Shown: piece after piece, positions 1-64,000 of the stretch
How positions within the stretch are numbered: the stretch's first letter is position 1
How the letters are laid out: each line of letters begins with the position of its first letter
Virus record (IMG/VR): IMGVR_UViG_3300020421_000007
Coordinates: 19,090-83,089 of that record
Source: a virus
Direction: 5' to 3' (one strand)
DNA: 64,000 nt
Notes under the pieces: generated by a model
The model's input: the letters and a program-made list of their open reading frames with translations, nothing else
Database searches by the model: none
Told to the model about the DNA's origin: nothing
Program-made: the position numbers and the translations under genes

Positions 1-282
1 GTTCTTAAGTACATCCAGACTAATGATGCTCACACTGATCAAGGTGTTGTAAGAGCATTTGAAAGCAATGGATCAAACGCAATTAGTGGTGTTGGTTCTG
101 CTGCTTCTGGTAATGTAGATACTACCTATTCTCAGTCTCTACTCGGTTCAACTTTCTCTTCTGGTCTTGCTACTCCAGAAATTGAAAACAACTCTGGTGA
201 TATCATCTATCAGGAAAATCGTCGTCTCATCACCCGTGCTCCTGACCAAATTGAAGATATCAAATTAGTTATCGAATTCTAA
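1..282 (+). CDS. 8: Baseplate wedge protein gp8-like, C-terminal end (partial)
   Basis: The window opens inside this gene; the last 93 codons are visible, ending at a TAA stop. The tail GDIIYQENRRLITRAPDQIE followed by a hydrophobic end resembles the C-terminus of cyanophage gp8, a baseplate wedge subunit linking wedge proteins around the tail hub. Its position just before a DUF4815 structural gene also fits. It is followed by a clear terminator, so it ends a transcription unit. The gp8 name rests on C-terminal resemblance and position only; another wedge protein such as gp6 or gp7 cannot be excluded from the visible part. Confidence 0.6.
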   Translation, partial: VLKYIQTNDAHTDQGVVRAFESNGSNAISGVGSAASGNVDTTYSQSLLGSTFSSGLATPEIENNSGDIIYQENRRLITRAPDQIEDIKLVIEF

Positions 283-301
283 TAAAAATAGATTAATTAA
301 G

Positions 302-329
302 TCCCCCGAGAGATCGGGGGATTTTTTTT
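302..329 (+). terminator. Rho-independent terminator after the gp8-like gene
   Basis: Stem TCCCCCGA/TCGGGGGA (302-309 with 314-321) with a GAGA loop, followed by eight T. It separates the upstream baseplate gene from the late promoter of the giant structural gene. Confidence 0.9.
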
Positions 330-334
330 ATCTC

Positions 335-342
335 TATAAATA
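335..342 (+). promoter_or_regulatory. T4-type late promoter TATAAATA
   Basis: Exact match to the T4 late promoter octamer, within CTATAAATACT, 37 bases before the start at 379 and just after a terminator. It is expected to be read by RNA polymerase carrying the phage sigma factor gp55. Confidence 0.8.
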
Positions 343-378
343 CTAAGGACAAAGAATGCTAGTATTTGGCGGAAAACG

Positions 379-3300
379 ATGCCACAAAAGACTAACTTAA
401 ATGTAAATCCTTACTACGAGGACTTTGACGCGAATAAGAATTTTTATAAGATTCTATTCCGTCCTGGGTACTCTATTCAAGGTAGAGAACTAACACAGAT
501 CCAATCGATTCTACAGAATCAAGTTGAATCTTTTGGTAAGTATGCTTTCAAACAGGGAGACTTAGTTGTTCCTGGGGAAGTGGGTCTTAACACAAAGTTA
601 GATTACGTTAAGTTATCCTCAGTATCTGAAGTTGCTGTTTCAGAGGGAGATGATATCGTATATAAAAAGTATGATATCAGTCAATTAATTGGTCTAGAAA
701 TCAGAGGTTTAAGTTCTGGTGTTGTTGCTACTGTTTTAGAAACAAAACTAGCGACAGAATCTACTGCCGATACGGTATACGTAAACTACCTTAGCAGTGG
801 TGATTCTAACTTAGATACAACTTTCCGTCAAGGTGAGACACTAGAAGTAGTTGATGGTGTCAACACTCCACTTTTAGTTGTTGGAACTGACGGTAGTGTT
901 CTTCCAACTAGTATCGAAGTTAAAAATCCAGATACAGGAGAAGTTACGTCTCTAGAAAGTCCTGCCATGGGATATGCTTCTGCTGTAAAAGTGGAAGAAG
1001 GTATTTACTTTGTTAATGGATACTTTGTTCGTAACGATAAACAACTATTAGTAATTGATGATTACTATGATAATCCATCAGCAAAAGTTGGATTTACTAT
1101 TAAAGAAGACATTGTAACTCCAGAAGAGGATGCTTCTTTATATGATAACTCAATTGGATCTTCAAACTATTCTGCTCCTGGAGCACATAGACTAAAAATT
1201 AGTTTAACTATTAAAAAATTTGAATTGTCAGAAACAACTGACAAAAATTTCATTCAACTTATCACAGTATATAAAGGTGCTGTTCAAAAGAAAGTATCTC
1301 CTACAAACTATAGTCTAATTGAGCAGACTCTTGCTAGAAGAACTTTTGATGAGAGTGGAGATTATATTGTAAATGATTTTTCTGTAGATATTAGAGAATA
1401 TGCACAGAAAGATAAAAATGGTGGATTCTATAAAGTTGACGAATTCGGATCATTTAATGGTTTAACAGAGTCTGAAGCAAGTAGAAAAATGCTTGCTGGT
1501 ATTGGACCAGGTAAAGCATATATCAGAGGATATGAGATTGTCAACAAAGAGACAAAGTATCTAGAAATTAACAAAGCGAGAGAGTCGCTTTCAAGCGATA
1601 ATGTTACTCTAAAAACAAAAGGTCTTCCAACTTTTAATATTACTAACACATATGGTAGTGTTCCTTTGAATAAGGAAGGTGGAGATTTAACCGCTTATCC
1701 ATATGTTAACTTATTCGCAACTTATAATGATGGTTCTATAGGTCTTAGTGGCACAGAGTTATCAACTGACCACAGACAAACTTTAGATAAAAGAGGAACT
1801 ACATTAACTAGTAATGATGGTATTAAAACCATTACAATCGATGTAACAAATACCACTACAACTTTAGCGTCAATTTCAGACGGTAATTTTTCAAATTTAT
1901 CAGAACTTTATTTTATCAAAACTAGAGATGATGCTGGTAATGCTCTCACAACAGGCAAACTCAAGTCTCTATCTTATGCTAAAGTAAACAAACCTCTGCT
2001 AAACGCCAATGATCAGGTTCTATTTTTAGAACTTACAGTTGTTGGAGATAAAGATGATATTGATCTACTTCTCCTTGAGTATGATCCAGGAGACACCAAC
2101 TATCAAAGAAATATTTTCTTATCTGAAGCAGATGCTGCTACAGATTCAAATGAGTTGGGATTTATTATTGATTATAGTGAAACTATTACTCCATTAATTG
2201 GTAGAGCAAAACCAAGTAATTTTTTCCTAAAGCAAAGAGGTCTTGGTTTTAATTCTGATTCTGATATTGTTATATCTAAAGGTAGACTAGCAGGTGGTGG
2301 AGACACATATAATGCTATTTTTGGATTGTCATATTTTGATCCACAATTTTTCACCAAATTACTTCTAGAAGTAACTCCTACCAATAATAGTTTCGGTATT
2401 GGTAAGTATGTTACTGGTTTAACTAGTGGTGCTTATGGTGTTGTTGAAGGTGCGCCTTCTGGTGTATATTCCATTGGAAAAATTTTATTTGTAAAAACCC
2501 TATCAGGAAAATTTGTTTCTGGAGAGTCTATCAGAGACGAAGATGGCGTAACAAATAGAATTGCTAAAGATAATACTATTTCACATTTTATTGTAGCAAA
2601 TAGAGGACTTGGATATGCTGATAATTCGACTCTCGTAATTAATGGTGTTGAATATGATGCTGCAGCAGCAGAAGCTATTCGTTTAACAAATGGTTCTTTC
2701 TATGCTGTACAAATTAACAACAAATCTGCGCTTTCTACAGAGTATGCACAACCACCATCAGTAAGTATTAAACAACCAGATGGTGCCGCTAACCCAAGTA
2801 TTACTGCTGTTATTTTACCAGTATTGGTTAGGAATGCTGTAACTACATACAACCCCCAGAATGTAAAATCTTTATCTGCTCAGTATGGTTCTGGAAATGC
2901 TAATATCTTTACTGCTGATTTGGTAACAGATGATCAAGCATTTGCAGAAATTAAATCTGTAACTAGTTTTACTTTCTTTGGATCCAAGGGATATAATTTC
3001 ATTGAATCTACTAGTTTTAGTGCTGACGCAAGTCTTCTATTACAACAGGGTGATGTCATTCAATTCTCAGATGAAGACAACACACTTGTTCGTGCTGTTG
3101 TACAACTTGCTACTGTCAGACAAGGATCTTCTAAGTCACGAGTATATCTAGATACTGTTCTTCCTGGAAACGTTACTAATACTAGTATTGTTAGATTGCG
3201 TCCTAGAGTTGATAATTCTAGTCAAGGAACTCTTCTGTTCCCCACGGGAAGTAGTCAGATTAAAAAAGTAGCTGATACACCAGAAGAAACTAAAATTAAG

Positions 3301-6300
3301 TATTTCTTCCGTAGAGATTTTGTAACTACAGCATCCACATCAGGTGGTACAATTACATTTGCTGCTCAGTTACCATTTGGAACACAAAGATTTTCCACAT
3401 TTAATGAAGAAAATTATATCATTACAGTTTTAGATCCTGGCGATGCTTCCAACATTACTAAAGGTGATATTATTTACATTGATAAAGATAACGTAGTAAT
3501 TTCATCGTCAACTGATACTGCCAGTGGATTGACTTCTGGCAGTATTAGTTTGAACTTACCATCAACATACTTTGGTATTATTCCAACAAACGGAACGTTC
3601 CCCAAACTAAAACTATCAGCAACACTAGAAGTTCTAAATGCTAAACCTAGATTAAAAACATCTATTGAAAATAAAAGGATTGTTGTTACTTCGTCTGGAG
3701 ATCGTGTAATTCCATTTAGAGGAACAGATTATGATAGCGATGTAGTAGAAACTATTTCATATTCTGATGCGTATAGACTAAGATACGTATATGAAGGAAG
3801 TGCTACTCAACCACCATCTGTAGATACTTCAGGTAATTTAATTTCTGGTATAGATGTAACTGATAGATTTACATTTGATAATGGACAAAGAGATACTGTA
3901 TATGACGTTTCTAGGATTGTATTGAAACCAGGAAAAGAACAAACCTCTGGACAACTTGTAATTGCTTTTGATTACTTTGAACAATCTCAAGGAGATTTCT
4001 GTACCATCGATAGTTACATACATGAAGCTGGAGTAACAGAAGACTTAATTCCATCATTTAACTCTGCTGTACATGGCATTCTAAATCTAAAAAATGTATT
4101 AGACTTTAGACCTAAAGTAGATTCTGCTACTACAATTTCTGGATTCCAAAACGAATCTTCATTAGCAAATAGTATTGGTAGTTTTGCTGGTGCTGGATCA
4201 GTTATTGCTGCTACTCCAGCGCCAGATACCAATCTAGAGTATACACTGTCATTTAGTCAAGTACAATATCTTGATAGAATAGATGGCGTTTTCTTAAATA
4301 AAAATGGAAACTTTATTGTTAAAGAAGGAAACTCTTCACTAAATCCAACAAAACCAGATCCAATTGATGATGCTATTCCTCTATTCTATGCTTACATTCC
4401 TGCTTATACACAAACAAGTAAAGATGTAAGAATTACCTCTGTTGACAATCGTCGTTATACGATGCGTGATATTGGTAAGTTAGAAAAACGCATTGAAAGA
4501 CTTGAATATTATACCACTCTTAGTATTCTAGAGCAACAAGCTCTTAATATGCAAGTTAAAGATGAAATTGGTCTTGATAGATTTAAGTCTGGTTTCTTAG
4601 TTGATAACTTTGAAGCACATAGATCTGGAAGTCTCGTATCTTTAGATTATCAGTGTGCTATCGATTCCCAACAATCTGTAATGCGTCCACAGTCTAAAGA
4701 AGATTCACTTTTCCTCAAAGAGGTTAATAAAAGAGAAGATCAGAGATTTGTTTCTGGATACAAAAAATCTGGTGATATTGTCACCCTTCCATACACCAGT
4801 TTAAATCTTTTAGGAAATAATTTTGCTTCTAAAACACTAAATCCAAATCCATTTGTAGTTCTTCAGTATGTTGGCGATGCTGCGTTATCACCAAGTATTG
4901 ATCAATGGTATGATCAATCCACGGAACCATTAGTTGTAGATACCAATACTGATCTCTACAAGATCTTTATTGCTAAGCAAGATGTTAGAGAAAGTTTCTC
5001 AAGTTTATTCAATTCATTTATTACTAATTGGGTTGGTTCGTCTCCATCATTTACATCTATTAATTCACTAGGACAAGTAAATTCTTTAGATGTTCAATCT
5101 TCAGTAAGCAATGCTTCTACTGCATCTTCATCTAATATTAGTCCACAAAATAATGATGTTGCTAAAGGTGTTCAATCTTCTACAATAAGAGGCAACGTAG
5201 TATCCAATGGTGTACAATTCTTCGCTAGAAGTCAACCAGTCAAATTTGTAGTTAGAAGGTTAAAACCAAATACTAGAATTTCTGTTTTCTTAGAAGGAAG
5301 AGATATTAGTCGTTGGGTTAATCCAGATCTTAGATTTACTGGAATTGCTGGAAATTCTTTGTCGGCATTTAATGGAACTGTTACCACAGATGATGACGGC
5401 AATGCTAGTGGTCTTATTCTCCTACCAGCAGGATTTGCTCCTAGACAAAATGCTACTTGGGGTGGAGATGTAGATACTGTTGATTATGACACAGATTCAG
5501 AAGAAGTAAGAGTAACTACAGGAATAAAAACCTTTAGATTTACATCTAGTTCTAATGATGCTGACAAACTAACAGTAGATACTTATGCTGAAGTCAAGTA
5601 TTATGCTGTTGGTATTTTACCAGAAAATCCAGTAAGTATTATTTCCACAAAACCATCATTCTTTAAAGCAAATGAGGGTGTACAGTTTGTGGATAGTAAT
5701 ACTGATAACCCAGTAAGACCAAATCCACTTGCTCAAACATTTAAAATTGAAAATTATGATGGTGGAGTATTTACTACTGGTATTGATCTATACTTCAGTT
5801 CTAAGAGTAGTAAAGTTCCCGTCAAAATTTACTTAACTAATGTTGAATCAGATAAACCTGGTAAGAATATTATTCCTGGAACAGAGAAAGTTATATCACC
5901 ACTATCATACATTAAGTTCTTTACTAACGCAAACGTATATGTTACTAGGGGAGAAAAAGTAACTGGAACAACATCTGCTGCTAGTGGTCCCATTGAGAAA
6001 ATCATCGACAAAAATGGTGTTGATTTAGTTCCATCTTCATCTGGAAGATTCTTATTAACAAACGAGCAGGTTTACACTATGGTTCTTAGTAACCATAATG
6101 GTCGTTCTTTCAATCAAAATGAAACATTATCAATTCCATCAGTAACTCTCAGAAATAATACTGAAGGAGAATCTGGTATTGTAACTATTGCTAAAGATAG
6201 TGGTAAAGTTTCAGAAATTAGAATTACTAATCCTGGACAAAATTATAATAATGCTATTTTAACTATAGAAAGTCCACAACTTCCTGGTGGTTCTGTTGCT

Positions 6301-8493
6301 ACCGCTAGCGTAGAAGTTTCGGATGGTAAGATTTATAATACTGAAATTAGTCTAAATGGATTTGGATACACAGAACCACCTTCTGTGGTCATCAAAGGCA
6401 TCGGTAACGGTGCTGGAGGATGTGTAATTGAGACAGAGATAGAGATTGATAGTCCAGCAGTTAGAATGGGTGTAGCGGTCGATCAGGAGGGTCTTACAGA
6501 TTCTACTGTTCCTACTCACTTTGAATTCGATCATCCTGTATATTTACAGAATGACACCGAATATGCTATGGCAATTGAGACAGATTCCACAGATTATGAA
6601 CTGTGGGTATCAAGACTTGGAGAAGTTGACGTTGCAACAAGCACCGTAATTACAACACAACCATCACTAGGATCTGTTTATAGATCGCAAAATGTAGACA
6701 ACTGGACCGAAGATATTTTTGAAGATGTCAAGTTCTCTTTATACAGAGCAGAATTTGATATCAGTAAGACTGCTGAACTTTTATTGACTAATGAGTCTCT
6801 TGGATACGAACTTCTTCCCAAGAACCCATTTACCACTAATGCTACCGCAAATACTAATGCAACATCTAGACTGTTCAGAAATAATAATAATATTGTTCAA
6901 GTATCTCATAGAGATAATGGATTTGAAACTTCTGGTCTATCATATGTTTTCTATAAAGGAGCATTAGAAACAGGTGGTGTTACGGCAGATGTCCTCAACA
7001 ACACTCTTTTCCAAATTACGAATAGTGGCATTGATACTTACAATATTACGTCATCTATCGCTGCTTCTGGAAATGTTGACGGTGGTGGTGAAAAAATCTA
7101 TGCTACCTACAATAGGAAGTATGAAACTTTATATCCACAGATTCAATATTTGTCCTTCACTGGCACTAAATTAGAGTCAATGGTCAAAACAACTAATGTT
7201 GTTCCTGTAGATTCCACCACGATAAACTATACTTCATATTCACAAAGTGACTATGAAAAAACTTTCTTGAATGAACCACATTTCTTTACCAATCAAAAAT
7301 TTATTGCTTCTGATATTAATGAAACTCTAAACAATGTTACATCATTAACTTATAAGTTATCACTGTCGTCTACGGTTTCATATTTGTCTCCTGTAATTGA
7401 TCTTTCCACAGCAAGTGTTAAAACTGTTTCTAATAGAATTGAATCTGCTTCTGGTCAAGAGAACAGATATGGAAGAAGAGATCAAATTATTAAGTTCTTC
7501 CCAATCTATAAGTTTAACATTGGAAATACTAGTGGAACACAAATTCAAGACAATCAAGCAATTGAAGGGTATACTTCAAAAGCAGTTGGTACTATCGCTA
7601 AAGTAGAAGGTTCGACAGTATTTGTTAGGTTAAAAACTACTCAATTCTTTAAGAGAGGAGAAAGACTTACATTAGGAAATCAACCAACATTAGTTGAAAC
7701 AGAAAATGGAGTAATTGTACCAGCTGCTAAAGTTGACACAAACCCAATTGAAACTTTAATTGATATTCCAGATGCTGCAACTATGACTGCTAGAAATCCA
7801 TCAACGATTTTAGAATCTTATGATAATATTATTACTGGAAGCGCAGTAATTTGGGATGATAAAACTCAACAACTAGAGGTTAGAAATGATACTCAACCAA
7901 TTCTAGATGATTTTACTAGTAGGATTATTGACAATTTCGTATTCAATAGAAACTCAGTTGTCAACGATCAACTTGCTGATATCTTTAGAGTAGGAGATAT
8001 CCTTAAGTATCCAAATCAACCAGATGATGAAGCAAGTTTCTTAGAAATTAAATCAATTGATTACGCAAATGGAATTACATATGTTTCTGATAACACATCC
8101 AAAAATAGTTCTTCTGTAGCAAAATACGTTACTAAAGAAGTTGCTATTAGCAATCCAGGAACATCAATTAATCTTCAGTTGACTGTAAATGCAAAAGACA
8201 TTAATGATGTCCAAGTTCTTTACAAATTTAAGAGATCTTCCAGTCAAGAAAATTTTGATGATATCAACTGGATTTACTTTAATGAAAATGGTCAACCAGA
8301 TTCATTAGAGATTGCTACTCCAGAAAATACCATTTCTTCTGTACTAGAAAAACAATCCTCTTATCAAGATATCAGATATAGTGTATCTGATTTACCTGAG
8401 TTTTCATCTTTTGCTATTAAGATTGTCATGAAGGGAGTTGATCCTGCATTTGTTCCTAAGGTTCAAGATATTCGTGCTGTTGCTTCTTTCTGA
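379..8493 (+). CDS. Giant virion structural protein with DUF4815-like N-terminus (2704 aa)
   Basis: The N-terminus (LNVNPYYEDFDANKNFYKIL, then RPGYSIQGRELTQIQSILQN) matches the DUF4815 family found next to baseplate genes in cyanophages and other marine phages. The role is probably in the baseplate or tail-fibre network. At about residues 1364-1395 there is a short coiled coil (DIGKLEKRIERLEYYTTL). Glycine-rich beta segments of the form GLGY...SVSI and GFGYTEPPSVVIKG, near residues 740-830 and 1950-2020, resemble repeats in other fibre genes here. The start has a GGCGGAA ribosome site and a late promoter. The protein is far longer than typical T4 baseplate proteins. Exact placement in the particle is not known from sequence. 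Confidence 0.85.
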   Translation: MPQKTNLNVNPYYEDFDANKNFYKILFRPGYSIQGRELTQIQSILQNQVESFGKYAFKQGDLVVPGEVGLNTKLDYVKLSSVSEVAVSEGDDIVYKKYDISQLIGLEIRGLSSGVVATVLETKLATESTADTVYVNYLSSGDSNLDTTFRQGETLEVVDGVNTPLLVVGTDGSVLPTSIEVKNPDTGEVTSLESPAMGYASAVKVEEGIYFVNGYFVRNDKQLLVIDDYYDNPSAKVGFTIKEDIVTPEEDASLYDNSIGSSNYSAPGAHRLKISLTIKKFELSETTDKNFIQLITVYKGAVQKKVSPTNYSLIEQTLARRTFDESGDYIVNDFSVDIREYAQKDKNGGFYKVDEFGSFNGLTESEASRKMLAGIGPGKAYIRGYEIVNKETKYLEINKARESLSSDNVTLKTKGLPTFNITNTYGSVPLNKEGGDLTAYPYVNLFATYNDGSIGLSGTELSTDHRQTLDKRGTTLTSNDGIKTITIDVTNTTTTLASISDGNFSNLSELYFIKTRDDAGNALTTGKLKSLSYAKVNKPLLNANDQVLFLELTVVGDKDDIDLLLLEYDPGDTNYQRNIFLSEADAATDSNELGFIIDYSETITPLIGRAKPSNFFLKQRGLGFNSDSDIVISKGRLAGGGDTYNAIFGLSYFDPQFFTKLLLEVTPTNNSFGIGKYVTGLTSGAYGVVEGAPSGVYSIGKILFVKTLSGKFVSGESIRDEDGVTNRIAKDNTISHFIVANRGLGYADNSTLVINGVEYDAAAAEAIRLTNGSFYAVQINNKSALSTEYAQPPSVSIKQPDGAANPSITAVILPVLVRNAVTTYNPQNVKSLSAQYGSGNANIFTADLVTDDQAFAEIKSVTSFTFFGSKGYNFIESTSFSADASLLLQQGDVIQFSDEDNTLVRAVVQLATVRQGSSKSRVYLDTVLPGNVTNTSIVRLRPRVDNSSQGTLLFPTGSSQIKKVADTPEETKIKYFFRRDFVTTASTSGGTITFAAQLPFGTQRFSTFNEENYIITVLDPGDASNITKGDIIYIDKDNVVISSSTDTASGLTSGSISLNLPSTYFGIIPTNGTFPKLKLSATLEVLNAKPRLKTSIENKRIVVTSSGDRVIPFRGTDYDSDVVETISYSDAYRLRYVYEGSATQPPSVDTSGNLISGIDVTDRFTFDNGQRDTVYDVSRIVLKPGKEQTSGQLVIAFDYFEQSQGDFCTIDSYIHEAGVTEDLIPSFNSAVHGILNLKNVLDFRPKVDSATTISGFQNESSLANSIGSFAGAGSVIAATPAPDTNLEYTLSFSQVQYLDRIDGVFLNKNGNFIVKEGNSSLNPTKPDPIDDAIPLFYAYIPAYTQTSKDVRITSVDNRRYTMRDIGKLEKRIERLEYYTTLSILEQQALNMQVKDEIGLDRFKSGFLVDNFEAHRSGSLVSLDYQCAIDSQQSVMRPQSKEDSLFLKEVNKREDQRFVSGYKKSGDIVTLPYTSLNLLGNNFASKTLNPNPFVVLQYVGDAALSPSIDQWYDQSTEPLVVDTNTDLYKIFIAKQDVRESFSSLFNSFITNWVGSSPSFTSINSLGQVNSLDVQSSVSNASTASSSNISPQNNDVAKGVQSSTIRGNVVSNGVQFFARSQPVKFVVRRLKPNTRISVFLEGRDISRWVNPDLRFTGIAGNSLSAFNGTVTTDDDGNASGLILLPAGFAPRQNATWGGDVDTVDYDTDSEEVRVTTGIKTFRFTSSSNDADKLTVDTYAEVKYYAVGILPENPVSIISTKPSFFKANEGVQFVDSNTDNPVRPNPLAQTFKIENYDGGVFTTGIDLYFSSKSSKVPVKIYLTNVESDKPGKNIIPGTEKVISPLSYIKFFTNANVYVTRGEKVTGTTSAASGPIEKIIDKNGVDLVPSSSGRFLLTNEQVYTMVLSNHNGRSFNQNETLSIPSVTLRNNTEGESGIVTIAKDSGKVSEIRITNPGQNYNNAILTIESPQLPGGSVATASVEVSDGKIYNTEISLNGFGYTEPPSVVIKGIGNGAGGCVIETEIEIDSPAVRMGVAVDQEGLTDSTVPTHFEFDHPVYLQNDTEYAMAIETDSTDYELWVSRLGEVDVATSTVITTQPSLGSVYRSQNVDNWTEDIFEDVKFSLYRAEFDISKTAELLLTNESLGYELLPKNPFTTNATANTNATSRLFRNNNNIVQVSHRDNGFETSGLSYVFYKGALETGGVTADVLNNTLFQITNSGIDTYNITSSIAASGNVDGGGEKIYATYNRKYETLYPQIQYLSFTGTKLESMVKTTNVVPVDSTTINYTSYSQSDYEKTFLNEPHFFTNQKFIASDINETLNNVTSLTYKLSLSSTVSYLSPVIDLSTASVKTVSNRIESASGQENRYGRRDQIIKFFPIYKFNIGNTSGTQIQDNQAIEGYTSKAVGTIAKVEGSTVFVRLKTTQFFKRGERLTLGNQPTLVETENGVIVPAAKVDTNPIETLIDIPDAATMTARNPSTILESYDNIITGSAVIWDDKTQQLEVRNDTQPILDDFTSRIIDNFVFNRNSVVNDQLADIFRVGDILKYPNQPDDEASFLEIKSIDYANGITYVSDNTSKNSSSVAKYVTKEVAISNPGTSINLQLTVNAKDINDVQVLYKFKRSSSQENFDDINWIYFNENGQPDSLEIATPENTISSVLEKQSSYQDIRYSVSDLPEFSSFAIKIVMKGVDPAFVPKVQDIRAVASF

Positions 8494-8699
8494 TGAGTTT
8501 TATAAAAGTAAAAGGTCATGATGGTCTTGTAAGAGACTCTGGCACGGGAGCTATCATTAACAATGATGCTTCCGCGTTAGAAGCACGAAGAAAATCTAAA
8601 AATCTTAGTGCTGCCATAGAAGACATAAATAACTTGAAGGAAGAAATATCTGAAATTAAACAGCTCCTTAAAGAGATAGTACGAAATGGCAGTTCTTAG
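8493..8699 (+). CDS. Small coiled-coil protein, unknown (68 aa)
   Basis: Begins on the stop codon of the preceding gene (TGATG) and overlaps the next gene by 14 bases, so it is translationally coupled on both sides. After a short glycine/aspartate-rich start, residues about 33-64 form heptad-like helices (IEDINNLKEEISEIKQLLKE), a probable coiled coil. I do not recognise a named family. A small structural accessory or assembly partner of the two large neighbours is plausible but unproven. Confidence 0.75.
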   Translation: MSFIKVKGHDGLVRDSGTGAIINNDASALEARRKSKNLSAAIEDINNLKEEISEIKQLLKEIVRNGSS

Positions 8700-11600
8700 A
8701 TTCGTTGCTAAAACAGACACCTTTGAAAGACAAAGGCAAGTTATCAACACGATAGGTCAAGATATATTTGATTTATCCGTTGCTACTGGGGAAGGTGCTT
8801 TCAGCCTTTCTGATGGTACTGTTGATCAACCATCTCTGTTTTTTACAAACGCAGCTGATGTAGGTATATACAGAACGGGAGTTGGAAAACAACTGTTTAT
8901 TGGAGCAGAAGGAAACTCGATTGCTTCTTTTGAAAAGGATTCTCTTACATTATTACAAAAAATTCAAAATTTATCAACTCCAATTAATACAGTCACAATT
9001 GGTAGTGGTGGTTCTGGATATAATGTTGGAGCATATCCGAAAGCAAGAATTACTGGTGGTAACGGAGCTGGAGCACAAGCATCAGTAATCGTTAGCATGG
9101 AAGGAACATTCCAATCTGGCGGTGGATATGAGGGAGGAACATATACTCAAGTTCCTCTACAAGGTGGTAATGGTTCTGGAGCAGAAGCAACTCTAGAAAT
9201 CGCCACTATGGGTGGTAATATTACAGCAGCTGGATCTAATGGAACTGCCAACACATATAATAATGTTTCACTAACAAACGTATCTAGTAGTGGTTCTGGC
9301 GCGGTTGCTGCCGAAATTACAGTAGCTCAAATTGGTCCAGATGTTGGTGTTATTGGTGTTTTCTTTGAACAAGGATTTAATACTGGAGCATTTGGTAATG
9401 GATACAAAACAGGAGATGTATTAAGTGTTAATCCAGCAGATATTGGTGGTGTTACTGGATTTGAATTTACTCTAACTGGTGGTGGAGAAGTAACTAGTGT
9501 AGAAATTACTGATGGTGGCGATGGTAATTATCAAGCAGGAGATACATTATTCATTTTACCATCAGACGTACAAAGTAATGGTGGACCTCCTGTTAATAGT
9601 CCATCTGGATTCTCATTTAATGTTACTGGGGTAGGAATTATTACTGATGTTACCATCACTGATGGTGGTGATAACTATAAAGTTGGTGATTCTATTGATG
9701 TTCCATCCAGTGAATTAGTAAACACAGTTACATATCTTGTAAAAATTCTAGATTCACAATTAGTAGAATTTACAGGAACTTTACCATCAACAGGGTTTAA
9801 TGTTGGTGATACTTTAACATACAACGGTGTATCTAAAGAGATTGTAAAAAGATTTTTAAATGGAAGCAATCAAGTTGAAGCAGTAACTGTAAAAGATATT
9901 AATTTAAATTTTTCTGCTGGATTACAAGCAGATGATGGTAATGGAAATCAAGCAGAAGTTAGTGAACTGACAGCAGCATTAAACTATTATTTTAGTTTTG
10001 ATGGCGGTACAACATATACTAACATTCCAGATTTCACATTTCAAAAAAATGTAAGATATAATTTTGATCAAACTGATGCATCAAATATTGGTCACCCACT
10101 CAGATTCAGTGAAAACCGAGATGGATTTCATGGTAAAGTTCAACTAAACCCAACCATATATGGAGAGACTTATAATGGAATAGAAGTTGATTATTCATAC
10201 CTAACTAATGTTGTATCAATTGTTCCAAAATCAACAACTCCAACAACATTATATTATTTCTGTGGCGAAGGAACATCAGAGGGTGCTGCTCATAAAGATG
10301 AAGGTGGTTTTGATAATAGAGAAGGAACAATCACTGTTTCTGGAGAAGCAGCATTAGTTGGTTCTGGATTAAGTATTACAGTTTCTGATGTTACTCAGAC
10401 TAGCACATTTTCTGTATTAAAAGATGGCACAACTACATTAGGAAATACCACTGCAACTAGATTTGTAAATACGGGAACTACAGATTTACAAGGCAATATT
10501 ACAGCTGGTGGAACTTTTAACCTAGGTCCAGATTTATTTACTATTGCTGCTAATGGCGATACAGTAATTGAAGGAACTCTTACAGCAAATAGTGATCTGT
10601 TCTTTACATCAGATGCTACCTTTGGTGGGGTACTCTATGTTGACGCTACCAATAATAAAATTTCTATCAATAGAGATCCATCAGTAACTCCTTTAGTCGA
10701 AGATTTTGAAGTAGATGGATCAGTTTCAATTGATGGTAATGTAAAACTTGCTTCCGATTCAGGAGCATATGTCTCAATTGGTGGCGCGATTGGAACTCAA
10801 GCACTAGACGTTAGTGGAAGTGCTATCGTTTCTGGAAAATACATCGCACCAACAACTGGAGTAGTATCATCTCCTGTTTACACATTTGAGGGTTATGAAA
10901 GAATTGGATTATCTGCTAATTCTACAAACAAATCTATTTCTGTAACTGGACAATCTGGAGAACTAGTTAGATTTGAACCAATACAGTCTTCCTCGTTTAG
11001 AGACTTTGTAACTTATAAGAGAGAAATTACTGCTACAACAATTTCATCTCCTGGAGCAGAATATACACCAGGATCATACAGTGGTGTTGCTAGTTCTGGT
11101 GGTACTGGTGATGGATTAGATGCTGATATTACTATCGCGTTTTCAGTTCCAATAGGAAAAATTGCCACACTCGGAACTATTACCACATCTGTAGATCCAT
11201 TAAGGTTAGTAGGTACTTATAATAAAGTAACATATACAACGAATGGTTCTGGTATCGATGCTAAATTTAATGTTGTAATTGATGGTACAGGTGCTGTATC
11301 TAGTGTTTCTGTAGTAACTGGAGAACTTACAAATTTCACAAGTTCCGTTAATACTATTGCCGCAGATTCACTGACCTCATATTCTGGAGTTTCTGGAACT
11401 TCTTCTGGTTCAGGATCTGGAGCAACGTTTAATGTTTCTAGAAATATTTCTGGAGCAGCAACAGTTACATTGGTTAATAGTGGTCAAAATTATGTTGTCA
11501 ATGAAACAATTACTATTCTCGGATCTAGTATTGGTGGTATTGATGTTACTAATGATCTCACAATTACAATAACTGCGGTTAGTTCTGGGGGAGGTTTAGG

Positions 11601-13353
11601 ATATGCTATTAATGATGTTATCACTGTTTCTGGTACAGTATTTGGTGATGGAACAACTACTCCAGCAGATGTTACTTTCCAAGTATCAAATTTAGTTGGA
11701 ATTTTAGGTGCTGGTTATACAGATAATGAATATGTAAATGTTCCACTATCCACAGATGGTAGTGGTGTTGGTGCTACAGCTAATATTACAATTACTGGAG
11801 GTGCAGTTTCTGCTATTGCTATATCATCAGAAGGATCTGGTGGATATGTTCCAGGTGATGAAATTACGTTTGATCATAATAATTTAATCGATCCAACTAC
11901 AGGCACTGTAAGTTCAGCACCATCTCTAGCGGCACAATTTTTTGTTGGGTCATTGGGAACAATTCAAGTTGTAGATATTGTTGATAATGGATTTGGTTAT
12001 GTTAATGGTGATGTATTAACATTCCCACTGTTACCAGGAACTCCCACAAGTACGTTTGAACTTACTATTGGAACAGTAACAGAAACTGAGGTAATTAAAT
12101 TAGAAACTAACACTGGTTTAATTACTTCAGAGTCATTAAAAACTAAGTCTATTAATATAAACGATAAAATTTCTATCGTTGATTCTACCATTTCAAATCA
12201 AGCATCAGAAGATGTTACTATTTCTCCTGGTGGTCCTACAAAACTCTTAAGAGTAACTGGAACTGGTGGTGTTAAAGTTCCCGTTGGAACATCTACCAAT
12301 AGACCTTCTGCTTCTACTTTAGGTATTATCAGATACAATAGTTCCACTCAACAATATGAGGGATCTAACGGAAGTGATTTTATTTCGCTTGGTGGTGTAA
12401 GAGATGTTGATGGCAATACTTATATTCTAGCAGAAAAAACTGTAGGTGCTAATGATAATATTTTATATTTCTATAATGATGCGGTAAACACTAGTAGATT
12501 TAACAAAACTGATATTGAATTAGTTACCAACAACACTATTAAATCTGTTGCTACAGATGGTAAAACATTATGGAAAGATGGTATCTCTGTTGTTCTTAAT
12601 GAGCAAGTATATGCTGGTGAATACATTTATGAAGTAACTGTTGCTGGAACTACTGGAAGTAATCCTCCTACTCACACAACTGGTGCTCTAGATGATGGCA
12701 ATGGAGTAGAATTTACTTTTGTTGGTTCTGTTTATCAACCATTAACATTCAAAGCATCAAATATTACATTTGACGCTACACTAACTCTAGGAGCATTAGA
12801 ATCATATTCTTATAATAGTGTATCTTCGGTATTAGAAACAGGTCTTAACAACATAGAATTTGCTTTTGGTAAAGTTGGTGGTGCTCCAAATACATCATTT
12901 ACGTTATCTGATGACGGTTCATTAAAAGCAAATAGATCTTTTGATACATCAAATGCTGTATCTAATTTAAAAATTTTAGATTATACAGCAAAATTCTTGG
13001 AGTTGGACGATGTTGTTATTTCTACAAGTGATCTTACTCTAACAAGAGGAGCAACAGAATCTGCTAATTTTGTTGTTTACGACCCAACAGTTTCAAAATC
13101 TGCAAAAGTAACTGTAACTGCTGAGAACACAACAACTAATGATATTCATACCACAGAAATTCAACTGTTAGCAAAAGGATCTGATATCTTTATTTCTGAG
13201 TATGCTTCTCTAAATACTGGTCAAGAACAGTTTACTTATACTGTTTCGTTTGATCCTTCTGGAGAAGTACAAATTTCATACACCATGGATCAAACTTTAA
13301 CAGTAGGTGATGTAGTTGTTATCACATCAAGTTCCACATCTATTAAGAAATAA
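8686..13353 (+). CDS. Large virion structural / fibre-like protein (1555 aa)
   Basis: Beta-rich, Gly/Ser/Thr-rich protein typical of phage adhesion structures. The N-terminal region (VAKTDTFERQRQVINTIGQD) is followed by many imperfect glycine repeats (GSGGSGYNVG, GGNGSGAEA) at about residues 105-330 and 790-1130. Residues about 430-545 hold a block with GHPLRFS (His470) and YYFC (Cys526) that resembles a degenerate cupredoxin fold. The region near residues 1190-1250 (VPVGTSTNRPSASTLGIIRY) looks like a common fibre collar motif. It overlaps the 68-aa gene by 14 bases and is followed two bases after its stop by the 169-aa gene. It is most likely part of the tail-fibre apparatus. Confidence 0.8.
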   Translation: MAVLRFVAKTDTFERQRQVINTIGQDIFDLSVATGEGAFSLSDGTVDQPSLFFTNAADVGIYRTGVGKQLFIGAEGNSIASFEKDSLTLLQKIQNLSTPINTVTIGSGGSGYNVGAYPKARITGGNGAGAQASVIVSMEGTFQSGGGYEGGTYTQVPLQGGNGSGAEATLEIATMGGNITAAGSNGTANTYNNVSLTNVSSSGSGAVAAEITVAQIGPDVGVIGVFFEQGFNTGAFGNGYKTGDVLSVNPADIGGVTGFEFTLTGGGEVTSVEITDGGDGNYQAGDTLFILPSDVQSNGGPPVNSPSGFSFNVTGVGIITDVTITDGGDNYKVGDSIDVPSSELVNTVTYLVKILDSQLVEFTGTLPSTGFNVGDTLTYNGVSKEIVKRFLNGSNQVEAVTVKDINLNFSAGLQADDGNGNQAEVSELTAALNYYFSFDGGTTYTNIPDFTFQKNVRYNFDQTDASNIGHPLRFSENRDGFHGKVQLNPTIYGETYNGIEVDYSYLTNVVSIVPKSTTPTTLYYFCGEGTSEGAAHKDEGGFDNREGTITVSGEAALVGSGLSITVSDVTQTSTFSVLKDGTTTLGNTTATRFVNTGTTDLQGNITAGGTFNLGPDLFTIAANGDTVIEGTLTANSDLFFTSDATFGGVLYVDATNNKISINRDPSVTPLVEDFEVDGSVSIDGNVKLASDSGAYVSIGGAIGTQALDVSGSAIVSGKYIAPTTGVVSSPVYTFEGYERIGLSANSTNKSISVTGQSGELVRFEPIQSSSFRDFVTYKREITATTISSPGAEYTPGSYSGVASSGGTGDGLDADITIAFSVPIGKIATLGTITTSVDPLRLVGTYNKVTYTTNGSGIDAKFNVVIDGTGAVSSVSVVTGELTNFTSSVNTIAADSLTSYSGVSGTSSGSGSGATFNVSRNISGAATVTLVNSGQNYVVNETITILGSSIGGIDVTNDLTITITAVSSGGGLGYAINDVITVSGTVFGDGTTTPADVTFQVSNLVGILGAGYTDNEYVNVPLSTDGSGVGATANITITGGAVSAIAISSEGSGGYVPGDEITFDHNNLIDPTTGTVSSAPSLAAQFFVGSLGTIQVVDIVDNGFGYVNGDVLTFPLLPGTPTSTFELTIGTVTETEVIKLETNTGLITSESLKTKSININDKISIVDSTISNQASEDVTISPGGPTKLLRVTGTGGVKVPVGTSTNRPSASTLGIIRYNSSTQQYEGSNGSDFISLGGVRDVDGNTYILAEKTVGANDNILYFYNDAVNTSRFNKTDIELVTNNTIKSVATDGKTLWKDGISVVLNEQVYAGEYIYEVTVAGTTGSNPPTHTTGALDDGNGVEFTFVGSVYQPLTFKASNITFDATLTLGALESYSYNSVSSVLETGLNNIEFAFGKVGGAPNTSFTLSDDGSLKANRSFDTSNAVSNLKILDYTAKFLELDDVVISTSDLTLTRGATESANFVVYDPTVSKSAKVTVTAENTTTNDIHTTEIQLLAKGSDIFISEYASLNTGQEQFTYTVSFDPSGEVQISYTMDQTLTVGDVVVITSSSTSIKK

Positions 13354-13355
13354 CA

Positions 13356-13865
13356 ATGGCAATAGAAAATAAAACCTTTAATTCTGAGTATGGATTTGGA
13401 ATTAACGAAACAACTGTTCTAGACGATAGTAGAAATATTCTGAACATCAATACGATGACTATTCAGAATGAACATTTTACTAACGCAACTAAACATTCTT
13501 TTATTACTAGTGGTCTTAATAATACAATTTTAACAACTGACGGAGTTTCTGTATCAACTTTATATGATAACACAATTAATTTTATCACAACAAAAGTTAT
13601 TGGTGTAAATGCTCTTGGTACAGGTCACTACGCGGTAAAATTTGAAACAAATGCAACTGTGGATGGTAATGGTAATGTTTTAATTTTAGGAGAATTAAAA
13701 ACTACTATAAAAGATGCTATTCCAGCTGGGCAAAATTGGTCTGTATCTTCATATGGTTCTGGTGGTCCCAGAGAGTATAGTTATTCCACAAATAGAGGCG
13801 GTACAACAGATACTATTAAGTGGGTAGCATATACAGAGGTTGTTAGTATTGATTGGTCTGCTTGA
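13356..13865 (+). CDS. Probable virion protein, unknown (169 aa)
   Basis: Starts two bases after the previous stop, in a run of structural genes. It is beta-rich with no cysteine, membrane segment or signal peptide; the C-terminal third is Gly/Ser/Tyr rich. Composition and position suggest a minor fibre or baseplate-associated protein. No named family recognised. Confidence 0.75.
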   Translation: MAIENKTFNSEYGFGINETTVLDDSRNILNINTMTIQNEHFTNATKHSFITSGLNNTILTTDGVSVSTLYDNTINFITTKVIGVNALGTGHYAVKFETNATVDGNGNVLILGELKTTIKDAIPAGQNWSVSSYGSGGPREYSYSTNRGGTTDTIKWVAYTEVVSIDWSA

Positions 13866-13871
13866 TAAATA
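13864..13871 (+). promoter_or_regulatory. Late promoter variant GATAAATA
   Basis: GATAAATA starts inside the TGA stop of the 169-aa gene and lies 33 bases before the 2879-aa fibre gene at 13905. It differs from the T4 late octamer at the first base only, a variant seen repeatedly in this window. Confidence 0.6.
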
Positions 13872-13904
13872 AAGGAGTAAGAAGCATCTGCCAGATAGAG
13901 CAAA

Positions 13905-16900
13905 ATGAGCTTAGATTTTAATGTAGATAAACAGATTTTATCTGGAACCGAACCTAAGATCTTAGGTTCCGAGAACTTTATTGTTAGATCTGGAAGTGGA
14001 TCTGATGAGAAAGAAGTTTTCCGAACGCTTTTAGATCCATCAACTAAATTACCTAGACTTGGTATTAACAGGACTGGTAACAAAGTTGAGTCTATCACAG
14101 TAAATGAGAACCAAGGTGGTACTGGATATACTGTCGTTCCCAACGTTGAGTTATCATATCCAGATCCGAATAATCTTGCTTTTGGTACTAGAGCTCTTGC
14201 TTCTGCATTAATTAACAACGGTCAGGTTGTTGCTATTGTTGTTGATAATCAAGGAGCAGGATATACATCAGCACCAACCGTAACTATCACAGGTGGTGGT
14301 GGATCGGGTGCTGCTGCTACTGCTGTTCTAGACACTGTTGATTTTGAACTTGACATCAATGGTGCTATCAGAACATCTACTTCTATCATTTCTGATACGG
14401 CAAAAATTCTAAACCTGGATATTGATAATTTCATTACTCCAGATGCAAACTTTAGAGCACCAAATTTAAAAACTTGGGCAAATAATAGTGGTACTCCTTG
14501 GGCAGCAAATATTGTTTTACAAAAAGGAGATTATTATTATAACGGAGGAAATATCTATGAAGTATTAGAAACAGGTCTTTCTGGTACTGTAGGTCCAGTT
14601 CACATAGACGGAATCGAACCCAATGGAGATGCTTCATTAAAGCATATTGGTTTTAGAGTCATTAATCCAGATCTTCCTTTATATAATGATACTGGAGATT
14701 CTGGAATTTTCCCTAGATCTATTACTCCAAAGTTAGGAGACAAATCAGATAAAATTGCTACTACAGAATACGTCCTCAACCTAGCAACGAATGACGTTGG
14801 TGGTCGTGTCTATGTTTCACAATCTATTGGTAGTGATAACAATGATGGTAGATCTGCTGCTGCTCCTGTAAGAACAATTAAGAGAGCATGTCAGGTTGCT
14901 TCTGAAAGTGTTGGAGTTAAAGAAACAGTTATTATTGCTGGTGGTGATTATGTAGAAGATAATCCAATTTCTATTCCACCAGATTGTTCGATTGTTGGTG
15001 ATAACCTTCGCTTGGTTATTGTTCGTCCTGCTAATCCTGGCAAACACATCTTTAAATTTGGCGATAAAAACTACGTTATTGGTGTAACATTCAGGGATCA
15101 AATTAACTCTGCTGGTGATGCTGTAGCAACTTGGGACTTTGCTATGGTCTTCGACGACAAGCAAAGAGTTTATTTTGATAGAAATGCTGGTGGTGATTTT
15201 GGAAGAAGTTTTCCTATTGGTCACCAGATATTTGGTCCAGAAAAAATTAGAGTTACTTTCCAAACTAACACAGGAACAAATCAATTATTAGTTGGAGAAA
15301 CTGTACGAGGTGTTAACACTGGTGCTGTTGGTACAGTAACATCAGTAACTTTTGATGAGACAGACGCCAATGAACCAGATGCTTTTGTAAATGGTTCTAT
15401 AGAAATTGATATTGTCAGTGGTTCGTTTAACCTTGGAGAAACTTTTGAATATGAAATTGGTGCTGCTCCAAACATAACCACATTTGAATTTGTTGCTGTA
15501 GGACTTAAATCTATTCGAGCAGAGGGTGAAGTTGTATCCACTGGAATGGATCTAACAAATACCTTATCAATTGCTAGAATTGATACTACACTACAAGGTA
15601 CAGCAGAAGTTTCTCAAAATGGTTTTGGATCTGAAACAGAAGGAAATGCCGAAGATCTTGGTGGTATTGTTATCTACACAAATGAATTACTTGGAAGAGA
15701 TAATATACACGATTTCCAAAACGGTGATGAGGTTATCATTAGTGGTCTTCCATCTTCAAACCCAGATCTTTCTTTCTTAAATGGAAAACAAAGAATTTAT
15801 AAGGTCTTAGAAGATGCTGATGGTCGTTCTAGAAGATTTGTAATTCCAAAGAAAACTACATATTCAAATGCTAATTACGTACCAGTATCAGCATCTGTCT
15901 CCCACTATGCCGATTACGTTACCCTTACACTTCTAAACTCCCCAAATAAATTTGAGAGAGCAAACTATGTTGCGAGAAGATATCAAGATGCTTGTAACTT
16001 AATTAGAAATAACGCAGATTTTATTGCGGCAGAAGTAGTAGGTCAAGTCAATAAAGAATTTGCAAAAGAGTATTTTGAAGTATCTGCTGTAAATACTAAT
16101 GCTAATACTTTCCAAGTATATACAACTCCAAACAATTTTGTACATACTTACGTAAGTGGAGGAACTGTTTCTTATGGAGGTCAAACTTTTACGGTAACAG
16201 ATCTAGATTACAGTAATATTAGTGGCATCGGTACTATTACATTAAATAGTTCTCCAAACTTTACAGATGGTCAAACTGTAAAAATTGAAGGAATTATAGT
16301 TTCTTGTACAGTTAATGGAGTAACATCACAGAAAGAATATCCAAGTTTTAATATTCCAATTGGTGATTATAAGTGTACTAGAGACCTTAAGATTATTATC
16401 CATTCCCTGTTAATGGATTTGGAATACGGAAGTAATGATAATGTTATTGAAGCAGCAAAGAGATATATTGTTGGAAATCAAATTGACTTTGTTGATAAAG
16501 AAATTATTCAAACAGTAAGAGCAATTGAATACACAAGACAATTGTGTATCCTTGCCATGAGAAATTGGAGAGTAGGAACAGGACTTGTAACAGAACCCAT
16601 TTATGTTCCTAAGTATGCAACAGGTGTAGCAAGATATTTTGATGATACTGTAATTACAACTACTGCTGGTGTAAATGCGGATGGATCAGCATCTGATGGA
16701 ACAGCATGTGCTGATGTTAAATCAGCAATTGATACATTAGCATACTTATTTGTTGATGTTCTTGCTAACAATGCTTCGGGAACATTATTAGATGCTGCAT
16801 ATTTGATCGCAAGAAACAGAGATCTTATTGTTGATCAAGCGTTAATAGATGCTCAAATTACATATCCTTCATTATCTTTAGGAGTTCTAGGAGAATATAA

Positions 16901-19900
16901 GTGTAGAAGAGATAGTAACATAATTTTAACCAATGTAATTCGAGATTTAGTTCTAGGTGGTAATGCTGGAATTGTTACTGCCGCTGAATCTTATTATACT
17001 GGTACAGAACTTACAGGTCTTCCAGCAAATGAAGTTGCTGCTACAATCTATGCCTTTGGTAAAGTTAAAGATTACGCTATTGACGCAATGCGTAATTGGA
17101 CTGATGGAACAGCTGCTTCAGCTCCTGTGCTTGCCACAGCAACTAATGCTACTTACAACTCAAATACAGGAGATGTAACTGTTACCATTGCTGATCCAGC
17201 AACAGCATTGACTACCAGTGACAGAGTTGCCTTTAAAGAAGGTGCTATGACTTGGACATGTTCATCGAATGGTGGTGGAGATCTGGCAAGTCCTACATTC
17301 CAAGATAGAAATAACGGAAGAAGTCTTGAAATTATTTCTGTAAGTTCTTCCAGTGGATCTACAACATTTACTTTTAACGTTGGTGATGCTGGTTCTGTAC
17401 AGGGTGTTGCTCACACATTTGTTAGTGGATTGGCAAATGGTGTTGTTCTTATCTATGAACCACTTGCTGCTAATTCATCTTCTATTCCAAGATATGATGA
17501 TTGGAATATTCTTCCAGATCCAAGTGATCCTAATTGTGCTACTGTTGCTTCTGCTATCACAACATCTTTTGAACTGTTGGAAGATATTTTAGATGGAACT
17601 ACTGCTCCTGGAGGAACAGTAAAAACATTTGGAACTCTATATGATACCACAAATATTATTAATTACGCATCAACAACGTTATATGATGCGAACAATGATA
17701 GAATTACTCCAACTGCTGTATATGATGATCTCCCAATTATTGAGGCATCTCCATACACTCAAAACTCCTCAATCATTTCTTTCTTAGGTGGTGGCGGATC
17801 TCTAGTTGATGGTTCTAAAGTTAAGAGTCCAAACTGTCCTTTCCCTGGTTTGGAACCAGATGGAAGCGCATCGTTCCCCAATCAAGGTAAGTCGATGGTT
17901 GCTTCGGCATTCACGATTGTTTCATTTGGTGGCACTGGATACAAAGTTGTAGAAGATGGATATACACAACTTGTATCTGTTTTTGTTATTTTCTGTGAAG
18001 ATGGTATTCTTTGTGAAACTGGTGGTTATGCGTCAGTTACTAACTCAGCAACTAACTTTGGTACATTTGCTTTAAGAGCAACTGGATTTAGAAAAGATCC
18101 ATACACCTTTGACGTTGGTCAAATTGTTGGTGTAAGTTCTTCTACTGGAACAAATAGAACTCAATTTAGAGTAAGTGGTCTTGGCAGAGAACCATTAGAG
18201 CATTACATTGTCAAAATTGACGGATATAAAAATCACAATCCAGATATTGAATTTTTCGTTGAAACTGTAGAACAAGTAACAGTTGGTCCTCCTTTTGAAG
18301 CATTACTAACATTAGAAAGTGGTTCTGGTGGAGCAGCTGAATTTGAAGATGTAAATAACCCTGGAGTAATTGTAAGTAATTCTTTAGCAGAATTTAGTGG
18401 AGTTACTCTAAGATTACATAGACCATCTATTGTTAACTCTTCTTCCCACACCTGGGAATTTGCTGGTTCTGGTACTAACTACAATGCTCTACCTGAGAAC
18501 GGTGGTACTAAGATTGAAGCAAACGAGCAAGTACCACAGAACTATGGTCGTGTTTACTGTTCTGGTACTGACGAACTTGGTGACTTCAAGGTTGGTACGT
18601 TCGCTAAGATTGAGAACAGAACTGGTGCTATTACCTTCACAGGTACTGTTACGATCTCGGAAGTTGAATTCTTGAAACTGAAAGGTGGCGACGTTGTTGT
18701 TACTGGTTTCGATGCATCCAACACACTTGGTGGCGCTAACTCTACCGACTCTAAACTACCTACACAGAAGGCAGTTAAGGATTACATTACTAACAACCTT
18801 GGTCCTTATCTCAACAAACCATATTCCACAAACGCTGTTCCTAGAGCACTAGTCGAACTTACAGATTCTGGTAAAATTTCTATTGACCAGATTCCAGCAC
18901 TCAGACCTTTTAGTGTCTTCACTGTTGCCGATCAAGCAGAAAGATTAGCACTAGAAGGAGCACTTGCTGGTGACATTGCTATTCAGCAAGACAACAATGT
19001 CTCGTTCATTCTAAACAATGACCTGAGTAGTTTGTTTGTTGGTTTCCCAATCGACTCCAATTTAGTATTCAACACAGGAGATATCTACACTGGTTCTAAT
19101 ACGGGTGGTAGAATCCAAGCAACTGAATATAGACAGGGTGTTGTATATCAATTAAATATTACTGATGCTGGTTCTGGATACACATCAGCACCAACCGTTA
19201 CAATTAACCATGCTGGCAATGCTCCATCCGTGGAAGCAAAAGCAGTAGCAACCATCGCAAATGGTCAAGTTGTTACACTAACTTTAATTACGTTTAACAG
19301 TTACATTGGTGGTCTTGGTTATGACGCTCAACCAACAGTAAATATCGCTGCTCCTGGTGGTGGTGGAACAACTGCGGTTGCCAGTGCTCTAATTGAAAGT
19401 AGAGTATACGGTGATATTGTTAACAACATTAAGATTGACGATACTGATAGTATTGATGATAGCGATTCTCCCGCAAATACTGTTTCTATTAATAGAGTAG
19501 TTAACACATCATCGAACATTGCTAGCAACTGGGTATCTCTATCTGCCACTCAAATTTCTGCTACAGATATTACATCTGGTATTATTTCTACTTCCAGACT
19601 AGCATTAAATTCATCTGCAGCAAACTCTTTCACCTTCTTAAGAGGAGATCAAGCATATGCTCCTGCTGTTCAGTCATTTAAAGCAGCAGAAACAAGATAC
19701 TTTGCTATCTTGTCTAGTCAAGCAAACAATGGTTCATCACAATTAGTCTTCCCGACTAATGCTGATGTACTAAAAGGACATGAAGTAAAAGCAACTGTAA
19801 ATGGTATTCAAGTAAATACTACAATTTCTGTAGTTGTAACTGCTGCTGGATTTACTACTATCACACTGAATAATCCAGTCAATCAAAACATTCCTGCAGG

Positions 19901-22544
19901 AACTGTTATTGAATTTGAGAGAAGTGCTTCTCCACTTACACTAGAATCTAGTTTCACGCAAGGTAATTTTGTAGACGATATTGTTATTGTTAATGGTGGA
20001 TCTGGATACACAAATAGTCAATACTTTGATGTTTCCATCGATGGTGGAACTGGAACAGGTTTAAAAGCAAATATTATTGTTGCTAATGGAGAAGTAACAG
20101 AACTTACTGTTACTGATGGTGGTAGTGGATATAGTGCTGACTTTAGTGTTACTCCACTTCCAGCACAAATTGGCGCTGGATCTGGTTTAGTTCTTGCTGC
20201 TAAGTTAAGCACTCAGAACAAACAATACGCAAATGTTTCTATTGATGTTAACAGAGTAACAGATGCTACTATTTCGTCTGATTTGTTTGGAACAGTTGGT
20301 GTTGCTAGATTCTTAAAATCGCAGTTTGAAATTGGTGAAGTTGGAAACGGATCTGTAAAACTTAAAACTGGTTCCGATTCTGGACTAGACGCTGACCTTC
20401 TTGATGGTGCCCAAGGTGTTTTCTATACAAATGCTAGCAACCTTTCAGCGGGTACTGTTCCTATTGAAAGAATGTCTGGTACTTATAATATCAGTATTTC
20501 TGGTCAATCTGGTAACACTCTACGTTTAATTTCATCTACTAACAACCCAACATCTAGTCCAGATCCTGATACTTTCTCTACAGGTATTGTTGCCAACACT
20601 CTAAACAATACTGCTACATCACTATCTGATGGTGGATCTAGAGCACTTATCATGACTCTGAGGAACTTTGGTTCCAGTACGGATGCTACTGGTGGTGGCG
20701 CTAGACAATTAGGATTTACAGATAATGATAATATGTGGATCCGTGGTTCTGGATCTACATTAACATCATGGGGTACTTGGTATAAGATCTGGAGTTCTGG
20801 TAACGATGGTGTTGGTTCTGGATTAGATGCTGATAGACTTGATAACAAACAAGGATCTTGGTATCAGAATGCATTAAACATTAACACAGGAACTTTATCT
20901 GATAATAGATTACCAATTTATCAAACTCATAAGTATTTTGAAAATCAGTTAAGCATTAGAGCTGCCGCTGGAAATCCAAGATATAGAATTTATGTTGAGG
21001 GACAACTACTAACCACTTCACCATTCCTTGCTGGTCAGCAAGTTAATTTATATGATTCAAATGCTCAAGGAACTGGTACTATTTTAATTAGTGCTATTCC
21101 CACAAATGTAGATAGTAATGATGCCACTAATAATTATTCTATCATCGAAGGTGTACTTCAAACTGGTACATTTACTGGAGCAATTGCCATTGGTACTACA
21201 GCAGTTTCTGTTCCCTTCCAAGACTTCAGTCTAGATGATGCTGGAACATTTGAAGTTAACAAACTTTATAGTGCTTCAGGTACTGGTATTCTTGCTCTTG
21301 GTAGGGTTGATGGTGTTGCTGCGACAAGTCCAGCAATTCACTTTAGATCTAGTCTAACTCCTGCTACTGGTGGATATAACGTTGCTCTTACTGCTACTGG
21401 TGGAGGAACTACACTAGGATCAGGAACTCTTAACGCTACAGTTGCTAACGCTGATGGTTTCACCATTAATAATAACGTTATCTGGAATGCTGGTAACATT
21501 ACATTTGCTTCTAATAACGTTGTTAATACCGCAGTTAAACGTGACGCTTCTGGCAACTTTGCCGCTGGAACAATCACTGCAAATATAACTGGTGCTTCTT
21601 CACTGAACGTTTTGAAATCAGGCGATACCATGACTGGTAACCTGCAGTGGTCTCAAACTGATCGTGGTCTTGTTTGGGGATTCAATACTGATGGTGCTTC
21701 AATTAAGTTCTATAATACTGGTAATGCTGATACCAATTCAAGATTAGAATTTAACGTTAATGATGATGCCAATGAGTTCTTCCGTTGGACTGGAACTGTG
21801 GGTGGAACTGCCAGAGAATTCATGAAGTTGGTTCCAGCATCTACTGATTACAATGGCAGATTATCTATCCGTGGTATTACTACAATTGAAGCAAATCATA
21901 CAGGAAGTGATCCATATGCTCAGTTAGTTGTTAAGGGTAGAGGAACTGGTGCTTCTTCATATACTGGCATTGTTCTAGATAATCCCGCAAGTCTACAATC
22001 TCATATTAGATTTGCTGATAATGGAAGTTTGAAGTGTCAACTTAGATGGCACAATGGAACAACTCAAGATAACAAACTTAAAATTTATTCATGGATCACT
22101 AGTAGCGATTTTGTTACCTTTGATGCTGCTCAAGGAAACATGGGTGTGGGTACAACTTCACCAAGTTCTAATTATAAATTACAAGTTGCTGGAGCATTTG
22201 CTGCCACCAGCAAGTCGTTCTGTATTGAGCACCCAACTAAAGAGAACCACAACCTCGTCTACGGATCTCTGGAGGGTCCTGAGCACGGTGTATACGTTCG
22301 TGGTAAGGCAAGTAAGGTTATTGAACTTCCAGACTACTGGACCGCTCTTGTAGACGAGAACAGCATTACAGTTCAACTAACACCAATTGGTAACCATAGA
22401 GCATGGGTTGAGAAGATCGAAAACAATAAGATCTTCATCAATGGTGGAGAGTCGTTCTACTTCGTTCAGGCAACACGTAAGGATATTCTACCACTAGAGG
22501 TAGAAGTTGAACTACCTACTGAGGAAAACGAAAATGGCAATTAG
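13905..22544 (+). CDS. Giant mosaic tail-fibre-like protein (2879 aa)
   Basis: Modular adhesion protein, the longest in the window. It has GSGY-type repeats near residues 60-140 and 1740-1830. From about residue 299 a VYVSQSIGSDNNDG segment marks a pectate-lyase-like or DUF1565-like beta-helix. Two related helical units, YKCTRD...AMRNW (about 822-888) and YKCRRD...AMRNW (about 998-1066), look duplicated. A conserved block near 1520-1715 has codon choice unlike its surroundings. The last 110 residues (SFCIEHPTKENHNLVYGSLE, then GPEHGVYVRGK) match a fibre C-terminal domain shared by many marine phages, possibly a trimerisation or maturation domain. Probably a long tail fibre contacting the host. 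Confidence 0.8.
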   Translation: MSLDFNVDKQILSGTEPKILGSENFIVRSGSGSDEKEVFRTLLDPSTKLPRLGINRTGNKVESITVNENQGGTGYTVVPNVELSYPDPNNLAFGTRALASALINNGQVVAIVVDNQGAGYTSAPTVTITGGGGSGAAATAVLDTVDFELDINGAIRTSTSIISDTAKILNLDIDNFITPDANFRAPNLKTWANNSGTPWAANIVLQKGDYYYNGGNIYEVLETGLSGTVGPVHIDGIEPNGDASLKHIGFRVINPDLPLYNDTGDSGIFPRSITPKLGDKSDKIATTEYVLNLATNDVGGRVYVSQSIGSDNNDGRSAAAPVRTIKRACQVASESVGVKETVIIAGGDYVEDNPISIPPDCSIVGDNLRLVIVRPANPGKHIFKFGDKNYVIGVTFRDQINSAGDAVATWDFAMVFDDKQRVYFDRNAGGDFGRSFPIGHQIFGPEKIRVTFQTNTGTNQLLVGETVRGVNTGAVGTVTSVTFDETDANEPDAFVNGSIEIDIVSGSFNLGETFEYEIGAAPNITTFEFVAVGLKSIRAEGEVVSTGMDLTNTLSIARIDTTLQGTAEVSQNGFGSETEGNAEDLGGIVIYTNELLGRDNIHDFQNGDEVIISGLPSSNPDLSFLNGKQRIYKVLEDADGRSRRFVIPKKTTYSNANYVPVSASVSHYADYVTLTLLNSPNKFERANYVARRYQDACNLIRNNADFIAAEVVGQVNKEFAKEYFEVSAVNTNANTFQVYTTPNNFVHTYVSGGTVSYGGQTFTVTDLDYSNISGIGTITLNSSPNFTDGQTVKIEGIIVSCTVNGVTSQKEYPSFNIPIGDYKCTRDLKIIIHSLLMDLEYGSNDNVIEAAKRYIVGNQIDFVDKEIIQTVRAIEYTRQLCILAMRNWRVGTGLVTEPIYVPKYATGVARYFDDTVITTTAGVNADGSASDGTACADVKSAIDTLAYLFVDVLANNASGTLLDAAYLIARNRDLIVDQALIDAQITYPSLSLGVLGEYKCRRDSNIILTNVIRDLVLGGNAGIVTAAESYYTGTELTGLPANEVAATIYAFGKVKDYAIDAMRNWTDGTAASAPVLATATNATYNSNTGDVTVTIADPATALTTSDRVAFKEGAMTWTCSSNGGGDLASPTFQDRNNGRSLEIISVSSSSGSTTFTFNVGDAGSVQGVAHTFVSGLANGVVLIYEPLAANSSSIPRYDDWNILPDPSDPNCATVASAITTSFELLEDILDGTTAPGGTVKTFGTLYDTTNIINYASTTLYDANNDRITPTAVYDDLPIIEASPYTQNSSIISFLGGGGSLVDGSKVKSPNCPFPGLEPDGSASFPNQGKSMVASAFTIVSFGGTGYKVVEDGYTQLVSVFVIFCEDGILCETGGYASVTNSATNFGTFALRATGFRKDPYTFDVGQIVGVSSSTGTNRTQFRVSGLGREPLEHYIVKIDGYKNHNPDIEFFVETVEQVTVGPPFEALLTLESGSGGAAEFEDVNNPGVIVSNSLAEFSGVTLRLHRPSIVNSSSHTWEFAGSGTNYNALPENGGTKIEANEQVPQNYGRVYCSGTDELGDFKVGTFAKIENRTGAITFTGTVTISEVEFLKLKGGDVVVTGFDASNTLGGANSTDSKLPTQKAVKDYITNNLGPYLNKPYSTNAVPRALVELTDSGKISIDQIPALRPFSVFTVADQAERLALEGALAGDIAIQQDNNVSFILNNDLSSLFVGFPIDSNLVFNTGDIYTGSNTGGRIQATEYRQGVVYQLNITDAGSGYTSAPTVTINHAGNAPSVEAKAVATIANGQVVTLTLITFNSYIGGLGYDAQPTVNIAAPGGGGTTAVASALIESRVYGDIVNNIKIDDTDSIDDSDSPANTVSINRVVNTSSNIASNWVSLSATQISATDITSGIISTSRLALNSSAANSFTFLRGDQAYAPAVQSFKAAETRYFAILSSQANNGSSQLVFPTNADVLKGHEVKATVNGIQVNTTISVVVTAAGFTTITLNNPVNQNIPAGTVIEFERSASPLTLESSFTQGNFVDDIVIVNGGSGYTNSQYFDVSIDGGTGTGLKANIIVANGEVTELTVTDGGSGYSADFSVTPLPAQIGAGSGLVLAAKLSTQNKQYANVSIDVNRVTDATISSDLFGTVGVARFLKSQFEIGEVGNGSVKLKTGSDSGLDADLLDGAQGVFYTNASNLSAGTVPIERMSGTYNISISGQSGNTLRLISSTNNPTSSPDPDTFSTGIVANTLNNTATSLSDGGSRALIMTLRNFGSSTDATGGGARQLGFTDNDNMWIRGSGSTLTSWGTWYKIWSSGNDGVGSGLDADRLDNKQGSWYQNALNINTGTLSDNRLPIYQTHKYFENQLSIRAAAGNPRYRIYVEGQLLTTSPFLAGQQVNLYDSNAQGTGTILISAIPTNVDSNDATNNYSIIEGVLQTGTFTGAIAIGTTAVSVPFQDFSLDDAGTFEVNKLYSASGTGILALGRVDGVAATSPAIHFRSSLTPATGGYNVALTATGGGTTLGSGTLNATVANADGFTINNNVIWNAGNITFASNNVVNTAVKRDASGNFAAGTITANITGASSLNVLKSGDTMTGNLQWSQTDRGLVWGFNTDGASIKFYNTGNADTNSRLEFNVNDDANEFFRWTGTVGGTAREFMKLVPASTDYNGRLSIRGITTIEANHTGSDPYAQLVVKGRGTGASSYTGIVLDNPASLQSHIRFADNGSLKCQLRWHNGTTQDNKLKIYSWITSSDFVTFDAAQGNMGVGTTSPSSNYKLQVAGAFAATSKSFCIEHPTKENHNLVYGSLEGPEHGVYVRGKASKVIELPDYWTALVDENSITVQLTPIGNHRAWVEKIENNKIFINGGESFYFVQATRKDILPLEVEVELPTEENENGN

Positions 22545-23190
22545 ATATGGAAAAGGATCTAGAAGAATTACTTCTGGAGATATCCTAGCATACTACACCA
22601 ACAATATGAATAATGTTTCTTCTGGAGATGTTGGTGGTGGTTATGAATTTTATGGAACAAATACTCAAGGTGGTTGTGGTAATGTTAATGGTGATGCTGG
22701 TGTTTTAATTGTTCTTAAGGATGACATCTCTTGGAATAGAGTTACATGCCAATTTGAATTTGATGGCACTGCTTCTTGCTGGACTTTTTTAGGCGCAGGT
22801 TCTAGCACCAATTCAACACAAGATGCTGCTGGTTATGGTTATGGAGCAAATGGTCCCAGTGTTCCAACAGAAATGTCTAATAGCAACAATTATAATGCTG
22901 GTGGTCATGGAAACATTTATGAATATAACGAAAATTTAGGAGATAGAATTTTTAATGATGTTAATGCTTTTAGTGATAGTGGTAACTTCATTAGAAAAGC
23001 AAGTGCCTGTGACAACGAAAATACTAATATGTTCCATGGTAGTTTTAATGATGCTGGATACAAATCATTTTGGACTACAAGAAGAAGAGTTGAAAATGGA
23101 TATCCAGGTGGAGTTTGGCATGGAAGATCCTGTGCTAGCACAGGAAGATATATAAGGATAAAGAATATTTTTGTTTGGTACGAGGGATAA
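22534..23190 (+). CDS. Fibre-associated protein, unknown (218 aa)
   Basis: Overlaps the end of the 2879-aa fibre gene by 11 bases. I chose the ATG at 22534 (MAIRYGKGSRRITSGDIL) because it gives a typical short overlap and a normal N-terminus. It is rich in Gly, Asn, Ser and Tyr with several cysteines (Cys near residues 48, 72 and 82), as in lectin-like or receptor-binding tips. No family recognised. Position after the fibre suggests a tip protein or adhesin. Confidence 0.7.
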   Translation: MAIRYGKGSRRITSGDILAYYTNNMNNVSSGDVGGGYEFYGTNTQGGCGNVNGDAGVLIVLKDDISWNRVTCQFEFDGTASCWTFLGAGSSTNSTQDAAGYGYGANGPSVPTEMSNSNNYNAGGHGNIYEYNENLGDRIFNDVNAFSDSGNFIRKASACDNENTNMFHGSFNDAGYKSFWTTRRRVENGYPGGVWHGRSCASTGRYIRIKNIFVWYEG

Positions 23191-23193
23191 CCA

Positions 23194-23961
23194 ATGGCAA
23201 CATTTACAGGACCACATGGAGTACAAAGAGGATTAATATTTTGTGTAGATGCAGGTAATCCTAAGTCTTACAAATCTGGAGATGCTGAGTGGAAAAATAT
23301 TGCTCCTACAACTTTTGGAAATATGAAACCTGTCTCTGGATTTAATTCACAGTGTCAGTGGAATTCAAATGGATATTTTGATATCAATAGTTATGCTGAT
23401 AATCCACAACCAAATGCTATTGCTAGTTCCACAAACGATGCCCACATTTATCATACGGTTCCATCTGAATTTAGATTGGATGGCAGTAGTCAAGATAAAA
23501 GTTATGAAGCTTGGTTTAGAATAACAAATTTATCATATACTAATGGTTCTATTTTTAGGACTATGACTGGTACTGGTTGTAGCTATGCTTGTAATGGAGG
23601 TATAGAATATAATAATGGAGTTGTAGAATTTACCCATTATGATAATAATGCTTATCATTTAACTAATGGTGGGTATGTTGCTACTCCAGGTGTTTGGATT
23701 CATGCTGTAGGAAGTTATACTTCTGGAGAAAATCCAAATAAAAAATTATATATTAATGGTGAATTAAATGCTTCTATGAATACATCAGCATTTGATTATG
23801 CTTCTGGTGGAGTGTATATTGAAATTGGTTTTAATAGAAAAGCAAATGCCCCAAGAACATTTGATGGTGACATTGCTATTGTCAGTATGTACAACGTTGG
23901 TCTTACGGCAGCAGAGGTTAAACAAAACTTTGATGCCAATAGAGCAAGATTTGGAATATAA
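23194..23961 (+). CDS. Concanavalin A-like (LamG-type) lectin domain protein (255 aa)
   Basis: The sequence has the pattern of a LamG/concanavalin A-like domain: GLIFCVDAGNPKSY at the start, a SYEAWFRI strand in the middle, WIHAVGSYTSG and KKLYINGELNASM towards the end, and FDGDIAIVSMYNVGLTAAEV at the C-terminus. Such domains bind sugars and are common in marine phage fibre tips. It starts three bases after the previous stop. It probably binds cell-surface polysaccharide of the cyanobacterial host. Family call is confident at fold level; ligand is unknown. Confidence 0.8.
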   Translation: MATFTGPHGVQRGLIFCVDAGNPKSYKSGDAEWKNIAPTTFGNMKPVSGFNSQCQWNSNGYFDINSYADNPQPNAIASSTNDAHIYHTVPSEFRLDGSSQDKSYEAWFRITNLSYTNGSIFRTMTGTGCSYACNGGIEYNNGVVEFTHYDNNAYHLTNGGYVATPGVWIHAVGSYTSGENPNKKLYINGELNASMNTSAFDYASGGVYIEIGFNRKANAPRTFDGDIAIVSMYNVGLTAAEVKQNFDANRARFGI

Positions 23962-23964
23962 ATA
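23957..23964 (+). promoter_or_regulatory. Late promoter TATAAATA embedded in a stop codon
   Basis: Exact late octamer that contains the TAA stop of the LamG-like gene (GGA ATA TAA ATA). It lies 23 bases before the start of the 666-aa fibre gene. Confidence 0.75.
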
Positions 23965-23986
23965 CTCAATAAAGGTCTAACTCAAG

Positions 23987-25987
23987 ATGGCGAATTCTGA
24001 TAAGGACATCCTTATAACGCCCAATAGAGGCACAGCGAATATACCAGAAATTAGTTTTGTCGGACAAGATAATGCACCGATTAAACTTCGCGTACTTGAT
24101 GACAACACGTTATCCTTTGAAGGAAACTCGGGACAACTATTTTCTATTGATGATAATTTAACTACTGGAACAATATTTGCTGTTTCCGATATTAGTGGCG
24201 TACCATCAATTCAAGTTGATGCTAATGGAAGAATCGACATTGCCAGATATGGTGGATCATTAAATATCGGCAATAATAATAACACCACAGACAGAGCACT
24301 ATGTGTTACTGGTGAGATAGCACTAACAACTATAAATTCAACACCAGCTGGTTTATGTTTCTGGGAAAGTGGAGATAATACTGGTACAGCACCAGCACAG
24401 ATTTATTGGGATGGACCTGGATATGCTGATAACAACAACTATCTTTCTCTCAGAACAAATAGTGCGGACAGATTAACAGTAACATATGCTGGTGCTGTTG
24501 GATTGGGCACCAACGCACCAAATAAAAAATTCCATCTTTATGGTGGTCATGGTGATACTTCCATGAGATTGACACTGCCATCAGGAAACAATGGTGCAGG
24601 AACTGGTGATATTCATATGCAACTATGGGTATCAGAACCAGGAAGGACCTGGGATGGTGGTGGCATTGGTATGAATGTTACCAATTATTATACAACGTCA
24701 TATCCATCATCTGCTAATGATCAATCAAATAATTATTTCCCACAACTGAATAGTGCCATCGGTCAAGCATATTTGAGATTTTTCCCTAATGGAGGAAGAA
24801 TCGAATTCTCTACGATGGACAATGATGGTACATCATATAGAGAACAAATCCATATGCTTAAAGGTGGCATTGGTATCAATACCACCACAGATGTCGGAAG
24901 CACTTACAAATTAGTTGTTGGTGGTGATATTAATTTTACTGGTGAATTATATCAAAATGGAACAATTTTTGAAACTCTACCTCCACAAAGCGCAGCTACA
25001 ATTGGCGCAGCATTAAGATCTGATGGCACCAATGCTTTCTGGGATATTGGTGATCCATGGGGTGGTAACGGTACTGATGATCTTCCACACGCAGTAGAAG
25101 ACAGATATAGAGTTGGATTCCAAATTAGCAGAGGATATGCTATGGCGGGATATAAGAACAGCACATCTTATAAGAATGTATGTTCTCTCGACATGGCAAA
25201 TAATACCATCACAAATCATGGAGACATTTTAACAAATGGTCAAGGTTATTGTGCGGGAGCACAAAACTTAAGCATGTACGCATACGTTATGATTGCGGTC
25301 AATGGTGTTGGTGGTACTGGATCTACTGTATCTAAGATCAATATGAATACATCATCAAACGCAAATACAACATCTATTAATAATAATAGATCTGCTACAA
25401 GTTTGATGAGGAGAGACTTTAAGTATGCGTATGTTTATGGTGGAGGAGACAGTAGACCAGATAGATTTAATTTAACTAATGACACTTCTGCTTTATCTCC
25501 AAATGGTAACCCAGCAGGTGGTGAAAATAATCCAGCAGGTGGTTTTGGTGCTACCTATGGATGGACTAGAAGAAATGGAGCATACTTATTCAGTTGGGCT
25601 GCTGAAACTTATACTGCTTGGCCAAGTTCGCCTGGAACCGATGGATCGAATAAAACCTTAAATGCCAGACATGGATTTAATTATTGGAATACTGCTGGTG
25701 GATATAGAACTTCATCAAACCTTTCTAAGAGAAGCGCCCTTACAGGATCTGAGGCAACTCAGGTTGGTAAATTTGAATGTGGAGAAGAAACTTTCTTTAC
25801 TGGTATGAACCGTGGATACATGTGTGGTATGTATGATGGTGCTCAAAAGAACACAGGAGCAGTTCTAAATTATTCTGCTGAAACATTTACTGCTGATAGT
25901 AATATAGATAGACAAGGACCACCTGGATCTGCTTCTGGAGCTGGTGCTGAGTTTGGTACAGTTCTAACAGGTTACGACGGAGTATAA
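23987..25987 (+). CDS. Tail fibre-like protein (666 aa)
   Basis: The N-terminal 150 residues (ILITPNRGTANIPEISFVGQ, then DVSGVPSIQVD-like strands) and a GLGTNAPNKKFHLYG segment are typical of marine phage fibres with repeated beta strands. A short KLVVGGDINFTGELYQNG stretch near residue 310 is a common hinge motif. The C-terminal half (from about residue 370) has repeated GYAMAGYKN, YVYGGGD and GYMCGMYDG segments that look like Kelch- or propeller-type blades. It has its own late promoter. Likely a host-recognition fibre; the C-terminal blade count is not determined. Confidence 0.75.
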   Translation: MANSDKDILITPNRGTANIPEISFVGQDNAPIKLRVLDDNTLSFEGNSGQLFSIDDNLTTGTIFAVSDISGVPSIQVDANGRIDIARYGGSLNIGNNNNTTDRALCVTGEIALTTINSTPAGLCFWESGDNTGTAPAQIYWDGPGYADNNNYLSLRTNSADRLTVTYAGAVGLGTNAPNKKFHLYGGHGDTSMRLTLPSGNNGAGTGDIHMQLWVSEPGRTWDGGGIGMNVTNYYTTSYPSSANDQSNNYFPQLNSAIGQAYLRFFPNGGRIEFSTMDNDGTSYREQIHMLKGGIGINTTTDVGSTYKLVVGGDINFTGELYQNGTIFETLPPQSAATIGAALRSDGTNAFWDIGDPWGGNGTDDLPHAVEDRYRVGFQISRGYAMAGYKNSTSYKNVCSLDMANNTITNHGDILTNGQGYCAGAQNLSMYAYVMIAVNGVGGTGSTVSKINMNTSSNANTTSINNNRSATSLMRRDFKYAYVYGGGDSRPDRFNLTNDTSALSPNGNPAGGENNPAGGFGATYGWTRRNGAYLFSWAAETYTAWPSSPGTDGSNKTLNARHGFNYWNTAGGYRTSSNLSKRSALTGSEATQVGKFECGEETFFTGMNRGYMCGMYDGAQKNTGAVLNYSAETFTADSNIDRQGPPGSASGAGAEFGTVLTGYDGV

Positions 25988-25989
25988 AA

Positions 25990-26742
25990 ATGAGAAGTTA
26001 TTATCTTACAAATTCCAGAGCAGTATCTAAACTGTTTTCTTTTAAAACGCATGGAGAAATCCTTAATTGGAGATTCTTTTCTATTGATTATCTCGACAAA
26101 GATAATTTAAAGGAACTAGCTCCACGATGTATTGAAGTGGAAAAGGATGTTGCTATATTTGGCATTAAATCTTGGGGAGAAACTAGAGATGAAATTTCTG
26201 TATATAACACAGAATGTGAAGTAGATAATGAATTTGAAGAGTTTGATGTTGTAGCAGCAAATCCTAAAGATACTCAAGGAAAAATTAAAATTCCTATGAG
26301 TGATAAAAGAAAGGGTGTTGTTAGAAAAGCAATGAAATTAATTGCTAAAGTTATTATTGAAGATGAATATGATGTTAAATATCGTAGTTACTTGGCAAAA
26401 ACTTCCGCCTTAGAAAGAGACACATGGAAATATCAGGTAGAAGATACTGATTTTAGAAACTCTCTTGCTGATATTAAAGGACGCGAAAGAGAAGAATTTG
26501 GAAACATTGTTTTTAGTAGTGGAAACTCCCATGAGGACTATATAAAAACATTATACATAGAGTGTCAGTCATTAAAACAAAAATTTTATGATGCTGTGAC
26601 TATTGAAGATCTAAGTGTTTTATATGAAGATCATTTCAATCTTCCCATGCAGTCCCATCTTGCTATTAAGTTGGGTAGAGAAATTGTTAATGCTGATAAA
26701 CCAAACGAAAGACTAGATGTTGGAGTTGGTTTAAATTTTTAA
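25990..26742 (+). CDS. Unknown protein after the fibre gene (250 aa)
   Basis: Begins three bases after the fibre stop. Mixed alpha/beta and charged, with no signal peptide, membrane segment or recognised catalytic motif. Features seen include two Lys/Arg-rich helices near residues 112-150 and a helical C-terminus. Genes in this place are often fibre assembly chaperones or fibre-attached proteins; that is inference from position. Confidence 0.7.
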   Translation: MRSYYLTNSRAVSKLFSFKTHGEILNWRFFSIDYLDKDNLKELAPRCIEVEKDVAIFGIKSWGETRDEISVYNTECEVDNEFEEFDVVAANPKDTQGKIKIPMSDKRKGVVRKAMKLIAKVIIEDEYDVKYRSYLAKTSALERDTWKYQVEDTDFRNSLADIKGREREEFGNIVFSSGNSHEDYIKTLYIECQSLKQKFYDAVTIEDLSVLYEDHFNLPMQSHLAIKLGREIVNADKPNERLDVGVGLNF

Positions 26743-26760
26743 ATTAATTTTTGAATCGCC

Positions 26761-27561
26761 ATGGCAATTGATGCAAATGAATTAGATATTGATACTATTG
26801 TAGATATCGCTAAAAAATGGGCAAGTGGTATGTCACCTCAGCAGTGTGACATGTATGTAATTCATTCTCAAGTTACAAAAGACAGGCAGGTTAAACAATG
26901 TCTGATGGAAATTGAGAATAGAAATCACAATTTACAAAAACTTGATATTGAAAAGAGGAAGCACGAAGTAAATCTTAGAAAGGTTACTGCTTTATATGAG
27001 GCAGAAGAAGATCCTGATGAAAAGGAACTTTTTCAAATTGAACTCGATAGTATGGCTTTAGATTTTGATGTGTTTAAACGCAGAAAAATTACACAAGAAA
27101 AAGAAATTCAAAGTTTCTTTCAGTGGTTGCTTGATGAAGGGTATACTGCTGAAGAATTAGAAAAAAGATTGGAGTATGATCCCGAAGAAGAAAGAAAGTA
27201 TTGGATTTCTAGAATGGGTAAACAAGCAGCTCTTGATGTTGTATTCCAAGGAAGAATTGGAACAGGCAATTTAGATTCAATTGCCATGATGAAAGAGACA
27301 GATCAGCAAGCAATTTTAGAAATTGCTATGCAATATTCTGCATTGTATAATGTAAGTATGAAAAAAATTCAAGAGAGACTTCTTCCATACATTCAACAAA
27401 TGGAAGAAAGTTCCACTGGAGCATTACCAACATTCCATGGCATCGATGATAATCTTGAAATTGGTTTATTGAGTGAATTAAAAACTATTAAAGGTGAATT
27501 GAATGCCGCCAAACCATCCACACCAAGTCTTCAGCTTACCTATAAACCCAAAGCTTCCTGA
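26761..27561 (+). CDS. Helical, charged protein, unknown (266 aa)
   Basis: Strongly helical and charged. Residues about 40-80 (CLMEIENRNHNLQKLDIEKR) and 100-150 have coiled-coil character. No membrane segment or named domain. Its 3' end overlaps the next gene by 59 bases in another frame, an unusually long overlap for this genome. With the 250-aa gene it links the fibre block to the oxygenase cassette. Chaperone or scaffold roles are possible but unsupported. Confidence 0.7.
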   Translation: MAIDANELDIDTIVDIAKKWASGMSPQQCDMYVIHSQVTKDRQVKQCLMEIENRNHNLQKLDIEKRKHEVNLRKVTALYEAEEDPDEKELFQIELDSMALDFDVFKRRKITQEKEIQSFFQWLLDEGYTAEELEKRLEYDPEEERKYWISRMGKQAALDVVFQGRIGTGNLDSIAMMKETDQQAILEIAMQYSALYNVSMKKIQERLLPYIQQMEESSTGALPTFHGIDDNLEIGLLSELKTIKGELNAAKPSTPSLQLTYKPKAS

Positions 27562-29206
27562 AGAATTTGTAGAAAATATTTTTATTCCCTTTCTAATTGA
27601 GTATAGGGAATATATTTTTGATTTATATTTTACCTGTAGAATGCCTCCTTTTACACAGGACGCTATGGGAGATCTTTTTGGTAATCCAAAAGATACAACT
27701 TTTAGTGCCTTGTATATTTCAAACAAGACAGGTATTCCTTTGTCTGCTACATTTAATAATATCTACATTAGACCAGATCAAGAAACTTTAGATTTGTTTA
27801 TTAAAAATTTTAAGTATGTTTATGATAAGGGTGTGAGAATTGCTACTATTCCACACACCTCTTGGTTGATGACTGGACAAATTCAAAAAGCATTTCCAGA
27901 TCTTTTTATTAAAAATACTATTTTGCGAGAAGTTACAAGACCAAATGAAATTGTATCTCTAGCAAAAGCAGGTTTTCACTATATCAATTTAGATAGAGAT
28001 TTGATGCGTGATAGAGATCAACTTGTAGCAATTAAAGAAGCAAAAGACTACTGTGAATCTATTGGCAAACCAGTAAAGATTTCTTTGCTTGCCAATGAAA
28101 ATTGCTGGGGTGGGTGTCCCATTATGCCAGAACATTATCATTATAACAACACCAGAAGTGGAGACAATCCAGAATATTTTGCTGATGCTATTAGTAGAAT
28201 CTCATGTTCTTCTTGGGACATTCACGATTCTTCATCTCCCCTAAAAGCAGCAATTCTACCTCCATGGAAAGAAGACTGGGAGGAATTTATTGATTTGGGT
28301 ATTGATGTTTTTAAAATGCATGGTAGGGAGTCTGCCACAAGACTCAAAGAAAGCATGGACATCATTGAGAACTGGGCAGATGAAAAAGAATATTTGTTTC
28401 CAAATTTTGATGAGTTTATTCATGACATCCACATCGAAAATAAACCTATCAATATATGGAGAGAAAAAATTAAATCATGTAAATTTGATTGTTGGAAATG
28501 TAATTACTGCGAATCTGTAATTGAATCTAGAAAGAAAAAATATCACAGAGACAATCATAAGTATGTCTATCATGTTTTAGATTCTTTAGATAAATCAGGA
28601 AGATACGAATCTAAATTTGATGCTGAGTCTTACGATATCGAAGGATTAACTTCTGATAGAGTTAGGCATTTTTTAAATAACCTTTGCTCTATAGAAGAAG
28701 CAAAGTATTTGGAGGTGGGTTCATATGCTGGCAGCACTTTTTTTGCTGCTACTATGAACAATGATATTCCATCATTTGCTGTCGATAATTATATTTGTAA
28801 TGTATCTCCAGCAAGATTAGATGTTAAATGGAATGGATACTCTGCTCCAAAAAAGAAGTTCTTAAACAACAGAAAAAAATATAAGTCGGGAAAACTTATC
28901 GATAAACATATTCAAGATGTTAACTTGTTTGATCTAAAAAACACTAAAGTTAATGTTGTATTTTATGACGGAAGTCATGAATATAAAGATCAACAGAAAG
29001 CATTAGAAACAGTTTTACCACTAGTTGAAGATACATTTATTTTAGTTATCGATGACGCAAATTTCAAAGATGTGGTAGAATCTGCTAAGCAGTTTATATC
29101 TGATAATAAATTGACCTCTTTATATGAAAACCAACTTCTCACTACTAAGTATGAAGATTCTACCAGTTGGTGGAACGGTTTGTTTGTGGCGGTTTTAAAA
29201 AAATGA
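27503..29206 (+). CDS. U32/TIM-barrel-like Cys-rich protein fused to a SAM methyltransferase-like domain (567 aa)
   Basis: Two-part protein. Residues 1 to about 340 look like an alpha/beta barrel related to U32 peptidase-like hydroxylases, with LLANENCWGGCPIM (Cys201, Cys205), Cys235 and a dense cluster Cys326-x3-Cys330-x2-Cys333-x2-Cys336, suggesting an iron-sulfur centre. Residues about 390-567 look like a class I SAM methyltransferase: YLEVGSYAGSTFFAA (Gly406) as motif I, VVFYDGSHEYKDQQKALE, and a FILVIDD strand. The start at 27503 follows an AAAGGTGA ribosome site. The stop overlaps the next start (ATGA). The fold-level call for the first half is tentative; substrate unknown, possibly RNA or a cofactor. 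Confidence 0.6.
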   Translation: MPPNHPHQVFSLPINPKLPEEFVENIFIPFLIEYREYIFDLYFTCRMPPFTQDAMGDLFGNPKDTTFSALYISNKTGIPLSATFNNIYIRPDQETLDLFIKNFKYVYDKGVRIATIPHTSWLMTGQIQKAFPDLFIKNTILREVTRPNEIVSLAKAGFHYINLDRDLMRDRDQLVAIKEAKDYCESIGKPVKISLLANENCWGGCPIMPEHYHYNNTRSGDNPEYFADAISRISCSSWDIHDSSSPLKAAILPPWKEDWEEFIDLGIDVFKMHGRESATRLKESMDIIENWADEKEYLFPNFDEFIHDIHIENKPINIWREKIKSCKFDCWKCNYCESVIESRKKKYHRDNHKYVYHVLDSLDKSGRYESKFDAESYDIEGLTSDRVRHFLNNLCSIEEAKYLEVGSYAGSTFFAATMNNDIPSFAVDNYICNVSPARLDVKWNGYSAPKKKFLNNRKKYKSGKLIDKHIQDVNLFDLKNTKVNVVFYDGSHEYKDQQKALETVLPLVEDTFILVIDDANFKDVVESAKQFISDNKLTSLYENQLLTTKYEDSTSWWNGLFVAVLKK

Positions 29207-29853
29207 AACTATACGATCTTTTTCCTAATCCAATTTTTGGAATAGAATATCCGCATCATAAAAAATTGAAAGAAATAATTTTCAATGTGATGGAAGAAAA
29301 CAAAGATAACTTTGAGGTCAATGGACAGTCTTCTAATCTACAACATCTTAATAACAAATTAAGTGAATCTATTTTACACGAAGAACCATTTGAAAGTTTT
29401 AGAGAATGGGTAGAAGAGTCATGTTCGGATTATGTAAGTGATTGTCTTGGATATAATTTGCCAGACAAAATGATGGTTACTGACAGTTGGTTAAATAAAT
29501 GTGACAAGGGTGGATCTCAACATCCACACTATCATTCAAATGCATACATTTCTGGAACTTATTATGTAAACTTTGAAGAAGGTCATTCTCCTCTTATGTT
29601 TAATAAAAGATCAGCATTACTTTTTCCAAATCATCCGACGATTGTTCTGGCAGAAAATGATGATTTTATCACTAAGTATAATACTGACTCTGCTGTATAT
29701 CCAGAAGAGGGAGAACTATATTTGTGGCAGTCTCAAATGACACATAGTGTGCCTGAGAATGGAAAAGATAATCGTGTAAGTCTTTCTATGAATTTTATGC
29801 CAAATGTTGTAAGTAATACAAGATATGGTTTTAGAGTGGAGTATGCGAAGTGA
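29203..29853 (+). CDS. 2OG-Fe(II) oxygenase-like protein (216 aa), first of cassette
   Basis: Resembles the small 2-oxoglutarate/Fe(II) dioxygenase family common in marine cyanophages (TIGR02466 type). It has a metal-binding segment QHPHYHSNAYISGTYYVNF, a distal His in ELYLWQSQMTHSVPEN and an Arg in DNRVSLSMNFMP that would hold 2-oxoglutarate. Start ATG at 29203 overlaps the previous stop as ATGA; the downstream gene overlaps as GTGA. Such enzymes hydroxylate proteins, nucleic acids or small molecules; the substrate cannot be read from sequence. Confidence 0.75.
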   Translation: MKLYDLFPNPIFGIEYPHHKKLKEIIFNVMEENKDNFEVNGQSSNLQHLNNKLSESILHEEPFESFREWVEESCSDYVSDCLGYNLPDKMMVTDSWLNKCDKGGSQHPHYHSNAYISGTYYVNFEEGHSPLMFNKRSALLFPNHPTIVLAENDDFITKYNTDSAVYPEEGELYLWQSQMTHSVPENGKDNRVSLSMNFMPNVVSNTRYGFRVEYAK

Positions 29854-30635
29854 TTGACTACAATGATATCGTAGAGAGATTCCCAGAAAATAAATGGGAT
29901 ATTGGATTGCTTAAGGGGACAGAATACAAAAAAGTTTTGAACTCACCTGTAAAAGCAGCGTGTCATTTTAAAGGTGAGATGTTGACCAATCGTTTACAAG
30001 CACCTTACCAATCAGATAACACTTTAGTCTTCGCTAGATTATCAGAACATGCTGCCGATTATTCTCTCTATGAAGAAGCGGCAAGTTATCTTTCAGATTA
30101 CATTGAACAAGGAAAATGTGTTCAAGTATATGTAAATTTTAAAGAAGCGGCAATACAATCTGGACTTGGTGTTAGAGCTAAAAACTCTTTGATATACAAT
30201 AAAAAATTTGGATTTCAATGTAAGTTATGTGCATTTACATTTTTAGATGATCTAGCAAATGCCCCAGAACCACAAATAAACAAAGGACAATTAGATCTTT
30301 GTGAAGGGTGTGATGACTGTATCAAACACTGTCCAGCAAATGCTATCCATGAAGATTTTATTGATGGTAATGCTTGCGATACTTTTGTTGGAGTTGGAAA
30401 TAGTTCAGATCAAATGTCAATCAAATGGTTTTGGTATGAGTTAGTTAAACCAAATATTCCTAAAGAAGTTGTTGAGTCTTGGAATACCTTGGAAGATTTT
30501 AAAAATATTGTTTGGGATAATGGGTATGAGATGACTCCAAATGGATTAATGAAAGATGGAGAAGTAATTCCTATGCCACTCTGTAGAATGTGTCAACAAC
30601 AACCAAGATGTAGTAAAATACCTGTATTATTATGA
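29850..30635 (+). CDS. QueG-like 4Fe-4S protein (261 aa)
   Basis: Resembles the iron-sulfur part of epoxyqueuosine reductase QueG. Residues about 100-130 (AAIQSGLGVRAKNSLIYNKK) match the AGLGWIGKN-like signature of QueG. A ferredoxin motif follows, Cys151-x2-Cys154-x2-Cys157-x3-Cys161-Pro, then a NACDTFVG segment like the second half of the QueG motif, and a C-terminal CRMCQQQPRC. An extra pair CKLC lies near residue 125. It is shorter than QueG (about 350-380 aa) and starts with GTG at 29850. In QueG the last step of tRNA queuosine synthesis uses cobalamin; whether this protein does the same is unknown. Confidence 0.7.
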   Translation: MIDYNDIVERFPENKWDIGLLKGTEYKKVLNSPVKAACHFKGEMLTNRLQAPYQSDNTLVFARLSEHAADYSLYEEAASYLSDYIEQGKCVQVYVNFKEAAIQSGLGVRAKNSLIYNKKFGFQCKLCAFTFLDDLANAPEPQINKGQLDLCEGCDDCIKHCPANAIHEDFIDGNACDTFVGVGNSSDQMSIKWFWYELVKPNIPKEVVESWNTLEDFKNIVWDNGYEMTPNGLMKDGEVIPMPLCRMCQQQPRCSKIPVLL

Positions 30636-31252
30636 TGTTAAATATTGGACCATGGCACGTCAATCCATGTTTTTCTTTACCAGTTACATCAGCTGACATA
30701 GATTCTAATGTAAGTTTTCTTCTAAAAACTATGTCTAGAAAAATGGAATGGATTGAGGACAATCCAGATACAGGAATTAATGGATTTTATTCTAAAAATA
30801 GAAACGTATTAGATTCTGATTTGTCAATGAAAGAAGGATTAACTTCTATCTGTAAAGATTATATCGTAAATGCTTTATCATATAACACAGATATTAAAAT
30901 CACAACTTCTTGGTTTACAAAAACTTTAAAAGGTGGGCAGTGTGTGGAACATGCTCACTGCAACTCTTGGTTTAGTGCAGTTGTATATTTTGGGGACTAT
31001 GATGAAAAATCAGCACCACTAGTATTTTCAGTTGATCCTCCACAAATATTAGTACCAACATCTATGCCAAATTTTTTAAACTCATACAACTTGACAATTG
31101 AGTCAGAAAAGAATAAAATAATTATATTTCCCAGTCGTTTAAGGCACAAAGTTATTACACACAATTCAAATACTCCTAGGTATTCTCTTTCTTTTAACAT
31201 TATGCCTGTTGGAACAGTTGGGGAAGGAGACTCCAGTTACACATATAAATAA
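30632..31252 (+). CDS. 2OG-Fe(II) oxygenase-like protein (206 aa), second of cassette
   Basis: Same family as the gene at 29203. It has VEHAHCNSWFSAVVYFGD as metal-binding segment, then IIIFPSRLRHKVITHN and TPRYSLSFNIMP with the distal His and Arg. It overlaps the previous stop (ATGATG; ATG at 30632 or 30635). Its end TAT AAA TAA forms a late promoter octamer. The two oxygenases flank the QueG-like gene and are diverged, so they may act on different sites or substrates. Confidence 0.75.
   Translation: MMLNIGPWHVNPCFSLPVTSADIDSNVSFLLKTMSRKMEWIEDNPDTGINGFYSKNRNVLDSDLSMKEGLTSICKDYIVNALSYNTDIKITTSWFTKTLKGGQCVEHAHCNSWFSAVVYFGDYDEKSAPLVFSVDPPQILVPTSMPNFLNSYNLTIESEKNKIIIFPSRLRHKVITHNSNTPRYSLSFNIMPVGTVGEGDSSYTYK
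31244..31251 (+). promoter_or_regulatory. Late promoter TATAAATA inside the last codons of an oxygenase gene
   Basis: Exact octamer formed by the final TAT AAA codons and the TAA stop of the gene at 30632. It is 27 bases upstream of the 65-aa gene that leads the neck block. Confidence 0.75.
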
Positions 31253-31277
31253 TCACACACATCATTCTTTATTAAAA

Positions 31278-31475
31278 ATGGACACTGACGCCCTTAAGAA
31301 AAATTTTGTCGAACAACTAGAACAAGCAGATAAGCAAATTGCTGAGTTGGAAACAAACCTTGTAAAAGCTAGAGAGTACAAACTAAAATTACAGGGGGGT
31401 TTGGAAACTTTGGAACTCCTCAATCCATCGGAAGAAGAATCAGCAGAAACAGCGCCTACTGAAGTAGCAGAATAA
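31278..31475 (+). CDS. Small coiled-coil protein before the neck genes (65 aa)
   Basis: The ATG at 31278 is chosen because it lies just after the late promoter. Residues 1-45 (DALKKNFVEQLEQADKQIAE) form a heptad-type coiled coil; the C-terminus is acidic. Small proteins of this kind sit before gp13 in many cyanophages. Function unknown. A terminator with promoter-like loop follows. Confidence 0.75.
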   Translation: MDTDALKKNFVEQLEQADKQIAELETNLVKAREYKLKLQGGLETLELLNPSEEESAETAPTEVAE

Positions 31476-31482
31476 CTATCAG

Positions 31483-31518
31483 ATCCCTTCTTCCTAAATA
31501 GGTAAGAAGGGATTTTTT
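31483..31518 (+). terminator. Terminator hairpin with a late-promoter-like loop
   Basis: Ten base-pair stem (31483-31492 with 31504-31513), then TTTTT. The loop CCTAAATAGGT carries CTAAATA, close to the late octamer. gp13 starts seven bases after the T run. Confidence 0.85.
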
Positions 31519-31525
31519 GTGTGTA

Positions 31526-32326
31526 ATGGCATCTCCAAGTTCTAGATCTGAACTCATCACTTATTGTAAGAGGCAACTTGGTGAACCTGTTCTCCAAGTA
31601 AACATTGATGATGAGCAAGTAAACAATGTAATTGATGATACGTATCAATTCTTTCAGGAGAACTGTTACAATGGTATGGAGAGGTGTTACCTAAGACACG
31701 AAATTAACGCTGATGATAAAACAAGATTTGATGGTAAAGTAACTACGACTGAAGGAACAACAAATTGGGAAGAGTCAACAAACTTTATTCCAATTCCAGA
31801 TCACGTTGTAGGTATTACCAAAGTATATGGTTTAGTTAGTAATTCAATTCGCTCTAATCTCTTCGGTGTTGAGTATCAACTATATCTAAATGATCTGTAT
31901 GCGTTTGGATCACTTGATATTCTCAATTATTATATGCATAAACAATATCTAGAAACTCTAGACATGGTTATGAACAATGGTTCATTCCAACAGTTTAGAT
32001 TTACACAACGCCGTGATCGTTTGTATCTTGATATCAATAAAGCATTTCTTAAAGAAGATACATTCTTAGTAATTGAAGCACATCGTTTACTCGATCCCAC
32101 AGATGCTACAGAGATGAACAATGATATGTTTGTCAAAAAGTATGCTACTGCTCTTATGAAGAGACAGTGGGGTCAGAACTTGATCAAGTATAATAATGTT
32201 CAATTACCTGGCGGTGTTACCCTTAACGGTAGAGAGATCTACACAGACGCACTAGCAGAAATTGAGAAAATCGAAAGCGAAGTTCTCAGTAAGTATGCTG
32301 TTCCACCAATGGATATGATCGGATAA
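31526..32326 (+). CDS. 13: Neck protein gp13
   Basis: Matches cyanophage gp13, a neck protein at the head-tail joint. The N-terminus MASPSSRSELITYCKRQLGE followed by PVLQVNIDDEQVNNVIDDTY is characteristic. At 266 aa it is near the T4 protein (309 aa). The ATG at 31526 is used; a TTG further upstream falls in the terminator. Its stop is one base before gp14. With gp14 it closes the filled head and joins the tail. Confidence 0.9.
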   Translation: MASPSSRSELITYCKRQLGEPVLQVNIDDEQVNNVIDDTYQFFQENCYNGMERCYLRHEINADDKTRFDGKVTTTEGTTNWEESTNFIPIPDHVVGITKVYGLVSNSIRSNLFGVEYQLYLNDLYAFGSLDILNYYMHKQYLETLDMVMNNGSFQQFRFTQRRDRLYLDINKAFLKEDTFLVIEAHRLLDPTDATEMNNDMFVKKYATALMKRQWGQNLIKYNNVQLPGGVTLNGREIYTDALAEIEKIESEVLSKYAVPPMDMIG

Positions 32327-32327
32327 A

Positions 32328-33449
32328 ATGCCTACCAGTCCCTACTTTCCAACTTACTACGCAGGTCACAGTGGCGAACAAGGTCTTGTTCAGGATCTTG
32401 TGGATGAACAAATTAAACTGTTTGGTACAGACATATACTATATCCCTAGAGTAGTTTTACAAGACAACACTCTAGATGAAGTTAGATACTCAAAATATCA
32501 GGAGCAGTTTCAAATTGAGATGTTGCTTCAGAACGTCATGGGTTTTGGTGACAATGCTGAGTTCATCTCTAAATTTGGTTTAAGAATTACAGACGAGATT
32601 ATCTTTCGTGTGTCTACAAGACGATGGACAGAAGAGGTAGCAGAGCATAATCCCAACCTAACAGTAGATAGCAGACCTAATGAGGGAGATCTATTGTATT
32701 TCCCATTAACACAAGACATCTACGAAATCAAATTTGTTGGCAAGGAAGAACCATTCTTCCAGTTTGGTAAGATTCAATTCTATGCTATCACTGCTGAAAT
32801 CTATGAGGTTGGTAGTGATAATTTTGACACTGGAGTGGCAGAAATTGATGATGTAGAGCAACTCTTCGATACTTCTATTAAACTCTTTATGGATCCTGGT
32901 GGTACAGGAGACTTCACTGTAGGTGAGGAGGTAGTTGGTGATGAATTTCTTGCAAAAGCTACAGCAACTATTACTGGTGACGCTGTAACTGCTATAACTA
33001 TTAATGATGGTGGTTCACATTATAAAGTTGCTACACCACCATCAGTAACTATTACAGGAGACGGAAGTGGTGCTACTGCGACTGCTACAGTCAGTTCTAC
33101 TGGTATTGTTAATGGTATTACTATCACAAGTGGTGGGAGCGGTTATAGTTCTGCGCCTACTGTTGTCATTGACTACTCCCCCAAAGACAATAGAGCAGAA
33201 GTCAAGTCCTGGGATAGCACAACCAGAGCTCTTGAAGTCTACAACAGAACAGGAACCTTTACTACTGCTGAAGTAATTACTGGTCTAACCTCTGGTGCCA
33301 AGTGGAGTCCTGAGACATTCGACACTCTAAATAATACAAATAGCAACTACGATCAAAACAGACAGATCGAAGATAGTGCGGATAATATTATTGATTGGAC
33401 GGAAGGAAATCCGTTTGGTGAATATGGTAATCAGACAGGTAGCTTCTAA
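32328..33449 (+). CDS. 14: Neck protein gp14 with inserted glycine-repeat module (373 aa)
   Basis: The first 175 residues (SPYFPTYYAGHSGEQGLVQD, then DLVDEQIKLFGTDIYYIPR) match gp14, partner of gp13 in the neck. T4 gp14 is about 256 aa; the extra length is mainly an insert near residues 190-325 with two GSGY-type units (GGSHYKVATPPSVTITGDGS and GGSGYSSAPTVVIDY). The conserved C-terminal tail (NYDQNRQIEDSADNIIDW) resumes after it. Stop overlaps the gp15 start (TAATG). Confidence 0.88.
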   Translation: MPTSPYFPTYYAGHSGEQGLVQDLVDEQIKLFGTDIYYIPRVVLQDNTLDEVRYSKYQEQFQIEMLLQNVMGFGDNAEFISKFGLRITDEIIFRVSTRRWTEEVAEHNPNLTVDSRPNEGDLLYFPLTQDIYEIKFVGKEEPFFQFGKIQFYAITAEIYEVGSDNFDTGVAEIDDVEQLFDTSIKLFMDPGGTGDFTVGEEVVGDEFLAKATATITGDAVTAITINDGGSHYKVATPPSVTITGDGSGATATATVSSTGIVNGITITSGGSGYSSAPTVVIDYSPKDNRAEVKSWDSTTRALEVYNRTGTFTTAEVITGLTSGAKWSPETFDTLNNTNSNYDQNRQIEDSADNIIDWTEGNPFGEYGNQTGSF

Positions 33450-34249
33450 TGTTAGGATCACATTTTTACAATTCAATTGTTCGTAAGAACATTATTGCGT
33501 TTGGCACGCTCTTCAATAACATTAATATGAAGAGTACAGATCCTACTACAGGAGATGTACTTGAGGAAATTAAAGTTCCTTTAGCATATGGACCTAAGCA
33601 AAAGTTTCTTGTTAGGTTAGAAGAAAACGCATCATCTAGTAAGGTAGCTATTACACTACCACGTCTCTACTTTGAGATGACAGGAATTGAATATGATTCT
33701 ACCCGTAAGACATCACCTATTCAAAAATACAAAACTGTCATCGATGGTAATGGTGATGAGGTCAGAGTTCAATATGTTCCTGTTCCCTACAATTTAAGTT
33801 TTGAACTGGGAGTTATTGCTAAGTCTCAAGACGATGCATTACAAATTGTAGAGCAAATTTTACCATATTTTCAACCTTCATTTTCCGTGACTCTTAATAT
33901 GATTCCAGATATGAATGAGAAAAAGGATGTTGCTATTGTACTTAACGGTATTAGTAGTGAAGATGAATGGGATGATAGTTTTCTGAACCGTAGATATATT
34001 ACATATACCTTAAACTTTACAATGAAGTCTTACCTCTACGGTCCTTACAATACTGCTGATGTTATCAAGAAAGCAATTATTCATGAAACGCTTGGAGACC
34101 TTTCAGTCAACCGCAGAACTATTACTAGAACATATACACCTAAAGCAAAAACAGATATCAATACAGATGGTGTCATCGATGTAAATGATGATGCCCTAGT
34201 TGATGCTGGTGATGACTTTGGATTTAATGAAGGAATTCAATTCTTATGA
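33449..34249 (+). CDS. 15: Tail sheath stabiliser gp15
   Basis: The N-terminus MLGSHFYNSIVRKNIIAFGT, then LFNNINM and VPLAYGPKQKFLVRL, matches gp15, which caps and stabilises the head-proximal end of the tail sheath. Length (266 aa) equals the family norm (about 270). It lies between gp14 and gp16 as in T4. The C-terminus is acidic. Overlaps gp16 by four bases (ATGA). Confidence 0.85.
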   Translation: MLGSHFYNSIVRKNIIAFGTLFNNINMKSTDPTTGDVLEEIKVPLAYGPKQKFLVRLEENASSSKVAITLPRLYFEMTGIEYDSTRKTSPIQKYKTVIDGNGDEVRVQYVPVPYNLSFELGVIAKSQDDALQIVEQILPYFQPSFSVTLNMIPDMNEKKDVAIVLNGISSEDEWDDSFLNRRYITYTLNFTMKSYLYGPYNTADVIKKAIIHETLGDLSVNRRTITRTYTPKAKTDINTDGVIDVNDDALVDAGDDFGFNEGIQFL

Positions 34250-34659
34250 GTAACCTAGAAGAGAACATGGAGGAGATCCTCAACATTAGTGCTGAACCTA
34301 TTGAGGAATCCAAACCATCTAAACCAGTTCCACCTAAGGTGGATGAGGAAGATCGTGAGAAAGATTATCGATATACCAGGGGTGAGTTATACTCGCTCAT
34401 AGACAAGGGTCAGGAGGCGGTTAACGGTGCCTTAGAGGTCGCTCAGGAGTCAGGGCACCCAAGAGCGTATGAAGTTGCTGTAGCGGCAATGAAGCACGTC
34501 GCAGACATGACTGAGAAACTCCAAGATCTACACAAGAAAATGAAGGATCTTGACGAAGAAAAGAAAGGTCCGTCTAAGGTAACTAACAATGCTATGTTTG
34601 TAGGATCTACAGCAGAACTACAGAAGATGCTCAAGGAGATGGGCGGGGGTAAACGCTAA
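34246..34659 (+). CDS. 16: Small terminase subunit gp16
   Basis: Small helical protein (137 aa) between gp15 and the distant gp17, matching gp16, which recognises DNA and stimulates the large terminase. The central helices (LIDKGQEAVNGALEVAQESG, then AYEVAVAAMKHVADMTEKLQ) are typical of the oligomerising core. The N-terminus is acidic and Pro-rich. In this phage gp16 and gp17 are split by a 6-kb auxiliary gene block. Confidence 0.85.
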   Translation: MSNLEENMEEILNISAEPIEESKPSKPVPPKVDEEDREKDYRYTRGELYSLIDKGQEAVNGALEVAQESGHPRAYEVAVAAMKHVADMTEKLQDLHKKMKDLDEEKKGPSKVTNNAMFVGSTAELQKMLKEMGGGKR

Positions 34660-34687
34660 ATAGATTCGTAAACCCTCGTCGGTTATC

Positions 34688-35110
34688 ATGAGAGATTATA
34701 AAGAACTAAAAGAACTCTGTGAAGCAAAGCGCGGTCTCTACGCAAATATCCACGCTAAACGAAAAAGAGGAGAAGCTCCTGCGCGTCCTGGTAGTAAGGA
34801 CTACCCCGCGAAGGATGCTTTCAAAAAGGCGGCGAGGACTGCCAAAGAAAGTTTTGAACTCGAAGAAGCAGCCTGGACAAAAAAAGCAGGCAAAAATAAA
34901 GAAGGAGGTCTCAATGAAAAGGGACGGAAATCTTACGAAAGAGAAAATCCTGGATCTGACCTTAAAGCACCAAGCAAGAAGGTTGGAAATCCCCGTCGCG
35001 CATCGTTCTGCGCTAGAATGAAGGGCATGAAGAAAAAGTTGACCTCCAAAAAAACCGCTAACGACAAAGATAGTCGTATCAATAAGTCTCTACGTGCGTG
35101 GAATTGCTGA
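34688..35110 (+). CDS. DUF6321-like basic protein (140 aa)
   Basis: Highly basic protein. The C-terminal half carries a conserved segment KKAGKNKEGGLNEKGRKSYE followed by NPRRASFCARMKGMKKKL and RINKSLRAWNC, which matches the DUF6321 family found in many phages and some giant viruses. Composition suggests nucleic-acid binding. No enzyme motif seen. First gene after gp16 and separated from the next by about 60 bases. Confidence 0.75.
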   Translation: MRDYKELKELCEAKRGLYANIHAKRKRGEAPARPGSKDYPAKDAFKKAARTAKESFELEEAAWTKKAGKNKEGGLNEKGRKSYERENPGSDLKAPSKKVGNPRRASFCARMKGMKKKLTSKKTANDKDSRINKSLRAWNC

Positions 35111-35160
35111 CATAACATGTAAAAACATTGTTAAGTTAGCGTAAAATTACTTAGTGAATC

Positions 35161-35166
35161 TATAAT
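35161..35166 (+). promoter_or_regulatory. Possible host-type -10 box TATAAT before the petE cluster
   Basis: Perfect TATAAT in a 61-base gap, but no good -35 box 16-18 bases upstream. It ends only five bases before the ATG at 35172, so a transcript from it would be nearly leaderless for that start; the later in-frame ATG at 35190 would then fit better. Confidence 0.35.
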
Positions 35167-35171
35167 TAGTT

Positions 35172-35336
35172 ATGAGTTCTGATATAAAAATGCGTTTGAA
35201 TGACAACGATCTCACACGTCTTATTACCGCTTGTAAACTCTACCAAGAGCGTACAGGATCTGAGTGGATGTGGGAACAATATGATGATTTGATTAATAAA
35301 CTCAGAGCTTATAAAGAAAATTATTCCACGGACTGA
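35172..35336 (+). CDS. Small protein before plastocyanin (54 aa)
   Basis: Short ORF reading MSSDIKMRLNDNDLTRLITA then CKLYQERTGSEWMWEQYD; its stop overlaps the petE start (TGATG). Mostly helical and charged with one Cys. Small proteins with the DLTRLITAC pattern occur in other cyanophages, which supports it being real. The start could instead be ATG 35190 (48 aa). Function unknown. Confidence 0.65.
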   Translation: MSSDIKMRLNDNDLTRLITACKLYQERTGSEWMWEQYDDLINKLRAYKENYSTD

Positions 35337-35659
35337 TGAAATTTCTATTTGCGTTCTTAGCAACGCTATTTCTTGCTGCCCCCGCATGGGCAGTCGATGT
35401 AACGATGGGTTCAAATGGCAATCTAGTATTTGAACCAAACGACATTACAATTTCAGCAGGAGATACTGTTCATTTTGTGAACGGTATGCTACCTCCACAT
35501 AACATTATTGTTGAAGGTCGTGCTGACCTCAGCAGAGAATCATTGATGTTTAATCCTGGTGAATCACAAGACATTAAGTTTGCTGATGCTGGAGACTACG
35601 ATTTCTTCTGTGGTCCTCACCAAGGTGCTGGAATGGTTGGTACAATTCATGTAGAGTAA
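35336..35659 (+). CDS. petE: Plastocyanin
   Basis: Copper protein carrying electrons from cytochrome b6f to photosystem I in the thylakoid lumen. Residues 1-19 form a signal peptide ending AWA. The mature part has all four copper ligands: His55 (PPHNI), Cys92, His95 and Met100 (FFCGPHQGAGM). At about 88 mature residues it is somewhat shorter than host plastocyanin (97-105). It overlaps the previous and next genes by one base each, so it is translated together with PTOX. A known cyanophage auxiliary gene, here to keep electron flow going in infected cells. Confidence 0.95.
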   Translation: MKFLFAFLATLFLAAPAWAVDVTMGSNGNLVFEPNDITISAGDTVHFVNGMLPPHNIIVEGRADLSRESLMFNPGESQDIKFADAGDYDFFCGPHQGAGMVGTIHVE

Positions 35660-36162
35660 TGAAAAAATTCAACAGTTTAGTTTTAGATTTCACTGTTGCA
35701 ATACTAGACTACCTCTATAGAGGTAGACATTTCCAACGTTTCTGGGTGCTTGAGGAGATTGCTCGGGCACCTTATTTTGCATTTTTAAGCGTATTGCATT
35801 TTCGTGAAAGCATGGGACTTCGTGGTCCTGAGCATTTATATCTAATGAAAACACACTTCGAGCAGTCAGTCAATGAGACAGAACATCTGGAGTACATGGA
35901 ATCTAGGGGCGGCAATGCTTATTGGGTGGATCGCTTTGTCGCCAGACACCTCGTACTTATCTACTATTGGAGCAACGTGGTTTATTACTGGGTGGCTCCT
36001 CGCCTTGCTTACCATTTGTCCTATGAAGTAGAAATCCACGCGGCAGAAACATATGCCAAATATCTAACTTATGAAGATTGGAATGATAAAAAAATTTGGG
36101 AGATTATGAATGACGAGATCCAACACTTCCAAGAATTACAGGAAGCAATGGAGATGATCTAA
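35659..36162 (+). CDS. ptoX: Plastoquinol terminal oxidase (PTOX)
   Basis: Di-iron oxidase that passes electrons from plastoquinol to oxygen, relieving an over-reduced electron chain. The alternative oxidase family motifs are present: Glu32 (LEEIARAPYFAFL), Glu73-x2-His76 (NETEHL), Glu125 (EIHAAETYAKYL) and Glu153-x2-His156 (DEIQHF), giving four Glu and two His ligands. At 167 aa it is a compact viral form lacking a plant transit peptide. It begins on the petE stop (TAATG) and is directly followed by a small membrane protein gene. Confidence 0.93.
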   Translation: MKKFNSLVLDFTVAILDYLYRGRHFQRFWVLEEIARAPYFAFLSVLHFRESMGLRGPEHLYLMKTHFEQSVNETEHLEYMESRGGNAYWVDRFVARHLVLIYYWSNVVYYWVAPRLAYHLSYEVEIHAAETYAKYLTYEDWNDKKIWEIMNDEIQHFQELQEAMEMI

Positions 36163-36458
36163 TGTACAAAAACTACCCACCCGAGATGGAACCGCCCCAT
36201 CTAACAACAAAAGAAGAAGTTCAGGAGATGCTTGACGATATGGCACATCGAATGACAGAAATTAAACCACCACATTATACTACTGAAGAGCAAGTACAGG
36301 AGATGATTGACGATGCCATACGAAAACATAATCGCAATGCTGGAATTATCTCTATGTGTGTTGGGTGGGTTGTTCTCGCACTTTTTGCTGAGGGTCTGCT
36401 TCGACTTATTGGAGTAGTACCACCACTTTTTGATTGGCTAAATTTAAGTATACAATAA
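36162..36458 (+). CDS. Small membrane protein with internal repeat (98 aa)
   Basis: Begins on the PTOX stop (TAATG). Residues 11-35 (PPHLTTKEEVQEMLDDMAHR) and 36-58 (PPHYTTEEQVQEMIDDAIRK) are two clear copies of one 25-residue unit. A hydrophobic segment at about 62-90 (ISMCVGWVVLALFAEGLLRL) is a likely membrane anchor. No named family. Location after PTOX suggests a membrane-bound accessory in the same operon. Confidence 0.75.
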   Translation: MYKNYPPEMEPPHLTTKEEVQEMLDDMAHRMTEIKPPHYTTEEQVQEMIDDAIRKHNRNAGIISMCVGWVVLALFAEGLLRLIGVVPPLFDWLNLSIQ

Positions 36459-36464
36459 AAAACA

Positions 36465-37502
36465 ATGAAAATAGGAATGATCGGACTAGGTAGGATGGGC
36501 GAGGGAATGTCTCGTCGTCTTATCGCAGCGGGACATGAGGTGCATGGATACCGCAACAACTATAAGAAAGCAGAAGAGCAATTTGAAGCGGGTTATATCA
36601 GTGGATGTACAACTTCTATTGAAAATCTTGTCCAAGTAATTCACCACAATAAAACAACAGGTGAAACTCCTGGTGTCTTTATGATGGTTGTACCAGCAGA
36701 AACAGTGGAGGATACCCTTAATGAGCTATTACAGTTTTGTGTGGAGGGAGATATTATTATTGATCATGGCAATAGCAACTTTAAAGATTCTCGCAAGAGA
36801 GCAGAAAGGTTGGCTAAACTTGGCATCGCATATCTTGACTGTGGTACTAGTGGTGGTGTTTACGGTTTGGAGCGTGGATACTGTCTTATGGTTGGTGGCG
36901 GAAGCAGCGCAGTCGATGTCTGCCGTCCTGCATTCGACGCCCTCTCCCCTGGTATTGCCGCTGCCCCACGCACAGGCAACGATGATTACATAATGTATCC
37001 AGAAGAATATGGGTGGATCTATGCTGGTCCTCCTGGAGCAGGTCACTTCGTAAAGATGGTTCACAACGGTATTGAATATGGGATCATGCAAGCATACGCA
37101 GAAGGATTTAATATCCTGCATGAAGCTAATGCTGGGGCAAAATATGTTGCTGAAGGGGATGCTGAGGTTGCCCCTATGGATTGTCCAGAAGATTATTGCT
37201 ACGACATTGACGTTGCTAAAGTTGCTGAGTGTTGGCGTCGTGGGTCTGTTGTTGGGTCTTGGTTGCTCGATCTTACCGCTGATGTACTACGAGGCGATAG
37301 AGAGCTTAGCAAGTTCGATGGGGGAGTATCAGACAGTGGTGAGGGTCGTTGGACTGTTCACGCTGCTGTGGATCTTGGTGTACCCTCTCCTGTTATCTCT
37401 AGTGCGTTATGGTCAAGATTTGAATCGAGAAGACTTGGAAAATTTGCTAACAAAGTCCTAAATGGTATGAGAGCAATGTTTGGAGGACACGACGTAAGAT
37501 GA
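36465..37502 (+). CDS. gnd: 6-phosphogluconate dehydrogenase
   Basis: Catalyses oxidative decarboxylation of 6-phosphogluconate to ribulose 5-phosphate, making NADPH. The N-terminal Rossmann motif is GLGRMGEGM (residues 7-15); the conserved substrate regions are DCGTSGGVYGLERGYCLMVG and the catalytic HFVKMVHNGIEYGIMQAYAE. At 345 aa it is the short form, lacking the C-terminal extension of the 470-aa enzymes. With zwf it forms the oxidative pentose phosphate pair carried by some cyanophages. Stop overlaps a small ORF (ATGA). Confidence 0.93.
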   Translation: MKIGMIGLGRMGEGMSRRLIAAGHEVHGYRNNYKKAEEQFEAGYISGCTTSIENLVQVIHHNKTTGETPGVFMMVVPAETVEDTLNELLQFCVEGDIIIDHGNSNFKDSRKRAERLAKLGIAYLDCGTSGGVYGLERGYCLMVGGGSSAVDVCRPAFDALSPGIAAAPRTGNDDYIMYPEEYGWIYAGPPGAGHFVKMVHNGIEYGIMQAYAEGFNILHEANAGAKYVAEGDAEVAPMDCPEDYCYDIDVAKVAECWRRGSVVGSWLLDLTADVLRGDRELSKFDGGVSDSGEGRWTVHAAVDLGVPSPVISSALWSRFESRRLGKFANKVLNGMRAMFGGHDVR

Positions 37503-37630
37503 CTTTTGGACATGTCTTACTTTGGACAGCAATACCCTTTGTTCTATCCACGATATACTTCGGGATGCGAAAAGGTGAAAATGTATACTACGAATCAGAT
37601 AATTATGACGGAAACGGAACAGCTCACTAG
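37499..37630 (+). CDS. Micro-protein with membrane segment between gnd and zwf (43 aa)
   Basis: The ATG overlaps the gnd stop as ATGA, the coupling arrangement seen throughout this block, and the frame runs 43 codons into zwf. It reads MTFGHVLLWTAIPFVLSTIY with a hydrophobic helix at residues about 6-23, then a polar tail ending DGNGTAH. Its reading frame differs from zwf and overlaps it by 26-50 bases. I judge it real from the overlap, the membrane helix and the small-gene neighbours, but it is short. Confidence 0.65.
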   Translation: MTFGHVLLWTAIPFVLSTIYFGMRKGENVYYESDNYDGNGTAH

Positions 37631-38948
37631 ACGTATAGTAATCTTCGGTGCGACTGGAGATCTATGTAAAAAGAAACTTATCCCAGCACTATACAAACTT
37701 TGGAAGAAAGATCTTCTTCCAAGTGGACTCTTAATTGTTGGTGCTTCTCGCAGAGAACTTCCAAGAGAAGTTTGGTTGAGAGATCTTGGTGATTATCCAG
37801 AAGGATTTACTCACTGGTTAGATTTTGTTTCTGTAGATCTTGATTGTAAGGAGAGTTTAAACAAACTACACGATAAGAGTAAAGACACAACTTATTTTCT
37901 ATCAGTCCCACCAGAGAGGTATGAAAATGCAATCACCAATCTCAAAGAAGCTGGGTTCTTGGATGACCCAGATCACTCCAGAGTGGTTATCGAGAAACCC
38001 TTTGGGTACGATTATAAATCTGCTGATCATTTACAGTCAGTGGTGGAGCGACATCTACGCGAAAAACAAGTCTATCGCATTGACCATTATCTCGGCAAAG
38101 ATACTGTTAATAACATCCTTGCCACCCGCTTTAGCAATATTATATTGGAACCACTTTGGAACAGGAATTACATAGAAGAGGTTCAGATCTTTGCTACCGA
38201 AACTATCGGGTGTGAGGGTCGTGCTCAATACTATGACACTGCTGGTCAGGTCCGTGACATGCTACAGAATCACATCCTACAAGTCCTAGCACTTATTGCT
38301 ATGGAAGCACCTTGTCGAATGTCAGCAACTGAAATCAGAAGAGAGAAGACAAAAGTTCTAGCAGCAACTAGAATGTCAAAGAACGTAATCTTGGGGCAAT
38401 ATGAATCTTACCGTACTGAAGAGGGTGTTGGTCCTGGGAGTGACACTCCTACCTATTTTGCTGGTTCTCTATTCGTCGATAACTGGCGTTGGGAGGGTGT
38501 ACCTTTTAACGTAATGACTGGTAAGAAGACTCCTTATCAATGTGTGGAAGTTGTCATTAAATTAAAAGCACCTCCACTAAAATTATATGAAGACGAAATA
38601 AATGATCGTATTTGTATGCGTCTACAACCCAATCCTCATCTTGATATTAGAATGGATATCAAAAGTCCTGGATTAAATGATGACTTAGAACGTGCCACAC
38701 TTTCCCATGACTACCCACAAGAACGAGCAATTGATGGATATGAGAAACTCCTTTATGATGCTATCACTAATGATCAGTCGCACTTTGTACATGCAGAAGA
38801 AGTCATGGAGTCGTGGAGGATTGTAGACGATCTCCTATGTACTGGTCCGTCTTGTACTGTACGTACAATGCCATATTTGTATCATGAAGGTACATGGGGA
38901 CCATCACATAAAACACAATTTATCACAGATTGGGATTATCCAGCATGA
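37581..38948 (+). CDS. zwf: Glucose-6-phosphate dehydrogenase
   Basis: Oxidises glucose 6-phosphate to 6-phosphogluconolactone, the NADPH-making entry to the oxidative pentose pathway. Rossmann motif FGATGDLCKKKLIPALYKL, KPFGYD loop, and the active-site RIDHYLGKDTVNN are present. ATG at 37581 has an AAAAGGTGAAA ribosome site; ATG at 37605 is an alternative, giving 447 instead of 455 aa. Slightly shorter than the usual 480-510. The stop overlaps the next start (ATGA). Works with gnd upstream. Confidence 0.93.
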   Translation: MYTTNQIIMTETEQLTRRIVIFGATGDLCKKKLIPALYKLWKKDLLPSGLLIVGASRRELPREVWLRDLGDYPEGFTHWLDFVSVDLDCKESLNKLHDKSKDTTYFLSVPPERYENAITNLKEAGFLDDPDHSRVVIEKPFGYDYKSADHLQSVVERHLREKQVYRIDHYLGKDTVNNILATRFSNIILEPLWNRNYIEEVQIFATETIGCEGRAQYYDTAGQVRDMLQNHILQVLALIAMEAPCRMSATEIRREKTKVLAATRMSKNVILGQYESYRTEEGVGPGSDTPTYFAGSLFVDNWRWEGVPFNVMTGKKTPYQCVEVVIKLKAPPLKLYEDEINDRICMRLQPNPHLDIRMDIKSPGLNDDLERATLSHDYPQERAIDGYEKLLYDAITNDQSHFVHAEEVMESWRIVDDLLCTGPSCTVRTMPYLYHEGTWGPSHKTQFITDWDYPA

Positions 38949-39103
38949 GTCTAAACAGAAGGCATGGTCCACTAACTAGCGAGGAAGTGGAAGAACACAG
39001 GGAACTACGAAAAAAGTTATACGAACGTATTCGACAACTTCGTATGACTGAGTATATTGACGATGACGAAGAACCTGATGTATACATTGCGGAAGGAATA
39101 TGA
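38945..39103 (+). CDS. Small charged protein after zwf (52 aa)
   Basis: Starts on the zwf stop (ATGA) and ends on the next start (ATGA). Helical and very charged: SLNRRHGPLTSEEVEEHREL, then RKKLYERIRQLR, and an acidic tail IDDDEEPDVY. No membrane segment or cysteine. Family unknown. It is part of an overlapping chain of five small genes. Confidence 0.65.
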   Translation: MSLNRRHGPLTSEEVEEHRELRKKLYERIRQLRMTEYIDDDEEPDVYIAEGI

Positions 39104-39261
39104 TCCTAGAATTTGCTAGGTTTTGTGGAAGAACATTAAACAATCCATGGGCATGTGGTTTTATGGCATGGACTTTGGTGTTTGTTCCTATCTTAGGTAT
39201 GTGGGCAGTTCATAAATATGGATGGGAACACTGGGAACCTTTTACGAGGAAACACAAATGA
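39100..39261 (+). CDS. Small membrane protein (53 aa)
   Basis: ATGA overlap on both sides. Contains a Trp-rich hydrophobic stretch, NNPWACGFMAWTLVFVPILG followed by MWAVHKYGWEHWEPF, probably one transmembrane helix (residues about 18-37). N-terminal RFCGRTL and C-terminal KHK flanks are basic. Could be a small thylakoid or inner-membrane protein; no family recognised. Confidence 0.65.
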   Translation: MILEFARFCGRTLNNPWACGFMAWTLVFVPILGMWAVHKYGWEHWEPFTRKHK

Positions 39262-39467
39262 ATCCAGTAATTTTAATCGGTTGTTTCACACCACTGGTTT
39301 TAATTTTTATTGTAATGAAACTTGCTGTTTGGGTATCTGCTGTAAATTCTGAAACCGATTATGTCAGACGAGAACCTCTACGAAAACGAGGACCCTACGT
39401 GGAAAATCCATATGAGGATGTTGACGCAGAGGAAGAGGAGTATGGAGATCGCACAGATTATAGATGA
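39258..39467 (+). CDS. Small membrane protein with acidic tail (69 aa)
   Basis: Chosen ATG at 39258 overlaps the previous stop (ATGA). One hydrophobic helix at residues 3-26 (PVILIGCFTPLVLIFIVMKL), then a charged tail with a basic part (RREPLRKRG) and an acidic part (EDVDAEEEEYGD). Overlaps the next gene by 26 bases. Family unknown. Confidence 0.65.
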   Translation: MNPVILIGCFTPLVLIFIVMKLAVWVSAVNSETDYVRREPLRKRGPYVENPYEDVDAEEEEYGDRTDYR

Positions 39468-39591
39468 TGCTCTCTATGAATATTATGTGGTAGAACGTGG
39501 TCAGGAAGTTCCTAATTGGAGATACATAAAAGACCAAGATTGGTGGATTGAATATTTAAAACAATTAGGAATTAACCCTAGAAACCCATGA
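39442..39591 (+). CDS. Small soluble protein (49 aa)
   Basis: ATG at 39442 follows a strong ribosome site (GGAAGAGGAG) and lies inside the end of the preceding gene. The product is EIAQIIDDALYEYYVVERGQ then EVPNWRYIKDQDWWIEYL, with several Tyr and Trp residues. An in-frame ATG at 39361 would give 76 aa but has no ribosome site. Ends on the next start (ATGA). Confidence 0.6.
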   Translation: MEIAQIIDDALYEYYVVERGQEVPNWRYIKDQDWWIEYLKQLGINPRNP

Positions 39592-39794
39592 ATTTATTAT
39601 TGCGTCCGTTAGAAAATAATAACGACCCTGTTTGGAGTGTGATCATTAGTATCATGCTGCTCCTAGCAGGGGTTTTTTATGTCGTCTACTATATACTTGG
39701 TATTGACGAGAGAGAATCCCATGGGAGCAATGACACCACCCAGTCGGAAGAGCTGCTACAACTTCAGAGTGACAGAGATCAACAGAGTCCTTGA
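39588..39794 (+). CDS. Small membrane protein (68 aa)
   Basis: ATGA overlap with the gene before. A hydrophobic helix (VWSVIISIMLLLAGVFYVVY) at about residues 15-36, then a polar tail. The last 74 bases are shared with the nuclease gene in another frame. Family unknown; resembles the other membrane micro-proteins of this block. Confidence 0.6.
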   Translation: MNLLLRPLENNNDPVWSVIISIMLLLAGVFYVVYYILGIDERESHGSNDTTQSEELLQLQSDRDQQSP

Positions 39795-40179
39795 TGGAGA
39801 TACGATTGATGTTACAATTGATCTTGGATTTGACCTCTACAAAAAAGAACGTGTTCGTATCGCTGGTGTTGACACTCCTGAGAAACGCACGAGAGACTTG
39901 GAAGAAAAGGCACTTGGACTAGATGCTACCAACTGGATGAAAGAGAAACTAGAGGGAGCGATTGCAGGTGATGACGAACTCTCTATTAGAACTGAGTTGG
40001 TTGGTGGTATGGGTAAGTACGGTCGCCTTCTTGGTTGGTTATATATTGGAGACGCAGAAGTATCATTGAACGAGCAGATGATTACCGAAGGGTATGCTTG
40101 GGGATATGATGGTGGCACTAAACAAAAAGACTTTGAAGAACTTCGTGAAATTAGAAGAAAACATGGTACTCTTGTTTAA
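39721..40179 (+). CDS. Thermonuclease (SNase)-like protein (152 aa)
   Basis: Staphylococcal nuclease family, likely a Ca-dependent DNA/RNA nuclease. Key residues match with the same spacing as the model enzyme: Arg46, Asp51 and Glu54 (RIAGVDTPE) and a later Arg102 (YGRLLGWL), with metal-binding Asp25 and Asp27 (LDGDTIDV). Start ATG 39721 follows GAGAGA; an earlier ATG at 39679 lies deeper in the upstream gene. No signal peptide, so it should act in the cell, perhaps on host nucleic acids. Confidence 0.85.
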   Translation: MGAMTPPSRKSCYNFRVTEINRVLDGDTIDVTIDLGFDLYKKERVRIAGVDTPEKRTRDLEEKALGLDATNWMKEKLEGAIAGDDELSIRTELVGGMGKYGRLLGWLYIGDAEVSLNEQMITEGYAWGYDGGTKQKDFEELREIRRKHGTLV

Positions 40180-40185
40180 CAATCC

Positions 40186-40404
40186 ATGATGGATATACCA
40201 CACGAAGATGAATATGATTTTATCATGTACATCAAAATTGATGAAATACGTATGTTATATGATCACATATGTTATTCAATAAAAATGTGGCCTGGATCTC
40301 CCGCAAGACCAGTAGAAGAACAAGAGTATCTCATACAGCTTAAAAATAGGTTGTTTGCTATGATTGCTGATTACTCTTTTTCCCAACTTGACATAGATAA
40401 TTAA
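40186..40404 (+). CDS. Small protein, unknown (72 aa)
   Basis: Starts six bases after the nuclease stop. Helical, with an acidic start (DIPHEDEYDFIMYIKIDEIR) and ends before a promoter region. The pattern YDHICYSIKMWPGSPARPVE then EQEYLIQLKNRLF suggests a four-helix-like small fold. No named family. A TTGACA box overlaps its last codons. Confidence 0.7.
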   Translation: MMDIPHEDEYDFIMYIKIDEIRMLYDHICYSIKMWPGSPARPVEEQEYLIQLKNRLFAMIADYSFSQLDIDN

Positions 40405-40416
40405 TTCGTATACAAT
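40388..40416 (+). promoter_or_regulatory. Host-type sigma-70 promoter candidate
   Basis: Perfect -35 TTGACA (40388-40393), 17-base spacer, -10 TACAAT (40411-40416). Lies at the end of one small gene and 57 bases before the start at 40473. Confidence 0.5.
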
Positions 40417-40443
40417 TGTTACATTATTTTTTCCTACATACGG

Positions 40444-40449
40444 TATAAT
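40444..40449 (+). promoter_or_regulatory. Possible second -10 box TATAAT
   Basis: Perfect TATAAT 23 bases before the ATG at 40473. The best -35 upstream is poor (TTGTTA with 22-base spacer), so it may be an alternative start for the promoter at 40388. Confidence 0.35.
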
Positions 40450-40472
40450 GTGATTACCACGTATACAAATTC

Positions 40473-40766
40473 ATGGCTAACGAATTTTCCGATTTTAGTT
40501 TGAGTCGAGTGGAGTGTGAGAAATGTGGAGCAACTTGGATTAACGGACAGCATGTTTGGAGAGGAACAGGTGGATCATCTGATTCTTCTGAATTAGATCT
40601 TGCTGGTCTTGTTTGTAATAAGTACGGAGACTCTCAGTGTATCAACCCCAAGAAAGGTCAAGATGGTGGACAAACTTGGGAATATCGTGCTGGATATATT
40701 GACGGCATGATCAAAGGTAAGAAAGATGCCATCAATGAAATGAATGATAGATTTGGAGATCTCTAA
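40473..40766 (+). CDS. Zinc-ribbon-like protein, unknown (97 aa)
   Basis: Residues 15-20 (ECEKCGATW) form a CxxC pair, with more cysteines at about residues 48 and 56 (LVCNKYGDSQCINP) that could complete a zinc site. Then an aromatic segment QTWEYRAGYIDGMIKGKKD. Preceded by host-type promoter boxes, followed by a late-type promoter for gp17. Conserved in cyanophages near gp17 to my recollection; function unknown. Confidence 0.7.
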   Translation: MANEFSDFSLSRVECEKCGATWINGQHVWRGTGGSSDSSELDLAGLVCNKYGDSQCINPKKGQDGGQTWEYRAGYIDGMIKGKKDAINEMNDRFGDL

Positions 40767-40769
40767 ATA
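40762..40769 (+). promoter_or_regulatory. Late promoter variant TCTAAATA before gp17
   Basis: CTCTAAATAC, one base from the T4 octamer plus one at the start, contains the TAA stop of the previous gene. A small hairpin CTAGT-GGTGA-ACTAG follows at 40770-40784. gp17 starts 24 bases downstream of the octamer. Confidence 0.5.
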
Positions 40770-40793
40770 CTAGTGGTGAACTAGAATTTTGTT

Positions 40794-42443
40794 GTGTCTT
40801 CTAACGATATATATTTGGGTAACCCGAACCTAAAGAAAGCGGGCACCCCAATACAGTTTTCAAAAAAACAAATTGACGAGTGGATCAAATGTAAAAATGA
40901 TCCAATTTATTTTGCTATGAACTATATCAAAATCATCTCGCTAGATGAGGGTCTAGTTCCCTTTAGCATGTATGATTTTCAAAAAGAAATTCTAAACGAC
41001 TTCCACAATAATAGGTTTAACATTGCAAAACTTCCTAGACAGACTGGCAAATCGACCACTGTTGTTGCTTACCTGCTTTATTACGCTATCTTCTACGACA
41101 GTGTTAACATTGGTATTCTGGCTAACAAGGCATCTACCGCAAGGGAGTTACTCGGTCGTCTTCAACTAGCATATGAGAACTTGCCAAAATGGATGCAACA
41201 TGGTATCCTTGTATGGAACAAAGGTAATGTTGAGTTAGAAAATGGCAGTAAGATATTGGCAGCTTCTACATCTGCAAGTGCTGTCCGAGGCATGTCGTTC
41301 AATATTCTCTTCCTCGACGAATTCGCCTTCGTTCCAAACCATGTTGCGGAGCAATTCTTTGCCTCTGTTTATCCTACTATTACTTCTGGTAAATCAACGA
41401 AGGTAATTATCATCTCTACGCCTAACGGCATGAATCACTTCTACAAGATGTGGGAGGATGCTAGAAGAGGTAAGAATGATTATGTTACAAATGAGGTACA
41501 TTGGTCTCAAGTACCTGGCAGAGATGCTAAATGGAAAGAGGAGACTATTAAGAACACGTCACCACGACAGTTCGCACAAGAATTTGAATGCGATTTCCTT
41601 GGTTCTGCTGACACTTTGATTAGTCCAGCAAAACTACAAACTATACCATTTCACGATCCTATTAAGAGCAATGCTGGACTTGACATCTATGAGAGAGTTG
41701 AAAAGGATCACGAATATATCATTACTGTTGATGTTGCCAGAGGAATTGGTGGCGACTATTCTGCTTTCCTCGTGTTTGATATCACCACTGTCCCGTATAA
41801 GATCGTTGCAAAGTACAGAAATAATGAGATTAAACCTGTACTGTTTCCCTCGGTAATCTTTCAGGTCTGTAAAGAATACAACAACCCATACGTACTAGTT
41901 GAGGTAAACGACATTGGCGATTCTATTGCTGCTACTCTTAATTACGATCTTGAATATCCTAACGTACTTATGTGTGCGATGCGTGGTAGAGCTGGTCAAG
42001 TCGTGGGGCAAGGATTCTCAGGAACAAAAACCCAACTAGGTGTGAAGATGAGTGTAACCGTTAAGAAGATCGGTTGCTCCAATCTTAAAGCTATTATTGA
42101 AGAAGACAAACTATTATTCAATGACTTTCAGATCTTCCAAGAGCTAACTACATTTGTACAGAAGAAACAAGCGTGGGAAGCAGACGAGGGATATCATGAT
42201 GACCTCGTTATGTGTATGGTATTGTTTGCGTGGTTAGTCATGCAAGAATACTTTAAGGAGATGACAGACCAGGACATTAGAAGGAGAATTTACGATGAGC
42301 AAAGAAATCAAATTGAACAAGATATGGCTCCTTTTGGCTTTGTTGATGATGGTATGGGCGACGACACCTTTGTGGACGCAGATGGTAATCTGTGGGAGTA
42401 TGGAGACAAGCAAGAAGAAGTCGGATACATGTGGAACTACTAA
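40794..42443 (+). CDS. 17: Large terminase subunit gp17
   Basis: DNA-packaging motor and nuclease (549 aa). ATPase motifs: Walker A at LPRQTGKST (about residue 79-87) and Walker B NILFLDEFAFV. The nuclease domain has ITVDVARGIGGDYSAFLVFD and DDLVMCMVLFAWL. Starts with GTG at 40794 rather than ATG; the sequence after it (SSNDIYLGNPNLKKAGTPIQ) fits the gp17 N-terminus. Works with gp16 and the portal gp20 to fill the prohead. Stop overlaps the next start (TAATG). Confidence 0.95.
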   Translation: MSSNDIYLGNPNLKKAGTPIQFSKKQIDEWIKCKNDPIYFAMNYIKIISLDEGLVPFSMYDFQKEILNDFHNNRFNIAKLPRQTGKSTTVVAYLLYYAIFYDSVNIGILANKASTARELLGRLQLAYENLPKWMQHGILVWNKGNVELENGSKILAASTSASAVRGMSFNILFLDEFAFVPNHVAEQFFASVYPTITSGKSTKVIIISTPNGMNHFYKMWEDARRGKNDYVTNEVHWSQVPGRDAKWKEETIKNTSPRQFAQEFECDFLGSADTLISPAKLQTIPFHDPIKSNAGLDIYERVEKDHEYIITVDVARGIGGDYSAFLVFDITTVPYKIVAKYRNNEIKPVLFPSVIFQVCKEYNNPYVLVEVNDIGDSIAATLNYDLEYPNVLMCAMRGRAGQVVGQGFSGTKTQLGVKMSVTVKKIGCSNLKAIIEEDKLLFNDFQIFQELTTFVQKKQAWEADEGYHDDLVMCMVLFAWLVMQEYFKEMTDQDIRRRIYDEQRNQIEQDMAPFGFVDDGMGDDTFVDADGNLWEYGDKQEEVGYMWNY

Positions 42444-42673
42444 TGGATATTGGGGATCAATTTTCTTTAGAACACTTACTTTTTAGGGAGAGGGTTTGTA
42501 GAACTTGTGGTCAAAAGAAAGATCTTATATCAGAATTTTATCTAACAAGAAAAAATAAAAAAGGACATCCATCAGCGTATGCTTATGAATGTAAAGACTG
42601 TACCGTCAAAAGAGTTATGGATACTAGAAAGAAAAGAGATCCATTTGTTGATTGGGGTTATCCAGACTGGTAG
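42443..42673 (+). CDS. Zinc-finger protein between gp17 and gp18 (76 aa)
   Basis: Starts on the gp17 stop (TAATG). Two CxxC pairs (VCRTCGQKKDL and YECKDCTVKRV) about 30 residues apart, in an otherwise basic protein, match the short HNH-like zinc domain seen in many phage proteins. The usual His residues of an active HNH nuclease are not clear. Cyanophages often carry such a gene in this spot. It may bind DNA. Confidence 0.75.
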   Translation: MDIGDQFSLEHLLFRERVCRTCGQKKDLISEFYLTRKNKKGHPSAYAYECKDCTVKRVMDTRKKRDPFVDWGYPDW

Positions 42674-42709
42674 TTCATGCATAGTTTCCCCGTTTGAAAC
42701 ATATAAAAA

Positions 42710-42717
42710 TCTAAATA
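42710..42717 (+). promoter_or_regulatory. Late promoter variant TCTAAATA before gp18, in a hairpin
   Basis: TCTAAATAC precedes gp18 by 35 bases. It lies in the 5' arm of a perfect 7-bp stem (42709-42715 with 42720-42726, loop TACC). Confidence 0.5.
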
Positions 42718-42751
42718 CCTTTAGATAAATTTGATATCTAGAGGTAAAAAC

Positions 42752-44656
42752 ATGGCAAGTCAAGTCTCGCCTGGTGTTGTTATTAGAGAACGTGATTTTT
42801 CCAATGCTGTTGTCGTAGGAGCTACCGCTATTCGTGGCGCTTTCTCTTCTTCTTTCCGCAAAGGACCCGTAGGCAAAATTGTAAACATCGGTTCTGAAAG
42901 AGAACTCATCGACACGTTCGGTACACCATCCGAGGCTAACGCTGGTGATTGGTTGGTTGCTTCCGAATTCCTCCGTTACGGCGGACAGTTGGGTGTAGTT
43001 CGTGCTGCTACTGGTGTTTTAAACGCAACAGCATCTGGTTCAGGTGTTTTAATTGGAAGCAAAGAGTCATTCGATTCTGGTGTAACTTCCGAGAAGTTCG
43101 CTGCTAGAGATGCTGGTGCTGACGGCAACAACCTTAGTGTTGTTATCGTAGACCGTGGTGCTGATTTTGTAATCAGCAAAACTGGTCACGGTTTAGCAGT
43201 TGGTGGCACATATACTGATGACGCTTCTGTAACACACGAAGTTGTTAAAGTAACTGACGCAAACACCTTTGAAATTATTCAAGGTTCTGCTACACCTACT
43301 CCCGCTTCTGGCGACACCGCTACTGCTTGGGATTACAATTCACAAGCAATCGCTTCAACTGGTTTAACTTACAAAGCAATCGCTCCCCGCCCTGGCACTA
43401 GTGCTTATGCTTCCGAGCGTTTCCTTTCCTATGACGAAGTACACGTTGCTGTAATTGACACCGCAACAAATACAATCGTCGAGAGAATGACATATCTCTC
43501 TAAACTTTCCGATGCTAAAACACCTGAAGGTGCTTCGGCATATTGGAAAGATTATGTCAATGAGTATTCAGGTTTCATTTATGCTGGTGTTGGTCTCAGT
43601 TCTGCTGAAGTAACAACTACTGGTGAAGATCCTGGTGCTACAGCAGCATCTTATGGTGCTACTTCTGGTTCACCATTAGAACTCGCAAGAATTCTACCTA
43701 CCGCAGGTGGTGCTCTATCGGGTGGTACTGATGACTATGCATATACTGCTGGTGAAATTCAAGCAGGATATGATCTATTCTTAGACACTGAAGAAACCAC
43801 CGTAGATTTCGTTCTCATGGGTGGTGACGCTGCTAACGAAAACGATACTATTGCTAAAGCACAAGCAGTTGCTGCTATTGCTAATAGCAGAAAAGATTGT
43901 GTTGCTTTCATCTCCCCCTGGTCTGGAGCACAAGTCGCAACCTCTGGTGGCGCTGCTCTAACTCCAGCGCAACAACTAGCAAACACTATGTCCTTCTTTA
44001 ACAATATTGGATCTTCTTCCTATGTTGTTTTAGACAGTGGTATTAAGTACACCTATGATCGCTTTAACGATAAGTATCGTTATGTTGGTTGTAACGGTGA
44101 CGTTGCTGGTCTTTGTGTTTCAACTTCTTCTACTCTCGATGACTGGTTCTCACCCGCTGGTTTAAATCGTGGTGGTCTACAGAATGTTGTAAAATTAGCG
44201 TTCAATCCTAACAAGGCACAACGCGATGATCTCTATACAAATAGAATCAACCCAATCGTTTCTATGCCTGGCAGTGGTCCTGTTCTCTTTGGAGACAAGA
44301 CAGGTCTTTCTTCGCCTAGCGCATTTGACAGAATTAACGTTCGCCGTCTCTTCCTTAATGTTGAGAAGAGAGCAAGAGGACTTGCTGAGGGCGTACTCTT
44401 TGAGCAAAATGACAGCGTAACTCGTGGAGGTTTTGCTGCTTCTATGTCCTCTTACCTCTCTGAGGTTCAGGCACGTAGAGGTGTTGTTGACTTCCTAGTT
44501 GTTTGTGATGATACTAACAACACTCCTGAAGTTATCGACAGGAATGAGTTTGTTGCTGAACTGTACCTCAAGCCCACACGCTCCATCAACTTCGTAACAG
44601 TTACTGTTACTGCTACTAGATCTGGCGTTTCGTTCACTGAAGTCATCGGTAGATGA
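42752..44656 (+). CDS. 18: Tail sheath protein gp18
   Basis: Major contractile tail protein (634 aa). The N-terminus ASQVSPGVVIRERDFSNAVV, then GATAIRGAFSSSFRKGPVGK, and the C-terminal part (GLAEGVLFEQNDSVTRGGFA; the VEVTVTATR-like end) are diagnostic. Ribosome site GAGGTA before the ATG at 42752. Codon use is biased toward C-ending codons, as expected for a highly made protein. Followed by gp19 as in T4. Confidence 0.97.
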   Translation: MASQVSPGVVIRERDFSNAVVVGATAIRGAFSSSFRKGPVGKIVNIGSERELIDTFGTPSEANAGDWLVASEFLRYGGQLGVVRAATGVLNATASGSGVLIGSKESFDSGVTSEKFAARDAGADGNNLSVVIVDRGADFVISKTGHGLAVGGTYTDDASVTHEVVKVTDANTFEIIQGSATPTPASGDTATAWDYNSQAIASTGLTYKAIAPRPGTSAYASERFLSYDEVHVAVIDTATNTIVERMTYLSKLSDAKTPEGASAYWKDYVNEYSGFIYAGVGLSSAEVTTTGEDPGATAASYGATSGSPLELARILPTAGGALSGGTDDYAYTAGEIQAGYDLFLDTEETTVDFVLMGGDAANENDTIAKAQAVAAIANSRKDCVAFISPWSGAQVATSGGAALTPAQQLANTMSFFNNIGSSSYVVLDSGIKYTYDRFNDKYRYVGCNGDVAGLCVSTSSTLDDWFSPAGLNRGGLQNVVKLAFNPNKAQRDDLYTNRINPIVSMPGSGPVLFGDKTGLSSPSAFDRINVRRLFLNVEKRARGLAEGVLFEQNDSVTRGGFAASMSSYLSEVQARRGVVDFLVVCDDTNNTPEVIDRNEFVAELYLKPTRSINFVTVTVTATRSGVSFTEVIGR

Positions 44657-44657
44657 T

Positions 44658-44694
44658 AATTAGTTATAGAGAAAAAATTACGAGGTAAACAACA
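44658..44694 (+). promoter_or_regulatory. gp19 leader with shared ribosome-binding element
   Basis: Bases 44674-44690 read AAAATTACGAGGTAAAC, identical to the gp22 leader at 47909-47925; the region around it (ATTAGTTATA) is also similar. Includes the GAGG ribosome site. No late octamer is seen here. Confidence 0.6.
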
Positions 44695-45282
44695 ATGGCA
44701 CTGTCAAACGTTTCAAATTTCTTACAGACTATCGGACAGGGCGTCAAGCCCAATATGTTCCTGGTAGATGTTCAATTCCCAGATGCTCTAGCAAAGCAGG
44801 GTGAGGATCTAAATCTTACAAATATTCTTTGTAAGTCTGCTGCACTCCCAGGTTCTAACTTGGGTGTCATCGAAGTTCCTTTCCGTGGTAGAACTGTCAA
44901 GATCGCTGGTGATCGTACCTTCGATACTTGGACTGCTACCTTCTTCAACGATAAGGACTTTAAACTACGTTCCTTCTTTGAAGAGTGGGCAAACAACATC
45001 AACACCCACGAAGCAAATACTTCACCTCTCTTTACTCCATCAACCACTTCTGGTTACATGGCAGATCTAAAGGTAGATCAACTAGAGAAGGATTCTTCTA
45101 CCGAAGGTTCAATCCTTAGAAGATACACCCTTAAGTATTGCTTCCCAACCAACGTTTCTCCTATCGATCTTGCTTATGATAGCAATGATCAGATTGAAGA
45201 ATTCACTGTTGAGTGGCAGTATTCTTACTTCACTGCTCAAGCAGGATCTAGAGATGGTGTTTCTGGCATTGGCGTAGTCTGA
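44695..45282 (+). CDS. 19: Tail tube protein gp19
   Basis: Inner tail tube subunit (195 aa). Matches the gp19 family: NMFLVDVQFP at the start, VPFRGRTVKIAGDRTFDTWT in the middle, and FPTNVSPIDLAYDSNDQIEE near the end. Position between sheath gp18 and portal gp20 is that of T4. It is preceded by a duplicated leader sequence and followed by a terminator-like hairpin. Confidence 0.96.
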   Translation: MALSNVSNFLQTIGQGVKPNMFLVDVQFPDALAKQGEDLNLTNILCKSAALPGSNLGVIEVPFRGRTVKIAGDRTFDTWTATFFNDKDFKLRSFFEEWANNINTHEANTSPLFTPSTTSGYMADLKVDQLEKDSSTEGSILRRYTLKYCFPTNVSPIDLAYDSNDQIEEFTVEWQYSYFTAQAGSRDGVSGIGVV

Positions 45283-45310
45283 TAAATAGTTGAACGCTCA
45301 ACTATTCTTT
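45281..45310 (+). terminator. Hairpin after gp19 overlapping a GATAAATA late promoter
   Basis: Nine-bp stem AATAGTTGA/TCAACTATT (45285-45293 and 45298-45306) with ACGC loop, then CTTTT. The GATAAATA octamer at 45281-45288 starts in the gp19 stop and runs into the 5' arm. gp20 begins at 45317. Confidence 0.6.
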
Positions 45311-45316
45311 TAAATC

Positions 45317-47020
45317 ATGAGTCAGTTATTTGGCTTCCAGATTAACAGAAAGGAGGGACAGAAGGGGCAATCCCCTGTCCCTCCTTCTGCTGATGAACCA
45401 GTTGCCGTAGCGGCAGGTGGTTATTATGGAACATATGTAGATACAGACAATCAAGCTCGCAATGAGTTTGAGATGATCCGTCGTTATCGTGACATGGCAA
45501 TTCACCCTGAGGTGGATAGTGCTGTTGACGAAGTAGTGAATGAGTTTATTGTGAGTGACTCTCACGATACTCCAGTTGAAATTAACTTAGATAATCTCGA
45601 AGTTGGTGCTGGAGTAAAAAATAAAATTCGCAATGAGTTTGAGTATATCAAACGTCTGTTGAATTTCGACAATCGCGCACATGAGATTGTTAGAACTTGG
45701 TATATTGATGGAAGGTTATTTTATCATAAGGTTATCGATTTAGATAATCCAAAGAAAGGTATTACGGAACTTCGTTATATTGATCCAATGAAGATCAAGA
45801 AGGTTCGTCAAAAACTTAGTGATAAACCAAAAGATGCTCTAGAACGTGCAGCAATTAAAGGCACGGCGCTTGAGTATGAATATGGAACACATGTAGATTA
45901 CTACCTTTATAACCCAAAAGGTTTTTACAAAGGTGGTGTTCTAGGACCAATTGGAGACATGTCTCTTTCACAGGGTGTGAAGATGGCAGTCGATTCAATT
46001 ACTTTCTGTCCTTCTGGACTACAAGATCTTAATAAAAGAATGGTTCTTGGTTTCCTTCATAAGGCAATCAAGTCTCTTAATCAATTAAGAATGATCGAAG
46101 ATAGTCTTGTTATCTACAGACTGTCCCGTGCTCCCGAACGTAGAATTTTTTACATTGATGTAGGCAATCTACCTAAGGTAAAAGCGGAACAATATCTTCG
46201 CGATGTTATGAGTCGCTATCGTAACAAGCTAGTCTATGACGCACAAACTGGTGAAATGCGCGACGACAAAAAACACATGAGTATGCTAGAGGATTTCTGG
46301 TTGCCTCGTAGAGAGGGTGGACGTGGCACTGAGATCACGACACTGCCTGGAGGACAGAACCTTGGCGAACTTAAGGACGTTGAGTATTTTAAAAAGAAAC
46401 TTTTTAACAGTCTTAATCTTCCTCCTTCCCGTCTCACAGACGACAATAAAGGATTCAATCTCGGTAAGACCACTGAAGTCCTCCGTGACGAACTTAAGTT
46501 CACGAAGTTCATCGGTCGTCTCCGTAAGCGATTCAGTGAGATGTTCCAAGACATGCTCAAGACCCAACTCATTCTTAAGGGAGTAATTGCTCCTGAAGAT
46601 TGGGAAGATATGAAAGAGCATATCCAGTATGACTATCTTTTTGATAATCATTTTAACGAACTCAAAGAGATCGAAATGATGAATCAAAGAATGATGTCTG
46701 TAACTCAAATGGATCCGTTTGTTGGAAAGTATTTTTCTACGGAATATATTCGTAAAAACATTCTTGGTCAAACTGAGAAAGAAATGAAAGAAATCGACAA
46801 ACAAATGCGTAAAGATATTAACACTGGTCTTGCTATTGATCCAGTTGAAGTTAATGTTCTTGATAATATGCAACAACAAAACGCTGCTCTCGCTCCAGAA
46901 ATTGAAGATCAAAAAGCAATTGATGCGGCAGAGAGACAAGAGGTTGCTGCTGATGCTGCGGCAGAAAGAGATATCAAAAAAGCAAAGTCCGCGCCGTCAA
47001 AACCTAGCAGTGATAAATAA
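45317..47020 (+). CDS. 20: Portal protein gp20
   Basis: Dodecameric head vertex ring through which DNA is packed (567 aa, T4 form 524). Recognised by NEFEMIRRYRDMAIHPEVDS then AVDEVVNEFIV, WYIDGRLFYHKVIDLDNPKK and EQYLRDVMSRYRNKLVYDAQ. This gene is widely used as a marker for cyanomyoviruses. The C-terminal 80 residues are acidic then Ala/Lys-rich. A GATAAATA octamer spans its stop. Confidence 0.97.
   Translation: MSQLFGFQINRKEGQKGQSPVPPSADEPVAVAAGGYYGTYVDTDNQARNEFEMIRRYRDMAIHPEVDSAVDEVVNEFIVSDSHDTPVEINLDNLEVGAGVKNKIRNEFEYIKRLLNFDNRAHEIVRTWYIDGRLFYHKVIDLDNPKKGITELRYIDPMKIKKVRQKLSDKPKDALERAAIKGTALEYEYGTHVDYYLYNPKGFYKGGVLGPIGDMSLSQGVKMAVDSITFCPSGLQDLNKRMVLGFLHKAIKSLNQLRMIEDSLVIYRLSRAPERRIFYIDVGNLPKVKAEQYLRDVMSRYRNKLVYDAQTGEMRDDKKHMSMLEDFWLPRREGGRGTEITTLPGGQNLGELKDVEYFKKKLFNSLNLPPSRLTDDNKGFNLGKTTEVLRDELKFTKFIGRLRKRFSEMFQDMLKTQLILKGVIAPEDWEDMKEHIQYDYLFDNHFNELKEIEMMNQRMMSVTQMDPFVGKYFSTEYIRKNILGQTEKEMKEIDKQMRKDINTGLAIDPVEVNVLDNMQQQNAALAPEIEDQKAIDAAERQEVAADAAAERDIKKAKSAPSKPSSDK
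47012..47019 (+). promoter_or_regulatory. Late promoter variant GATAAATA in the gp20 stop
   Basis: Formed by the last GAT AAA codons and TAA stop of gp20, 20 bases before the start at 47040. Confidence 0.6.
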
Positions 47021-47039
47021 AATATACTGAATTGTTATT

Positions 47040-47261
47040 ATGTCAGAACAAACTGAAAGGGGTCAATTCCCTGGCGAGGTAAATATTGTCGATAAAATTA
47101 ACGACAATGATCGCGCAGCAGCAATTGATGCTATTCAAGATCTTTTGTTTTCCAAAGCAGCTGATGCTATGGCAGACTATAAGAAAGTGGTAGCAAACAC
47201 ATTCTTTGACGAACCTACCGAAACGGAAACTACCGATGAAACTGATAACGGAACAGATTGA
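47040..47261 (+). CDS. Small acidic prohead protein, gp67-like (73 aa)
   Basis: Lies between gp20 and gp21, exactly where T4 has prohead core gene 67. It is short and ends in an acidic run (DEPTETETTDETDNGTD), like T4 gp67, after a helix DRAAAIDAIQDLLFSKAADA. Sequence identity to T4 is not visible to me, so the assignment comes from position, size and charge. Overlaps gp21 by 26 bases. Confidence 0.65.
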   Translation: MSEQTERGQFPGEVNIVDKINDNDRAAAIDAIQDLLFSKAADAMADYKKVVANTFFDEPTETETTDETDNGTD

Positions 47262-47877
47262 AAACGTACAAATCCTCACTGAGGAAAGAGACGGAAAGAA
47301 ACTTCTATACATCGAAGGTGTCTTTCTTCAATCAGAACTAAAGAACCGCAATGGTCGCATGTATCCCTTTGATGTTCTCAACAATGAAGTTGAGAGATAC
47401 AACGAAGAGTATGTAAAATCAAAGCGTGCTTTAGGTGAACTTGGACATCCTGATGGTCCTACTATTAATCTTGATAGAGTATCACACAGAATTACAAGTC
47501 TCCGCGCTGAAGGTAATAACTTTATTGGTAAGGCACAGATCCTTGACACACCAATGGGTAACATTGCCAAGTCATTGTTAGGTGAGGGAGTTCAGTTAGG
47601 TGTTTCCTCTCGTGGTATGGGAAGCATTCAAAAGAAAGAAGATGTCAACATTGTTGCTGATGACTTCATGCTTACAACTGCTGCTGATATTGTAGCAGAT
47701 CCTTCCGCTCCTGATGCTTTTGTCAATGGCATTATGGAAGGTAAAGAGTGGGTATGGGACAACGGCATTCTTAAGGAAGCAAAAGTTGATAAATACCGCA
47801 GATACATCGACGAATCACGTCGTGATCTAGAATCAAGGACCCTCAAGGTATTTGAGGATTTCCTTGGAAAACTTTGA
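47236..47877 (+). CDS. 21: Prohead maturation protease gp21
   Basis: Serine protease that cuts the scaffold and capsid proteins during head maturation (213 aa). Candidate catalytic residues: His71 (GELGHPDGPT) and Ser124/125 (GVSSRGMG), the typical pair for the phage prohead protease family. Start ATG at 47236 (MKLITEQIENVQIL) is preferred to an upstream alternative at 47206. C-terminal helix follows. Order gp20, 67-like, 21, 22, 23 is that of T4. Confidence 0.93.
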   Translation: MKLITEQIENVQILTEERDGKKLLYIEGVFLQSELKNRNGRMYPFDVLNNEVERYNEEYVKSKRALGELGHPDGPTINLDRVSHRITSLRAEGNNFIGKAQILDTPMGNIAKSLLGEGVQLGVSSRGMGSIQKKEDVNIVADDFMLTTAADIVADPSAPDAFVNGIMEGKEWVWDNGILKEAKVDKYRRYIDESRRDLESRTLKVFEDFLGKL

Positions 47878-47880
47878 TTC

Positions 47881-47888
47881 TATAAATA
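47881..47888 (+). promoter_or_regulatory. T4-type late promoter TATAAATA before gp22
   Basis: Exact octamer (CTATAAATAA) four bases after the gp21 stop, 42 bases before the gp22 start. It probably drives the scaffold and capsid genes. Confidence 0.8.
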
Positions 47889-47895
47889 AACTTAG

Positions 47896-47929
47896 ATTAA
47901 TTATACGGAAAATTACGAGGTAAACTCAA
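47896..47929 (+). promoter_or_regulatory. gp22 leader with shared ribosome-binding element
   Basis: Carries AAAATTACGAGGTAAAC (47909-47925), identical to the gp19 leader, with ATTAATTATA just upstream mirroring ATTAGTTATA there. Confidence 0.6.
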
Positions 47930-49081
47930 ATGTCAGATATGCTAAACGAAAAATTTGAGGAGTTCGTTACCGAGCAGAAGGTGATTGTGGAAGCTGGCGA
48001 TCCTATGCCATCGGTTTCTGCTAACGTTATCCCTGGCACTGGTAGTGAACCCTCCCAGGTTTCTGACGCACAGACTAGTTCTGGTGGCGGCAAGGATCCT
48101 GCTCCTACAGTACAACCAGGCGTTGCTCCTGGACAATCTGCTGCCGCAGATCTAGGTGGTACATCCACCGCTCCTAATGAGCACGATGATGATGGAGAGG
48201 AGAATCCTGGCGCTAAGGCGGCAGCTCCTATTTCGCAAGTATCTGGCGATCCACAGCAACGCGCTAAAGGCGGTGCTGATCCTCAACCATCAGTTGGTGC
48301 TGATGTAGCGTATGCTACTAGCACTGGTCCTGCTGTTGGATACCCCATCAAGCCCTCATTTGAGGAACTCGATGTTTCCGCTGACGTTGCCGCTCTAGTA
48401 GAAGGCACCGAACTCTCTGAAGAGTTTGCTGAAAAAGCAAAGACAATCTTTGAGGCTGCTGTTAAAGCAAAAATCTCTGAAGAGTATGACAGACTTGTAG
48501 AACACTTTACCACTGAATTCGATAAGCATTTCGCTGAAGCTAAGAGCGAGATGTCTGAAGAAGTCAACGGTACTGTGAACTACGCCATTGGTCAATGGAT
48601 GGAGCAAAACCAAGTTGCTGTTGACCGTGGAATCAGAAATGAGATCACTGAAGACTTCATCGCAGGTCTCAAGGGTCTCTTTGAAGAGCACTATATCGCT
48701 ATCCCCGACGAGAAGGTCGATGTGGTAGAAGGTATGGCTGAATCTATTCGTGAAATGGAAACCCGCCTTGACGAACAGGTCAAAGCAAATGTGAAACTAC
48801 AAAATCGTCTTAACGAGACTGCTAAAATCAACATTCTGGCTACTGTGTCGGAAGGACTTGCAGATACTCAGAAAGAAAAACTCGCAGCACTTGCTGAGGG
48901 TCTAGAGTTTGTTTCCGAGGAATCATTCTCCAAGAAGGTTGCTACCATCAAGGAGTCTTACTTCAAGGAAGCAGCTGCACCTCAAAGTGAGGTTGCTGAT
49001 GAAACTCCAGTCGAAGGTGTGGACGATGCTAATCCAGCAATGGCACAGTATCTCCAAGCACTTAACCGCTGGAATTCCTGA
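47930..49081 (+). CDS. 22: Prohead scaffold protein gp22
   Basis: Main scaffold core of the prohead, removed by gp21 protease (383 aa; T4 269). The C-terminal 240 residues are charged and helical (FEAAVKAKISEEYDRLVEHF, and MAESIREMETRLDEQVKANV), as needed for a scaffold. The first 140 residues are unusual: rich in Gly, Pro, Ser and Asp with repeated short runs such as GGGKDPAPTVQPGVAPGQ. Ends FIVxAL-like tail QYLQALNRWNS. Directly before gp23. Confidence 0.93.
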   Translation: MSDMLNEKFEEFVTEQKVIVEAGDPMPSVSANVIPGTGSEPSQVSDAQTSSGGGKDPAPTVQPGVAPGQSAAADLGGTSTAPNEHDDDGEENPGAKAAAPISQVSGDPQQRAKGGADPQPSVGADVAYATSTGPAVGYPIKPSFEELDVSADVAALVEGTELSEEFAEKAKTIFEAAVKAKISEEYDRLVEHFTTEFDKHFAEAKSEMSEEVNGTVNYAIGQWMEQNQVAVDRGIRNEITEDFIAGLKGLFEEHYIAIPDEKVDVVEGMAESIREMETRLDEQVKANVKLQNRLNETAKINILATVSEGLADTQKEKLAALAEGLEFVSEESFSKKVATIKESYFKEAAAPQSEVADETPVEGVDDANPAMAQYLQALNRWNS

Positions 49082-49114
49082 TAATTATCAAACTACTTTT
49101 AAACGGAGCTAAAA

Positions 49115-50509
49115 ATGTTTAACGCACAAGCTCTAACCGAAAAGTGGTCACCTGTTCTAGGTCATGAAGGCGCTGGTGCCATCAAGGACAACTATAGAAA
49201 GGCTGTTACCGCTGTTCTGTTAGAAAATACTGAAAAGCAACTACGCGAAGAGCGTGGTATGGTTAACGAGGCAAGCACTGTCGGTGCTATCAGCGCAGCT
49301 GGTGGACAAGCACTTGGCGGTTCAGGTCTCACAACCAAGACTGGTGGACTTGCTGGTTTCGATCCAGTAATGATCTCCCTAATCCGTCGTGCTGCCCCTA
49401 ACCTCGTAGCATACGACATCTGTGGTGTTCAACCAATGAGCGGTCCTACTGGACTTATCTTCGCAATGAAGAGCCACTACAACAACCGTAGCGGTGCTGA
49501 GGCACTCTACAACGAGCCTGACGCCAACTTCTCTGGTAACACCCAGGGTCCTGGTGCTTACAACGATCCCGTCGCTCCTCTTGGCGATGGTGGTGCTACC
49601 GATGCTAACCCTGGTCTGCTTAATGACAGCGGCACCTATGAGCGTCAAGCAGGCAACATTGCTAGAGAAACTGCAGAAGTTCTAGGTTCAGGTTCGACCC
49701 TGTTCAACGAAATGGACTTCAGCATCGAGAAGACTGCGGTCACCGCTAAGACGAGAGCACTTCGTGCTGAGTACACCTTAGAACTCGCACAAGACCTCAA
49801 GGCGATCCATGGTCTAGATGCCGAGCAAGAGCTCGCTAACCTACTCTCCAGCGAGATTCTTGCTGAGATCAACCGTGAAGTCGTTCGTACCGTATACACC
49901 GTTGCTAAGCCTGGTGCTCAGAACAACGTTGCTAACGCTGGTATCTTCGACCTCGACGTTGACAGCAACGGTCGCTGGTCGGTTGAGAAATTCAAGGGAC
50001 TTATGTTCCAGATTGAAAGAGATGCTAACGCTATCGCGCAGCAGACTCGTAGAGGAAAGGGCAACTTCATCATCACTTCTGCTGATGTTGCTTCCGCACT
50101 CGCCATGTCTGGCACCCTCGACTATTCCTCAGGTCTAACTGGCGCTGGTGGTCCTTCCATCGGTGAAGTTGATGACACTGGTAACCTCCTAGTCGGCACC
50201 ATGAACGGTCGCATTAAGGTCTACGTTGATCCTTATTCTGCTAACGTTTCCAACAACCACTACTACGTAGTTGGTTATAAGGGTTCCTCCCCATATGACG
50301 CAGGTCTATTCTACTGCCCATATGTACCCCTCCAGATGCTCAGAAGCATCGATCCTGAGACCTTCCAGCCTAAGATTGGCTTCAAGACCCGCTACGGCAT
50401 GGTTGCGAACCCATTCGTTGAGGCTTCCGCTGGTACTCCTGATGCTGAAGCACTTACCGCTTCTAAGAACCAGTATTACAGACGTGTTCTTGTTAAGAAC
50501 CTCATGTGA
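49115..50509 (+). CDS. 23: Major capsid protein gp23
   Basis: Main head protein (464 aa). Recognised by ALTEKWSPVLGHEGAGAIKD, LIRRAAPNLVAYDICGVQPM then SGPTGLIFAMKSHY, and PYDAGLFYCPYVPLQMLRSI. The first about 65 residues should be cut off by gp21. Codon use is strongly biased to C-ending codons (AAC, TAC, ATC), the most biased in the window, fitting very high expression. Ribosome site CGGAG. A strong terminator follows. No own late promoter was found, so it is likely read with gp22. Confidence 0.98.
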   Translation: MFNAQALTEKWSPVLGHEGAGAIKDNYRKAVTAVLLENTEKQLREERGMVNEASTVGAISAAGGQALGGSGLTTKTGGLAGFDPVMISLIRRAAPNLVAYDICGVQPMSGPTGLIFAMKSHYNNRSGAEALYNEPDANFSGNTQGPGAYNDPVAPLGDGGATDANPGLLNDSGTYERQAGNIARETAEVLGSGSTLFNEMDFSIEKTAVTAKTRALRAEYTLELAQDLKAIHGLDAEQELANLLSSEILAEINREVVRTVYTVAKPGAQNNVANAGIFDLDVDSNGRWSVEKFKGLMFQIERDANAIAQQTRRGKGNFIITSADVASALAMSGTLDYSSGLTGAGGPSIGEVDDTGNLLVGTMNGRIKVYVDPYSANVSNNHYYVVGYKGSSPYDAGLFYCPYVPLQMLRSIDPETFQPKIGFKTRYGMVANPFVEASAGTPDAEALTASKNQYYRRVLVKNLM

Positions 50510-50530
50510 TATCGGTCACGATACAAACAC

Positions 50531-50555
50531 AGGGACCCCACGGGGTCCCTTTTTT
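50531..50555 (+). terminator. Rho-independent terminator after gp23
   Basis: Eight-bp stem AGGGACCC/GGGTCCCT with a CACG loop, then TTTTT. Ends the head gene unit. Confidence 0.92.
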
Positions 50556-50586
50556 ATGCTTAAATAGTGGTAGTTGATTTCATATT

Positions 50587-50751
50587 ATGCCTCGTGGTCG
50601 TTTGCTGAAAATAGATATTCTCGCCAGAGTGTATAAAATGAAGACGGATTTATATGATGGGAAGTATGAGAATAGAACTGGTCAATGGCATGACGGTGCT
50701 CATGACACTTTAAATACGGTGCTAGATATACTAAACGAATATAGAGAATAG
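50587..50751 (+). CDS. Small protein downstream of gp23 (54 aa)
   Basis: Reads MPRGRLLKIDILARVYKMKT then DLYDGKYENRTGQWHDGAHD. Basic N-terminus, helical, one His-Asp-rich loop. The gene follows the gp23 terminator, with a weak TTAAATAG box at 50560. Similar small proteins occur after gp23 in other cyanophages. Function unknown. Confidence 0.7.
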   Translation: MPRGRLLKIDILARVYKMKTDLYDGKYENRTGQWHDGAHDTLNTVLDILNEYRE

Positions 50752-50757
50752 TATAGT

Positions 50758-51468
50758 ATGAAAATTATTGATCCTCGTGAAATTTTTGCTTTAAATGATC
50801 TTAACTGGAGGATTGAAGTTTATCACGTTGGAAATTCTGACAATAGAATTGTATTAGTTAAAAATTTTTTTAAGAACCCAGATAAAGTAAGAGAGTATGC
50901 AAAATCAATTGCTTATGTAGATACTGTTGATGGGCAACTAAGTAACATTCCTGGTTACGTTCATACTATCGGAAACTTACCTAAAATTTCAAAACCAATA
51001 AGAAAAATAATTAAAAATAAATTTGCAAGTTTTGAAACTTCAAACTATTTGAATAGATTTACTTTTCAAAGTTACCCAGTAAATCAAACTGTTAGAGAAG
51101 TGGGCATGTTTCCACATACAGACAACATCAGATATGCTGGTGTATGTTCTCTCAATAAAGATAATGAATATTGTGGGAATGATAATGGCACTGCTCTATG
51201 GAGAAAAAACAGTACATCTGAAGAGTATATGTCACGAGACTATAACTATAGAGCAAACTACTTTCGTGACACAGATCCGATTTATAAATTTAAATATGTT
51301 AAATTGGATCCATCTAATATTGTTATTGATGGATGGAGTAAGTATCATGTAGTTCCACATTCATACAATACCATGATTTTTTACGAAGGTACTTTATGGC
51401 ACTCTCCATACTATACTGCATCAAAATGGAAAAGTGATCGTTTAACGTTTAACTGTTTCTTAGACTAA
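50758..51468 (+). CDS. 2OG-Fe(II) oxygenase-like protein, DUF6445 type (236 aa)
   Basis: Carries a His-x-Asp pair (His120, Asp122 in FPHTDN), a distal His215 (TLWHSPYY) and an Arg near residue 225 (SDRLTFNCFLD), the arrangement of Fe(II)/2-oxoglutarate oxygenases; the overall pattern recalls DUF6445. It differs in length and motif spacing from the two oxygenases at 29203 and 30632. Lies between the capsid block and gp3. The stop overlaps the next start (TAATG). Substrate unknown; AT-rich codon use unlike gp23. Confidence 0.65.
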   Translation: MKIIDPREIFALNDLNWRIEVYHVGNSDNRIVLVKNFFKNPDKVREYAKSIAYVDTVDGQLSNIPGYVHTIGNLPKISKPIRKIIKNKFASFETSNYLNRFTFQSYPVNQTVREVGMFPHTDNIRYAGVCSLNKDNEYCGNDNGTALWRKNSTSEEYMSRDYNYRANYFRDTDPIYKFKYVKLDPSNIVIDGWSKYHVVPHSYNTMIFYEGTLWHSPYYTASKWKSDRLTFNCFLD

Positions 51469-51605
51469 TGGAAGACAAAAATTTTAAAGAACTCACTATG
51501 AAAGCTGTGAAAATGAAAACTGATATTTTAATGGAAGAACCTTGTCCAATCTATGAGGCGGACGAAAAAGACTGGGAGGACTTCTGGTATAACGAGGATA
51601 AATAG
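51468..51605 (+). CDS. Small acidic protein before gp3 (45 aa)
   Basis: Starts on the stop of the oxygenase-like gene (TAATG). Reads MEDKNFKELTMKAVKMKTDI followed by an acidic, Trp-rich tail (DEKDWEDFWYNEDK). The final GAT AAA TAG forms a late promoter octamer. Function unknown. Confidence 0.65.
   Translation: MEDKNFKELTMKAVKMKTDILMEEPCPIYEADEKDWEDFWYNEDK
51597..51604 (+). promoter_or_regulatory. Late promoter variant GATAAATA in a stop codon
   Basis: Formed by the last codons and TAG stop of the 45-aa gene; 21 bases before gp3. Confidence 0.6.
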
Positions 51606-51625
51606 TATCAGCTTGGGAAGTTGAC

Positions 51626-52147
51626 ATGTCTGCTGAATGGTATAAGGAACAACCTAGTAATAGGAATTTCCTAAATCCAATTGGTTATCTCCTTAAACTA
51701 GAGAAGTTTGAAGGAGTAGACTTCTTTTGTCAAACAGCAAATATCCCCGACGTTTCAATGCCAACCACGGAAGTGTCAAGTCCATTTAGGAACTTGCCAA
51801 TTATTCCAAGTGGTGGAGTAACGTTCGGGGATTTTTCTGTGCGTTTTATTGTTGACGAAGATCTAGTAAATTACAATAGTATTCATGCTTGGATGCGTGA
51901 CAATGGTAATGCGGATCAAATGGCAAGGACAACTGCTGAAGCAGATATTTACACAGACGGACAATTACACATTGTCACTTCCGCATACAACCCAGCGTTC
52001 ATTGTAGAGTTTAGAGATATCTTTCCAGTGTCTTTGTCTGGTTTGCAGTTTGATGCTACAATGACAGATGTAGAATACATTACTGCTGAAGTTACATTCA
52101 AGCATCAACAATTCTTCCTTCGTAATAAAAACTTACAACCTCTATGA
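51626..52147 (+). CDS. 3: Tail completion protein gp3-like
   Basis: At 173 aa it equals T4 gp3 (176 aa), the protein that ends the tail tube on the head side. Beta-rich, tube-like sequence: MPTTEVSSPFRNLPIIPSGG, FGDFSVRFIVDEDLVNYNSI and VSLSGLQFDATMTDVEYITA. In cyanophages gp3 sits between gp23 and uvsY, as here. It also resembles other tube-fold proteins, so the number is a position-led assignment. Overlaps uvsY by four bases (ATGA). Confidence 0.7.
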   Translation: MSAEWYKEQPSNRNFLNPIGYLLKLEKFEGVDFFCQTANIPDVSMPTTEVSSPFRNLPIIPSGGVTFGDFSVRFIVDEDLVNYNSIHAWMRDNGNADQMARTTAEADIYTDGQLHIVTSAYNPAFIVEFRDIFPVSLSGLQFDATMTDVEYITAEVTFKHQQFFLRNKNLQPL

Positions 52148-52617
52148 ATTTTGAATCTCTTCGTAATAAATTTGAAAAACTGAGAGAAGACTGGGCAGAA
52201 GATTCAGCAGTTGACTTTCAATTCAAGAACAAACAGTATACCACAGATCTGGGACAACTCGCGTTAGACATCCCTTTTCAACATAATAAATACTTAAACC
52301 ATTACACTGACATTCAGCAGATCAAAACCTCGCTGGAATTTGAGATCCGTAAAACGGTAAGAGAGAAGCGTGAGTATTACTCTGGCGAAGCAGACGCTAA
52401 GACATACGCCGCTAAACCATTTGGATCATCTATCAAGACTTCCGAAAAAATGAAAGTATATCTAGAGTCTGATGATGAAATCATCAATCTAGAAGCTAAG
52501 ATTAAATATCTTGACCAGATGCTTTACTGGTTGGATCAAGTCATGAAACAAATTTCTAACAGAGGATTTCAAATCAAGAGTGCCATTGAGTGGGAGAAAT
52601 TTGTAAATGGACAATGA
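52144..52617 (+). CDS. uvsY: Recombination mediator UvsY
   Basis: Loads the UvsX recombinase onto ssDNA coated with gp32. Helical and charged, 157 aa (T4 137), with the family-type NFESLRNKFEKLREDWAEDS start and a C-terminal QMLYWLDQVMKQISNRGFQI helix. Directly upstream of uvsW and overlapping it (ATGATGA), as in T4. Early DNA-metabolism gene lying just after a late tail gene. Confidence 0.88.
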   Translation: MNFESLRNKFEKLREDWAEDSAVDFQFKNKQYTTDLGQLALDIPFQHNKYLNHYTDIQQIKTSLEFEIRKTVREKREYYSGEADAKTYAAKPFGSSIKTSEKMKVYLESDDEIINLEAKIKYLDQMLYWLDQVMKQISNRGFQIKSAIEWEKFVNGQ

Positions 52618-54086
52618 TGACCACCCTGAGTATTAAAAAGAAAAACGAAGTTTACATTACTATTCAGTCTCCAGAACCTCATGTCCATCATGAGCTCTCA
52701 GACTATTTTTCGTTTGAAGTTCCAGAAGCAAAGTTCCTAAAAAAGAACCCCAGGTACAAATACTGGGATGGAACTATTCGTCTGTACTCTCCTGGTACAG
52801 GCGAACTTTATGGTGGTTTGATGAAACACCTGCAGGTGTGGGCAGACGAACGCCAATATAATATTGAGTATGAAAAAAATGATTGGTATGGAGATGTTGA
52901 AGAAACAAATGATTTTGTTTCTTATGCGGGTATCCAAACTTTTATGGACAAGATCACCCGAACGGGAATTACTCCAAGGGTATATCAATACCGTGCGGTT
53001 TACGAAGCAATAAAAAATAACAGAAAGTTACTTCTTTCTCCTACGGGATCTGGAAAGTCTTTGATGATCTATTCCCTCATCAGATACTATACTGCTACCA
53101 ACAAGAAGACGCTCATCATCGTGCCTACTACGTCCTTGGTAGAACAGATGGTCAATGACTTTAACGATTACGGGTGGAATGCGGACGACCATGTGCATAA
53201 GATATATTCGGGCAAGGATAAAAATACGGATAAACCAATTATTATTTCAACCTGGCAATCAATCTACAAGTTTCCCAAGAGATACTTTGATGATATTGAC
53301 TGTGTTATCGGTGATGAAGCACACCTATTTAAGTCGAAGTCCCTCACGGGAATCATGACTAAACTACACAATGCCAAGTATAGGTTTGGTTTTACTGGCA
53401 CCCTAGATGGGAGTAAAACACATAAATGGGTATTAGAAGGATTGTTCGGTAATTGTGAACAAGTAACTAAAACAGATGATCTTATTAAAGAAGGTTATCT
53501 TAGCAAGTTTAGAATCAAAGTGTTGCTCTGTAAACATGCTCCTCAGCATTTCGACACATACCATGACGAGATGGAGTATCTTGTATCACATCCTGGTAGA
53601 AATAACCTTATTAAAAATTTAGTTAAAGATATAGAAGGCAACACACTTGTCTTATTTAACTATATCGAGAAACATGGTGAACCACTTTATGAGTTAATAA
53701 ATAACAGCATAGACCCCGAACGAAAACTATTTTTTGTTCATGGTGGTACTGATGTAGAAGACCGAGAAGCAGTTCGTCAGATTACTGAGACTGAGAACAA
53801 CGCCGTAATCCTTGCGTCTTATGGCACCTTCTCTACAGGTATTAACATCAAACGATTACACAACATTATTTTTGCTTCCCCAAGTAAGTCGCGCATCCGC
53901 AACCTCCAGTCCATCGGACGTGTCCTCAGGAAAGGCGAAGGCAAAGACATAGCAACCTTATATGATATCGCTGATGATATTGGCGGTCAGAACTATACAT
54001 TGAGACATTTGAACGAAAGAGTTACAATTTACAATGAAGAGAATTTTAAATATGAGGTTATAAAAGTAAACCTACGAGCAAATTAA
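52614..54086 (+). CDS. uvsW: DNA/RNA helicase UvsW
   Basis: Superfamily 2 helicase that processes R-loops and branched DNA, switching replication from origin to recombination starts (490 aa). Walker A PTGSGKS (residues 143-149), DEAH box at 234-237 (VIGDEAHLFKS), and motif VI QSIGRVLRKGEGKDIATLYD. N-terminal double-beta-beta-alpha domain. The ATG at 52614 overlaps the uvsY stop; 52617 is possible too. Confidence 0.93.
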   Translation: MMTTLSIKKKNEVYITIQSPEPHVHHELSDYFSFEVPEAKFLKKNPRYKYWDGTIRLYSPGTGELYGGLMKHLQVWADERQYNIEYEKNDWYGDVEETNDFVSYAGIQTFMDKITRTGITPRVYQYRAVYEAIKNNRKLLLSPTGSGKSLMIYSLIRYYTATNKKTLIIVPTTSLVEQMVNDFNDYGWNADDHVHKIYSGKDKNTDKPIIISTWQSIYKFPKRYFDDIDCVIGDEAHLFKSKSLTGIMTKLHNAKYRFGFTGTLDGSKTHKWVLEGLFGNCEQVTKTDDLIKEGYLSKFRIKVLLCKHAPQHFDTYHDEMEYLVSHPGRNNLIKNLVKDIEGNTLVLFNYIEKHGEPLYELINNSIDPERKLFFVHGGTDVEDREAVRQITETENNAVILASYGTFSTGINIKRLHNIIFASPSKSRIRNLQSIGRVLRKGEGKDIATLYDIADDIGGQNYTLRHLNERVTIYNEENFKYEVIKVNLRAN

Positions 54087-54088
54087 AT

Positions 54089-54487
54089 ATGGAAGAAGAA
54101 TTCTATGCAACTATTAAATTAGTATCAGGTGAAGAAATAGTATCTAAAGTTTGTTATCTTCCAGATGAAGATAAAATTATGTTAGATAAACCTTTAGTTG
54201 TAGAAACTGCTAAACAAAGAAAAGGTCAATTAGAAGTATCTGGTTTTGCTTTAAAAGAATGGATCTCTGCTACTTTTGATAATATGTTTATTATTAACAG
54301 AAGTCATGTTATGACAATAACTGAGATAGAAGGAGAGATAGCAGACTTCTATGAAAAAACCCTCAACCGTTTAGAGACTGGAAAATCTCTAGCAGGAAGA
54401 GGGAATAAATTACCTAGAGGGTCTGGATATCTAGGTTCAATAAAAGAGATGAAAAAAACTTTAGAAAATATATTTGATAAGAGTTAG
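54089..54487 (+). CDS. Sm-like-fold candidate, unknown (132 aa)
   Basis: The first 50 residues (YATIKLVSGEEIVSKVCYLP, then DKIMLDKPLVVETAKQRK) have the strand pattern of Sm/Lsm proteins, and a MFIINRSHVMTITEI segment follows. The rest is helical and basic. Starts two bases after the uvsW stop. The Sm resemblance is by eye only. No catalytic motif; RNA binding is a guess. A promoter for gp55 follows. Confidence 0.65.
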   Translation: MEEEFYATIKLVSGEEIVSKVCYLPDEDKIMLDKPLVVETAKQRKGQLEVSGFALKEWISATFDNMFIINRSHVMTITEIEGEIADFYEKTLNRLETGKSLAGRGNKLPRGSGYLGSIKEMKKTLENIFDKS

Positions 54488-54562
54488 TATTTAAAAGCTA
54501 CTACTTCTCTTGAACCCTGACAGAGTTATCCTACTGAGGTTCTGAGGATTTGTCAACCCCCT

Positions 54563-54591
54563 TTGACAATTCCATAACAGAGTGGTATACT
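54563..54591 (+). promoter_or_regulatory. Near-consensus host-type promoter before gp55
   Basis: TTGACA (54563-54568), exactly 17 bases, TATACT (54586-54591). It stands 41 bases upstream of the gp55 ATG at 54633 and is the best sigma-70-type site in the window. It would allow early expression of the late sigma factor. Confidence 0.8.
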
Positions 54592-54632
54592 TGATACATG
54601 ATTATGTAAGGCAAACCGTGGCATACACAGTA

Positions 54633-55127
54633 ATGGCAAAAAGAAAACAAACTGAATATTACGTTAACAACAAAGAGTTCCTTGCTGCTATTACTGAGTA
54701 CAGAGAAAAAGTACATAGAGCAAAAGAACAAGACAAACCTCGCCCACGAGTTACCAACTATATTGGTTCTTGTTTTTTAAAAATTGCTACCCACTTATCA
54801 TACAAACCAAATTTTGTTAACTACATGTTTCGTGAGGATATGATCTGTGATGGTATCGAGAACTGTCTCCAGTACATCGATAACTTTGATCCAGAGAAAT
54901 CCAAGAACCCGTTTGCTTACTTTACACAAATCATTTACTACGCTTTTCTTCGCCGCATTCAAAAAGAGAAAAAACAACTAGAGATCAAAGGAAAAATTCT
55001 AGAACGTTCTGGGTATGATGAAGTAATGCATACTGATTCTTATGATGGCAGCATGTCTGGTATGAACGCATCGTATTCTGATATGGGAAGTATTAAAGAA
55101 AACATTGAAACAAGAATGAACCGATGA
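54633..55127 (+). CDS. 55: Late-transcription sigma factor gp55
   Basis: Phage sigma factor that directs host RNA polymerase to TATAAATA late promoters (164 aa, T4 185). Sequence MAKRKQTEYYVNNKEFLAAI, then PRVTNYIGSCFLKIATHLSY and NFDPEKSKNPFAYFTQIIYY, typical of gp55 with region 2-like helices. The ATG at 54633 is used; a GTG upstream (54582) lies inside the promoter -10. Overlaps the next gene (ATGA). Confidence 0.93.
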   Translation: MAKRKQTEYYVNNKEFLAAITEYREKVHRAKEQDKPRPRVTNYIGSCFLKIATHLSYKPNFVNYMFREDMICDGIENCLQYIDNFDPEKSKNPFAYFTQIIYYAFLRRIQKEKKQLEIKGKILERSGYDEVMHTDSYDGSMSGMNASYSDMGSIKENIETRMNR

Positions 55128-55360
55128 GTGAAGAACAAAATTATGAATGGTATGAAACACCCTATGGAAAATTCCGTATCAAGGAAAAACGATTTGGAAC
55201 GTGGTCTAGTTATGGTGAGGATGGCGAGGAACTCATCACAGGCGGTACGAGGGAAGCTGTCCTCAGTATGTCAGGATTCCACTTGGAAGGTGTCGCAACC
55301 AACTGGGCAAATGCTAGAGTATCTGACCCGTATGATGGAACCGTTGGAGGTAAATTATGA
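55124..55360 (+). CDS. Small protein between gp55 and gp47 (78 aa)
   Basis: ATGA overlap with gp55 and with gp47. Contains many aromatic and Gly residues (EWYETPYGKFRIKEKRFGTW, then SSYGEDGEELITGG). Probably a small beta-type fold. Found in this position in other cyanophages to my recollection. No function known. Confidence 0.7.
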   Translation: MSEEQNYEWYETPYGKFRIKEKRFGTWSSYGEDGEELITGGTREAVLSMSGFHLEGVATNWANARVSDPYDGTVGGKL

Positions 55361-56397
55361 AGATCGCGATAATCACGGATCAACACCTTGACGGACGTAA
55401 AGGTTCTCTAGCATTCTGGAACTATTTCCAAAAATTCTATGATGACGTATTTTTTCCGACACTTGAAAAAGAAGGTATCAAAGTAGTTTTTGATCTTGGC
55501 GATACATTTGATAATAGAAAGTCTATGGACTTTAATACTTATCACCGTGTGCGTGAAAATTATTTCGAGCGGTTAAAAGGTTACGAAGTACACATGCTGT
55601 TGGGTAACCACTGCACGTATTACAAAAATACAAATCGCATTAACTCTCCAGAACTTCTATTAGAGAACTACAAGAACATCAATATCTATTCTGAACCCAA
55701 GGAAATTTCAATGGGTAAGAAAGTATTCTTGATGCTTCCTTGGATTAATAAAGAAAACCAAGAAGAGGTATTAAGATTGCTTGATACCAGTGAAGCAGAT
55801 ATCTGTTGTGGTCATCTAGAACTTACTGGGTTTGAGATTACCCCAGGTATGAAAATGGATCACGGTATGGATCCTCAACTGTTTCACCGCTTCAAGCGTG
55901 TGTGGTCTGGACACTACCATCACAAATCTAAAAAAGGAAACGTCCAGTATCTTGGCAACCCTTATCAGATGTTTTGGAATGATTATAAGGACACTCGTGG
56001 ATTCCATATCTACGATACTGACAGTGATAGACTTAAGTTTGTCAGAAATCCGTATGACATCTTCGACAAGATCTTCTATGACGACACCAGTGTGGACTAC
56101 AACAAACAAGATGTGTCTTGTTATAAAGACAAGTTCGTTAAAATTGTCATCGAAGAAAAACGAGACTACCAAATGTTTGAAACATTGGTTGATCGTCTTT
56201 ACAACATAGGAGTCCACGATGTAAAAATTGTAGAAACTCTAGTTGATATAGATGATCAAACAGACTTAGAAGTTTCTACAAAAGATACACTCACTCTTTT
56301 GAATGAATATATTGATGATGTAGAAATGTCCGTAGATAAATCTGATCTCAAAAGTTTGATGAGATCTCTATATATTGAAAGTTGCAATTTTGTGTGA
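55357..56397 (+). CDS. 47: Recombination nuclease subunit gp47 (SbcD/Mre11-like)
   Basis: Phosphoesterase half of the gp46/gp47 nuclease (346 aa). Metal-binding motifs: DQHLDG (Asp8, His10), DLGDTFDNRK, GNHCTYYKN, CGHLELTG and SGHYHHKS. With gp46 it resects DNA ends for recombination and degrades host DNA. The stop overlaps the next start (TGATG). Confidence 0.95.
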   Translation: MKIAIITDQHLDGRKGSLAFWNYFQKFYDDVFFPTLEKEGIKVVFDLGDTFDNRKSMDFNTYHRVRENYFERLKGYEVHMLLGNHCTYYKNTNRINSPELLLENYKNINIYSEPKEISMGKKVFLMLPWINKENQEEVLRLLDTSEADICCGHLELTGFEITPGMKMDHGMDPQLFHRFKRVWSGHYHHKSKKGNVQYLGNPYQMFWNDYKDTRGFHIYDTDSDRLKFVRNPYDIFDKIFYDDTSVDYNKQDVSCYKDKFVKIVIEEKRDYQMFETLVDRLYNIGVHDVKIVETLVDIDDQTDLEVSTKDTLTLLNEYIDDVEMSVDKSDLKSLMRSLYIESCNFV

Positions 56398-56663
56398 TGT
56401 TCATCGTAACTCTAGAAGATCAACCTGATGGCGTTTACTCTATCTTTGATGATGAAGAAGATAGAGTAATTCCTATCTTTACTGAAGAAGAAGATGCTGA
56501 CAGGTATCTTATGATGTTAGAAGAAGATGATGATTATCCATCCATGCAGATTGTAGAAATTGAAGACCATGTTATAATTACAGCATGTCAAGAACGAGGA
56601 CATAAGTTCTCTATCATTACCCCTGACGATTTTTTGATACCACCTGACGATTCCGAAGAATGA
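56397..56663 (+). CDS. DUF3110-like protein (88 aa)
   Basis: Matches the DUF3110 family, which is mostly cyanobacterial: VYSIFDDEEDRVIPIFTEEE, then DADRYLMMLEEDDDYP, SMQIVEIED. It likely came from a host. Acidic, mixed alpha/beta. Inserted between gp47 and gp46 with overlaps on both sides (TGATG and ATGA). Function unknown. Confidence 0.8.
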   Translation: MFIVTLEDQPDGVYSIFDDEEDRVIPIFTEEEDADRYLMMLEEDDDYPSMQIVEIEDHVIITACQERGHKFSIITPDDFLIPPDDSEE

Positions 56664-58390
56664 TTATTTTTAAAAAAATCCGTTGGAAAAATTTTCTTTC
56701 AACGGGTAATGTGTTTAGTGAAGTTGACTTAACAGGAGCAAAAACTAATCTGATCATTGGATCGAACGGTGCAGGAAAGAGCACTATTTTGGATGCTCTT
56801 ACTTTTTCTTTGTTTGGAAAACCATTCCGTAAAATTAATAAACCAATGCTAATTAATAGCATTAATGAAAAAGATTTGCTTACGGAGATTGAATTCTCTA
56901 TTGGTAAAAAAGAATACAAAGTTGTTAGGGGAGTAAAACCAAACGTATTTGAGATCTATTGTAATGATCAACTGTGGAATCAGGAAAGTTCTTTAGTAGA
57001 ACAGCAAAAGAACTTTGAGAATAATGTTCTCAAGATGAACTACAAGTCATTCACGCAGATCGTGGTGCTTGGTTCTTCTACGTTTGTTCCATTCATGCGT
57101 TTGCCCCTGGCACAACGTCGTGAGATCATCGAAGACATTCTTGATATCCAAGTATTCTCTACGATGAATGTTCTTCTGAAAGATAAAGTTCGTCAGAACA
57201 ACGAAGAGATCAAGACAATTGATTATGAAATTCATCTTCTAGAAGAGAAAATTGATCTCCAGAAAAAGTACATGCTGGAACTGGAGAAGAAAACTAAGGA
57301 AGAGATTACTCGTAAAGAAAATAAAATCTCTGAATTGTTAGAGAATGAAAACGAATATCATAATGAAGTTGCGCGTCTGACTTCTGAAGTTGAAAAACAT
57401 TCTGAAGAAATGAAAGAGGTGTCTAACAGCAGAGCAAAACTGAAGAAGTTAAACACTTTTCTTTTCAAAATACATTCTAAGTTAAAAACTTGTCAGAAAG
57501 AACATGATTTCTTTGCTAACAATCATGTTTGTCCTACATGCACTCAAGAGTTGGATGAGGAATTTAGACAAAGTAAAATTAGTGAGGGTGCCAGTGAGTT
57601 AAATAAAATGAATACTGGCGTCGAAGATCTTCTTTTGGAAATAGGAAAGGAAGAAGAACGAGAGCATAAATTTACTAGACTGTCTGATTCGGTCATGAAA
57701 TTAAATGCATCGATTAGTCAATCCAATTTTCAAATTACATCTATCAAGAAAATTATTTCTGACATTGAAGGTGAGATCAAAGAACTGGAAAGCAGCAACC
57801 CAGACAAGAAAGCAGAGTTTGTCAAACTAGAAGGTCTTGTAAAGAATAAAAAAGAATTGGGTGGCACACTAGCAGAGAACCGCAAGGACCGTGATACACT
57901 ATTGGTGGCATCGCAATTGTTAAAAGACAATGGTATCAAGACTAGGATTATTAAAACCTATCTTCCAGCGATGAACCAACTCATCAATCAGTATCTTCAG
58001 AGTATGGACTTTTATGTTAATTTTACCCTGAATGAGAACTTTGAGGAGATAATCAAATCTAGATACCGTGACGTGTTTTCATATGACAGTTTTAGTGAAG
58101 GAGAAAAGTCTCGTATTGATATCGCTCTTCTGCTTACTTGGCGTTCTATTGCTAAGCTTAAGAATTCTGTGGATACTAACCTATTGATTCTCGATGAGAT
58201 CTTTGACAGTTCTCTTGACCAGCAAGGAGGTTCTGATCTGGGGTGGATTCTACGTAACTTTGATGACAAGACAAATGTATATGTTATTAGTCATAGAGAA
58301 AGTTTAGAGGGAAAGTTCGAGAGAACTCTTACAGCAGTAAAAGAAAAAAACTTTTCTGTTATCCAGGAGTCAGTTTCGGAACTGGACTAG
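56660..58390 (+). CDS. 46: Recombination nuclease subunit gp46 (SbcC/Rad50-like)
   Basis: ATPase half of the gp46/gp47 nuclease (576 aa). P-loop GSNGAGKS (residues 34-41), a long coiled coil around a zinc hook CPTC (Cys291, Cys294), signature SFSEGEKSRIDIALLL, and Walker B NLLILDEIFDSS. Its TAG stop is part of the following terminator stem. Confidence 0.95.
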   Translation: MIIFKKIRWKNFLSTGNVFSEVDLTGAKTNLIIGSNGAGKSTILDALTFSLFGKPFRKINKPMLINSINEKDLLTEIEFSIGKKEYKVVRGVKPNVFEIYCNDQLWNQESSLVEQQKNFENNVLKMNYKSFTQIVVLGSSTFVPFMRLPLAQRREIIEDILDIQVFSTMNVLLKDKVRQNNEEIKTIDYEIHLLEEKIDLQKKYMLELEKKTKEEITRKENKISELLENENEYHNEVARLTSEVEKHSEEMKEVSNSRAKLKKLNTFLFKIHSKLKTCQKEHDFFANNHVCPTCTQELDEEFRQSKISEGASELNKMNTGVEDLLLEIGKEEEREHKFTRLSDSVMKLNASISQSNFQITSIKKIISDIEGEIKELESSNPDKKAEFVKLEGLVKNKKELGGTLAENRKDRDTLLVASQLLKDNGIKTRIIKTYLPAMNQLINQYLQSMDFYVNFTLNENFEEIIKSRYRDVFSYDSFSEGEKSRIDIALLLTWRSIAKLKNSVDTNLLILDEIFDSSLDQQGGSDLGWILRNFDDKTNVYVISHRESLEGKFERTLTAVKEKNFSVIQESVSELD

Positions 58391-58414
58391 GAGACCTTCG
58401 GGTCTCCTTTTTTT
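58389..58414 (+). terminator. UUCG-loop terminator overlapping the gp46 stop
   Basis: Eight-bp stem AGGAGACC/GGTCTCCT (58389-58396 with 58401-58408) closed by TTCG, then TTTTTTT. The stem starts in the TAG stop of gp46. Confidence 0.92.
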
Positions 58415-58419
58415 GTGGG

Positions 58420-58425
58420 TATACT
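58420..58425 (+). promoter_or_regulatory. Possible -10 box TATACT before the VWA gene
   Basis: TATACT directly after the terminator, 23 bases before the ATG at 58449; no good -35 is seen 17 bases upstream. Same -10 sequence as the gp55 promoter and as the one at 60641. Confidence 0.4.
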
Positions 58426-58448
58426 ATGTTCATCAACGCAACAGGGAC

Positions 58449-60599
58449 ATGAACCAGGAAATCAAAGGCAATCTTGCTCGCTTGCTCGCTACTGAAAACC
58501 TCATTGTAGAGCACCGTAAAGTTGGTACAGCATCGTTTGATGTTGACCGTCGTGTGTTGACTCTTCCTAATTGGGATCGTGCTTCTAACGTAGTATACGA
58601 TATGCTGGTGGGACATGAGGTAGGACATGCTCTGTTCACTCCCAATAAAGATTGGAGAGATATGTTTGATTGCCCTAAAGATTTTGTGAATGTCATTGAG
58701 GATGCTCGCATTGAGAAACTGATGAAACGTAAGTATCCTGGTCTTCGTAAGTCATTTGCTGGTGGTTATCGTGAACTAAATGATCAAGATTTCTTTTCTA
58801 TTGCTGATGAAGATCTCAACAATTTGAGTCTTATTGACCGTATCAATCTTCACTTTAAGATTGGAGCTAGTGCTATGATTCCTTTCTCTATTGAGGAGAA
58901 AGTATTTGTTGCACGTACTGACGTTGCTGAGACTTTTGAAGAAGTCTGTCAGATTGCTGTTGATGTTTATGAATTTTCTAAGCAAGAAAATACTGTTGAG
59001 GAAACTCCACAGGTAGAAGCATCATCATCATCTGAAGAAGGTCAGGATGAAACTGAAAGCATCGATGGTGAACAATCTGAGCAAAAAAATACTGAACAGG
59101 GTGAACAGTCTCCTGGTAGTGAGAATATTGAAGAAGACGATTACGAAGAAGAAGAATATGATGATCAATCTGTAGGTTCTGCTGGTGGAGAACATTCAGA
59201 AACCCAACGTAGTTTTGATAGTTCTGCTGAAAAATTAACTGATCGTTGGTCTAGCAATCCAGTTTACATTGAGATTCCTAAAACAATTAATACTTCTGAT
59301 GTTGTTGTTGATTGGACTACTATCCACAATTGGATTGATGAGCAACGCAATGAATTTTTAAATCGTGATTGTGATCATGATCGTTCTACTTATTATAGTA
59401 ATGTAGATAAATCTTACAAAGAGTTTCGTAAACAATCTCAGAAGGAAGTAAATTATCTTGTTAAAGAGTTTGAGTGCCGTAAGTCTGCTGACGCTTATGC
59501 TCGTGCTGGTCAATCTAAGACTGGTGTTCTTGATACTACTAAACTTCATACTTACAAGTATAACGAAGACCTTTTCAAAAAAGTAACTATTCTTCCTGAT
59601 GGCAAGAATCATGGTCTCTTGTTTGTTCTTGACTGGTCTGGTTCTATGTCAAACGAATTGCTTGCTACCGTTAAACAACTGTTAAACCTAACTGCTTTTT
59701 GTAAGAAAGTTCAAATTCCATTTGAAGTATATGCTTTTACTAACGAGTGGTATGCTGTAGATCGCATGATGAAAGGTCATCTTCCTGAAATGTCAAATGA
59801 CGATTATTTTGCGATGCTTGGTTGTGAGGAAGGTAAAATCTTTATGCATAAAGGTATGTTCCATATGTTGAACATGATCTCTTCACGTTCCAACAGTAAA
59901 GACTATGAGCGTATGTGTCTCAATCTATATCGTGAGGCATATTCTTATACATATCATGTTTCCTATCACTCCACTCAAGGTGTTGGTTTGTCTGGAACGC
60001 CATTAAATGAAGCGATTGTTATGCTTAATTACATCATTCCAGAATTTAAAAAATGTAATGATCTTCAGAAAGTCAATGTCTGTATCTTGACTGATGGTGA
60101 AAGTTGTCAAGTTGCTTATGGTCGTAAATATTATAGTGATCATAAAGATGAGCACTATGTTCGTCCTACTCGTATTGATCATTCCACTATTCTTCGTGAT
60201 CCTCAAACAGGACGTGTTTATCCTCAATCAAATGGGTGGGGATCTATGACTGCTACTCTTATCCAACAGGTTCGTGATCGTAATTTCGGTGTGAATATTC
60301 TTGGATTCCGTATCATGCCAGGTAGTCAGTTGTCTAGTTTTGTTTCTTCATACGGCGATCAAAGTAAGTATGAGGAAGTTCAAAAACAATGGAAGAAAGA
60401 TAAGTCTGCTATTATTCCTTTTCCCAAAGGTTATACAGCTCTCTATGCCATCAGTAACAATGCGTTGAGTGATGATGTTGAATTTGATGTGGAGAGTGGT
60501 GCTAAAAAAGGTGAGATCACTCGTGCATTTAAAAAGATGCTTAAAAATAAAACTACAAACAAAAAAATGCTCAACTCCTTTGTTGAGTATGTCGCTTGA
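58449..60599 (+). CDS. Zincin-motif and VWA-domain protein, CobT/NorD-like (716 aa)
   Basis: N-terminal part carries GHEVGHALF (His56-Glu57-x2-His60), the zinc protease motif HExxH, followed by NVIEDARIEKLMKRKYP with Glu residues that could be the third ligand. Residues about 185-265 are very acidic and low complexity (EEDDYEEEEYDD). The C-terminal half has a von Willebrand A domain with MIDAS Asp395-x-Ser397-x-Ser399 (LDWSGSMS) and LTDGES. This order resembles CobT and other VWA partners of MoxR ATPases. The next gene is such an ATPase. Often labelled peptidase in cyanophages; activity unproven. Confidence 0.8.
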   Translation: MNQEIKGNLARLLATENLIVEHRKVGTASFDVDRRVLTLPNWDRASNVVYDMLVGHEVGHALFTPNKDWRDMFDCPKDFVNVIEDARIEKLMKRKYPGLRKSFAGGYRELNDQDFFSIADEDLNNLSLIDRINLHFKIGASAMIPFSIEEKVFVARTDVAETFEEVCQIAVDVYEFSKQENTVEETPQVEASSSSEEGQDETESIDGEQSEQKNTEQGEQSPGSENIEEDDYEEEEYDDQSVGSAGGEHSETQRSFDSSAEKLTDRWSSNPVYIEIPKTINTSDVVVDWTTIHNWIDEQRNEFLNRDCDHDRSTYYSNVDKSYKEFRKQSQKEVNYLVKEFECRKSADAYARAGQSKTGVLDTTKLHTYKYNEDLFKKVTILPDGKNHGLLFVLDWSGSMSNELLATVKQLLNLTAFCKKVQIPFEVYAFTNEWYAVDRMMKGHLPEMSNDDYFAMLGCEEGKIFMHKGMFHMLNMISSRSNSKDYERMCLNLYREAYSYTYHVSYHSTQGVGLSGTPLNEAIVMLNYIIPEFKKCNDLQKVNVCILTDGESCQVAYGRKYYSDHKDEHYVRPTRIDHSTILRDPQTGRVYPQSNGWGSMTATLIQQVRDRNFGVNILGFRIMPGSQLSSFVSSYGDQSKYEEVQKQWKKDKSAIIPFPKGYTALYAISNNALSDDVEFDVESGAKKGEITRAFKKMLKNKTTNKKMLNSFVEYVA

Positions 60600-60613
60600 C
60601 GAACCGTCCACCA

Positions 60614-60630
60614 GGGGTCGCTGAGACCCC
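60614..60630 (+). other. GC-rich hairpin between the VWA and ATPase genes
   Basis: GGGGTC/GACCCC stem with GCTGA loop, 15 bases after the VWA stop, with no T run after it. It may be an attenuator or RNA-processing site rather than a full terminator. Confidence 0.4.
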
Positions 60631-60640
60631 ACCCTTGCCC

Positions 60641-60646
60641 TATACT
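60641..60646 (+). promoter_or_regulatory. Possible -10 box TATACT before the CobS-like gene
   Basis: TATACT 21 bases before the ATG at 60668; no -35 is visible at the right distance. Third copy of this -10 in the window (54586, 58420, 60641). Confidence 0.35.
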
Positions 60647-60667
60647 TACTTCATACGAAACAAACCA

Positions 60668-61774
60668 ATGCCTGCCAAGTCCGACCTGACCACCACACAA
60701 CTTACTTCTTACCTGTCTGAAACTTACGGCAACGACATTAATGCTGAGCATGTTCGTGCTGCCTGTGATAACTTTGGTGTTACCTATCCCACTGCTGTCA
60801 AGCGTCTGCGCGACTTCTATGTCAAGCGTGGCACTTGGAACCTGACTGTTCAAGAACGTCTTGAGCAACAATACGTAGCACCTGCTGCTACTCCTGCTGT
60901 TATGGAGACTGTTGAGCAAAACCTTGTTCCTTCTAAAGATGAAAACTATGTTCCCTTTGGTAATTTTTCTGATGTAAAGAAAATTATCCAATCTGGTATT
61001 TTCTATCCGACTTTTATTACTGGAATGTCGGGTAATGGTAAGACTTTCTCTGTTGAGCAAGCATGTGCTGCTCTAAATAGAGAACTGATTCGGGTAAACA
61101 TTACCATTGAAACAGACGAGGATGATCTTATTGGTGGTTTCCGTCTTGTTAACGGCGAAACTGTTTGGCATAATGGTCCTGTCATCGAAGCTTTGGAGCG
61201 GGGAGCTGTGCTGCTTTTAGATGAGGTTGACCTTGCTTCTAACAAGATCCTGTGTCTCCAATCTGTGTTGGAAGGCAAAGGTGTTTTTCTGAAGAAGACT
61301 GGTCGCTATGTCAATCCTGCTGCTGGATTTAACATCATCGCTACTGCCAACACCAAGGGTAAGGGTTCTGATGATGGTCGTTTTATTGGCACCAATGTTC
61401 TTAACGAAGCATTTCTTGAGCGTTTTGCTCTGACCTTTGAGCAAGAGTATCCTACTCCTTCTGTTGAAACTAAGATCCTGCTGCGTGTTGCTGCATCTCT
61501 TGGTAAACATGATGAAGAGTTCTGTACCAACCTTGCTAACTGGGCAGACATCATCCGCCGTACTTTCAAGGATGGTGGTATCGACGAGGTGATCAGCACC
61601 CGTCGCCTGGTTCACATCATGCGAGCATATGCTATCTGGAATGATCGCATGAAGGCAATCAAGGTATGTGTGAACCGTTTCGATGATGAAACCAAACAGT
61701 CATTCATCGAATTGTATGATAAAATTGATGCTGACGTTTCTACGGAGGAAGAAGATGCCACAAACCAAGACTGA
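60668..61774 (+). CDS. cobS: MoxR-type AAA+ ATPase, CobS-like (368 aa)
   Basis: AAA+ ATPase with Walker A GMSGNGKT (residues 119-126), Walker B LLLDEVD (Asp185-Glu186), a sensor IIATANTKG and arginine finger region NEAFLERFALTF. The N-terminal 60 residues include a small helical domain. It is labelled CobS (cobalt chelatase subunit) in cyanophages, but no cobN is in this window and the partner gene upstream is a VWA protein, as in MoxR/VWA chaperone pairs. ATG at 60668 used; a strong ribosome site for the next gene overlaps its 3' end. Confidence 0.88.
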   Translation: MPAKSDLTTTQLTSYLSETYGNDINAEHVRAACDNFGVTYPTAVKRLRDFYVKRGTWNLTVQERLEQQYVAPAATPAVMETVEQNLVPSKDENYVPFGNFSDVKKIIQSGIFYPTFITGMSGNGKTFSVEQACAALNRELIRVNITIETDEDDLIGGFRLVNGETVWHNGPVIEALERGAVLLLDEVDLASNKILCLQSVLEGKGVFLKKTGRYVNPAAGFNIIATANTKGKGSDDGRFIGTNVLNEAFLERFALTFEQEYPTPSVETKILLRVAASLGKHDEEFCTNLANWADIIRRTFKDGGIDEVISTRRLVHIMRAYAIWNDRMKAIKVCVNRFDDETKQSFIELYDKIDADVSTEEEDATNQD

Positions 61775-61931
61775 TAAGTTTCACGGTTATGTTAATCATC
61801 TTGCCGTTCTAGATAGCGGCAAGACGGTTAGGATTCTAGGTGGTGAAGGTCTTAAATTATTTGTTAGAGACCTTGACGGCAACGTTGAAGAATGCTACCA
61901 TAATAACCTACGCCTAATTTGGGACCGCTGA
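61755..61931 (+). CDS. Small protein overlapping the CobS-like gene end (58 aa)
   Basis: ATG at 61755 has a strong ribosome site (GGAGGAAGAAG) inside the end of the ATPase gene and overlaps it by 20 bases. Beta-type sequence KFHGYVNHLAVLDSGKTVRI then GGEGLKLFVRDLDGN. Family unknown. The gene immediately follows with no gap. Confidence 0.7.
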   Translation: MPQTKTDKFHGYVNHLAVLDSGKTVRILGGEGLKLFVRDLDGNVEECYHNNLRLIWDR

Positions 61932-62219
61932 ATGGCATTAAAATACAATGAAGAAGCTCTACTCCAAGAGCTACGTGACTACATTTCTGGTACGTACAAC
62001 CAACACTACTCTGCTGGTAACGACAGCATCCAAACGTTAGATTTAATTGAAGCATGTGGAGACGCTGAGGCATTCTGCCGTAGTAACATCCTCAAGTATG
62101 CTTCTCGCTATGATAAGAAAGGAACTGCTAGACGGGACATTATTAAGATCCTACACTATGCATTACTTCTTCTTCACTTTTCTGACAAGACCACAGTTAC
62201 CGAATCTTACAATCAATGA
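61932..62219 (+). CDS. DUF3310 (SaV-like) protein (95 aa)
   Basis: Helical phage protein. The pattern SIQTLDLIEACGDAEAFCRS, then NILKYASRYDKKGTARRDII and a LHYALLLLHF end, matches the DUF3310 family common in phages. Function unknown; often near replication genes. Overlaps gp45 by four bases (ATGA). Confidence 0.75.
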   Translation: MALKYNEEALLQELRDYISGTYNQHYSAGNDSIQTLDLIEACGDAEAFCRSNILKYASRYDKKGTARRDIIKILHYALLLLHFSDKTTVTESYNQ

Positions 62220-62887
62220 GCAAAGTTATTCTATCTAAAAAGACTCTAGATGTCCTCAAAAACTTTTCCACAATCAACTCGTCCATCGTATTCCGAAAGG
62301 GAAGCACTGTACGCACTATCAGCAATGCGGAAAACATTCTCGCAAAATTTACTGGCGAAGAAGTATTTCCTACTGACTTCGCAATTTATGATCTCAGTCA
62401 GTTTCTTAGTGGTATCTCTTTGTTTAATGATCCTCAACTGGAATTTACCAGTGGCGATTTTGTTAACATCCGTGGGGGTCGTCAGTCTGCTAAGTATTAC
62501 TTCTCGGATCCTGAGATTACGCTCAAGAGTGCTCCAGAAAAAAATGTAAAATTCCCTGGTGCTGATGTTCAATTTAATTTGACAGGAGAAGAACTAGTTC
62601 AACTTCAGAAAGCATCAGCTGTTTACAGTTTACCAGATCTTACTTTCTTTTCAGAAGAAGGTTCTAACGAAATCAAACTAATCCTCCGTGACAAGGAGAA
62701 TGATACCAGCAATACTTACGATCTCACGGTGGCAGGTAATGTTACTGGCACCTATTCTCTTGATCTTAAGATTGAAAACATTCGTCTTCTCCCTGGTGAT
62801 TACACTGTCAAAGTTTCCCAACACCTTATTTCTGAATGGACTAACGTAAACGCTGACCTTACATACTACATCGCACTGGAACCTTGA
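62216..62887 (+). CDS. 45: Sliding clamp gp45
   Basis: DNA polymerase processivity clamp (223 aa, T4 228) and in T4 also the coactivator of late transcription. Starts MSKVILSKKTLDVLKNFSTI; other matches NSSIVFRKGSTVRTISNAEN and FPTDFAIYDLSQFLSGISLF. Stop overlaps the speD start (TTGA). gp44 lies one gene downstream, as in cyanophages. Confidence 0.93.
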   Translation: MSKVILSKKTLDVLKNFSTINSSIVFRKGSTVRTISNAENILAKFTGEEVFPTDFAIYDLSQFLSGISLFNDPQLEFTSGDFVNIRGGRQSAKYYFSDPEITLKSAPEKNVKFPGADVQFNLTGEELVQLQKASAVYSLPDLTFFSEEGSNEIKLILRDKENDTSNTYDLTVAGNVTGTYSLDLKIENIRLLPGDYTVKVSQHLISEWTNVNADLTYYIALEP

Positions 62888-63219
62888 AGCATTTGCTTTT
62901 CACACTTAAAGACTGCACTCGCGATCTTTTGGATGACGAAGAGTTTATTAGAGACATCGTTTACACTGCTTCCAAAAAATGTAAGTCAACTTTGCTAGCA
63001 ATCAATTCACATAGGTTTGAACCACAAGGTGTAACTTGTGTTGCTATGCTAGCAGAGAGTCATATTAGTATTCACACTTGGCCAGAAAAAGGTATGGCAG
63101 TCTGCGATATCTTTACCTGTGGTGAGCATACCAAACCCAAGAGGGGTATGGAGTATATGCAAATGATGTTTACTGCCAAAGACATCACATTTAAATCATT
63201 TACACGACCATTAGAATGA
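62884..63219 (+). CDS. speD: S-adenosylmethionine decarboxylase
   Basis: Makes decarboxylated SAM for spermidine synthesis. The autocleavage pair is Glu58-Ser59 (LAESHISIHTWPE), and His64 and Cys79 sit at the same spacing as in bacterial SpeD (Ser63, His68, Cys83 in T. maritima). 111 aa, a short pro-enzyme. Starts with TTG at 62884 overlapping the gp45 stop; ends on the gp44 start. A known cyanophage auxiliary gene placed between two replication genes. Confidence 0.9.
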   Translation: MKHLLFTLKDCTRDLLDDEEFIRDIVYTASKKCKSTLLAINSHRFEPQGVTCVAMLAESHISIHTWPEKGMAVCDIFTCGEHTKPKRGMEYMQMMFTAKDITFKSFTRPLE

Positions 63220-64000
63220 GTAAAGAGTTTCTGTGGGTGGAGAAATACCGCCCAAACATTGTTGAAGATTGTATTCTCCCTGAAAGCACTAAGGAAGTGT
63301 TTCAGGGTTTTGTCAACCAGGGGGAACTCCCTAACCTGCTACTGAGTGGCACTGCTGGTGTGGGCAAGACTACCATCGCTAAGGCGCTGTGTGAGGAGAT
63401 TGGTGCCTCTTACATCGTGATCAATGGATCCGACGAGGGACGCTTTCTAGACACCGTGAGGAACCGTGTGAGGCAGTTTGCCACAACCATCTCTCTGACC
63501 TCTGGAGCGTCCCACAAGGTGGTCATCATTGATGAGGCAGACAACACCACCAATGATGTTCAACTGTCTCTCAGGACCGCTGTGGAGGAGTTTCATGGTA
63601 ACTGTCGTTTCATTTTCACATGTAATTTTATAAATAAAATTATCGAACCGCTACATTCGCGTTGTACGGTTGTTGATTTTAGAATCAAACCTGAGCAAGC
63701 TGTCAAACTTCAGGGTGAGTTTTTTACGAGACTAAAGTCTATCCTCACTCACGAAAATGTAGAGTATGAAGACAAAGTTCTCGCTAAGTTGGTCAAGCGT
63801 TATTACCCTGATTGGCGTCGTCTTATTAACGAGTGTCAGCGTTATGCTGCTACAGGTAGTATCAACTCTGCCATATTGGTTGATGTTGCTGACGTTAATC
63901 TTGATTCTCTTCTTGGATCCTTAAAGAAGAAAGAGTTTACTACAGTCAAGAACTGGGTTGTTCAGCACATGGACAATGACCCTAGCATGGTGATGCGTAA
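63216..64000 (+). CDS. 44: Clamp loader large subunit gp44 (partial)
   Basis: AAA+ clamp loader ATPase that opens gp45. Starts MSKEFLWVEKYRPNIVEDCI; Walker A GTAGVGKT (residues 45-52), DEAD box at 106-109 (VVIIDEAD), and the SRC sensor (LHSRCTVVDF). The window ends after 261 codons; the T4 protein is 319 aa, so about 55-60 residues are missing. No stop is in the window. Confidence 0.95.
   Translation, partial: MSKEFLWVEKYRPNIVEDCILPESTKEVFQGFVNQGELPNLLLSGTAGVGKTTIAKALCEEIGASYIVINGSDEGRFLDTVRNRVRQFATTISLTSGASHKVVIIDEADNTTNDVQLSLRTAVEEFHGNCRFIFTCNFINKIIEPLHSRCTVVDFRIKPEQAVKLQGEFFTRLKSILTHENVEYEDKVLAKLVKRYYPDWRRLINECQRYAATGSINSAILVDVADVNLDSLLGSLKKKEFTTVKNWVVQHMDNDPSMVMR

Follow-up and report, generated by a model that had tools for sequence, protein, structure and literature searches.

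A pair of neighbouring cyanophage genes – one encoding a protein in which a predicted metallopeptidase domain is joined to a VWA domain, the other a MoxR/CobS-type AAA+ ATPase – is best read as specifying an ATP-dependent MoxR-VWA chaperone/metalloprotease that is used before virion assembly and is not primarily a cobalt chelatase: we put the probability of this reading at about 60%. Among marine cyanophages, cobS is often cited as an 'auxiliary metabolic gene'. If the chaperone-protease reading is true, then a common B12 interpretation in marine viral ecology is wrong, and very abundant marine phages possess a core activity whose target active-site mutants would bring within direct reach.

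Location and distribution of the gene pair

The window (the whole stretch of DNA analysed here, 64,000 nt) corresponds to positions 19090-83089 of a source record of 83,089 bases, which is a fragment (83 kb) of a T4-like, Kyanoviridae-like cyanophage. The right part of the window carries, in order, uvsW, an Sm-like protein, gp55, gp47, gp46, the VWA gene, the AAA+ gene, two small genes, gp45 and speD; near-identical gene order is evident in two complete Kyanoviridae, Synechococcus phage S-H9-1 and Prochlorococcus phage Syn1. The pair sits between gp46 and the gp45 clamp gene, in the replication/recombination module. Directly 3' of the sliding clamp gene, speD (62884-63219) encodes S-adenosylmethionine decarboxylase (AdoMet_dc, E 6.3e-36).

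By tblastn the VWA protein was found in 463 phage records, nearly all from cyanophages, with identities of up to 71% among the matches listed. Most of these records label it 'peptidase', while the AAA+ protein is mostly labelled CobS or porphyrin biosynthesis. Record counts are equal for the two genes (Synechococcus 365, Cyanophage 61, Prochlorococcus 24), and wherever a locus has the AAA+ gene (112 of 112) it lies on the same strand as the VWA gene, downstream and within 3.6 kb; in the 12 loci that lack it, less than 1 kb of contig remains. Neighbouring, co-directional and co-occurring in the manner of a MoxR-VWA pair, the two genes are core in the Kyanoviridae-like cyanophage group.

Homologues range across cyanophages, pelagiphages and SSU5-like phages, and HExxH, NxxED and MIDAS are kept in nearly all of those checked; relatives of the pair are present in phages that infect SAR11 or E. 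coli K-12. Distant pairs adjoin the gene for DNA polymerase III alpha in SSU5 and PhiR41_1, and lie near it in B1VFA and near primase/helicase in ICP2. A scan of genome contigs for cellular proteins related to the full-length phage protein returned at least four loci; every one lies in a draft metagenome assembly and is probably on a phage contig.

Domains and motifs of the two proteins

The VWA gene (58449-60599, plus strand, ATG at 58449) encodes 716 aa and falls in PHROG 459 ('peptidase'; 'CobT-like' in phages). The original prediction – an HExxH motif, an acidic linker and a VWA MIDAS in one protein, followed by a MoxR/CobS AAA+ gene – is borne out. The N-terminal zincin-like domain (aa 1-185; 58449-59003), so called from its predicted fold and invariant putative ligand residues, contains HEVGH (aa 56-60; 58614-58628) and NVIEDARIE (aa 81-89; 58689-58715). 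Next comes an acidic linker modelled with low confidence (aa 186-246; 59004-59186; pLDDT < 50), 22 of whose 61 residues are D or E. The VWA core, taken from MIDAS to second Asp (59631-60098), is recognized from its motifs, a profile match to CobT and a fold match to NorD. Both parts of the MIDAS are present in this VWA fold: DWSGSM (DxSxS; aa 395-400; 59631-59648) and LTDG (aa 547-550; 60087-60098), which holds the second Asp; DWSGSM and the DG of LTDG are invariant. All of these features lie on the plus strand.

The chance expectation of one HExxH in such a protein is ~0.035, and the motif alone is therefore no proof: it is conservation that supplies it. When 13 phage proteins that have diverged to identities as low as 15% are aligned, H56, E57, H60, N81, D85, D395, S397, S399 and D549 do not vary, and E84 is conserved in at least 90%. 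E84 and D85 are both invariant in another alignment, which includes a homologue set picked by HExxH-containing patterns, a set that alone is not taken as evidence of conservation. Among IMG/VR homologues retrieved by patterns without HExxH, all 26 that have the N-terminus carry HExxH, NxxED and MIDAS; loss of HExxH in close homologues, looked for as a refutation of the original prediction, was not found. Gordonia phage Chidiebere has HExxH, NVLEDQRIE and a DASGSM MIDAS, and Gordonia phage Charianelly has HEIGH and DISGST and is without a clear NxxED. In Pseudoalteromonas phage vB_Psh_XG4 (locus L041, 4851-7109) the peptidase (HEVSH, NIVEDIRIE) and the VWA protein (DFSWSM) appear as separate ORFs, which suggests that the two domains may act as separate subunits. 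The XG4 ORFs stand in reversed order, upstream of the AAA+ gene.

The AlphaFold2 model of aa 1-184 (mean pLDDT 85.9, pTM 0.83) comprises three short strands, the HExxH helix and then a second helix with NxxED. Foldseek searches of the PDB gave as best matches the minigluzincins selecase, abylysin and jannalysin, together with ArdC; the E-values are weak (0.06-0.2, best 0.063), with probabilities mostly of 0.75-1.00 (best 1.00). Among viral models the same domain turns up in proteins of phages and haloarchaeal viruses that bear the names VWFA or CobT; SprT-like proteins match it more weakly. The N-domain is predicted to be a small zincin whose nearest solved folds are minigluzincins. It shares with these, and with ArdC/SprT/IrrE-like zincins, an HExxH helix after which comes a second helix bearing the conserved Glu-Asp, although the fold match is weak by E-value; we know of no VWA partner for the solved proteins of these kinds. 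HExxH and a candidate downstream ligand (E84 or D85) in this predicted fold, again with weak E-values, correspond to the arrangement of a gluzincin. The VWA domain matches other VWA domains, among the best of them NorD in complex with NorQ (NorQD).

The AAA+ gene (60668-61774, plus strand, ATG at 60668) encodes a 368-aa MoxR/CobS-type ATPase (PHROG 249, 'porphyrin biosynthesis') with Walker A (GMSGNGKT), Walker B (LLLDEVD), sensor 1 (ATAN) and Arg-finger-like ERF and STRR motifs. It matches Pfam AAA_5 (E 2.2e-19) and, barely, CbbQ_C (21.8 bits, cut-off 20.6), and so has the marks of MoxR-type ATPases of the AAA_5/CbbQ-CobS branch. Its best single-domain match in the PDB is CobS (83.8 bits vs 60.7 for NorQ); CbbQ is matched too. 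In a tree of AAA+ proteins the Kyanoviridae ATPases form a group of their own apart from bacterial CobS, the deep order of the tree being unsafe because of long branches. AAA+ relatives in Staphylococcus, Lactobacillus, Acinetobacter and Mycobacterium phages were not counted as the same system, because the tested neighbour gene is without the HExxH/VWA partner and they fall in their own clade. In Acinetobacter and Mycobacterium phages (L174, 4479-6695; L175, 1987-4283) a MoxR-like AAA+ gene is followed by one for a DUF7192 protein in place of the VWA partner, possibly a different two-gene system.

Predicted promoters of the pair

A hairpin resembling an intrinsic terminator (GGAGACCTTCGGGTCTCC plus a T run; 58390-58415, plus strand) separates gp46 from the pair, and most close relatives have a hairpin with T run in the corresponding position. 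Each gene is preceded on the plus strand by a sigma70-like -10 motif, TATACT: at 58420-58425, 29 nt before the VWA ATG, and at 60641-60646, 27 nt before the AAA+ ATG. These boxes belong to a conserved TATAMT-N5-7-CATCAAC signature, of which the CATCAAC-like downstream block is kept in close relatives. This promoter-like signature, distinct from the late octamer NATAAATA, lies 27-33 nt before some cyanophage genes (window 58420 and 60641; loci L168-L171), and in S-H9-1 it precedes a helicase gene and small ORFs.

Late-promoter octamers stand before eight genes in the window, from 379 to 51626, including those for portal, scaffold and tail tube; none was found before the VWA or the AAA+ gene. 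Judging from these motifs, both genes appear to have sigma70-like, not late, promoters. The same -10 position also occurs before 50758 (minor-coat-like) and 40473, a point against this reading of the promoter class. The promoters, the location between gp46 and gp45 and the replication-gene neighbours in unrelated phages together favor – as far as motifs and synteny can indicate – a role before virion assembly. Neither expression timing nor virion proteomics for the pair was found in the literature searched.

Remodelling, chelation or assembly

The pair resembles CobS/CobT of the CobNST system in joining an AAA+ ATPase to a VWA protein with an acidic linker: the VWA domains are homologous (profile match of the phage domain to CobT, E 5.6e-21) and the N-domains are probably so, by way of SSU5-type proteins. 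It differs in several respects. Against the CobS equivalog model TIGR01650 the AAA+ protein scores 73 bits, where the curated cut-off is 558.55. The VWA protein of the window has no Pfam match at E <= 1, neither to CobT (PF06213) nor to CobT_C (PF11775); its SSU5 and PhiR41_1 relatives exceed the cut-offs of both. Unlike the phage proteins with their HExxH and NxxED, none of 33 alphaproteobacterial CobT ORFs has HExxH at the corresponding place: most have RG-x-A-D-x-x-A-L followed by ARxE, and one (L148) has a single HEPAH farther along, outside the N-domain. Neither the 83-kb fragment itself nor any of 13 complete genomes of phages that carry the pair, or relatives of it, yielded CobN, the large subunit of the CobNST complex. 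The claim that the pair is 'not just CobS' is well supported on all three counts – ATPase, partner and CobN – and the cobN-like gene sought as its refutation did not appear. That absence had also been offered as support for a chaperone, for which it is weak evidence: CobN is present in the cyanobacterial control Synechococcus elongatus and cyanobacteria are without cobS/cobT (PMC9227772), so that a phage could borrow the CobN of its host, as has been argued in print.

This argument, made by Liu et al. 2021 (PMC8651126), is that phage CobST hijacks CobN; put forward for the tailed viruses of haloarchaea and applied to cyanophages as well, it treats the cyanophage 'peptidase' annotation as a mistake for cobT. 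Phage cobaltochelatase subunits would join host CobN and raise the supply of cobalamin (pseudo-B12) for nucleotide synthesis. Such a role has in its favor the homology of the VWA half to CobT, the rank of CobS among PDB matches and the gene content of cyanobacteria, and yet we hold it to be unlikely. The AAA+ protein falls short of the CobS model by a wide margin, and chelation leaves unexplained an invariant HExxH that the 33 real CobTs lack – a putative zinc site whose invariance argues that the 'peptidase' annotation is not simply mistaken. Moreover, S-H9-1, a complete close relative, has a class I ribonucleotide reductase (NrdA/NrdB) which, having the NrdB small subunit, is itself B12-independent. 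The relatives of the pair in phages of SAR11 and E. coli K-12 also tell against chelation: to our knowledge neither host makes corrins de novo, and no statement on corrin synthesis in SAR11 was found in the literature searched. According to a review (PMC5083919), the cobS of cyanophages is no true homologue of the bacterial gene; elsewhere the gene is used as a marker of cyanophage communities and is listed under vitamin B12 synthesis (PMC9983427).

Iyer et al. 2021 (PMC7824862) described the same two-gene architecture, a MoxR AAA+ with a vWA protein carrying a fused N-terminal metallopeptidase, in group 2.2 jumbo phages and, by analogy with an archaeal tail-assembly MoxR-vWA, proposed assembly and processing of structural proteins. 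A chaperone and processing protease of this kind seems decidedly improbable for the present pair, which is core in T4-like cyanophages of ordinary size: its genes have sigma70-like promoters and not the late promoters of the eight structural-region genes, they are located in the replication/recombination module, and S-H9-1 separately encodes both a prohead protease and a subtilisin-like one. The HExxH domain might instead be a pseudo-peptidase with a structural zinc-binding or a peptide-binding function, MoxR-VWA remodelling being all that matters; CobT seems to retain the domain after loss of the site, as the alignment of SSU5-type proteins with CobT indicates. This we consider very improbable, since E57, the catalytic Glu, varies no more than the ligands do and a purely structural site need not retain it. 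The architecture and the chaperone/processing idea had already been published for jumbo phages; what is new here is that the zinc-site motif is invariant throughout the core family of cyanophages and in distant phages and is missing from CobT, together with the failure of the ATPase at the CobS cut-off and the promoter class.

The MoxR-VWA chaperone/metalloprotease is the reading that we prefer. The unbroken co-direction of the two genes and their equal record counts, like the AAA+ motifs and the MIDAS, are consistent with a MoxR-VWA machine, and the additional zincin domain points to a coupling of remodelling with cutting. NorQ/NorD and CbbQ/CbbO likewise pair a MoxR AAA+ with a VWA partner, and the phage proteins match the NorD VWA domain, NorQ and CbbQ; in the phages, however, the partner bears a zincin domain and no metalloenzyme client gene adjoins. 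By analogy with NorQ-NorD, CobS-CobT and RavA-ViaA, a hexameric AAA+ motor would dock on the VWA domain of its partner. The MIDAS would bind a substrate peptide, ATP hydrolysis would remodel the substrate, and the minigluzincin-like zinc domain, tethered by the acidic linker and with its ligand set intact, may then cut it. The target, we would guess, is most likely some protein complex, of the phage or of its host, that serves replication, recombination or transcription. The literature searched reports neither protease activity nor a substrate or complex for any family member. The original prediction of remodelling rather than B12 synthesis is partly supported: its non-CobS part is well supported, and the remodelling of host or phage complexes is an inference. 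Because the phage VWA domain is truly related to that of CobT, a chelatase-type role retains some probability.

The relationship to CobT may extend to the zinc domain. SSU5-type proteins keep HEVAH or HEVGH although they match the Pfam CobT families, and their N-domain aligns with that of CobT (hhalign probability 77%, E 2e-5), HEVAH lying opposite DAYAL; the direct comparison of the phage N-domain set with the CobT N-domain is non-significant (probability 4%, E 0.003), only the SSU5-type bridge being significant. Bacterial CobT therefore looks like a relative whose active site has presumably decayed. We propose, tentatively and at somewhat less than even odds, that CobT descends from a metalloprotease-VWA protein, of which tailed viruses keep an active, ATP-driven AAA+/VWA form deployed early in infection. 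Were this true, the 'cobS' that nearly all cyanophages carry, and that marine virome studies count as a metabolic gene for vitamin B12, would be half of a protein-processing machine. Among 57 alphaproteobacterial genomes sampled (from G001-G060), CobT (PF06213) is present in 46 and CobN in 27; 20 of the 46 CobT-bearing genomes, some of which may be incomplete, have no CobN match, and the Caulobacter control likewise has CobT without CobN. In cells, CobST may serve some function other than B12 synthesis.
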